Below are positions 1-36,088 of a stretch of DNA of 36,088 nucleotides, in pieces (the stretch's first letter is position 1; each line of letters begins with the position of its first letter). The stretch spans positions 1 through 36,088 of the forward strand of contig CAMCSM010000020.1 in assembly GCA_945877805.1 (NCBI GenBank), given 5' to 3'. The position numbers and the translations under genes were made by a program. Below the pieces are notes generated by a model. That model saw only the letters and a program-made list of their open reading frames with translations, did no database searches and had not been told where the DNA came from. This DNA comes from Methylacidiphilum caldifontis. Its GTDB lineage: Bacteria > Verrucomicrobiota > Verrucomicrobiia > Methylacidiphilales > CAMAQI01.

Positions 1-13
1 AACGTAGGTGGAC

Positions 14-146
14 GCCGACACTTTGAGCCCATCTCCAAATCCTTGTTGACTCATTCAACTCCCGTCTCATTCGGATTGCGTCCTGCAATCTCTTCTCCCG
101 CTGCTGCGGGATCAGATCGTCTCCTCCAAACCCTTTTGGAGTCGGC
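14..146. other. cluster of five short hairpins inside a closing pairing
   Basis: This gene-free stretch contains five consecutive hairpins with loops of four or five bases: 22-39 (TTTGAG with CTC/AAA, one bulged C), 45-59 (GTTGA/TCAAC), 74-90 (GATTGC/GCAATC), 96-111 (TCCCGC/GCGGGA) and 124-141 (CTCCAAA/TTTGGAG). GCCGAC at 14-19 can pair with GTCGGC at 141-146, which would enclose the set; G141 is shared with the last hairpin. CTCATTC occurs twice (50-56, 66-72). No ORF of useful length runs through it. I do not recognise it as a known RNA or repeat. It could be a structured RNA, a mobile-element end or a dispersed intergenic repeat. The rest of 1-277 shows only a weak hairpin at 236-253. Confidence 0.45.
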
Positions 147-277
147 TCCCCATTAAAATTGTATTTTTCATAACTATTTAATGGCACGTTGTTTATATAT
201 CTTAGGAAGTTTACTTCACTAAGAGCAAAGGTCACAAAGGTTTTAAAGCCTTTAACTTTCGTTGTGCCCCTCTACCC

Positions 278-778
278 TTAAGCTCCGTGAATCAGCGGCT
301 CAATATCACTGGCAGAGATGACTTTATCGATGTTCAACAAAGTTTTAACGGAACCTTTTACTTTGGCCATTCCCGTAATATAATCGGTTTTTAATTTATT
401 GCCAAAATCAGGGGTCTCTTCGATATCGGTGGTCGGGATATTAACAACCTCTTCAACTGCATCGACAATTAAACCGACTTGAGAGATCGCCCCTGAGTCA
501 TGCTCAATTTGCATAACGATGATACAGGTTCTTTCGGTCGTTTCAATCACTGCAAGTTTAAAGCGCATCCGAAGATCGACCACGGGAATGACTTTTCCGC
601 GGAGATTAATGACCCCTTTAAGATAGTCGGGCATCTTCGGGACGGGAGTAATATTGAGCATCCGAATGATCTCTCGAACCTTGAGGACGCCGACCCCGTA
701 CGATTCATGTCCAAGAACAAAAGTAAGATATTTTCCGGCGTTTGCTTGAGTCCGTGGGGTATCAGCGACAATGCTCAT
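278..778 (-). CDS. cheW: chemotaxis coupling protein CheW
   Basis: CheW is the cytoplasmic adaptor that links chemoreceptors to the histidine kinase CheA. The 166-residue product has the family length and a single CheW domain filling almost all of it. The diagnostic stretch is near residues 35-75: VREIIRM, then PDYLKGVINLRGKVIPVVDLR, which is the conserved core of the family. There is no signal peptide or membrane segment. It lies 44 bases downstream of the LysR gene on the same strand, so the two may share a transcript. No other chemotaxis gene is visible; partners may lie left of the window or elsewhere. No clear Shine-Dalgarno precedes the ATG. The family assignment is firm, but which chemosensory array it serves is unknown. 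Confidence 0.93.
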   Translation of the reverse strand: MSIVADTPRTQANAGKYLTFVLGHESYGVGVLKVREIIRMLNITPVPKMPDYLKGVINLRGKVIPVVDLRMRFKLAVIETTERTCIIVMQIEHDSGAISQVGLIVDAVEEVVNIPTTDIEETPDFGNKLKTDYITGMAKVKGSVKTLLNIDKVISASDIEPLIHGA

Positions 779-822
779 AATAAGATTCTAATAGATGTTT
801 TCCGGGCGTCAACGAAGAAAGC

Positions 823-1752
823 TTACGAAGTCGAGGTTTCCGTGGTCGCAAGGAGTTCCTCTGAGAAGGTTTTACAGAGACTCGTGAAGGTCTCTTCTGC
901 AAGACTCATTCTTTTGGTTTTCAGAGCGACAATTCCCCAATGACGTTTGAGCTTCCGTTTTCCGAGCGGAATCGCGACGAGTTTTCCTTCCTTGAGTTCT
1001 TTTGCCGCAATCCAAGGGGCAAGAATGCCGATGCCCATGCCGATTTTAATCAGTTCTTTAATCGCTTCCATACTTCCAAGCTCAAGGGCTTGAGGAAGGG
1101 AGATGTTATCTTTAGCAAAATAACTTTCGATCATCTTGTAAGTATAGCTTTGACGAGGGTAGAGAATGAACTTTTGTTTGGTGATTTCTGCAGGGGAGGC
1201 GCGACGAATGGTTGCCCAAGGGTGAAAGGGGCTGACGATATAGACCATCTCATCGACAAAGATCTCCTTGAAATCGACTCGATTTTCCATCCAAGGCTGA
1301 AGCGTAAATGCGATATCGATCTGATTGTTCACGAGCATTTCGACTCCTTCGTTCCCGCTAATCGGCTCGATGGAGATGGAGTATTTCGGAAAGCTTTCTT
1401 TAAATTCTCGGAGAACATTCGGAAGGATGTATTGACAGGCAGTCGTGCTGGCGCCAATCCGGATTCTTCCTCTTCCCCATTCATTTAAATGTTGAATATC
1501 GAGATGGGCATCTTGCATCTCTTTAAAAATTTTATGAGTTCTTTGGAGAAGCTGTTCTCCTGCTTGATTGAGCACCGCCCTTTTTCCGACTTTATCGAAA
1601 ATCGAACACTTCAGGTTTTCTTCGAGTGATTTGATCGCGTGACTGATCGCCGACTGAGTCAGCTCCAGTTCTACGGCGGCTTTCGTAAAGCTCCCTGTGT
1701 GGGCGACTTGATAAAAGGCCTTTAGTTGACGAGTATCCAAAAGATTATCCAT
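823..1752 (-). CDS. LysR-family transcriptional regulator next to nitrate locus
   Basis: The 309-residue protein has the normal LysR-type length. Residues 1-65 form the winged helix-turn-helix (LKAFYQVAHTGSFTKAAVEL, then LTQSAISHAIKSLE), and about 90-300 form the two-lobed effector-binding domain. It is divergent from the nitrate-transport genes with only a short intergenic gap, the usual arrangement for a LysR activator of a neighbouring operon. In cyanobacteria the LysR protein NtcB activates nitrate assimilation genes; an equivalent role here is inference from position, not from recognisable residues. A TGAA-N5-TTCA palindrome at 1752-1764 overlaps its own start codon and would suit autoregulation. 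The effector is unknown. Confidence 0.9.
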   Translation of the reverse strand: MDNLLDTRQLKAFYQVAHTGSFTKAAVELELTQSAISHAIKSLEENLKCSIFDKVGKRAVLNQAGEQLLQRTHKIFKEMQDAHLDIQHLNEWGRGRIRIGASTTACQYILPNVLREFKESFPKYSISIEPISGNEGVEMLVNNQIDIAFTLQPWMENRVDFKEIFVDEMVYIVSPFHPWATIRRASPAEITKQKFILYPRQSYTYKMIESYFAKDNISLPQALELGSMEAIKELIKIGMGIGILAPWIAAKELKEGKLVAIPLGKRKLKRHWGIVALKTKRMSLAEETFTSLCKTFSEELLATTETSTS

Positions 1753-1764
1753 GAATTGATTTCA
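1752..1764. promoter_or_regulatory. candidate LysR box (T-N11-A palindrome)
   Basis: TGAA at 1752-1755 and TTCA at 1761-1764 form an inverted repeat with the T-N11-A spacing typical of LysR operators. It overlaps the lysR start codon and sits upstream of the sigma-54-like element. A second, wider inverted repeat (GAATTG 1753-1758, CAATTC 1780-1785) overlaps it. This is a pattern match only. Confidence 0.4.
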
Positions 1765-1811
1765 TCATGTATTCAAAAACAATTCAAACCATTTCTTATC
1801 GTTGCTTGAGG

Positions 1812-1831
1812 TTGGCATAGGGGGTGCTTTT
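1812..1831 (+). promoter_or_regulatory. sigma-54 type promoter of the nitrate locus
   Basis: The segment reads TTGGCATAGGGGGTGCTTTT. It has GG at 1814-1815 and GC at 1826-1827 separated by exactly ten bases, the invariant sigma-54 (RpoN) spacing, with TGGCA and TGCT around them. The expected transcript start is near 1839. Sigma-54 control fits nitrogen metabolism. This position places the GTG at 1824 upstream of transcription, so translation should begin at the ATG at 1848. A similar element occurs at 33258-33277. Confidence 0.68.
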
Positions 1832-1847
1832 CATCTTTATCAAAATT

Positions 1848-2981
1848 ATGGGACTTACTCGTATTACAAATCGTTTAAAGGGAGGCCGATCGAAGGATAT
1901 TCGATTGGGTTTTGTTCCTTTAGTCGACTGTGCTCCTCTGGTGGTGGCAAAAGAGCTTGGATTTTTTGAGAAGCGCGGACTATCGGTCTCTCTTCAAAGA
2001 GAGTTTGGATGGGCCACGATTCGAGATAAGCTCCTTTTTGGAGAGCTCGATGCCGCTCATGCGGCAGCGGGGCTCTCTTTGGCGATGACTTTAGGGGTCG
2101 GGTGTGTGCCTGTTCCGATGATGACGGGGCTTGTTTTAAATTCGAATGGAAACTCAATTATTTTCAATCAGGAGCTGGATGAGTTATTGAAAAAATCATC
2201 CAAAGAGTTTGCCAAGCGGATTAAATCTTTTTTAGGGCCGAAGAAAATCACTTTGGGGGTCGTCTCCTTCACCTCCTCCCATTATTTTCTCCTTGGCGAA
2301 TTTTTGGCGCAACACGGTGTTGATATTCAAAAAGATCTTCAAATTATTGTTTTACCCCCTCCTCAGATGGCTCAGAATATGGAGGTCGGTAATATTCAGG
2401 GATTTTGTGCTGGCGAGCCTTGGGGGTCGGTTGCTGTCGATCAGGGGTTTGGTCGATGTGTGGCGGTAAGCTCCGAAGTCTCTCCCCATCATATTGAAAA
2501 AGTTTTACTCCTTCCTCAGAGCTATGAGGAAAACAATCAGGAAGAGCATGGGAAACTTCGCGAGGCCCTTCTTGAGGCTTGTGCCTACTGCGATCAGCCT
2601 GAGAATCGGGTTTCGATTGCGGAATTGATTGCCGCTCCGCAATACGTGAAATGTGCGCCAGAGCTCATCTTAAGGAGCTTAAAAGGACCGTACCATTTTG
2701 GAGCGGGGGTCTCTCGTTCCGTCTCCGGGTTTCATCATTTTTATGGAGAGTCTTGCAACGCCCCAACAATCGAGAAAGGGGAGTGGCTTTTGAGTCAATT
2801 TGAACGCTATGAGTTTATTCACGGGATGGTGGTGAATCGCTTCGAGCTCCTGAGCTCTGTTTTTCGTCACGATCTTTATCAAGAGTCACTCGGAAATTTT
2901 ACAAAAATAAAGAGATTAAACACTCAATCGATTTCTTCTCCGCCCTCAAAGGTCGGAGGGGTGAACTATCAATGGGCTTAA
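1848..2981 (+). CDS. signal-less NrtA/NasS-like nitrate-binding protein
   Basis: This protein belongs to the NrtA/CmpA/NasS periplasmic-binding fold. It shares with the next gene the motifs IRLGFVPLVDCAPLVVA, the PPPQM segment and a GEPWG motif, and reads through to the C-terminal domain. Unlike its neighbour it has no Sec or Tat signal: the fold starts about 20 residues from the start, so it should be cytosolic. Cytosolic members include NasS, the nitrate sensor that holds the antiterminator NasT, and the regulatory C-terminal half of cyanobacterial NrtC. No nasT (ANTAR protein) is visible here. The frame is open from a GTG at 1824, but the ATG at 1848 is preferred because the predicted transcript begins near 1839. 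The leader is then very short and lacks a Shine-Dalgarno. The family is clear; sensor versus transporter-regulator is open. Confidence 0.8.
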   Translation: MGLTRITNRLKGGRSKDIRLGFVPLVDCAPLVVAKELGFFEKRGLSVSLQREFGWATIRDKLLFGELDAAHAAAGLSLAMTLGVGCVPVPMMTGLVLNSNGNSIIFNQELDELLKKSSKEFAKRIKSFLGPKKITLGVVSFTSSHYFLLGEFLAQHGVDIQKDLQIIVLPPPQMAQNMEVGNIQGFCAGEPWGSVAVDQGFGRCVAVSSEVSPHHIEKVLLLPQSYEENNQEEHGKLREALLEACAYCDQPENRVSIAELIAAPQYVKCAPELILRSLKGPYHFGAGVSRSVSGFHHFYGESCNAPTIEKGEWLLSQFERYEFIHGMVVNRFELLSSVFRHDLYQESLGNFTKIKRLNTQSISSPPSKVGGVNYQWA

Positions 2982-3016
2982 GGTCTCATCAAAAACAAAC
3001 AGGAGGAAGAATAGGT

Positions 3017-4297
3017 ATGAATCAAAATGAAACACTCAAGGGACAGATTAATCGTCGGTCCTTTTTGAAAAATGCGTTTAAAGGAGCCGGAGCAACGGCG
3101 TTGCTGACGGGAATGCCCAAGGGTTGGGTCGGAACGGCAAGTGCCGCGGAGGCTCCTGAAGTCTCCAAAATTCGCTTCGGAATGATCGCACTTACCGATT
3201 GCGCTCCCTTAGTCATCGCTTTTGAGCGTGGCTTATTCCGTAAGTATGGAATCGAGGCGGTCATCGCAAAACAAGCCAGTTGGGCGGCGGTTCGCGATGC
3301 GCTGAATAACGGAGATATCCAAGCGACCCATCACCTTTTAGGAACGGCGGTTGCCTCCGGATTAGGTTTGGCCGGATCCCCCAAGAAGCAACTAGCAGTG
3401 CCTTGGATTTTAAATCGTAATGCGCAAGCGATCACCTTGAAAAAAGATCTTAAAGGAAAAGTCGGAGCCGACCCAAAAGCGTTGAAGCCTTTTGTCGATG
3501 CAGCGAAAGCAGCGGGAAAGCCGATGACCTTTGCGATGACCTTCCCCCCGGGAACCCATGCGATGTGGATAAGATATTATCTCGCCGCCGGTGGGATTCA
3601 TCCGGATAAAGATGCGACTTTGATCACGATTCCGCCGCCACAAATGGTAGCGAATATGAAAATTGGCAAGATGGACGGTTATTGTGTCGGTGAACCATGG
3701 GGGCTCCGAGCGATCGAGGAAGGAGTCGGATATACTGCGATTACCACTCAAGAGATCTGGAAAGATCATCCTGAGAAATCGCTCTCGTTCACTGCCGATT
3801 TTGCAGCAAAGAATCCGAAGACCGTGAAAGCGATCTTGAAGGCGGTTCATGAGGCAAGTGTTTGGCTTGATGATCTCGATAATCGCTCTGAGGCCTGTGA
3901 TATCATTTCACAAACGACTTATGTCAATTGTCCGAAAGAGATTATTCTTCAACGAATGCTCGGTATCCATGACTACGGCGATGGTCGGAAGACAAAGGAA
4001 GAGACGCATTACATGACCTTTAGTAAGAGGAATTGTAACTATCCACAACCGAAGTATGCGAAATGGTTTTTGAGTCAGCAGCGTCGTTGGGGGTTGATCG
4101 AAGGAACTCCTGATTATGAGGGAGTCGCTAAGGCCACGATGAGAACGGATCTCTATGAAGAGGCAATGAAAGAGATCGGCTATGCTCACGGCGGTTTAGA
4201 TAATAAGCCTGAAACCTTGTTTGATGGAAAGGTCTTTGATCCTGCAAGTCCAGAGGCTTATGCCACTGGGTTTGAAATTAAAAATCTTAAAGGATAA
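3017..4297 (+). CDS. nrtA: nitrate ABC transporter substrate-binding protein, Tat-exported
   Basis: This is the solute-binding protein for nitrate (or a related anion such as bicarbonate or nitrite) of an NrtABCD-type importer. At 426 residues it is close to the usual 440-450. Residues 12-17 carry the twin-arginine motif RRSFLK, followed by a hydrophobic stretch and an ASA-like cleavage region near 45, so it is exported folded by Tat. The mature fold begins IRFGMIALTDCAPLVIAFERG, with TFPPGTHAMWIRYYLAAGG, PPPQMVANMKIG and GYCVGEPWG further on, all typical of NrtA/CmpA. The frame is open upstream from 2972, but the ATG at 3017 is chosen because AGGAGG at 3001-3006 precedes it and the Tat motif then sits at the N terminus. 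Nitrate rather than bicarbonate is inferred from the NrtS-like neighbour and the sigma-54 promoter. Confidence 0.85.
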   Translation: MNQNETLKGQINRRSFLKNAFKGAGATALLTGMPKGWVGTASAAEAPEVSKIRFGMIALTDCAPLVIAFERGLFRKYGIEAVIAKQASWAAVRDALNNGDIQATHHLLGTAVASGLGLAGSPKKQLAVPWILNRNAQAITLKKDLKGKVGADPKALKPFVDAAKAAGKPMTFAMTFPPGTHAMWIRYYLAAGGIHPDKDATLITIPPPQMVANMKIGKMDGYCVGEPWGLRAIEEGVGYTAITTQEIWKDHPEKSLSFTADFAAKNPKTVKAILKAVHEASVWLDDLDNRSEACDIISQTTYVNCPKEIILQRMLGIHDYGDGRKTKEETHYMTFSKRNCNYPQPKYAKWFLSQQRRWGLIEGTPDYEGVAKATMRTDLYEEAMKEIGYAHGGLDNKPETLFDGKVFDPASPEAYATGFEIKNLKG

Positions 4298-4306
4298 TGA
4301 GACTTC

Positions 4307-4564
4307 ATGACCCCCTCGACTCGCAAAATTTGGAAACAAGCTTTGGAGTCGAGAGGGGTCTGGATTCGGGCAATCAAGTTAGGGGCTACGGTGGGGGTGA
4401 TTCAGATGGCGTTGAATCAAGGAGATTATTGGTTGAAAGGGGCGGTGACAACGGCGGTTGTTATTAAAACGATTATGACTCCGATCGTGACCTTTGGAGT
4501 GAGTCTCTATGCGGCAACAGAGACTCGTGTCGAGCAAATGAAAAATGAAAAGAGTGGGAAATAA
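4307..4564 (+). CDS. nrtS: small two-helix membrane protein, NrtS-like nitrate transporter
   Basis: The 85-residue product has a short basic N terminus, two hydrophobic segments (about 22-37 and 46-70) joined by the polar loop NQGDYWLKG, and a charged C-terminal tail. This layout, including the LNQGD loop, resembles the NrtS family of low-molecular-weight nitrate transporters described in cyanobacteria and other bacteria. It lies between nrtA and nrtB, nine bases after nrtA, and its stop is one base from the nrtB start, so translation is probably coupled. It could instead be an accessory subunit of the ABC permease. The two-helix topology is clear; the NrtS name is a probable recognition that a profile search should confirm. 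Confidence 0.6.
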   Translation: MTPSTRKIWKQALESRGVWIRAIKLGATVGVIQMALNQGDYWLKGAVTTAVVIKTIMTPIVTFGVSLYAATETRVEQMKNEKSGK

Positions 4565-4565
4565 A

Positions 4566-5357
4566 ATGAGCGAACAATTCGAGAAAAAAGTAAAAGATTA
4601 CCTGATCCTTCCGTTATTTGGAGTGGTTTGTTTTATGGTATTGTGGTGTGTGATTTGCTCGGTGACCGATAATCTTCCGAATCCAATTAAGATGTGGCAT
4701 AAAAGTGAACTCTTTATCTATGAGCCTTTTGCCAAAAGAGGGGAGATGGATCAAGGCATTTTAAGATTTACCGGACTTTCTATTTCATTGGTAGGCCAGG
4801 GCTATTTAGTGGCTCTTATTTTTGGAACCCCGCTCGGCTTCTTTTTAGGACTTTCAAAGCTTTTTACGAAATCATTTGATCCAATCATTCAGATTTTACG
4901 TCCTGTTTCTCCCTTAGCCTGGTATCCTTTAGGATTAGTCCTTTTTGAGCTTTCTCCGGAGCCCTCCTATTTTGCCTCTCTTTTTACGATCTCTGTTTGT
5001 GCGATGTGGCCGACAGTCTTAAACACCGCTGTAGGGGTTCGTGCGATCCCGCAAGATTATTTAAATGTGGCAAAGGTCTTGAAACTTTCTCGATCCAAGA
5101 CGCTTTTCAAAGTTTTGATTCCGGCAACTCTTCCTTATATGTTTACAGGATTTCGATTGAGCTTAGGAATTGCTTGGTTGGTCATTGTGGCTGTGGAGAT
5201 GTTGAAAGGACAACCGGGAATCGGGGGGTTTCTCTGGGATGCTTATAATGCGGGAAATTACTCTTTAGTGATCCTTTGTATCTTAGTCATTGGACTTGTC
5301 GGTTTCACGTTGGATCGATTGATGAGTCTTGTTGAAGGAAAATTTAAGACCGCTTAA
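4566..5357 (+). CDS. nrtB: nitrate ABC transporter permease
   Basis: This is the inner-membrane permease of the NrtABCD importer, in the same binding-protein-dependent family as SsuC and TauC. The 263-residue protein has a cytosolic N terminus, a first membrane segment around residues 15-33, a periplasmic stretch, and five further segments. The ATPase-docking EAA loop lies around residues 175-197 (AKVLKLSRSKTLFKVLIPAT), followed by GFRLSLGIAWLVIVAVEML, a stretch characteristic of NrtB. The frame is open from 4545, but the ATG at 4566 is preferred because the upstream start overlaps the preceding gene and a GTGGGA sequence lies just ahead. It presumably forms a homodimer served by the two ATPases downstream. 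Confidence 0.88.
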   Translation: MSEQFEKKVKDYLILPLFGVVCFMVLWCVICSVTDNLPNPIKMWHKSELFIYEPFAKRGEMDQGILRFTGLSISLVGQGYLVALIFGTPLGFFLGLSKLFTKSFDPIIQILRPVSPLAWYPLGLVLFELSPEPSYFASLFTISVCAMWPTVLNTAVGVRAIPQDYLNVAKVLKLSRSKTLFKVLIPATLPYMFTGFRLSLGIAWLVIVAVEMLKGQPGIGGFLWDAYNAGNYSLVILCILVIGLVGFTLDRLMSLVEGKFKTA

Positions 5358-5380
5358 TTTAAGAACTAAAAATAAATAAA

Positions 5381-6295
5381 ATGGCATTCATAGAATTTAA
5401 AAATGTGAGCAAAGGATATTCGGGCGCCCAAGGGTTTTCGCCTGTTCTCAAGGATATCAATCTTCAAATTGAAGAGGGGGAGTTCGTTGCAATCGTCGGT
5501 TATTCAGGGGCCGGAAAGACGACCTTGATCTCGCTGATTGCGGGATTAATTAAGCCAGACTCTGGTCAAGTTTTAATGAACGGAAAGGAAATCCAAGGAG
5601 CTGATCCAGAGCGGGGAATCGTTTTTCAAAATTACTCCCTCCTTCCCTGGTTGACGGTCTACGAAAATATCCGTCTTGCGGTTGACGAAGTTCTTTCCGA
5701 TAAATCGAAAGAGGAGCAGGATGCTCATACTCTCAAATATATTAAGATGGTTAACTTGTCTCATGCAAAAGAGCGATTTCCTAAGGAACTCTCCGGGGGA
5801 ATGCGACAACGAGTCAGTGTGGCTCGTGCCTTGGCGATGAACCCCAAAGTGCTTCTTCTTGATGAGCCATTGAGCGCCCTCGACGCCTTGACTCGGGCTA
5901 CCTTGCAGGATGAGATTAAAAATATCTGGGAGGCTGAAAAAAAGACCGTTTTATTGATCACCAATGATGTCGATGAGGGGATTCTTTTAGCGGATCGAAT
6001 TATTCCATTAAGTGCCGGACCTGGGGCGACTCTTGGAGCTCCTGTACAAGTGCAAATTGCGCGTCCTCGAGATCGAAAGAAGATTAATCATGAGCCTCGA
6101 TTCAAAGAGATTCGAAAAGAGGTGAATGGTTACCTTTTGGGGTTAGGCACAAAACCGAAGTTAACACTGGAAAAGAAGTTCGTCCTTCCTGCGATTGAGC
6201 CGGAGGATCTCGACCATCCACGAAATCTGATTCCAGGAGCCTCGCTCACTCCCATTCGCTCCAATGAAGTCAAGAGAGAGAGGGTAGAAGTATGA
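5381..6295 (+). CDS. nrtC: nitrate ABC transporter ATPase, NrtC type without C-terminal domain
   Basis: This ABC ATPase energises nitrate uptake. Visible motifs are Walker A GYSGAGKTT (40-48), Q-loop Q83, signature LSGGMRQR (137-144) and Walker B VLLLDE (157-162). The H-loop position is Asn195 (ITNDVDEG) where most ABC ATPases have His. The following stretch, DRIIPLSAGPGATLGAP, and the RPRDR sequence resemble cyanobacterial NrtC/CmpC. Those proteins are about 650 residues because a cytosolic NrtA-like domain is fused to the ATPase; this one has 304 residues and stops after a short Pro-rich tail. The signal-less NrtA-like protein at 1848 could be the detached equivalent. No strong Shine-Dalgarno is seen. 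The gene ends in an ATGA just before a REP palindrome and the RAYT insertion. Confidence 0.85.
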   Translation: MAFIEFKNVSKGYSGAQGFSPVLKDINLQIEEGEFVAIVGYSGAGKTTLISLIAGLIKPDSGQVLMNGKEIQGADPERGIVFQNYSLLPWLTVYENIRLAVDEVLSDKSKEEQDAHTLKYIKMVNLSHAKERFPKELSGGMRQRVSVARALAMNPKVLLLDEPLSALDALTRATLQDEIKNIWEAEKKTVLLITNDVDEGILLADRIIPLSAGPGATLGAPVQVQIARPRDRKKINHEPRFKEIRKEVNGYLLGLGTKPKLTLEKKFVLPAIEPEDLDHPRNLIPGASLTPIRSNEVKRERVEV

Positions 6296-6300
6296 ATTTT

Positions 6301-6334
6301 ACCACGGGAGGGACGACTTCCACGTCGTCCCATT
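6301..6334 (-). repeat. REP palindrome, left flank of RAYT
   Basis: An 8-bp perfect stem (6310-6317 with 6324-6331) closes a six-base loop. Read on the minus strand it matches the two REP copies at 6835-6918, continuing into TCCCGTGG after the stem. It is thus in inverted orientation relative to the right-hand copies, so the RAYT gene is framed by inverted REPs. It begins a few bases after the nrtC stop. Confidence 0.8.
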
Positions 6335-6336
6335 TC

Positions 6337-6789
6337 TTACAGCGGGTTTATTTCACCCTTCAATTCCCAATCGCATGGTTGGGTGACGTAACCATGACGA
6401 ACTGGATTTTGCTCAACATATCTCCATTTCGAAGGATAAAGGGTTCGGTTAATCGATGTATCCCAAAAGTCTCGCTGCCACAGTTCTGTTCCCAAGATCG
6501 GGATCAACTTTCGGGCGACTTGGGATTTCCACCATTTCATCCATCCTTGGAGAGGAATAGATCCATCTCCTTTGGGTTTTGCGAAGAAATGAACGTGGTC
6601 GGGAAGAATGATGAATTTTCCAACGACCCATCCTTTCGATTCCTTCCAAAATTGAGTCATGTAATAAAGAGAATCGGAATGGCAAAGGACTTTTTGACGA
6701 TTTTTTGTGCATACTGTCAGAAAAATAATTCGTTCATCATCATGACGGAGATCTTTGAAGTGATGAGGGGCTTTGCGTCCGACTTCCAT
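6337..6789 (-). CDS. REP-associated tyrosine transposase (RAYT, IS200-like)
   Basis: RAYTs are single-copy Y1 HUH transposase relatives that act on REP palindromes. The 150-residue protein is full length and apparently intact. It contains IIFLTVCTKNR near residues 21-31, the HUH metal-binding motif HVH at 65-67 (ILPDHVHFF), WQRDFWD near 104-110, and the candidate catalytic Tyr124 in RYVEQNPVRHG, the usual RAYT C-terminal signature. It lies antisense between two co-directional nitrate ATPase genes and is flanked by inverted REPs, so the element clearly arrived within an operon. Either transcription reads through it or nrtD has gained its own signals. The family call is firm; present activity is unknown. 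Confidence 0.9.
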   Translation of the reverse strand: MEVGRKAPHHFKDLRHDDERIIFLTVCTKNRQKVLCHSDSLYYMTQFWKESKGWVVGKFIILPDHVHFFAKPKGDGSIPLQGWMKWWKSQVARKLIPILGTELWQRDFWDTSINRTLYPSKWRYVEQNPVRHGYVTQPCDWELKGEINPL

Positions 6790-6834
6790 GAGAGATTAAA
6801 CACGGGGGTTGGGGAAAGGTTGCAGGGAATTATA

Positions 6835-6918
6835 AATGGGACGACGTGGAAGTCGTCCTTCCCGTGGGAGGTGGAGAATGGGACGACGTGGAAGTCGTCC
6901 TTCCCGATGGAGGTGAAA
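6835..6918 (+). repeat. tandem 42-bp REP repeat carrying the nrtD ribosome-binding site
   Basis: Two copies, 6835-6876 and 6877-6918, differ at four positions near their 3' ends. Each has the REP hairpin GGGACGAC / GTCGTCC with loop GTGGAA (stems at 6838-6845/6852-6858 and 6880-6887/6894-6900) and a trailing GGAGGTG. In the second copy this GGAGGTG (6909-6915) lies five bases before the nrtD ATG and serves as its Shine-Dalgarno, so the repeat unit includes a ribosome-binding site. Confidence 0.82.
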
Positions 6919-6920
6919 TT

Positions 6921-7787
6921 ATGAAACCGTATCTGGAAATTTCTAAACTCAATAAAATCTATCCGACCCCCAAGGGTCCTGCGATTATCGTAAAGGACTT
7001 CGATCTGACGATCGGCAAAGGGGAATTTGTTACGTTGATTGGGCATTCCGGATGCGGAAAATCGACGGTGCTTTCGATTGTTGCCGGTTTGAGTGAGCTG
7101 ACAACAGGAGCGGTTGTTCTCGCTGGTCGTGAGGTCAATGCTGCGGGTCCTGATCGCGGAGTGGTCTTTCAATCCCCCTGTCTACTTCCTTGGTTTACGG
7201 CTTATCAAAATGTGATGTTGGGGGTCGAACAGGTTTTCTTTACTGCCTCCCCTGAGGAGAGGCATCAAATTGTCGAATACTATCTTCATGTGGTCGGCTT
7301 AGGGGATTCGATGGAAAAATATCCGAACGAACTCTCAGGAGGAATGCGTCAACGAGTGGGGATCGCTCGGGCTTTTGCCTTAAGCCCGAAGATGTTGCTC
7401 CTAGATGAACCCTTTGGAATGTTGGATAGTCTTACTCGATACGAGTTACAACAGGTGTTGATCGATCTTTGGAAAAAGGATCAAAAAACAGCGTTAATGG
7501 TTACTCATGATGTCGATGAAGCGATTTTCCTTTCCGATCGAATCGTGATGATGAGTGATGGGCCGGAGGCGGAGGTAGGAGATATTGTCCGTGTTCCCTT
7601 TGCCCGCCCTCGCGAGCGTCGTGAAATCATGGAGATGCCAGAGTATTACGAGCTACGAGAATACTTAATCGAGTTTTTAAACGAACGATCTCATGATCGG
7701 CCAAGCAAGATGAATCCACGGCCCGTATTTCACGCTTCTGAACCTCATCTCTCAAAAATAAATAAGGCAGAAAAAATAACAATTTAA
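6921..7787 (+). CDS. nrtD: nitrate ABC transporter ATPase, NrtD type
   Basis: This is the second ATPase of the nitrate importer, 288 residues, close to the usual NrtD length. It has Walker [10 protein letters not shown] (41-49), Q-loop Q84, LSGGMRQR (138-145), Walker B MLLLDE (158-163) and a canonical H-loop His196 (VTHDVDEA), in contrast to the Asn in NrtC. The ending [23 protein letters not shown] region is typical of this subfamily. The ATG at 6921 is chosen because GGAGGTG precedes it; the open frame further upstream is translated REP sequence. It follows the RAYT insertion and runs toward the outer-membrane channel gene with no terminator between. Confidence 0.88.
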
Positions 7788-7877
7788 ACAATGAATAATT
7801 TTCATGATTTATGTAAAAAACAGGTTAATTTAATTATTGATTTCATGGATAAAAGTCGGTAAAAAAAATTAAAATTC

Positions 7878-7896
7878 AAAACTCGGGTGGAGTTTT
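7878..7896 (+). promoter_or_regulatory. leader hairpin before the outer-membrane channel gene
   Basis: AAAACTC (7878-7884) and GAGTTTT (7890-7896) form a perfect 7-bp hairpin with loop GGGTG in the untranslated stretch between nrtD and the channel gene. The 3' arm ends in TTTT, but there is no longer T run, so it may be a weak attenuator, an RNA stabiliser or neither. A possible sigma-70 promoter (TTGATT, 17-base spacer, TAAAAA) lies just upstream, each box matching four of six. Confidence 0.35.
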
Positions 7897-7921
7897 AGAG
7901 TTAAAAACAACAGGAGGATAG

Positions 7922-9574
7922 ATGAAAAACAATATGAAAAGCCTGAGAGCTCATGCAGTCGGATTCGTCTGTGTCAGTTTGATGTCAATCAGTACAACTT
8001 TTGCGGGTACGGCAGCCGCGGATTTAAAGAAGCCGATCATGAATCAAGATTTGCCAGCGGTGGTGCCGGCCGTCGATGCTCCAAGTTCTGCGTCGTTACC
8101 GTTTTATACACCGACTTGGAAAATAGGGGATCCGATGACTTTGGCGAACGGTAAAGTGACCGTCGATATTAATGAGCGTATTCGTGTGGAAGTGAGAAAT
8201 AATACGTTTGACTTTAGCGACTCAAAAAATCACGTAACGGATGATACTTTTGTCCTGCAACGTGTTCGTTTAGGGGTTAAGGTTGATCCTGTTGACTGGG
8301 TCAGCGTTTATGCTCAAGGACAAGATTCTCGAGAGCTTTTCTCAGAGAGAGGAAACGTTCCATTTCAATTTGGAGCGGAGGGAGATGATGGTTTTGATCT
8401 TTATCAAGGCTATGTCGATCTCGGAAATAAAAGTAAATTTCCTGTAACGGCTCGGTTTGGGCGCCAGGTTCTTTCCTATGGAGACGAGCGTTTGATTGGA
8501 GGGTTTGATTGGAATAACTTCGGTCGTACCTTCGACGCAGCAAAGATGACCTATTTTATTGATGGTCCGACAACGACCTCGGTGGATGGGTTCATTGCTA
8601 ATGTGGTAACTCAAGAGGGTCACAATCGAGATGAAAATTCTGATTTTGATTTTAATGAATCGAATAATCGAGATGTGTTTGCAGGTATTTATGCGACCTC
8701 AAAAATCATTAGTTTTCAAAAAACAGAGGTTTATGCGCTCTATCGAGGAAAGGACGGACAAGGGCCCGAATATAATGCAACGGGGGGAACAGGGCTCCTC
8801 CCTGTCAATACAGCCTATGATGTCGATCAAGACATTTGGACCTTTGGAGCGCGAATGCAGTCGACCTCACCTGGACGTCTTAAAGGTTTTGATTATACCT
8901 TTGAAGGGGCCTATCAAACAGGGACTGTCAGTGCGGTACAAGCAACAGGGGCAACCTTCCCTGGAATCGTTGGAGGAACAAGTGTCGTGAATCCAGTTCG
9001 TTCCCAAGGACGTGAGCATCTTGCCTATGCGGTTCATGCTGAATCCGGATATAATTGGGAGTTAACCCCTTGGACTCCACGTCTTGGGGTTGAGTATAAT
9101 TATGCTTCGGGTGATGATAATGCTGGCGATAATAAGTCAGGAACCTTCATGAATTTGTTCCCTACGAATCACAAGTTCTATGGTTATATGGATGTATTTT
9201 CATGGAAGAACATGCAAAATGCGGCAATGACTTTAACCGCAAAACCAAATACAAAGACGACATTGCGTATGGATTATCACGCATTCTGGTTGGCGGATGG
9301 AGGGGATGCTCTTTACCGTGCGAATGGGGTCACTCAAGTACGTGCCGCAAATGCCGCTTCTCGAAATTCCGGGAAATTTGTGGGAACAGAGTTTGATTTT
9401 ACTGCGAGCTATGCTCACACTAAGTATTTGAACTTCTTGATTGGTTATAGTCACTTCTTTGCCGCGGATTATCTCCAAGGAACTCAAAATACCGCGACGA
9501 CATCGAATGCCCCTATTAGTCCTGCGGGTGATGATGCCGACTTCTTCTACTTCCAAACAGTGTTGAAGCTCTAA
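7922..9574 (+). CDS. AlgE-type (alginate export family) outer-membrane beta-barrel protein
   Basis: The 550-residue product is an outer-membrane channel. Residues 1-28 form a Sec signal peptide ending near TFA, followed by a linker of about 40 residues. From about residue 70 the sequence alternates like beta strands with the landmarks of the alginate-export superfamily: INERIRVEVRNNTFDF, then LQRVRLGVKVDPVDWVSVYAQ, and GRQVLSYGDERLIGGFDWNN near 180-200. The C terminus, FFYFQTVLKL, is a terminal barrel strand. Alginate itself is not implied, since members occur in many bacteria without alginate genes; with its position at the end of the nitrate operon it probably lets nitrate or another small anion cross the outer membrane. 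AGGAGG at 7912-7917 gives a strong start. A strong terminator follows. Confidence 0.82.
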   Translation: MKNNMKSLRAHAVGFVCVSLMSISTTFAGTAAADLKKPIMNQDLPAVVPAVDAPSSASLPFYTPTWKIGDPMTLANGKVTVDINERIRVEVRNNTFDFSDSKNHVTDDTFVLQRVRLGVKVDPVDWVSVYAQGQDSRELFSERGNVPFQFGAEGDDGFDLYQGYVDLGNKSKFPVTARFGRQVLSYGDERLIGGFDWNNFGRTFDAAKMTYFIDGPTTTSVDGFIANVVTQEGHNRDENSDFDFNESNNRDVFAGIYATSKIISFQKTEVYALYRGKDGQGPEYNATGGTGLLPVNTAYDVDQDIWTFGARMQSTSPGRLKGFDYTFEGAYQTGTVSAVQATGATFPGIVGGTSVVNPVRSQGREHLAYAVHAESGYNWELTPWTPRLGVEYNYASGDDNAGDNKSGTFMNLFPTNHKFYGYMDVFSWKNMQNAAMTLTAKPNTKTTLRMDYHAFWLADGGDALYRANGVTQVRAANAASRNSGKFVGTEFDFTASYAHTKYLNFLIGYSHFFAADYLQGTQNTATTSNAPISPAGDDADFFYFQTVLKL

Positions 9575-9595
9575 TTGAGATCGGTTGTTGAATTT

Positions 9596-9631
9596 AAAAA
9601 CCCCGTTCGTTAATTCGAACGGGGTTTTTTG
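9596..9631 (+). terminator. Rho-independent terminator of nitrate operon
   Basis: CCCCGTTCG (9601-9609) and CGAACGGGG (9616-9624) form a perfect 9-bp stem with loop TTAATT, flanked by A5 before and T6 after. It lies 21 bases after the channel gene and closes the plus-strand operon that starts at the sigma-54 element. Confidence 0.95.
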
Positions 9632-9717
9632 TTTGGGTCAAATTTCATGATTTCTTGCTTTCCCTATTCAAAAATGACTTTATTTTTTCTTTTTATTATA
9701 AGTTTGGAAAATAAATT

Positions 9718-10206
9718 ATGAATCAGGCCTATTTTTTAGAAGCTGCCCAAGGGTTTTTGGAGCTGCGGATGCCCAAGGAGGCGTTGAAGGAGTTGGAGAA
9801 ACTCTCTTCAGAGAGCCAACAGGAGATGGAGGTCCTTCTTTTGAAGTCGAGTGCCCATATGTATTTAAAACAGTGGAAAAAGGCCTTTACGTTCGGAAAT
9901 CAATGCTGTGAGGCCTATCCTCATGATCCTCGCTGTTTTATTCAGAGTGCTTTTTGTCTTCATGAACTAAAGAGGACTGAGGAGGCAAAAAATCGGTTAC
10001 TCGGAGGCCCTCCAGGGATTCGCAATATTCCGGAATTTTATTACAATCTGGCCTGTTATGAATTGGCGCTTGGGGAGATCGATAATGCCAAAAGAGATCT
10101 CTCTCGTGCCTTTCGCATGGATGAACGAGGAGAATATTTACGCAAGGCAGCAGGACTCGATGAGGATCTCAAACCCCTTTGGAGTGATCTTCCGAGTTTG
10201 GCTTAA
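9718..10206 (+). CDS. tetratricopeptide-repeat protein, function unknown
   Basis: This 162-residue cytosolic protein has no signal peptide or membrane segment. It shows helical pairs of TPR type: about 1-30 (AAQGFLELRMPKEALKELEKL), 37-68 (LLLKSSAHMYLKQWKKAFTF), 72-95 (FIQSAFCLHELKRTEEAKNR) and 106-138 (FYYNLACYELALGEIDNAKR). Such proteins act as protein-protein adaptors. It stands between the strong terminator of the nitrate operon and the cstA-like gene, 37 bases upstream of the latter, and may be cotranscribed with it. I see no Shine-Dalgarno before the ATG and no convincing promoter, though TATTAT at 9694-9699 could be a -10 box. No specific role can be given. Confidence 0.7.
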   Translation: MNQAYFLEAAQGFLELRMPKEALKELEKLSSESQQEMEVLLLKSSAHMYLKQWKKAFTFGNQCCEAYPHDPRCFIQSAFCLHELKRTEEAKNRLLGGPPGIRNIPEFYYNLACYELALGEIDNAKRDLSRAFRMDERGEYLRKAAGLDEDLKPLWSDLPSLA

Positions 10207-10243
10207 TCAAGGGTCGCCGCTCATTCCTTTTTAGCTAAATCAT

Positions 10244-12238
10244 ATGAAAAAAAGAGTTTCGCTGATCGCTTGGATTCTGACCGCTCTTTTGGGCTTAGGC
10301 TCATTTATCGTTATTGGAATTTATCGTGAGGAGGAGATTAATGCCTTATGGATTGTCATCGCCTCGGTTTGCGTTTTCTCGATCGCTTATCGGTTTCATT
10401 CGAAATGGTTGATGACGAAAGTTCTGATGGTCGACGAAAGTCGAACTCCCCCCTCCAAAGCACTCGAGGATGGTAAAGATTATCTTCCGACGAATAAGTG
10501 GGTGGTTTTTGGTCATCACTTCGCGGCGATTGCCGGACCAGGGCCGCTTGTGGGGCCGGTGCTTGCAGCTCAGTTCGGCTATTTGCCAGGGATGCTATGG
10601 ATTTTAATCGGAGCCGTTCTCGGGGGGGCCGTTCACGATTCTATTATTTTATTTTCTTCGATTCGTCGTCAAGGAAAGTCGTTGGCACAAATGATCCGTG
10701 AGGAGATTGGGCCTGTGGCTGGATTTTTGTCTCTGATCGGAATTTTAGTGATCATGATCATTCTCCTTGCCGTATTAGCGATGGTCGTCGTGAAAGCCCT
10801 TGCCGAGAGTCCGTGGGGATTATTTACCGTTTCAGCCACGGTACCAATTGCGATGGTGATGGGTTTAGCGATGAAGAGTAATCGATTCTCTTTGGGAGTG
10901 GTCAGCGTATTTGGACTGACCGGGTTATTGCTTTCGGTTTATGCGGGGAAATTTATTCAAGGCTCTCTATTTGAGCATTTCTTTACCCTGAATGAAAAAA
11001 CATTAGCCCTGGGGCTAATGGGTTACGGACTTCTCGCTTCCGTGTTGCCGGTTTGGCTGCTCCTCGCCCCTCGCGATTACCTGAGTTCCTTTATGAAAAT
11101 TGGAGCCGTCGCGATGCTGGGAGTCGCGATTATCTTTCTCGCTCCCGTCCTTCATATGCCCTCAATTACAAAATTTATCGATGGATCCGGCCCCGTCTTT
11201 GCCGGCCCTGTTTTTCCCTTTTGCTTCATTACGATTGCCTGTTCTGCAATCTCCGGATTTCATGCCCTGATTGCGTCCGGAACAACCCCAAAGCTTCTTG
11301 AAAATGAGCGAGATATTCGAATCGTGGGCTACGGCTCAATGGTCGTCGAGATGCTCGTCGGGATTATGGCTTTGATTGCCGCTTGTACCTTAGAGCCAGG
11401 ACAATATTTTGCAGTGAATATGAAAGGGGAGGAGGCGACGGTAGTAAGTCATATTACTCAGCTCGGTTTTCCGGTGACCGAAGTCGAAATGCAGCAGCTT
11501 GCCGATGAAGTCGGAGAGAAGACGATGATCGGAAGAACGGGAGGGGCACCGACCTTTGCGTTAGGAATGGCGCAGATGTTGGCAGTATGGTTTCAAAATA
11601 AGGAGATGTTAGCTGTTTGGTATCACTTTGCGATCATGTTTGAGACCTTATTCATTTTGACCACCATTGATGCCGGGACTCGTGTTGGCCGATTTTTATT
11701 TCAAGATTTACTCGGCTCCATTCGTCCCTCTTGGGGGAGGACTGATTCGCTCTTAGGGGCTTGGATCGGAAGTCTCCTTTTTGTGGGAGGATGGGGGCTG
11801 TTGCTTTATCAAGGGGTCATTGATCCGATGGGAGGGATTAATTCACTTTGGCCGATCTTTGGAGTTGCGAATCAGCTTCTCGCAGTGATTGCCTTGGCTT
11901 TAGGAACCTCTGTCTTAATCAAGATGGGTCAAGTTCGCTATCTTGCGGTGACCTTGATTCCTTTAGTCTGGTTAGTGATCGTGACGATGAGTGCTGGCTG
12001 GATGAAGATCTTTAGTGACGATCCGCGGCTCGGATTTTTAAAAGCCGCAGAGAAATATCGTTTGCTTATCGATCAAGGAGGAACGGCAGAGCAGCTTTCT
12101 TTGTGGAAAATACAAATTGTGAATCAGCACATTAATATTGGACTCACCTCTTTCCTTTTAATTCTTTGTGTATCGATTTTAGTGATCTTTATCAGACAAT
12201 GGGGAAAGAAATTAAGTCATTTGTCTTTATTGTTTTAA
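10244..12238 (+). CDS. CstA-family carbon starvation transporter
   Basis: CstA/BtsT proteins are inner-membrane transporters for peptides or pyruvate. The 664-residue protein is a polytopic membrane protein with many hydrophobic segments from residue 8 to the end. Its signature is near residues 86-130: KWVVFGHHFAAIAGPGPLVG, VLAAQFGYLPGMLWIL and GAVLGGAVHD, the conserved CstA core. Near 460-485 is the stretch ETLFILTTIDAGTRVGRF, also conserved in the family. E. coli CstA is about 700 residues. The gene is followed 20 bases later by purN. No BtsSR-like two-component system is visible, and the substrate cannot be read from the sequence. Family assignment is firm. Confidence 0.93.
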   Translation: MKKRVSLIAWILTALLGLGSFIVIGIYREEEINALWIVIASVCVFSIAYRFHSKWLMTKVLMVDESRTPPSKALEDGKDYLPTNKWVVFGHHFAAIAGPGPLVGPVLAAQFGYLPGMLWILIGAVLGGAVHDSIILFSSIRRQGKSLAQMIREEIGPVAGFLSLIGILVIMIILLAVLAMVVVKALAESPWGLFTVSATVPIAMVMGLAMKSNRFSLGVVSVFGLTGLLLSVYAGKFIQGSLFEHFFTLNEKTLALGLMGYGLLASVLPVWLLLAPRDYLSSFMKIGAVAMLGVAIIFLAPVLHMPSITKFIDGSGPVFAGPVFPFCFITIACSAISGFHALIASGTTPKLLENERDIRIVGYGSMVVEMLVGIMALIAACTLEPGQYFAVNMKGEEATVVSHITQLGFPVTEVEMQQLADEVGEKTMIGRTGGAPTFALGMAQMLAVWFQNKEMLAVWYHFAIMFETLFILTTIDAGTRVGRFLFQDLLGSIRPSWGRTDSLLGAWIGSLLFVGGWGLLLYQGVIDPMGGINSLWPIFGVANQLLAVIALALGTSVLIKMGQVRYLAVTLIPLVWLVIVTMSAGWMKIFSDDPRLGFLKAAEKYRLLIDQGGTAEQLSLWKIQIVNQHINIGLTSFLLILCVSILVIFIRQWGKKLSHLSLLF

Positions 12239-12258
12239 TAATCAGAATCACAGTTCTT

Positions 12259-12858
12259 ATGATGACTAAACTTAAACTTGGCGTACTCGGTTCTGGAAAA
12301 GGGAGTAACTTTGTCTCCATTCAAGAGTCGATTCTGAAGGGTGAGCTCTCGGCCGAGATCAAAGTCGTCATGAGCGATCACTCCGACGCAGGGATCTTAG
12401 AGCGGGCGAGGGGATATGGAATTCCTGCGATCGCTCTCCCTCAAAGCCAATTTAAAACAAAGCTCGAACCGGAAATTGAGGGGAAGTTAGTAGAACTTTT
12501 AAAAGAGCATCAGGTCGATTGGGTGATTTTAGCAGGCTACATGCGCGTCGTGAAAAAACCGCTTTTAGAGGCCTATCCCGATCGAATTTTGAATATTCAC
12601 CCTTCTCTGCTTCCTGCCTTTAAAGGATTAGTGGCTTGGAAACAGGCTTTGGCGGCTGGAGTGCCCGAGGCCGGCTGCACCGTTCATCTGGTGAACGAAG
12701 GGGTGGATGAGGGGGAGATCCTTGGTCAACGGTCGGTTCCTGTTGAAAGGGGAGATACTTCGGAATCGCTGCATGCACGAATCCAAAAAGCAGAGCATCT
12801 TCTTTTTCCTGAGGTTTTGGTGAAACTATCTAAAAACAATTTGAGAATTAATTCTTAG
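12259..12858 (+). CDS. purN: phosphoribosylglycinamide formyltransferase (PurN)
   Basis: PurN transfers a formyl group from 10-formyltetrahydrofolate to GAR, the third step of de novo purine synthesis. The 199-residue product has the normal length. Residues 10-18 (LGSGKGSNF) form the phosphate-binding loop. The catalytic triad can be placed as Asn112, His114 (NIHPSLLPAF) and Asp150 (NEGVDEGEIL), matching Asn106/His108/Asp144 of E. coli. LAGYMRV near 91-97 is the folate-site segment. The frame is open from 12166, but that overlaps cstA; the tandem ATGs at 12259/12262 give the family-standard N terminus. No other pur gene is in the window, and no strong Shine-Dalgarno is visible. Confidence 0.94.
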   Translation: MMTKLKLGVLGSGKGSNFVSIQESILKGELSAEIKVVMSDHSDAGILERARGYGIPAIALPQSQFKTKLEPEIEGKLVELLKEHQVDWVILAGYMRVVKKPLLEAYPDRILNIHPSLLPAFKGLVAWKQALAAGVPEAGCTVHLVNEGVDEGEILGQRSVPVERGDTSESLHARIQKAEHLLFPEVLVKLSKNNLRINS

Positions 12859-12909
12859 ATAATTTTGTGCCAAGTTTAATAAAAATATCGAATTATTTTT
12901 AAATTTGGG

Positions 12910-12938
12910 TTGACGAGACCTAAAAAACTGATTCTATC
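12910..12938 (+). promoter_or_regulatory. possible sigma-70 promoter for tRNA-Thr/tuf
   Basis: TTGACG at 12910-12915 is a good -35 box. Seventeen bases on, TCTATC (12933-12938) is a poor -10 match. It is the best candidate ahead of the tRNA-Thr and tuf genes. A GCGC-GAAA-GCGC tetraloop hairpin lies at 13058-13069 between it and the tRNA. Confidence 0.35.
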
Positions 12939-13080
12939 TCCCGCTCTACCATGACCTAGGAATCGCTCTTGATCAAAAAAGAGGGATTCTGGGTTTTTAT
13001 TGTCTTTTTTCGGAGGTCAAATTCCGAGGGGAAAGATGATGATACAGTCCGCGTCATGCGCGAAAGCGCGGGGCTTAGTT

Positions 13081-13153
13081 GCCCACGTAGCTCAGTTGGT
13101 AGAGCACGTCCTTGGTAAGGACGAGGTCGTCGGTTCAATCCCGATCGTGGGCT
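13081..13153 (+). tRNA. tRNA-Thr (anticodon GGT)
   Basis: A complete 73-base cloverleaf: acceptor stem GCCCACG (13081-13087) pairs with CGTGGGC (13146-13152), discriminator T13153, a D arm GCTCAGTTGGTAGAGC, an anticodon stem CGTCC/GGACG with loop TTGGTAA giving anticodon GGT, and a T arm with GGTTCAATCCC. CCA is not encoded. A threonine tRNA just ahead of tuf is a common bacterial arrangement and suggests a joint transcript. Confidence 0.95.
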
Positions 13154-13192
13154 GTCTCGCTGGCAGGTAGAATGCGGACTCCAAGGAGGAGA

Positions 13193-13243
13193 ATGCAACC
13201 TGAAACAAACGTAATAACAGTTGTAAAAACAATTGCACTTTAA
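13193..13243 (+). CDS. 16-codon leader ORF upstream of tuf
   Basis: An ATG at 13193 is preceded by AAGGAGGA (13183-13190), one of the best Shine-Dalgarno sequences in the window, although the spacing is short. It opens a 16-residue frame, MQPETNVITVVKTIAL, whose TAA stop (13241-13243) overlaps the AAGGAG (13242-13247) used by tuf. A hairpin (CAGTTGT 13218-13224, ACAATTG 13229-13235) lies inside it. The geometry suggests that ribosomes finishing this frame re-initiate on tuf, a possible translational control. It is too short to judge by composition, so chance cannot be excluded. Confidence 0.4.
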   Translation: MQPETNVITVVKTIAL

Positions 13244-13252
13244 GGAGTTAGT

Positions 13253-14437
13253 ATGGCCAAGGAAGCATTTAGTCGAAATAAACCCCACGTAAACGTGGGA
13301 ACCATCGGTCACGTTGATCATGGAAAAACAACTTTAACTGCAGCGATCACCAGTGTCTTGGCAAAATCAGGATATTGCCAAGCTCGCGGCTACGATCAAA
13401 TTGATAACGCTCCCGAAGAGAGAGAGCGTGGAATCACGATCAACACCACTCACGTTGAGTACGAAACCGCAGCTCGTCACTACGCACACGTGGATTGTCC
13501 CGGTCACGCCGATTATGTTAAAAACATGATCACCGGTGCCGCTCAAATGGACGGAGCGATCCTCGTTGTCAGCGCCGCTGATGGTCCAATGCCTCAAACT
13601 CGTGAGCATATCCTTCTTGCACGTCAAGTCGGAGTTCCTTCACTCGTTGTTTTCATGAACAAAGTGGACATGGTGGATGACAAAGAACTTCTCGACCTCG
13701 TTGAACTCGAAGTCCGTGAGCTCCTCACCCAATATGAATTTCCTGGTGACACAATTCCTATCGTTAAAGGCAGTGCCCTCAAGGCTCTTGAAGGGGATGC
13801 CGTTTACGAAAAAGAGATTTTGAATTTGATGGAAGCAGTAGATAATTATATTCCTCTTCCTGAACGTCCGAAAGATCAACCGTTCTTGATGTCGGTTGAA
13901 GACGTTTTCAACATTGAAGGTCGTGGTACTGTTTGTACCGGCCGTGTTGAGCGTGGTATTCTCAAGAAAATGGAAGAAGTTGAAATCGTTGGACTTCGTC
14001 CGACGGTCAAAACAACTTGTACCGATATCGAAATGTTCCGTAAGCTTCTCGACAGCGCCGAAGCTGGAGACAACGTTGGTCTCTTGCTCCGTGGTGTGAA
14101 GAAAGAAGATATCGAACGCGGTCAAGTCATCTCCAAAGTCGGATCGATTAAACCACATACGACCTTCAAGGCGCAAATTTACGTCTTGAGCAAGGAAGAG
14201 GGTGGACGTCATACTCCGTTCTTCAAAGGATATCGCCCACAATTCTATTTCCGTACGACAGACGTTACCGGTTCAGTCACTCTTAAAGAGGGTGTTGAAA
14301 TGGTGATGCCTGGAGACAATATCGAATGTGAAGTCGAATTGCTCTCCCCGATCGCGATGGAAAAAGCAATGCGCTTTGCGATTCGTGAAGGTGGTAAGAC
14401 AGTCGGCGCAGGTCGTGTTGTCGAAATCATCAAATAA
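13253..14437 (+). CDS. tuf: elongation factor Tu
   Basis: EF-Tu carries aminoacyl-tRNA to the ribosomal A site as a GTP complex. The 394-residue protein has the standard length and domains: G domain (1-200) with P-loop GHVDHGKT (near 18-25), switch I ending in [12 protein letters not shown], switch [10 protein letters not shown] and NKVD; then domains II and III, ending in the typical [17 protein letters not shown] at 13242-13247 precedes the ATG. Upstream are tRNA-Thr and a 16-codon leader ORF; downstream, a hairpin and tRNA-Trp lead into secE. Only one tuf is present in the window. Confidence 0.99.
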
Positions 14438-14453
14438 TCGGTAAAATTTAAAT

Positions 14454-14481
14454 GCTCTCCAAGGTTAATCCCTTGGGGAGC
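14454..14481 (+). terminator. hairpin after tuf, partial terminator or processing site
   Basis: GCTCTCCAAGG (14454-14464) and CCTTGGGGAGC (14471-14481) form an 11-bp stem with one G-T pair and loop TTAATC. Only TTT and then mixed sequence follow, so termination is probably partial. It separates tuf from tRNA-Trp and secE. Confidence 0.5.
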
Positions 14482-14516
14482 TTTGCTGTCTCTAAAAAAG
14501 GGAGCATATTTTATAA

Positions 14517-14589
14517 AGGGCAGTAGTTCAATTGGTAGAGCGACGGTCTCCAAAACCGTAAGTTGGGGGTTCGAGTCCCTCCTGCCCTG
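14517..14589 (+). tRNA. tRNA-Trp (anticodon CCA)
   Basis: A 73-base cloverleaf: acceptor AGGGCAG (14517-14523) pairs with CTGCCCT (14582-14588), discriminator G14589, D arm GTTCAATTGGTAGAGC, anticodon loop CTCCAAA giving CCA, and T loop TTCGAGT. CCA is not encoded. Trp tRNA between tuf and secE is a widespread order, also seen in Chlamydiae. TATTTTATAA immediately upstream might serve as a -10 region. Confidence 0.95.
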
Positions 14590-14604
14590 GAGTCATAAAA
14601 GATC

Positions 14605-14910
14605 ATGGAAGCATTAAAAATCGGCGGAAGTTGGTGGGGTACATTTTGGGTTGTATTTTCTGTATTGTTGACTGCCTTTGTGTGGTTTAAGTCTGGAAAA
14701 GCGATTCAGAAATTTATCAGCGAGGTCTCTGCAGAACTGAAAAAGTGTTCCTGGCCTTGGGATGAGAATAAAACTGGATTTGCAAAATACCGTGAATTAT
14801 TTGATTCCACCGTTGTCGTTATCGTTTCGACGATCTTGCTTTCAGCGATGGTGACTTTTTCAGATTTTATTTTGTTGAAAGTAATTGGGCTAGTGACCCG
14901 TCTTCATTAA
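14605..14910 (+). CDS. secE: preprotein translocase subunit SecE
   Basis: SecE is the small essential subunit that clamps SecY in the inner-membrane SecYEG channel. The 101-residue protein has an extra N-terminal hydrophobic segment (about 10-28), then the conserved amphipathic region ISEVSAELKKCSWPW (near 38-52), where the family has K-x3-WP, and a C-terminal membrane segment around 70-97. It starts 15 bases after tRNA-Trp and ends nine bases before nusG. The position and the amphipathic motif make the call secure despite the low overall conservation of SecE. Confidence 0.93.
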   Translation: MEALKIGGSWWGTFWVVFSVLLTAFVWFKSGKAIQKFISEVSAELKKCSWPWDENKTGFAKYRELFDSTVVVIVSTILLSAMVTFSDFILLKVIGLVTRLH

Positions 14911-14919
14911 AGGAAACCG

Positions 14920-15525
14920 ATGAGCGAAATAGTTGATCAGACAGCGGATGCAGATAGCAACAATCTTGAAGGATTGGAGCCGCAATGGTATGCCCTACAC
15001 GTTCTTTCCGGTTTGGAAAAACGGGTCAAGGAGAGCATGGAAAAAAGAATCAAAACGGAAGAGATTTCCGATTTGATCTTTGAGATCATCGTTCCCGTTG
15101 AGCGTGTTTCAGAAGTGAAGCGTGGAAAGAAAGTGGAGACCGAGCGCAAGCTTTATCCCGGATATGTTTTTGTGAAGATGTTCCTTCATGATGTGGATAA
15201 GAAGTTTGTCGGTCGCTCTTGGTATTTCATTCAAGAGACTCACGGCGTGATCGGTTTTGCGGATGGCGATCGTCCCTCCCCAATGCGCCCTCATGAGATT
15301 GAAGCGATGCTCTGGCAAATGCGCGATCGTGAAGAGCGAGTAGTTCCCCGTATTGCCTTTAATATTGGGGATAAGGTGAAAGTTGGCGATGGTCCGTTCC
15401 AAAGTTCTGAAGGGGTGATCGATGAGATCGATGCAGAACGTGGAAAATTAAAAGTTTCGGTTAGTATCTTTGGTCGGTTCACTCCCGTGGAACTCGAATT
15501 CTGGCAAGTTGAAAAAGCGACGTAA
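14920..15525 (+). CDS. nusG: transcription termination/antitermination factor NusG
   Basis: NusG binds the RNA polymerase clamp and links it to Rho or the ribosome. The 201-residue protein has an acidic N-terminal extension of about 20 residues, the NGN domain (QWYALHVLSGLEKRVKESME, RKLYPGYVFVKM) and a C-terminal KOW domain (IGDKVKVGDGPFQ, then IFGRFTPVELEFWQVEKA). AAAGGAAA precedes the start. The secE-nusG pair is nearly universal and heads the ribosomal protein and polymerase genes here. Confidence 0.98.
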   Translation: MSEIVDQTADADSNNLEGLEPQWYALHVLSGLEKRVKESMEKRIKTEEISDLIFEIIVPVERVSEVKRGKKVETERKLYPGYVFVKMFLHDVDKKFVGRSWYFIQETHGVIGFADGDRPSPMRPHEIEAMLWQMRDREERVVPRIAFNIGDKVKVGDGPFQSSEGVIDEIDAERGKLKVSVSIFGRFTPVELEFWQVEKAT

Positions 15526-15546
15526 TTACGTCCTAAGGAAAAATAT

Positions 15547-15972
15547 ATGGCAAAAGAAATCGTTGGACAAATTAAGTTGCAGATCCCCGCAGGACAGGCG
15601 AATCCCGCCCCTCCCGTAGGTCCTGCATTGGGTCAGCAAGGGGTGAACATCATGGCGTTCTGCAAAGAGTTCAACGCCGCGACTCAAAAAGATGCAGGAA
15701 ATATTCTTCCTGTTGTCATCACCGTCTATAAAGATAAATCATTTTCATTTATCACGAAATCACCCCCGGCCTCGGTGCTCCTCAAAAAGGTAGCGAACGT
15801 GGCGAGTGGCTCTGCGAAATCAAACACGGTTAAAGTGGCGAAGATTTCGAAGAAACAGGTCATGGATATCGTGAAGATCAAACGTAAAGATTTGACAGCA
15901 AAGACCGATGAAGCGGCGTTTCGCATTATTGCAGGAACGGCACGTAACATGGGTATCGAAATTGCTGATTAA
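15547..15972 (+). CDS. rplK: 50S ribosomal protein L11
   Basis: L11 binds the GTPase-associated region of 23S rRNA and forms the base of the ribosomal stalk. The 141-residue product has standard length. The N-terminal domain carries [20 protein letters not shown] (near 8-27) with the invariant Gly/Pro segment, and the C-terminal rRNA-binding domain ends in MGIEIAD. AAGGAA precedes the start. It follows nusG by 21 bases and precedes rplA by 57 bases. In other bacteria L1 represses this pair by binding the leader; no L1 site could be identified by eye. Confidence 0.98.
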
Positions 15973-16029
15973 TAAACAACACAAACGTGGGAGATCTTCG
16001 GATCGTTTGAACCACATGGAGAAATAACT

Positions 16030-16731
16030 ATGGCTCAAAAACGGAGCAAGCGCTATCAGGCAGCGGTCAAATTGATCGACAGCAATCGCGCTTATACATT
16101 GGTCGAAGCCGTCAAGGTTTTGAAACAAATTGCGGTAACCAAAGCTGATCAAACGGTGGACATCGCTTTTAAACTCGGCGTTGATCCTAAACAAAGTGAT
16201 CAAATGGTTCGTGGAACGGTTTCATTGCCTAAAGGCACTGGAAAAAACGTTCGCGTTCTCGTTTTCGCAAAAGGGGCTGCAGCGGATGCCGCGAAGGCCG
16301 CTGGTGCTGAATTTGTTGGATTCGAAGATTTGATTAAACAAGTCACAGACGGGTTTCAAGATTTTGATGTCTGCGTTGCAACGCCTGATGCGATGTCTGA
16401 AGTTCGTAAGCTCGGTAAGGTTCTCGGACCTCGTGGTTTGATGCCAAATCCGAAAATCGGAACCGTGACTGAGGACACTGCGAAAGCGGTGAAGGAATGT
16501 AAAGCCGGTCGTGTTGAATTCAAGATGGATAAATCTGCGAATTTACATGTCATCTTGGGTAAGTTTTCTTTTGCCTCCGATGATATCTTAGCGAACGGAA
16601 AAGCGGTGATTGATGCCGTTGTCCGTTCACGTCCGAATACAGCGAAAGGTCGCTTCATTCATAACTGTGCTCTTTCTTCAACCTTTTCACCGAGCATCCG
16701 TCTCGACGTGAGCGCTTTCTTGAAGAGCTAA
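16030..16731 (+). CDS. rplA: 50S ribosomal protein L1
   Basis: L1 builds the mobile L1 stalk that helps release E-site tRNA, and represses its own operon in other bacteria. The 233-residue protein has standard length. Recognisable regions are the N-terminal [29 protein letters not shown] near 59-80 and the conserved [15 protein letters not shown] (near 137-152). TGGAGA lies just before the ATG. It is 15 bases from rplJ, whose start has the same TGGAGATAA context. Confidence 0.98.
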
Positions 16732-16746
16732 ACTGGAGATAAAACC

Positions 16747-17262
16747 ATGCGTGTAGAAAAAGTATCGATTATTGCAGATGTTCAAGAAAAGGTGAATCAT
16801 TCCCCTTTTGTGATCCTTGTAAATTACGCGGGCCTTAAAGTCTCCGAGTTTACCGAGTTGCGTCACCGTCTTTATGGGGTTCAATCCGAATGTCGTGTTG
16901 TGAAGAACACCTTGCTTCGTAAGGCACTTCAAAACGAAAATCTTCCTGATCTCGAATCCCATCTCAACGGTCAATCGGCTGTTGTGATCGGAGAAAAAGA
17001 TGTGGTTGCGGCCTGTAGGGTTTTGAAGACCTTTCAGAATGAGTTCAAAAAACCGGAAATTCGCATTGGAATTTTAGATCGTAATGTCATCTCCAAGGAA
17101 CAAGTTCTTGAGTTGGCCGATCTTCCTTCCCGCGAAGTTCTCTTGGGAAGAATCTTGGCTATCATCCAAACACCGGCCTCACAATTGGCTCGTGTCATCA
17201 AGGCCAAAATCGAAAAAGAGGAGGAGTCAACGAAGGCTCCTGAGGTCGCTGAGGTCGCGTAA
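16747..17262 (+). CDS. rplJ: 50S ribosomal protein L10
   Basis: L10 anchors the L7/L12 dimers on the ribosomal stalk. The 171-residue product has family length: the rRNA-binding N-terminal domain (about 1-135, with VILVNYAGLKVSEFTELRHR and VVKNTLLRKAL) and a C-terminal helix for L12 dimers, followed by an acidic KIEKEEESTKAPEVAEVA tail. TGGAGA precedes the start. The gap to rplL (153 bases) is the longest within the ribosomal cluster and contains two hairpins. Confidence 0.97.
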   Translation: MRVEKVSIIADVQEKVNHSPFVILVNYAGLKVSEFTELRHRLYGVQSECRVVKNTLLRKALQNENLPDLESHLNGQSAVVIGEKDVVAACRVLKTFQNEFKKPEIRIGILDRNVISKEQVLELADLPSREVLLGRILAIIQTPASQLARVIKAKIEKEEESTKAPEVAEVA

Positions 17263-17339
17263 ATGAAAACAATTTAGAGGAAGAGGAGAGCGAAAGCTTA
17301 ATTCTTTACTCTTAAGGGCAAATCCCCTGATTTCCCTAG

Positions 17340-17381
17340 CCTTGAAGCCCTTTAAGGTTAATTGTCCGGCGGGTGCTGGAC
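17340..17381 (+). promoter_or_regulatory. paired hairpins in the rplJ-rplL gap
   Basis: CCTTGAA/TTTAAGG (17340-17346, 17351-17357, loop GCCC) and GTCCGGC/GCTGGAC (17364-17370, 17375-17381, loop GGGT) form two adjacent 7-bp stems, each with one G-T pair, shortly before rplL. No T run follows, so they are not terminators. They may stabilise or regulate rplL mRNA, which must be translated more than rplJ. Confidence 0.4.
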
Positions 17382-17415
17382 TCTAGGAATATCAGAACAA
17401 AATAAAAAAAATACT

Positions 17416-17793
17416 ATGTCAGACTTATCAAAAATCATTGATCAATTGAGTGCCTTGACCGTTATCGAAGCGGCAAGCCTCGTTAAACAACTTGAAGAAA
17501 AATGGGGTGTCACAGCCGCCGCACCTGTCGCTGTTGCAGCCGCTGGTGGTGGTGCTGCTGCCCCCGTAGCAGAAGCCAAAACAGCTTTTGATGTGATCCT
17601 TCTTGAAGCTGGTCCTACAAAGATTAGCGTCATCAAAGAAGTTCGCGCCGCAGTTGCTGGCCTCGGCTTAGCTGAAGCGAAAACCTTAGTTGAATCCGCT
17701 CCTAAAGCGATCAAAGAAGGTGTGACGAAGGAAGAAGCAGAAGAGATCAAGAAAAAGATCGAAGCCGCTGGCGCCAAAGTCGAAATCAGATAA
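17416..17793 (+). CDS. rplL: 50S ribosomal protein L7/L12
   Basis: L7/L12 is the multicopy stalk protein that recruits translation factors. The 125-residue product has the standard three parts: an N-terminal dimerisation helix ([20 protein letters not shown]), an Ala/Gly/Pro hinge (about 38-58) and the C-terminal factor-binding domain ([10 protein letters not shown] to the end), including [20 protein letters not shown]. The frame is open from 17362, but the ATG at 17416 gives the family-standard N terminus. No clear Shine-Dalgarno is seen; an A-rich stretch precedes the start. Confidence 0.97.
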
Positions 17794-17805
17794 GAATCCG
17801 ATTTT

Positions 17806-17843
17806 AAAAGGGGAGCTCTCTCGGATGGAGAGGGCTCTCCTTT
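17806..17843 (+). terminator. attenuator-like hairpin between rplL and rpoB
   Basis: The segment AAAGGGGAGCTCTC pairs with GGAGAGGGCTCTCCTTT, with a small bulge and loop near TCGGAT, giving a long GC-rich stem followed by TTTCCCTGTTT. A partial terminator in this position is known in E. coli, where it lowers rpoBC relative to ribosomal protein expression. The same function here is inferred from position and structure. Confidence 0.55.
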
Positions 17844-17884
17844 CCCTGTTTCCAGATCCATCCTGCAGCCGAACCTAACACGAG

Positions 17885-20800
17885 ATGACTATGATGAACT
17901 TCACTGAACGACGTAACTTTGGGCATATTCAAGAATCGATTGAAATGCCAAATCTCATTGAATCCCAAATTCGCTCTTATGCCGATTTCCTCCAAAAAGG
18001 AATCGCAGCGAACAAGCGTAAAGGCGAAGGGCTGCAATCTGTTTTTCAAGAGACCTTCCCCATCGAAAGCTATGATGGAAAAATTAAGCTCGAGTTTCAC
18101 CAGTTTGAAATCGGTGAGCCGAAGATGGATTGTTGGGAAGCTCTCCGTGAGGGCGTGACTTATGCCGCTCCTCTTTATGTGACTTTTAAGCTCCGTGATG
18201 ATTCCAGCACCAAAGAAGAGCGCGTTTACATGGGCGAACTTCCGATGATGACACTCGGTGGAAGTTTCATTATCAACGGCGCAGAGCGCGTTGTGGTCAG
18301 TCAGCTCCATCGTTCCCCAGGGATTTGTTTTGAGTCCTCGATTCACACCAATGGAAAAACTCTTTATTCCTATCGTATTATTCCTGATCGCGGCTCATGG
18401 CTCGAAGTTTCTTATGACACCACGGATTTGCTTTACGTCCATTTGGATCGCCGTAAACGCCGTCGTAAATTCTTGGTCACCACTTTCCTTCGTGCACTCG
18501 GATACAGCACGGATGAGGAGATCATCAAGTTGTTCATGCCGATCGAAGATTTAAAACTCAAAGCAGACCTCGACGAAGAACTCGTCGGAGCCAAGGTTTT
18601 GGTGAAAGAAATTCGTGACCCTGAAAGTCAGGACACGGTTCTTGCTCGTGCTTATGAGCCGATGACCAAAGCGGTTATCCGTCAGTTGATGGAACTCGGA
18701 ATTAAGACCGTTCAAGTGGTTGATATTCGTGAAGATGATTCGATCGTTAAATGTTTGAAGAAAGATGCAACGAAAGATCAAGATGATGCCTTGAAGGATA
18801 TCTATCGTCGTTTGCGCCCTGGAGATCCACCAACCGTTGCCAATGCAAAGCTTTTGCTTAAACGTCTATTCTTTGACAACAAGCGTTATGATTTAAGTCG
18901 TGTCGGTCGTTACAAAATCAACCAAAAGCTCGGTCTTGGTGTTGATTATGATAACCGCACTTTGATGAACGAAGATGTTGTGGCTGCGACAAAGCACATC
19001 ATTGGACTTCATAAAGGCCAAGGAAACACCGATGATATCGATCACCTTGGAAGTCGTCGTGTTCGTGCTGTGGGTGAATTGCTTGCGAACCAATGTCGCA
19101 CAGGACTTTCCCGTACGGAGCGTTTGGTCAAAGAGCGGATGACGCTATTTGATGTGAACACCGAAGGAATGACTCCTCAAAAACTAATCAATCCGAAGGC
19201 TCTTTCGGCTGTGATTCGTGACTTTTTCGGTCGTAGCCAACTTTCTCAGTTGATGGATCAAACCAACCCACTCTCTGAGATGACGCACAAACGACGTCTC
19301 TCGGCTCTTGGGCCTGGGGGTCTCTCTCGTGAGCGTGCTGGATTCGAAGTTCGTGACGTTCATCCTTCTCACTACGGACGTATTTGTCCGATTGAAACGC
19401 CAGAAGGTCCGAATATCGGTTTGATCTCTTCGATGTCTTGCTATGCTCGAATTAATGAGTTCGGTTTTATCGAAACTCCTTATGCGAAGTGCCAAGATGG
19501 TCGTATCACCGATAAGATTGACTATCTCACTGCTGATCAAGAAGAGAACTTCATTGTGGCTCAAGCCGATTCTAAGTTTGATGCGAAGATGAACTTCACT
19601 GCCGATAAAGTCGTGGTTCGTTCTAAAGGGGAGTTCATTGAAGTCGATCCAGAAGAGGTCAACTACAAAGAGGTTTCACCTAAACAGCTGATCTCAGTTT
19701 CTGCCAGCTTGATTCCATTCTTGGAACATGATGATGCGAATCGTGCCTTGATGGGATCGAATATGCAACGCCAAGGGGTTCCTTTGGTCGTCACCGATTC
19801 CCCTGTCGTTGGAACCGGAATGGAAGCGAAAGTCGCACGTGATTCATTGGCTGTGGTTGTTGCTGAAGGAGCGGGTAAAATCGCTTCCGTCACCGCCTCT
19901 CAAATCGTTGTGACTGCTGATGGCGAAATGCCTGAAAGCAAGAAGAAGCTCAAACATGCTCCCGAAGAAGGGATTTATGTTTATACGCTTCGTAAATTCC
20001 TCCGTTCAAACGTAGGCACTTGTTACAACCAAAAGCCAATTGTCAAACGTGGTCAAAAGATCGCTAAGGGACAAGTTTTGGCCGATGGTCCTTGTACCCA
20101 AGCGGGTGAACTTGCGCTCGGACGTAATGTCTTGGTCGCCTTCATGCCTTGGAACGGATATAACTTTGAAGATGCGATTCTGATTTCGGAACGGATCGTG
20201 AAGGATGATGTTTATACCAGCATCCATATCGAAGAATTTGAAATCACCGCTCGTGATACGAAACTAGGACCTGAGGAGATCACTCGTGATATTCCAAACG
20301 TTGGCGATGAGGCTCTCAAGAACCTCGGACCAGATGGGGTTGTTCGTATCGGTGCAGAAGTGAGACCTGGCGATATTCTCGTCGGTAAGATCACTCCAAA
20401 GAGCGAAACAGAGCTTGCCCCAGAAGAACGTCTCCTCCGAGCGATCTTCGGTGAAAAAGCGGCTGATGTGAAAGATTCTTCACTCACCGTTCCTTCCGGC
20501 GTGACCGGTATCGTCATGGACGTCAAAGTGGCTGCGGGAAATGTGAAGGCGAATCGCCTGAAACTTTCTCCGACAGAAGCGAAGCGTCAGTTGAAAGATA
20601 TCGAAACAAAATACGCTGCGAAAGAAAACGTTTTGAGCGAAGAGTTGACTCAAGCCCTTTCGAACATTCTTTTGAATGAAAAGATTCCTCTCGACGTGGT
20701 GAACGCGGAGACAGGTGAAATCATCATTCCTGCAAATCGTAAGATCACGAAGACCCTTCTTCGTAAGATGGCGAATTGCTACAATCATATTGAAATCGAT

Positions 20801-21757
20801 CCAAGTCCGATCCGTATCAAGATTCGTGAGATCATTGGGAACTTTGAAAATCGTTTCGAGCAGCTCAAAAATGAGCGCGAGTCTGAATCCGATCGTATCG
20901 AGGCCGGAGAGGATTTCGAGCCCGGTATCGTGAAGCAAGTAAAGGTCTATGTCGCCAGCAAACGTAAGTTGAGCGTTGGAGATAAGATGGCTGGACGTCA
21001 CGGAAATAAGGGAGTGGTCGCCAAGATCGTTCCTGAAGAGGATATGCCTTATTTACCAGACGGAACGCCAGTGGATATCGTTTTGAATCCACTCGGAGTC
21101 CCTTCCCGTATGAACGTCGGACAGGTTTTAGAGACTCACTTAGGAATCGCCGCTCGAGCCTTAGGCTTCAAGATTGCGACCCCTGTGTTTGACAGTATTA
21201 AAGAACCGCAAATTCGCGCTTACTTAAGAGAGGCCGGATATGATGAAGATGGTAAGACCTACCTCTATGACGGACGTTCCGGTGAACGTTTTGATCAACG
21301 AGTAGTGGTCGGAGTCATCTACATGTTGAAATTGGGTCACTTAGTTGCCGATAAGATCCATGCCCGTGCGGTTGGACCTTACTCGCTCGTCACCCAACAG
21401 CCGTTGGGAGGTAAAGCACAATACGGTGGTCAACGCTTCGGAGAAATGGAAGTTTGGGCGATGGAGGCTTATGGCGCTGCTTATACCTTACAAGAGCTTC
21501 TCACAGTGAAATCGGATGACGTCTCTGGACGTACCCGAATTTACGAGAGCATTGTGAAGGGGGATAACACCCTTGAAGCAGGAACTCCTGAGTCGTTCAA
21601 CGTCTTAATTAAAGAAATGCAAAGCTTGTGTTTAGATGTGAAGGTTGGGGGAAGAGCCCCTGGTCCGATCGTTGACACCGGTGAAACATTGCCTGCTCCT
21701 GCAGATGTTCCTGATGTTCCGGATCAACGGGTCATCTTAGAGCAAGAAGTCGCTTAA
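17885..21757 (+). CDS. rpoB: DNA-directed RNA polymerase subunit beta
   Basis: RpoB is the second-largest catalytic subunit of RNA polymerase. The product has 1290 residues (E. coli 1342). The rifampicin-binding segment is clear: [20 protein letters not shown], then [10 protein letters not shown], with the positions equivalent to E. coli Q513, D516, H526 and S531 unchanged and S508, F514 and N518 replaced by R, L and T. Downstream are [13 protein letters not shown], the DNA-binding and catalytic [16 protein letters not shown] region and, near the end, [18 protein letters not shown]. The start could be any of the ATGs at 17885, 17891 or 17894. rpoC follows with a 46-base gap. Confidence 0.99.
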
Positions 21758-21803
21758 TTCAGAGTTGTTAACGAAAAGAAATATCACAAAACGAGGTATC
21801 GCT

Positions 21804-24800
21804 ATGAGCACCACATTGAATCGTGAATCGAATGTCCGCGAAGTTTTAGGTTTGGAACGTTCCATTGGTTTTGACCAAGTTGGAATTACGGTCGCCGCCC
21901 CTGATAATATCCGCTCTTGGAGTAAGGGTGAGGTGAAGAATCCTGAGACGATTAATTATCGTACTTTTAAGCCTGAAAAAGGGGGATTGTTCTGCGAACG
22001 AATCTATGGTCCAACGAAAGATTGGGAGTGTGCCTGCGGCAAGTACAAACGCATTAAGTACAAAGGGGTCATTTGTGATCGTTGTGGCGTTGAAGTGACT
22101 TTGGCTCGCGTTCGACGTGAGCGTATGGGACATATCGAACTTGCTGTTCCTGTCACTCACATTTGGTTTTACAAATGTATGCCAAGTCGTATCGGTTTGA
22201 TGATGGATATGACGGCTCGCGAACTTGAGCGCGTGATTTATTACGAGGATTATCTCGTGATTGATCAAGGCAAAACACCTCTTCAATTCAAACAACTTCT
22301 CAGCGAAAACCAACTCCGCGAAGCTCAAGAGCAATACGGAATGGATTCCTTCCAAGCGAAAATGGGAGCTGAAGCGATCCGTGAAGTTTTAGGGAAGATT
22401 GATTTAGATACGCTTGTTCAAGATTTAGCGGTTCAACTCGATACCACGAAGAGCAAACAAACTCGTAAAAAAGTGGCAAAACGCCTCAAGCTTGCTCAAG
22501 GATTTTTACAATCGAAGACTCGTCCCGAGTGGATGATTTTGACTGTTCTTCCTGTGATTCCTCCTGACTTACGTCCGTTGGTTCCTTTGGAAGGGGGACG
22601 CTTTGCGACCTCTGATTTGAACGATCTCTATCGCCGTGTTATTAACCGTAACAACCGTCTTCGTAATCTTCTCCAACTCAAGACGCCTGAAGTTATTATC
22701 CGAAATGAAAAACGGATGCTTCAAGAATCAGTGGATGCGTTGATGGATAACGGACGTCATGGTCGTGCGGTCACGGGTGCTGGAAATCGTCCTTTAAAAT
22801 CCCTCTCGGATATGCTCAAAGGAAAGACCGGTCGTTTCCGTATGAATCTTCTCGGTAAACGGGTCGATTACTCTGGTCGTTCAGTCATTGTCATTGGACC
22901 TGATCTTAAGTTAAACCAATGCGGTTTGCCGAAGAAAATGGCTCTCGTTTTGTTTGAACCGTTCATCATCCGTCGTTTGAAAGAACTCGGATACGTTCAC
23001 ACGGTTCGTAGTGCGAAAAAGATGATCGAGCGTCAAGAAAGTGCCGTTTGGGATATTCTTGAAGATGTGACCAAAGGTCACCCCGTCATGTTGAATCGTG
23101 CGCCGACGTTGCATCGTCTTTCGATTCAGGCTTTCGAGCCGAAGTTGATCGAAGGGGAAGCGATTCGAATTCATCCTCTCGTTTGTACGGCTTATAATGC
23201 CGATTTCGACGGAGATCAAATGGCGGTTCACGTTCCTCTTTCGGTTGAGGCACAACTTGAAGCACGTCTTTTGATGTTTGCTCCTTTGAATATCTTCTCG
23301 CCTTCGAGTGGACGTCCTGTGACGACCCCGAGCCAAGATATTACTTTAGGAAGTTACTACCTCACTCAATCCCCTCGTAAGTTGGGGAATCAAGAGGAAG
23401 AAAAGAAAACACGCCGTCAGCTTTTTAGTGATGTCGACGAAGTTCTTTTTGCTCATGCTGAAGGGGGCGTAAAAACTCATGACTGGATTCTTTTGAAGAA
23501 TCCGGATTTTGGGAAAGTGACGATCTTTGGTGATAGTGAGAAGAAGATGATCGAAACGACTCCGGGTCGCGTCATTTTCAGTCAAATCTGGCCTAAAGAG
23601 ATCGGTTTTTATAACAAAGTCGCAAGCAAGAAACAGATCGGAGATATCATTCTTCGTACCTATCAAGTTTCTGGACACGAAGCGACAGTTGCTTCACTTG
23701 ATCGCCTCAAAGAATTTGGATTTGCGGAAGCAACAAAGGCCGGTGTATCGATCGGTATCGATGACATGATCATTCCTCAAGAAAAGGGAAGCGTTGTTGC
23801 GAAGGCTTACAATTCAATCACGGTAGTGGAAAAACAATACCGTTCTGGAGCGATCACCGATGGTGAACGTTACAACAAGATCGTCGATATCTGGACACAA
23901 GCCACCGATGAAATTTCTAGCGTGATGTATCGCACACTTGAATACAACCAAGGAAAAGAGGAATTCAATCCTCTTTACCTCATGGTCGATTCTGGTGCCC
24001 GTGGAAATCGTCAACAAATGCGTCAGTTGGCTGGTATGCGTGGTTTGATGGCGAAACCTTCTGGAGATATTATCGAGCGTCCAATTATCTCGAATTTCCG
24101 TGAAGGATTAACGGTTCTCGAATATTTCATTAGTAGTCACGGAGCTCGTAAGGGGTTGGCCGATACGGCGTTGAAGACTGCTGATTCCGGTTATATGACT
24201 CGTAAGCTCCATGACGTCTCACAAGATGTTATCGTGATCGAAGAGGATTGCGGTACCGTTAACGGTATCTGGGTCAAATCGATTTATGAAGGAGATGAAG
24301 AGGTCGTTAAATTGAACGATCGTCTCGTAGGACGTGTTTCCTGTGATGAAATTAATGATCCTGTTGGCAAGAGACTTTTAGTCGCTGCTGGTGGGTTGAT
24401 TGATGAAAAGACCTCAGTGGATATTGTTCGTATTGGAACAGAGCGCGTTAAGCTTCGCTCGGTATTGACTTGCGAAACTCGTGGCGGAATTTGTGCCCGT
24501 TGTTACGGACAAAATCTTGCTGCAAACCGCATGGTCAAATGTGGAGAAGCGGTTGGAGTTATTGCAGCTCAATCGATTGGCGAACCGGGAACTCAGTTGA
24601 CGATGCGTACCTTCCACATCGGCGGTACTGCTTCACAGGTTTTCAAACAACCGATGATCAAAGCCAAAAATGATGGTAAGATCCAATTCACCGAGCTTCG
24701 CGTCGTGAAATCGATTGAAGGGAACTACATTGTTTTGAATAAGAACGGTTCTGTCAGTCTTCATGACGATCAAGGTCGTGAGCTTGAACGCTACACGGTA

Positions 24801-25982
24801 GTGATCGGCTCTGTGATTTCGGTTGCAGAAGGAGATTTGGTCAAGAAGGGAAGTGTCTTCGTTCAATGGGATCCATACAACGTTCCTATTTTAACGGAGA
24901 AGGCTGGATTGATCGAGTTCCATGATATTATTGAAGGGGTCACGATGAAACGTGAGCTCGATGCTGACACCAAACAGGTCGGAACGATTGTCATTGAGCA
25001 TAAAGAAGATTTACATCCTCAGATTGTCATTCGTAATGAGGCGAAAGAGGTGATTGCCTCTTACAGTATTCCTGCAGGTGCTCACATCGAAGTGAAATCT
25101 GGTCAGAAAGTACAAGCGGGCGTTCGTTTAGCGAAAACCCCTCGTAAGATTTCGAAGACCAAGGATATCACCGGTGGACTTCCTCGTGTTGCAGAACTTT
25201 TTGAAGCACGTAAGCCGAAAGATGCTGCTGAGATCGCAAAGATTGACGGTGTTATCGATATTGCTGGAATCGCTCGTGGTAAAAAACGATTGATTGTTAA
25301 AGATATTGAAACCGGAGTTGAAGAGGAGCATTTGATTCCTCTCTCCAAGCATTTGATTGTTTACAAAGGGGACTTTGTTCGTAAGGGACAACAGTTGACT
25401 GAAGGACCGGTGATTCCTCATGAAATTCTCGAGGTTTGCGGACCTCAAGAGCTCCAAGAGTACTTGGTCAATGAAGTTCAAGAAGTTTATCGCCTACAAG
25501 GTGTTGAAATTAATGATAAACATATTGAAATTATCATTCGTCAGATGCTTCGTAAGGTGAAAGTCACAGAGCCAGGAGATACCTCGTTCTTGTGGGGTGA
25601 TCAAGTGGATCGTTTAGCTTTCCAAGAAGAGAATCGTTTGATCGAAGAAAAGGGTGGAAAACCGGCTGAAGCGACTCCTGTTTTATTGGGAATCACGAAA
25701 GCCTCGTTGGAAACCGAGAGCTTTATCTCGGCTGCCTCTTTCCAAGATACGACTCGTATTTTGACGGATGCTGCGACGCTTGGAAAAGTGGATAATCTTA
25801 AAGGCTTTAAAGAAAATATTATCATGGGTCATTTGATCCCTGCCGGTACTGGATTTAAGACCAACAATAAGATTCGTCTCATTGAATTAGGAGAACCGAT
25901 TGGCGAGCCTCTCGTTTCGAGAGATAAACCTGAGGATCAACCTCCTTCACCCAAGCCAGTTATTTTAGAAGAGGTTGCTTAA
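21804..25982 (+). CDS. rpoC: DNA-directed RNA polymerase subunit beta'
   Basis: RpoC is the largest catalytic subunit; it binds the active-site Mg. The product has 1392 residues (E. coli 1407). Visible landmarks are the N-terminal zinc ribbon ([19 protein letters not shown]), [15 protein letters not shown] with the catalytic Asp triad, the bridge-helix and trigger-loop regions ([19 protein letters not shown]) and the second zinc site [13 protein letters not shown]. The frame is open from 21765, but the ATG at 21804 is preferred because ACGAGGT lies just upstream and it gives the usual N terminus. A strong terminator ends the operon 120 bases later. Confidence 0.99.
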
Positions 25983-26104
25983 TCACAAAATCCATCGCTG
26001 GAGTTTGGATGGGGAGTTGTTGATCGACTTTCTTTTTGGACTTAAGTTTGAAGGACATTTTGTGATCTATTTTTCTGATTTTTAAAATTGGGAAAAGTTA
26101 ATTT

Positions 26105-26140
26105 AAAAAACGCGCTGTGAAATACAGCGCGTTTTTTGTT
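26105..26140 (+). terminator. Rho-independent terminator after rpoC
   Basis: CGCGCTGT (26111-26118) and ACAGCGCG (26124-26131) form a perfect 8-bp stem with loop GAAAT, flanked by A6 and followed by T6GTTTT. It ends the secE-rpoC transcription unit. Confidence 0.95.
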
Positions 26141-26213
26141 TTGAGGAAAAAAGCGTTTTGGATGGGTTGAAAATTCCTTTTGAAATTAACCGATTCCTGT
26201 TCAGTATCTGGCC

Positions 26214-26699
26214 ATGAGCTTATGGCAATGGTTTGGATATAAAGATCGTGGGATTCCTCTGCACGAGGGATCGAAGATTCCTCGCGTTCAAGTGAGGGAT
26301 GATCTGGGGCATCTTTTTTATTTAGATGACGTCGCGCGAGTCGGATGGACTTTGGTTTATTTTTATCCAAAAGCAGATACCCCAGGGTGCACAGCTCAGG
26401 CTTGCAGTTTAAGGGATCACTTTCATGAATTCACCTCTTTAGGGGTTAAGATTTTTGCGGTCAGTCGAGATAAGGGTCCTGCTTTAAAAGCATTTAAAAA
26501 AAAATATTCGTTGCCGTTTTCGATGATTAGCGACTTGGATAGTCGATTGATGAAAAGTTTTGGAGTTCCGAAGTGGTTCGGGTTTGCCAGTCGACAGGCC
26601 TTTTTATTTAAAGAAGGGACCTTGATTTGGCGAGATCTTGTGGGATCGACGCGAACCCAGGCGGATGAAGTTTTAAGAGCAATTCGGGAACGGAATTAA
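26214..26699 (+). CDS. bcp: peroxiredoxin, Bcp/PrxQ type
   Basis: PrxQ enzymes reduce hydrogen and organic peroxides using thioredoxin. The 161-residue protein carries the active site YPKADTPGCTAQACSLRD: Cys59 is the peroxidatic cysteine and Cys64, five residues on, the resolving cysteine of the alpha-helical two-Cys PrxQ type. Thr56 and Pro57 complete the usual Pro-x3-Thr-x2-Cys pattern. No signal peptide, so cytosolic. The N-terminal 15 residues are slightly longer than the shortest family members. mnmE starts four bases after the stop, so the two genes are probably cotranscribed. It is downstream of the rpoC terminator and must have its own promoter, which I could not pick out. Confidence 0.93.
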   Translation: MSLWQWFGYKDRGIPLHEGSKIPRVQVRDDLGHLFYLDDVARVGWTLVYFYPKADTPGCTAQACSLRDHFHEFTSLGVKIFAVSRDKGPALKAFKKKYSLPFSMISDLDSRLMKSFGVPKWFGFASRQAFLFKEGTLIWRDLVGSTRTQADEVLRAIRERN

Positions 26700-26703
26700 A
26701 GGG

Positions 26704-28026
26704 ATGGAGACGATTGTTGCGAGGATCACTCCTGGAGGACGGAGTGCGGTGGCGTTGATTCGAATTTCGGGACGAGAGTCTTGGAAAATCGTACGACAGC
26801 TGGTGAGCCGTTTTCCTGAATCGATCACTCCCGGTTCCTTTTTCTATTCTAAAATTTTGGAAGAGGGAAAGGTGGTCGATGATGTGGTGGTTTCCTTATG
26901 GAAGGGGCCGGCCTCTTACACAGGAGAGGATGTGGTTGAGATCGGATCTCATGGAAATCCACTGATTGTTCAAAAATTGATTGAGCTTTGTATTGCTGCA
27001 GGGGCGCGGTTCGCTCAGCCGGGGGAGTTTTCCCAACGCGCCTTCACGCATGGGAAAATGGATCTGACCCAAGTGGAGTCGGTGATTGATATCATTTCGG
27101 CCTCTACAGAGGTAGCGTTACGGGCGGCTCATGCGATGAGGGAGGGACGGCTTGGATTGAAAATTCAAGAATTTAAGGGAAAGCTCATCGATCTTCTTGC
27201 TCATTTAGAGGCTTATATTGATTTTCCGGAGGAGGATATTACTCCGGAAACGGGGGAGCAGTTTCAAAGTCGAGTGATAGACCTCAAGGAAGAGACCGAT
27301 CTTTTGTTAAAAACGGCTCCCTATGGGAAAGCGATTCGTGAGGGGATTCGGACGGTCATTGTCGGGGAGCCGAACGTCGGAAAGTCGACTTTTCTTAATT
27401 TACTGCTTCGAGAGAAAAGAGCGATTGTTTCCGATCGACCGGGGACGACTCGCGATACGATTGAGGCTCCTTACCAACTGGGAGGAATTCCGTTAGTTCT
27501 TGTGGATACGGCAGGACAGCGAGAAACAGAGGATTCGATTGAGCAAGAGGGAATTGATCGGGCTCGCCAAGGGATGGCTCAGGCAGATCTTGTGATTTAT
27601 TTGATTGATGCAACAAAACCGGATCCTCTCCGGCTTGATCGAGAGCAGAAAGCGGGACAACTTTGGGTGAAAATTGGAAATAAGGCCGATTTGGGGCTCA
27701 ATCTGCATGAGAATGCTTTTCCCTTCTCCTGTCACGAGTCTGGTGCGGTGGAGAAAATCGAGCGCTTTCTGACGCAGAAGATCTTGGATTCGATGCCGAC
27801 TACGACCCTTTCCGATTTTGCGATTAATGCGCGTCAGGAAGGGGCGTTGCGTCTAGCGAGTGAGAATCTTCAACGAGGGTTAGATTCGCTCCTTCAAGGG
27901 GAGTCTCCTGAATACGCTAGCATTGGCCTCAGGGCTGCCTTAGAGGCCTTTGGATCTGTTGTTGGTCTTGCGACTAATGAGGATATCTTGGATTCCTTAT
28001 TCAAGCAGTTCTGTATCGGAAAATAG
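26704..28026 (+). CDS. mnmE: tRNA modification GTPase MnmE
   Basis: With MnmG, MnmE installs the carboxymethylaminomethyl group on U34 of certain tRNAs. The 440-residue product shows all domains: the N-terminal folate-binding domain (1-115, with ITPGGRSAVALIRISG and PASYTGEDVVEIGSHGN), a helical region, the inserted G domain with GEPNVGKS (221-228), DRPGTTRD, DTAGQRET (G3, 268-275) and NKAD, and the C-terminal FCIGK (436-440) whose Cys is conserved. MnmE is often near yidC and rnpA; here it follows bcp instead. It ends 17 bases before the convergent ndk. Confidence 0.98.
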   Translation: METIVARITPGGRSAVALIRISGRESWKIVRQLVSRFPESITPGSFFYSKILEEGKVVDDVVVSLWKGPASYTGEDVVEIGSHGNPLIVQKLIELCIAAGARFAQPGEFSQRAFTHGKMDLTQVESVIDIISASTEVALRAAHAMREGRLGLKIQEFKGKLIDLLAHLEAYIDFPEEDITPETGEQFQSRVIDLKEETDLLLKTAPYGKAIREGIRTVIVGEPNVGKSTFLNLLLREKRAIVSDRPGTTRDTIEAPYQLGGIPLVLVDTAGQRETEDSIEQEGIDRARQGMAQADLVIYLIDATKPDPLRLDREQKAGQLWVKIGNKADLGLNLHENAFPFSCHESGAVEKIERFLTQKILDSMPTTTLSDFAINARQEGALRLASENLQRGLDSLLQGESPEYASIGLRAALEAFGSVVGLATNEDILDSLFKQFCIGK

Positions 28027-28043
28027 AGTCCGGGGGAATCGAC

Positions 28044-28463
28044 TTAGTAACAGAAGAGCTCTTCAGGCTTGAAGAAGCGTTTGAGCTCATCCGCCGCTGC
28101 CTCTGTAGAATCGGAGGCGTGAGCGACATTGACCATCATATCGGTTCCGAGATCTCCGCGAATGGTTCCTTTTTCCGCTTTACGGGAATCGGTCGGTCCT
28201 AAAAGAGTTCGAATACGGTCAACCGCGTTTTCTCCTGCGATAGCGAGGGCGATCACGGGGCTGGATTGCATGAAACCGGCCACTTCTGGGAAGAACGGCT
28301 TGCTGGCGATATGGGCATAGTGTTCAGCTAAAAGCTCGCTGCTGAGGGAGATCATTTTACATCCTTTAATTTTGAATCCGGAGGATTCAAATCGACGGAT
28401 GACCTCTCCGACATTGTGTTTAGTGACGGTATCGGGCTTTAAGAGAATTAATGTAGTTTCCAT
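28044..28463 (-). CDS. ndk: nucleoside diphosphate kinase
   Basis: Ndk equalises nucleoside triphosphate pools by phosphate transfer through a histidine. The 139-residue product has the usual length. It begins TTLILLKPDTV and shows KPFFPEVAGFMQSSPVIALA, the GPTDSRKAEKGTIRGDLG stretch and the active-site His115 in NVAHASDS. The family normally has HGSDS, so Gly to Ala is a small deviation. It faces mnmE with a 17-base gap and is divergent from the bifunctional-nuclease-family gene. Confidence 0.97.
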   Translation of the reverse strand: METTLILLKPDTVTKHNVGEVIRRFESSGFKIKGCKMISLSSELLAEHYAHIASKPFFPEVAGFMQSSPVIALAIAGENAVDRIRTLLGPTDSRKAEKGTIRGDLGTDMMVNVAHASDSTEAAADELKRFFKPEELFCY

Positions 28464-28564
28464 AAGGGAGATGAATACCTATCCGAGTTTTTGGATAAGA
28501 AAAGTAAAAAGTAGCCTTTTTAGTCGTTTTCTTTTAATGGGGAAATGGTATGGTCTGAGTTATT

Positions 28565-29059
28565 GTGAGTAAAGATGTTGTTCCAGTTCAAATTTACGGG
28601 GTTCTTCCGACCGAATCGCAGAGTATTGCGATCTTTATCGGGAATTCCGATAAGGTCTTTATTATTAATGTCGATCAGACCGTCGGGCGTGCCATTGCGA
28701 TGAGTTTACAGAGCCAGCGGAGTGAACGTCCGATGACTCATGAGCTGATGGGGGATATTTTTACAGCCTTCGGAATTGAGGTCGAGCGGGTGGTGATCAA
28801 CGATCTTCGAAGTAACACCTATTATGCGCGATTGATTTTGAAAGCCGAAAACGAGGTCCATAAGAAAATCATTGAAATTGATGCTCGTCCGAGTGATTGC
28901 TTAGCGATCGCTCTTCAGACCAAGCGGCCTATTTTTGTGAGTCGAGCCGTTTGGGATGAGGTGGAGGATAATAGTGATTTGCTTGAGAAGATGAAGCAAG
29001 GCTATCCTAAGCCACCGACAAAGGGTAAAAAGGGAACGGCAGAGGATGAAGAAAGCTAG
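28565..29059 (+). CDS. bifunctional nuclease family protein (DUF151)
   Basis: This 164-residue protein matches the BFN/DUF151 family: VPVQIYGVLPTESQSIAIFI, then GRAIAMSLQSQRSERPMTHE and the conserved RPSDCLAIALQTKRPIFVS. Members have been reported to have RNase and DNase activities in plants, while bacterial roles are mostly unknown. The start is a GTG, consistent with the family's N terminus; no good Shine-Dalgarno is visible. The C terminus is a lysine-rich then acidic tail. Its stop overlaps by four bases the stop of the convergent Trm112-like gene. Confidence 0.88.
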   Translation: MSKDVVPVQIYGVLPTESQSIAIFIGNSDKVFIINVDQTVGRAIAMSLQSQRSERPMTHELMGDIFTAFGIEVERVVINDLRSNTYYARLILKAENEVHKKIIEIDARPSDCLAIALQTKRPIFVSRAVWDEVEDNSDLLEKMKQGYPKPPTKGKKGTAEDEES

Positions 29060-29301
29060 AGTTTAATTCCTTCTTGAATCAGAAGGATCGGAATATCGTT
29101 TTGGATACGGTAGACCACTTTCCCATCGTCACGAAGGAGCCCTGCAGTGAGGGGCTCAGAAACGATCTTCCCTTCGACGCTCAAGAGCTCTTTTTTCTCC
29201 AAGCGACGATTGAGGGTTTCGAGTTCGCTTGCGGTTGCTAAAGTGAGGTCCTGTTTCGTTTCGGGACAACAGAGGATTTTAAGAAGTTCAGCGGAGATCA
29301 T
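29056..29301 (-). CDS. Trm112-like small protein
   Basis: The 81-residue product resembles the Trm112/YcaR family: LLKILCCPETKQDL at the N terminus, where a C-P pair begins the usual zinc-ribbon half, and a C-terminal YRIQNDIPILLIQEG, the most conserved part of the family. Eukaryotic Trm112 activates methyltransferases; bacterial members are poorly characterised. The second metal-ligand pair of the classical form is not seen, as only Cys11 and Cys12 are present. It is downstream of gltA on the same strand and convergent with the DUF151 gene. Confidence 0.82.
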   Translation of the reverse strand: MISAELLKILCCPETKQDLTLATASELETLNRRLEKKELLSVEGKIVSEPLTAGLLRDDGKVVYRIQNDIPILLIQEGIKL

Positions 29302-29348
29302 AATGGGAGCAGGGGGAGAGGATTTGACCTCATTGCCCCCCGAATAAG

Positions 29349-30638
29349 TTATCGTTGATCGATAGGAATATATTTTTGATTGATCGGTCCGGTGTAGATC
29401 TGACGGGGACGATAGATTCGAGTTCCTTGGTTATCGGAAACCTCTTTGTAGTTGGCGATCCAACCGGGCATTCGTCCAATTGCAAAAATCACGGTAAACA
29501 TTTCCACCGGAATTCCGATCGCACGCATGATGATACCACTGTAGAAATCAACGTTTGGGTAAAGTTTACGTTCCACAAAATAAGGATCCGAGAGGGCTGC
29601 GGTTTCGAGATGCTTTGCAATATCCAGAAGGGGATCATTAATCTTGAGCGCCTTGAGAACATCATCACAGGCCTTTTTAATGATCATGGCGCGAGGATCG
29701 TAGTTTTTGTAAACGCGATGGCCAAAGCCCATTAATTTTTTACCACTGTTTTTGTCTTTGGCGGCTTCAATGAATTTGCGTCCATCATCGCCAGAGGCGT
29801 GGATCTCTAAAAGCATTTCGATGACCGCTTGATTCGCTCCTCCGTGAAGAGGACCCCAAAGGGCACAAACTCCGGCAGCGGTACTGGCAAAAAGATTCGC
29901 CCGACTAGATCCCACCATTCGGACCGTGGAGGTCGAACAGTTCTGTTCGTGATCGGCGTGGAGGAGGAAAATTAAATCTAACGCTTTTGTAACAGCAGGA
30001 TCGATCACGAATTCGTCATAAGGTTCGGAGAACATCATATGAATGAAATTCGGGGTATATTTAAGGCTCTTTTTAGGGTAAATAATGGGCAGGCCGTGAG
30101 ATTGACGATAGCTAAAGGCAGCAATCGATCTGACTTGGGAGATCAGTCGTGCCGCTTGGAGCTTGAAGTGAGCTGGGTTGTATCCTTCGAGCAACTCCGG
30201 ATAATAAGCGCTGACCGCATTGATCATTGAGGAGAGAATCGCCATCGGATGCGCCGTTGAAGGAAATCCTTCAAAATGGTGCTTCATATTGGCATGGATC
30301 GTCTGCTCTTGAGAGAGAAGATTCGAAAATTCAGTGAGTTCCGCTTTATTCGGCAGATGACCCCAAATCAAGAGGTAAGAGACTTCAATAAAGGAGGATT
30401 TCTCCGCGAGCTCCTCGATCGGATATCCGCGATAGCGAAGAATTCCGAGATCTCCGTCGATAAAGGTGATTTCACTTTTGCAAGAGCCGGTGTTTCCGTA
30501 GCCATCATCGAAAGTGATATGATTTGTTTGGGCACGTAGGCTAGCAATATCGATCGCTTTTTCATTTTCAGAACCGACGATCAAAGGAAGTTCATAAATT
30601 TTTCCGTCCAGATCCAGTTTTGCTGTGTTGTTTGCCAT
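29349..30638 (-). CDS. gltA: citrate synthase
   Basis: Citrate synthase condenses acetyl-CoA with oxaloacetate at the entry of the TCA cycle. The 429-residue length and the N-terminal extension of about 40 residues fit the hexameric, NADH-sensitive type of Gram-negative bacteria. Catalytic residues align with E. coli H264, H305 and D362: His265 ([10 protein letters not shown]), His307 ([14 protein letters not shown]) and Asp364 (VDFYSGI). The oxaloacetate-site stretch [15 protein letters not shown] is intact. AAAGGGGA precedes the ATG at a normal distance. It lies in a minus-strand run with the secreted unknown, PTS IIA and NAD kinase. Confidence 0.98.
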
Positions 30639-30681
30639 AAGTGTCCCCTTTGTTTTACGATTTTAAGGATTTAAGAAGAGA

Positions 30682-31254
30682 TTACTTCTTTTTTTCAGAG
30701 GAGTCGATTTTTTTTAGTGAGTCGATCATTTTTTGAATTTGAGGAAGTTGTGATTTAATTAAGCTTTCTGGGCCGCTGATTCGAAAAAAGAGGGATCCTT
30801 CCGTTCCCCCCTCGACAACGACTCCGATAAATCCAAAGTTCGGTTTAGCCAAAGGAGGAACCCCTGGTTGAGAGGACATTCCGGAGTAGGTTCCAAACGA
30901 TTGAATTTGGCTGATGTGAAGTCCGTCGATGTTTTTAACGCTAATTTCAGAGGGAGCAGGGGCTCCTTGACTATTGGTTATTTGATTTTTCCACCGATTC
31001 AGATTGGATTGTGCATCCCCTCCTTGATCGATTCCAAAGTAAAAAATGACAAACTCCCCCTCATCCGTCTCTTTTTTTTGTTTTGGAATTTTCCATTCCC
31101 CGGCGCGCATTGAAGAGGAGGGGGTGGAGGAGACCCAAGAGGAGGGGATTTGAATTTGGATTGCTGCTTTTGTGAACGGAGCCGCAGAGAGCGAGGAGGG
31201 GATCAGAAGAATGGAGGTGAGGAAGGCGAAGAGGAGTTGTTTGGTCGGTTTCAT
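30682..31254 (-). CDS. secreted protein of unknown function
   Basis: The 190-residue product starts with a clear Sec signal peptide (about 1-24, basic start, then LLFAFLTSILLIPSSLS, cleaved near SAA). The mature part contains a compact alpha/beta-looking region: WKIPKQKKETDEGEFVIFYF, GGDAQSNLNRWKNQI, GLHISQIQSFGTYSG, and ends with a lysine-rich tail. I do not recognise the family by name; similar-looking secreted proteins with the WKIP and GGxxxNLxRW pattern seem familiar from planctomycetes and verrucomicrobia, but that is impression only. Its start overlaps the stop of the PTS IIA gene in an ATGA, indicating translational coupling. It has no lipobox. Confidence 0.7.
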   Translation of the reverse strand: MKPTKQLLFAFLTSILLIPSSLSAAPFTKAAIQIQIPSSWVSSTPSSSMRAGEWKIPKQKKETDEGEFVIFYFGIDQGGDAQSNLNRWKNQITNSQGAPAPSEISVKNIDGLHISQIQSFGTYSGMSSQPGVPPLAKPNFGFIGVVVEGGTEGSLFFRISGPESLIKSQLPQIQKMIDSLKKIDSSEKKK

Positions 31255-31709
31255 AATTTTTTTTCGGTTTGAGCGATTAAATCGATGAAATCTTCAGGAT
31301 TATCAACGAGGTAAAGCTGTTGTCTAAAACTTTCGTCTCGGAGAAGTCGGGCGAGTCCTCCAACAACACTGAGATATTCAGTCGCCATTCGGCGAGGAGT
31401 TCCGATGACAAAAATGAGTTTGACGGTGCTTTTGGCGTTTTCAAAGTAAACCCCCTCCTGACTTCTTCCTGCCGCAAGAATCATTCCTTTAACAAAGTCA
31501 GTTCGTGCATGAGGAAAGGCGACATCGTTTCCGAGGCAAGTCGACTCGGTACGTTCGCGAGCGAGAATTTCGTCATAAAATCCTTGAAAGTTTTCAACGT
31601 GACTATTGTTTTGAAGTTTATGGGCAACTTCTAAAATCGCCTCTGTTCGCTTCTTGCTAAGAATCGAGAGGCAAATATGTTCCGGCTTGAGGAGTTCACT
31701 AATAAGCAT
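31251..31709 (-). CDS. ptsN: PTS IIA component, PtsN/fructose type
   Basis: This 152-residue single-domain protein belongs to the PTS EIIA-2 family. It has the phosphoacceptor His68 in the motif VAFPHART, preceded by ILARERTESTCLGNDVAFPH, and the usual C-terminal stretch about phosphotransfer-linked helices. Without attached IIB or IIC domains it resembles PtsN (EIIA-Ntr), which regulates nitrogen and potassium functions. That would be interesting beside two sigma-54-like promoters, since ptsN and rpoN are linked in proteobacteria, but no rpoN is in this window. The gene follows nadK after a 65-base gap rich in CTAG. Confidence 0.87.
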   Translation of the reverse strand: MLISELLKPEHICLSILSKKRTEAILEVAHKLQNNSHVENFQGFYDEILARERTESTCLGNDVAFPHARTDFVKGMILAAGRSQEGVYFENAKSTVKLIFVIGTPRRMATEYLSVVGGLARLLRDESFRQQLYLVDNPEDFIDLIAQTEKKL

Positions 31710-31774
31710 AATTAACTAGTGAAAATGACTAGCTCCAAGGTTCGACTGTTTTTCATGAGGATCTTCACTAGGGG

Positions 31775-32647
31775 TTAAATACTAGTCCCGCTCCATTTAA
31801 GTTTTTCACGCAAGATCTCAAAAAAATCATATCCCTCTAAATAAGCGAGCAAAATCGGCTGCTTTCCGGTTTGGATTCGAATTCCCTCCCCTGGTTTAAG
31901 GTGGCTTTGAATCGCCCCATCGACTTGAATGGTGACAGGGGCGGAGGGGGAGACGACATCGACGAGCAGTTTTCCCTCGGAGGACATGAGGAGGGATCGG
32001 TTCGTCAAGGTATGGGGACAGATCGGGGTTAAGGCGATGATATTGGTGTCGGGGGTGATAATGGGCCCTCCGGCAGAGAGCGAGTAGGCGGTGGAGCCGG
32101 TGGGGGTGGAAATAATCAGCCCGTCGCTGCGATATTCGGTGACTAAGGTTTGATTGCGTGTGACTCGGAGTCGGACGAGCCGTGAGGATTCGCCGCGAAC
32201 CAGAACAACGTCATTGAGCGCCGGCCCCAGATATTGATCTTTCTTTTGAAGATAGACCTCCAAAAGCGTTCGAGGACTATGAATCATTTTCCCTCGGACG
32301 ATTTTATCAAAAGCCTCCGCTAAATTCTCTTTTCGAACCGAGGTTAAAAAACCGAGTCGTCCTAGGTTGATTCCGAGAATAGGAGTCTGCTCCGGATAAA
32401 CGGAACGTGCCACTCCGAGAAGAGAGCCATCCCCTCCTGCGACGAGGATGAGATCGCACGATTTCGCTAATTTAGGAAGAGGATCTCCTGTTTGTTGGAG
32501 AAGAGCGGCCGATTTCGATTCGAGAAAAAGGGATATTTTAGAATATTGTTTGGAGAGAGAGATGATTTCTTGCAGAAAAGGAATTGAGCCCGCCTTATCG
32601 ACGTTGGCAACCACTCCAATTTTGATCGGTTTTTCTTTTCTGATCAT
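31775..32647 (-). CDS. nadK: NAD kinase
   Basis: NAD kinase phosphorylates NAD to NADP. The 290-residue protein has family length and motifs: the GGDGSLL loop (71-77, catalytic Asp73), GINLGRLGFLT (near 92-102), and DGLIISTPTGSTAYSLSAGGPI, the NAD-binding segment that includes the conserved Thr-Gly-Ser-Thr-Ala-Tyr. A C-terminal ICPHTLTNRSLLM stretch is also conserved. It sits between the CAP-domain gene and ptsN on the minus strand, probably in one operon. Confidence 0.97.
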   Translation of the reverse strand: MIRKEKPIKIGVVANVDKAGSIPFLQEIISLSKQYSKISLFLESKSAALLQQTGDPLPKLAKSCDLILVAGGDGSLLGVARSVYPEQTPILGINLGRLGFLTSVRKENLAEAFDKIVRGKMIHSPRTLLEVYLQKKDQYLGPALNDVVLVRGESSRLVRLRVTRNQTLVTEYRSDGLIISTPTGSTAYSLSAGGPIITPDTNIIALTPICPHTLTNRSLLMSSEGKLLVDVVSPSAPVTIQVDGAIQSHLKPGEGIRIQTGKQPILLAYLEGYDFFEILREKLKWSGTSI

Positions 32648-32708
32648 GAGAGCGCTAAGATTAACTTAAAATCGTAAATCAAAAAGAATAAAATAGTGTT
32701 TCGCTCTA

Positions 32709-33170
32709 TTAATTTTTGACTGCTCCATTCCAGACCACATACCAAGCCCCCTCTTTTCCTTGAGTTGTGGTGATTCCGATGTGGGTTAATTTCGGGTGGA
32801 GAAGGTTTTTACGATGAATGGGACTGTTCATCCATCGCTGGAGGACAAAAGAGGGGTCATTTCCTTGAGGGGAGCTATGGAGGTTTTCTGAGGCGTAGGA
32901 GTAGGAGTGCTTTTTAATGAATTCAATCAGGGAAGAGGAGGAGCGATGAACTTGTTTTTGCTCTTGGGCCAGATGAGAAGACCATTCCTGAGAAAAGGCT
33001 TGAAGGGTGGGGTCAAGGAGGAGTAAAGGGAGTTTTTCTTCAGAGCGGACTCGATTTAATTGATTGAGAAATTCCGTTTCAAAACCGGAGGCAGGCTTTG
33101 CAGGGAGGGGCAAACTAAATTCAAGGAGAAAAAAAGAAAGGAGCAAGAGCGGGGCTTTCAGAGGGATCAT
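32709..33170 (-). CDS. secreted CAP/SCP-domain protein
   Basis: The 153-residue product starts with a hydrophobic segment serving as Sec signal (about 4-24, LLLLSFFLLEFSLPLPAKPA). The mature part is a CAP domain of bacterial YkwD type: FLNQLNRVRSEEKLPLLLLD near 34-53, HRSSSSLIEFI, SENL near 92-95, the WMNSPIHRKNLLHPKLTHIGI stretch and a final WYVVWN. The His and Glu residues usually found in the CAP cavity are largely present. The function of bacterial CAP proteins is mostly unknown. It heads the minus-strand cluster and is divergent from the small sigma-54-linked ORF. Confidence 0.86.
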   Translation of the reverse strand: MIPLKAPLLLLSFFLLEFSLPLPAKPASGFETEFLNQLNRVRSEEKLPLLLLDPTLQAFSQEWSSHLAQEQKQVHRSSSSLIEFIKKHSYSYASENLHSSPQGNDPSFVLQRWMNSPIHRKNLLHPKLTHIGITTTQGKEGAWYVVWNGAVKN

Positions 33171-33257
33171 TCGTTCAACTTATCGAAAATAATCGGATTA
33201 TAAATAAAATTAATTTGAAAAAATAGAAAGTTGAATGAGATTTATTTTGTTTTAAGA

Positions 33258-33277
33258 ATGGCATGGTTGATGCTTTT
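33258..33277 (+). promoter_or_regulatory. second sigma-54 type promoter
   Basis: The segment reads AATGGCATGGTTGATGCTTT. GG at 33260-33261 and GC at 33272-33273 are ten bases apart, with TGGCAT and TGCTTTTC around them, closely similar to the element at 1812-1831. The transcript start is expected near 33285. A hairpin (CAAAGCC 33289-33295, GGCTTTG 33302-33308) would then form the very 5' end of the RNA. It precedes a small ORF with a good ribosome-binding site. Confidence 0.62.
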
Positions 33278-33333
33278 CTTAGAAACAGCAAAGCCAATCA
33301 AGGCTTTGTAGAAGTGATTGAAAGGAGAATGTT

Positions 33334-33492
33334 ATGATGAAGACTGCGCTCTACGATCAAACCTCACCTATTAAAATTTCAAATCGTGCGATGGACCATC
33401 GTTCGCGAAAAACACTTCAACATCGATATGAGCGGAGAAAATGCCGCCAATATTATCGGATGCATTGGACTGAAGAAGTCGAAGAGGAATAG
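33334..33492 (+). CDS. 52-residue charged protein, unknown
   Basis: The ATG at 33334 is preceded by AAAGGAGA (33321-33328) and lies about 49 bases after the expected start of the sigma-54 transcript. The 52-residue product has a basic central part with many Arg, His and Tyr (RSRKTLQHRYERRKCRQYYR) and an acidic tail WTEEVEEE. It has no signal peptide or membrane segment, and I do not recognise it. A 112-codon frame on the opposite strand (33371-33709) overlaps it, but that frame starts with GTG and has no Shine-Dalgarno, so this one is preferred. Together with the promoter and ribosome-binding site the case for expression is moderate. Confidence 0.5.
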   Translation: MMKTALYDQTSPIKISNRAMDHRSRKTLQHRYERRKCRQYYRMHWTEEVEEE

Positions 33493-33801
33493 AACGATCT
33501 TTCGATCGGCCTCCTCTTCCGAAAGTCGGATGCGGTGAAACGGCTCCTCTGATTTGACGATGGGGGGAAGGCTGCAGTGGAATAATCCGCTCAACATTCT
33601 CTCCCTTAGTAAAAAGAACATCCCCTGTCATATTTGGAGGTATTCGGTTTCGGTTCATTTCCACAAGAACAATGCCAACTTTCGTCATGTGCAGATCCTT
33701 CATGGTCACAAATCACTGGTGACCACTTGGTTCGGGAGAAAGCTGCACGTAGGGGGGAAATTGCTTGAGACCAGTAAAGCCAGAGTTTCATGAAATTTTT
33801 G
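33493..33801. other. gene-poor spacer
   Basis: No gene can be supported here. A 79-codon plus-strand frame (33554-33793) and minus-strand frames of 61-112 codons show no recognisable family or convincing start. An inverted repeat GGTCAC (33704-33709) / GTGACC (33719-33724) is present. The stretch could be decayed coding sequence. Confidence 0.5.
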
Positions 33802-33836
33802 CCTTGAGAGTTGGCGAGAACTCACCACTCTCAAGG
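33802..33836 (+). promoter_or_regulatory. long hairpin enclosing the GH43 ribosome-binding site
   Basis: CCTTGAGAG (33802-33810) and CTCTCAAGG (33828-33836) form a perfect 9-bp outer stem; inside, TGGCGAG and CTCACCA add six more pairs around a C-A mismatch, with an AA loop. The right arm includes AAGG of the AAGGTG (33833-33838) that lies four bases before the ATG at 33843. If this region is transcribed, the Shine-Dalgarno would be masked. No T run follows, so it is not a terminator. Confidence 0.55.
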
Positions 33837-33842
33837 TGTATA

Positions 33843-33902
33843 ATGAAAAAAAGTTCTAGATTTGTGTTGATGGCTGTTTATTTTTTTCAATTAGCACGTT
33901 AA
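33843..33902 (+). pseudogene. signal peptide start of the GH43 gene, one base out of frame
   Basis: An ATG at 33843 with AAGGTG upstream opens MKKSSRFVLMAVYFF, a typical signal peptide start, and then stops at 33900-33902. Slipping back one base at the T7 run 33881-33887 joins it to the GH43 frame and gives MKKSSRFVLMAVYFFSIST, LKA, then SPPVYCNPLNL, the expected N terminus. The T7 lies in the phase of a -1 slippery site. Possible causes are a mutation, phase variation, transcriptional slippage or a base-calling error. Confidence 0.65.
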
Positions 33903-33937
33903 AAGCGAGTCCTCCAGTTTATTGCAATCCTCTGAAC

Positions 33938-35989
33938 TTGAGTTATCAAATACAGAATCCAAATGACAAACAAAATCCTTCATTATGGATTCGAGAAGGT
34001 GCTGATCCGACGGTGGCAATATTTAAAAACAAGTATTATCTCTTTAGCTCGGTTTCGGAAGGCTACTGGGCAAGTGAAAATTTGGTCGACTGGAAATCGA
34101 TAAAACCATCTTCAATACGCAATCTCCCTATCCTGCGCCACTATGCGCCAACGGCAGTGACTATTGGCGATACCCTTTACTTAAAGGACGGGAATGGTCA
34201 AGGTGCTGTGTATGGAACTAAGACACCAGAAAATCCTGATTCATGGAAACAAGTTTCCCCTGAAGGATGGCATAAGCCAGACGCACAATTTTTTTTAGAT
34301 GAAGACGGAAAGCTATGGATTTCTTACGGATGTAGCAACACTGGGTTTTTGTATATTCAGGAGATAGATACGAAGACTTTTCTTCCCAAAGGTGATTCTC
34401 ATGAATTTTTTATGCCCGATGTCAAAAAAAGAGGGTGGGAAGGGGGTACTGAAGGTGAACGTGGGATGAATCATTTCGAATCGCATGGATGGGTGGAAGG
34501 ATCACAGCTCTTAAAACACAATGGAACCTACTATTTTGTTTATTCCTTGCCAGGTCTGAATAATGCTTATCAGAACGGGGTTTATACAGCAAAAAACATT
34601 CTTGGCCCTTATAAGTACCAAAGTCATAATCCCATTACTCAAAAGCTCACTGGTTTTAGCCCCGGTTCTGGACACGGAGAAATCGTCAAGGATCGTTACG
34701 GAAACTGGTGGACGTTTGTTTGCCAGTCGGTTTGGACCTTTGATCGTTTTGAGAGAAGGATTGGTATGTTTCCTACGACAATCGATGAACAAGGGGTTTT
34801 ACTTTCCGACACCTGGCTAGGAGATTATCCCGCCTTGGTTCCTCAAAGTAAACGAGAATCGCGTGGATCCCTCAATAATGGAATGAATCTACTCTCCCTC
34901 CATCGTCCCATCACGGCTTCCTCAACCTACATGGGAAAACCTCAGAATGTGGTGGATGAGGAGATCATGACGTATTGGAGCGCGAGCACAGGCGGTAAAA
35001 ATGAGTGGGTTCAAGTGGATCTGCAGAGCCCATGCCTTGTTGAAGCGGTGCAAGCCAATTTTTGCGAAGTTGATATGAAGGCGAAGAAGTCCGAAGATCG
35101 AATCACCGACAACCCGAATGATGTAATCCGTTATAAGGTGCTTGGTTCGTTGGACGAAAAAAATTGGACGACAATTATTGATCAAAGTGAGAATCGACGT
35201 GATACGCCGCACGATTTTAATTTAGCCGTAAAACCAGCCAAGGTTCGCTATATTCGTCTGGAAAATGTGAATATGCCTTACGGTGGCAAGTTTGCCGTCC
35301 GAGATTTGCGAGTGTTTGGGAGAGGTTTTGGTGTCAAACCCCAAGCTCCTACTTTTCAGGTTAGTCGGGAAAAAAATCGAAAGATTATGGAGGTTCAATG
35401 GAATTCGATAGAGGGAGCTGATGGGTATGTCGTGCGCTATGGGCAGGAAAAGAATCGCCTCTATTTGGCAAACCAATACTACAAAACAAATAACGTGTTC
35501 ATTAGTAGTCTCGAAAGTGAAAAAGAGTATTTTATCACTGTGGATGCCTTTAATCAAAGCGGCTACACTCAGGGACAGTCCATTTTACCTGTTGTCGCAT
35601 CCAAAAACCGTTATAGTGCAGATGAAGCTGAGCTTTCACAAGGGGCAGGGTATGATGGTAGATTTGTGTATGCAATGCATCAACCGGAGGCAAGTTGTTC
35701 ATTTCATGTGGATGGCGATATTGGTGGTGAATTCACAATGATCCTGGCGTACGCCACAGCAGATGAAAACGCACAATGCGAGCTCATCGTCAATGGGAGC
35801 TCGCAGCATCTCTCGGTGCCCTCTTCTGGCTCTTGGTCCACAATCAAAAAGATCGAGGTTCAAGTTCATTTAAAATCCGGGAAGTCGAATACGATTTCAA
35901 TCAAAGGAGCGGGGCATGGAATCAATATATCCTATATTGAAATAAAGAAGCTTCGACGTTTTGAGTGGGTCATAGAGTGGGAAGGTTGA
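33938..35989 (+). CDS. GH43-family glycosidase with F5/8, FN3 and CBM6-like domains
   Basis: The product is probably a secreted arabinofuranosidase/xylosidase-type enzyme on plant or algal polysaccharide. From the TTG at 33938 (683 residues) the five-bladed GH43 domain covers about 1-310: catalytic base Asp23 (GADPTVAIF), pKa-modulating Asp115 (PDAQFFLD), acid Glu187 (WVEGSQLLK) and His246 (GSGHGEI). An F5/8 type C (CBM32-like) domain follows at about 315-460, an FN3 domain at 465-560 (EVQWNSIEGADGYVVRYG) and a CBM6/35-like domain at 570-680. The frame continues upstream of this TTG to 33860, encoding YCNPLNL and more, so the TTG is not the natural start; the signal peptide lies one base out of frame from 33843. 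The last 11 residues may come from the adjacent insertion element. The exact substrate cannot be read. Confidence 0.85.
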   Translation: MSYQIQNPNDKQNPSLWIREGADPTVAIFKNKYYLFSSVSEGYWASENLVDWKSIKPSSIRNLPILRHYAPTAVTIGDTLYLKDGNGQGAVYGTKTPENPDSWKQVSPEGWHKPDAQFFLDEDGKLWISYGCSNTGFLYIQEIDTKTFLPKGDSHEFFMPDVKKRGWEGGTEGERGMNHFESHGWVEGSQLLKHNGTYYFVYSLPGLNNAYQNGVYTAKNILGPYKYQSHNPITQKLTGFSPGSGHGEIVKDRYGNWWTFVCQSVWTFDRFERRIGMFPTTIDEQGVLLSDTWLGDYPALVPQSKRESRGSLNNGMNLLSLHRPITASSTYMGKPQNVVDEEIMTYWSASTGGKNEWVQVDLQSPCLVEAVQANFCEVDMKAKKSEDRITDNPNDVIRYKVLGSLDEKNWTTIIDQSENRRDTPHDFNLAVKPAKVRYIRLENVNMPYGGKFAVRDLRVFGRGFGVKPQAPTFQVSREKNRKIMEVQWNSIEGADGYVVRYGQEKNRLYLANQYYKTNNVFISSLESEKEYFITVDAFNQSGYTQGQSILPVVASKNRYSADEAELSQGAGYDGRFVYAMHQPEASCSFHVDGDIGGEFTMILAYATADENAQCELIVNGSSQHLSVPSSGSWSTIKKIEVQVHLKSGKSNTISIKGAGHGINISYIEIKKLRRFEWVIEWEG

Positions 35990-36088
35990 GTTGGAGTTTT
36001 GAACATCGCAGATACGAGATTGCTCTGAGGTATTCGAAGTTACGAAAGCCTCTAGCGTTCCGTTTTGCGAGTTGGATGATGCCATTGA
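35970..36088 (-). mobile_element. ISL3-like transposase, C-terminal end
   Basis: Read on the minus strand, an open frame enters at the right edge and ends at a TGA (35970-35972), giving about 38 residues: NGIIQLAKRNARGFRNFEYL, then RAISYLRCSKLQLNLPTL. The GIIQLAKR-ARGFRNFE pattern is the C-terminal signature of ISL3-family DDE transposases (the (G)LIQ-AKRKARGYRN type). The rest lies beyond the window. The frame overlaps the GH43 end by 20 bases, so the insertion sequence apparently joined just there. Confidence 0.68.

Follow-up and report, generated by a model that had tools for sequence, protein, structure and literature searches.

A dispersed row of hairpins with fixed loops and changing stems in Methylacidiphilum, probably a small mobile DNA element

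Small structured repeats are, as a rule, recognised by their sequence, with blastn as the usual search. The BOX elements of Streptococcus pneumoniae (PMC3049150) are small, modular, structured and intergenic, often cluster with other repeats, vary in module number, carry terminal inverted repeats and target-site duplications, and are thought to be non-autonomous and mobile. The MITEs ERIC (RU-1) and YPAL (RU-2) appear in PMC2229807 as structured, non-coding sequences of 100-200 nt scattered between genes. For the REP, REPIN and BIME repeats with their RAYT (TnpA-REP), PMC6006769 and PMC3733652 describe single-stranded DNA hairpins in many intergenic copies together with a tyrosine transposase type in the genome, the REPs being single hairpins of ~20-65 nt whose foot is GTAG/GTGG, or CnGA in class 3. 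The CsrB/RsmZ RNAs (Rfam RF00166) are hairpin rows that carry GGA in their loops and linkers.

The repeat described here has one copy at the left end of a 36,088-nt stretch of Methylacidiphilum caldifontis DNA (the window, i.e. the whole stretch analysed), and it shares the small size, modularity, intergenic position and clustering of BOX, the many hairpin copies of REP, the length and scatter of ERIC and YPAL and, on its minus strand, the GGA arrangement of CsrB/RsmZ. However, compared by description, it has no terminal inverted repeat and a duplication of at most 3 nt where BOX has both features; unlike REP it is a fixed row of four hairpins with feet other than GTAG/GTGG; unlike ERIC and YPAL it lacks terminal inverted repeats and is a hairpin row, where theirs is one long hairpin; and its score against CsrB/RsmZ is far below gathering, its copies being dispersed and often broken. 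No account of this family was found by title or abstract opening in the literature covered, outside which lie most subscription papers and all bioRxiv preprints. We have filed the element as new among small structured interspersed repeats and not as a member of BOX, REP, the strict MITEs or any Rfam family. It keeps its shape and loops and replaces its stems, and a covariance model and a loop-and-linker pattern reached further than a sequence search, in which a 184-nt query matched 2 of 60 related genomes (G000, that of the window, and the congener G002).

Structure of the window copy

Base 1 of the window is a contig end lying inside a dispersed repeat of about 176 nt, the first 30 nt of which are cut off. 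Blastn against the own genome, complete copies and their junctions identify positions 1-146 (plus strand) as a truncated copy of subfamily A: complete copies start with TGTCGAAG, 30 nt to the left of window base 1, and end with GTCGGC, and the missing ~30 nt at the 5' end read TGTCGAAGATCCGCCGTAGTTCTGAAAGAA in other copies. A core common to all subfamilies, consisting of a linker and four hairpins, occupies 32-146 (plus strand) and scores 144.6 bits with model R1 and 118.9 bits with model R2. It is adjoined by a second repeat (module 2; 147-230, plus strand) with the palindrome TCTTAGGAAGTTTACTTCACTAAGA, which is seen also without the element.

An earlier note on this DNA, made from the letters alone, had drawn five consecutive hairpins, and all five can be read by inspection at 22-39 (stem TTTGAG/CTCCAAA, with one bulge), 45-59 (GTTGA/TCAAC), 74-90 (GATTGC/GCAATC), 96-111 (TCCCGC/GCGGGA) and 124-141 (CTCCAAA/TTTGGAG); GCCGAC at 14-19 is likewise complementary to GTCGGC at 141-146, base 141 being common to the last hairpin. 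Folded as RNA, the plus strand of window 1-160 reaches -48.4 kcal/mol against -33.8 +/- 3.8 for 200 shuffles (z -3.86, none as good), and the minus strand gives z -2.11 with 4 of 200 shuffles as good. DNA folds of copies elsewhere give z -8.1 (L144), -7.0 (L145) and -7.9 (L155).

Comparison of copies keeps hairpins 3-5 of this drawing, redraws hairpin 2 and leaves hairpin 1 without support outside the window's own subfamily. Hairpin 1 (22-39, plus strand) is weak, lies outside the shared structure and has no consistent partner in other subfamilies. Hairpin 2 lies at 57-66 (plus strand), with the fixed loop TCCC and a 3-bp stem (3-9 bp in other copies) whose outer pair is A-C in the window copy; this TCCC hairpin, first recognised in divergent copies, excludes the one drawn at 45-59, and 3 of its 3 pairs are changed on both sides, with 79% of cells paired. 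For hairpin 3 (74-90, plus strand; loop GTCCT), where some copies carry an extra 23-nt hairpin between CTGC repeats, the corresponding values are 4 of 6 pairs and 96.8%. Hairpin 4 (96-111) together with an outer 3-bp helix (91-93 with 114-116) spans 91-116 (plus strand) and has all 9 pairs changed on both sides, as has hairpin 5 (124-141, plus strand; loop CCC(T)) for its 7, with 95.1% of cells paired. The multibranch core closed by a sixth pairing, also proposed earlier, is not supported: the GCCGAC arm (14-19, plus strand) finds its partner GTCGGC in subfamily A copies only, with no compensatory change seen there, and the 5' arms elsewhere are unrelated.

These counts come from 21 diverse matches at 20 loci, drawn from 55 loci with near-duplicates and long-insert copies left out. 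Both sides change in 23 of the 25 stem pairs, 92.2% of the 472 cells are paired (69.2% in shuffles) and 115 cells are changed on both sides (29.9 in shuffles), cell counts that overstate the number of events, since copies related to each other do not count independently. The covariation score of 0.548 was reached in 0 of 500 shuffles, which gave 0.182, and slid structures score at most 0.174. The alignment (A5) was fitted to R1, a model of 19 cores, which favours hairpins 3-5; hairpin 2 as counted is absent from R1, which used the 45-59 hairpin later replaced by the TCCC hairpin. A plain MAFFT alignment (A2), made without structure fitting, already has both-side changes in hairpins 3, 4 and 5, in the last after one gap was moved in 4 rows. 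Alignments A1 (one row misoriented, one over-long) and A4 (MAFFT, hairpins 4 and 5 misplaced) were excluded from the counts. While the stems vary in the 21 copies, the loops and linkers are fixed, and the weaker R1 matches are subfamilies with other stems and the same hairpin order and loops (TCCC, RTCCT, CCC or TTCC), in which the linkers TTGA-(C/T)TC and CTC-NN-TC are also constant, with exceptions.

Strong covariation need not mean RNA, since the wobble pairs here are without strand preference. G-U pairs are usually commoner in RNA stems, and if one strand acted as RNA its G-U pairs should exceed the A-C pairs, i.e. the G-U pairs of the other strand. The 472 cells comprise 426 Watson-Crick, 9 G-T, 12 A-C and 25 other pairs; wobble pairs are thus rare and even between the strands, which favours selection or copying as DNA hairpins over a stranded RNA, although 21 wobble cells are a small number.

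The absence of a gene, claimed at the outset, holds. The open minus-strand frame 2-271 (90 aa) was rejected as a protein gene: it has no Pfam match and is broken in other copies by length changes of 23 and 11 nt, neither a multiple of 3. An Rfam search of the window reported two tRNAs only, and over 14-146 no known RNA family at gathering level. Two outcomes had been named beforehand as speaking against the drawn structure, conserved copies without compensatory stem changes and a real gene running through the stretch, and neither was found.

Copies, junctions and relatives

Blastn of window 1-280 against the own genome gave at least 43 matches (40 of 129 first-look candidates scored), several of them at contig ends, so that the further copies which the earlier note proposed to look for exist by the dozen in this genome, with more in relatives. 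Dispersed, short, non-coding and present in large number, the copies are those of a small interspersed repeat (MITE-like in the broad sense); they are intergenic, mosaic and often broken. Among 32 copies examined, 20 have ORFs of at least 120 aa on both sides (7 convergent, 10 tandem, 3 divergent) and 5 overlap a mechanical ORF; the window element itself lies 131 nt past the end of a CheW-domain gene reading towards it. Two copies (L025 and L086) are 85 nt long as against about 176, with an internal deletion between CTCCAA repeats.

The ends TGTC...GTCGGC are identical in the 13 subfamily A copies that have both ends, in a junction table limited to distinct junctions with at least 12 nt of left flank and an identifiable 3' end. 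Left flanks of the 13 end in TTTCC, TTTTC, TTTCA, CTTCC, CTTCT and similar sequences, and the right flank begins with TCC in 9. No terminal inverted repeats occur at these ends, so that the element falls outside the MITEs as strictly defined. The direct repeat flanking the element is at most TCC (3 nt) among the junctions; longer ones, of 53 and 14 nt, are confined to two tRNA loci.

At L030 and L037 the flanking modules are present without the element. L037 (G000) is the same locus as L046 (G002), which has the element, and the two are collinear on both sides; this is the one locus pair with filled and unfilled orthologous sites, and in the unfilled one a short stretch has been replaced as well. 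The difference may reflect loss in G000 rather than gain. L023 and L050 have common flanks and each contains a copy, so some copies are older than the divergence of G000 and G002.

Two tRNA loci misfit a simple insertion model. At tRNA-Gly, a fragment of which forms the site in the congener G001 with the copy 3' of it, the core is followed in both G000 and G001 by a repeat of the tRNA end, TCCCTCTGCCCGCA; the two cores differ at 4 of 107 positions, with much lower similarity in the 5' arm and no alignment of the outer flanks. At tRNA-Cys the core lies in G000 between two exact 53-nt direct repeats, and G001 has one 53-nt stretch, ~20 nt of core start and then one unrelated palindrome. The 53-nt repeat was considered as a long target-site duplication and rejected, the congener locus holding that ~20 nt of core start. 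In the terminator-like palindrome 3' of tRNA-Cys (L145, L218) the stems of G000 and G001 have nothing in common, as though palindromes were replaced as units.

Of the order's 62 genomes, model R1 matches three, 34 times in G000, 2 times in G001 and 20 times in G002, and none of the remaining 59. With R2, at ~9 candidates scored per genome, at least 4 of 384 genomes of the class have matches, i.e. the three congeners and G147, a member of another family. Deeper scoring with R2 in 12 genomes gave 44 matches in G000, 2 in G001, 20 in G002 and 2 in G147, and none in 8 other genomes of the order; the two in G147 have E values of 1.9e-5 and 9.1e-4 (for one genome) and fold with z -2.6 and -4.1. In a named genome collection that may omit the window's own record, the MAG 'Methylacidiphilum sp. 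Phi' (CAMAQI01) was the sole match of an exact element pattern. Among 387 genomes of the phylum, 4 contain the loop-and-linker pattern (20 matches in G000, 2 each in G069 and G092, 1 in G100), with none from the reversed control among the matches listed. A relation to the family beyond G147 is no more than likely, because the loci of G069, G092 and G100 have weak R2 scores: E 0.0064 (L196), 0.057 (L193) and 0.26 (L195), with L191 and L192 not reported.

Blastn of window 1-235 against phage and plasmid collections gave no match. The loop-and-linker pattern hit 11 viral contigs, none of which was counted as a copy, and carriage as phage or plasmid cargo was rejected: L211 shows a hairpin row by eye, is unreported by R2 at E <= 1 and folds with z -1.79 (10 of 200 shuffles as good), and L208 reaches R2 E 0.005 with hairpin 2 unpaired.

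Weighing the explanations

We read window 1-146, with a probability of about two thirds, as belonging to a family of multi-hairpin repeats: it would be one copy of a small mobile DNA element that is non-coding and non-autonomous. The analysis shows that dozens of copies are dispersed, that four hairpins covary around fixed loops, that the ends are exact, that one locus occurs with and without the element, and that relatives reach beyond the genus. Two possibilities were first raised, a multibranch structured RNA and a mobile-element end (or recombination site) of folded DNA. The conserved covarying structure stands and the evidence leans to mobile DNA, resembling a whole small element and not the end of a larger one; the original observation was right and understated, and its interpretation partly supported. 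Most likely the element functions like the hairpin-based mobile elements of REP, BOX or MITE-like kind. Its single-stranded DNA form would fold into a row of hairpins, of which a putative enzyme acting in trans would read the fixed loops and linkers (TTGACTC, TCCC, CTC-NN-TC, RTCCT, CCC) and not the stems, would cut and join at the ends TGTC...GTCGGC, and would target pyrimidine-rich intergenic sites such as the junction between TTTCC and TCC. Stems could diverge freely under this mechanism because only pairing and loops would matter. If such a loop-reading single-strand enzyme moves the element, its recognition rule would stand beside those of the IS200/IS605 and REP systems and is testable. 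More tentatively, there may be a class of Verrucomicrobiota mobile elements defined by DNA shape, a four-hairpin row with loops and linkers as the code and stems left free, served in trans by a putative single-strand-specific enzyme.

Several observations count against mobility: no mobilising enzyme is linked to the element, clear target-site duplication and terminal inverted repeats are lacking, the unfilled G000 site differs also by its replaced stretch, and the species difference at tRNA-Cys starts inside the core. The tRNA-Gly core, moreover, is far better conserved than its flanks, beyond expectation for an inert parasite, and this would suit a many-copy regulatory RNA, as would covarying stems with fixed loops. 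The minus-strand loops and linkers GGGA, AGGAY, GGG(A) and ATGGA resemble CsrB/RsmZ and would putatively soak up CsrA, whose gene is present in G000 and G001; on the plus strand C-rich loops could instead pair with Shine-Dalgarno sequences. However, the Rfam matches of the 6 loci searched were sub-threshold only, among them weak full-length minus-strand RsmZ matches of 22.7 and 21.1 bits against a gathering score of 44 (E 0.097 and 0.26); G002 (87% complete), host of 20 copies, has no CsrA match; hairpin 5 of subfamily A has no GGA on either strand; and with wobble pairs free of strand bias and many copies broken, a regulatory RNA in either variant is unlikely.

Quite unlikely as well is a repeat driven by its own palindromes, in which template switching or recombination in replication makes, expands and replaces hairpins and mosaic-spacer recombination spreads them with no dedicated enzyme. 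Hairpins gained or lost between short direct repeats (the 23-nt hairpin; the deletions in L025 and L086), the differing palindrome by tRNA-Cys and the strand symmetry of Watson-Crick stems accord with it, but fixed loops, linkers and ends at unrelated places are hard to obtain without a recognising factor. That the element serves a tyrosine integrase for attachment or recombination at tRNA genes is very improbable: the copies 3' of tRNA-Gly (G000) and its fragment (G001), each followed by the repeated tRNA end, and the G001 copy near an integrase gene speak for it, but ARAGORN reports a tRNA in 3 of 54 loci and 0 of 13 further loci, and a phage-like island in G001 explains its own integrase and tRNA fragments. 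Integron attC sites, whose core sites are RYYYAAC/GTTRRRY, group II introns and IscB/TnpB guide RNAs were set aside, none being seen by eye or reported by Rfam.

Candidate enzymes and neighbouring repeats

For the preferred mobile DNA element, tyrosine (HUH) transposases of the REP type, two of which are encoded in G000, would be candidate mobilisers. One of the two Y1_Tnp matches of G000 lies in the window at 6337-6789 (minus strand), and both proteins, at 73.3 and 35.5 bits, are below the NCBIfam cut-off of 80 bits for REP-associated tyrosine transposases. None of eight Y1_Tnp loci contained a subfamily A copy by blastn, and no REPtron was found for the element, which sets it apart from REP/RAYT systems; a subfamily E copy lies ~2.1 kb from a Y1_Tnp gene in G001. 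The RAYT-like gene of the window (region 6300-6920) stands between two nitrate-transport-like ABC genes and is flanked by palindromes of its own, GGGACGACGTGGAAGTCGTCC, possibly forming a REPtron unrelated to the hairpin-array element. A tyrosine integrase gene lies ~165 nt from one copy in G001. Locus L162 (G001:C8:30000-46000) is an island phage-like by its ORFs, with a tyrosine integrase at a tRNA-Gly fragment and three copies of the tRNA 3' end within ~400 nt.

A different sequence, whose inverted ends are CATAGGCGTCAACTTAAG / CTTAAGTTGACGCCTATG, meets hairpins always at one point, after GCTGCTGCG or TCG, as if inserting into them; it is seen at L034, L035, L040, L056, L062, L065, L158 and L159. 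Another repeat, with ends ATAAATCGGTCAAAGACCGAAAC and CATTGAATTCCGATTTAT, surrounds or adjoins several copies (L019, L020, L021, L042 and L183), and the spacers of the genus are mosaics of such repeats.
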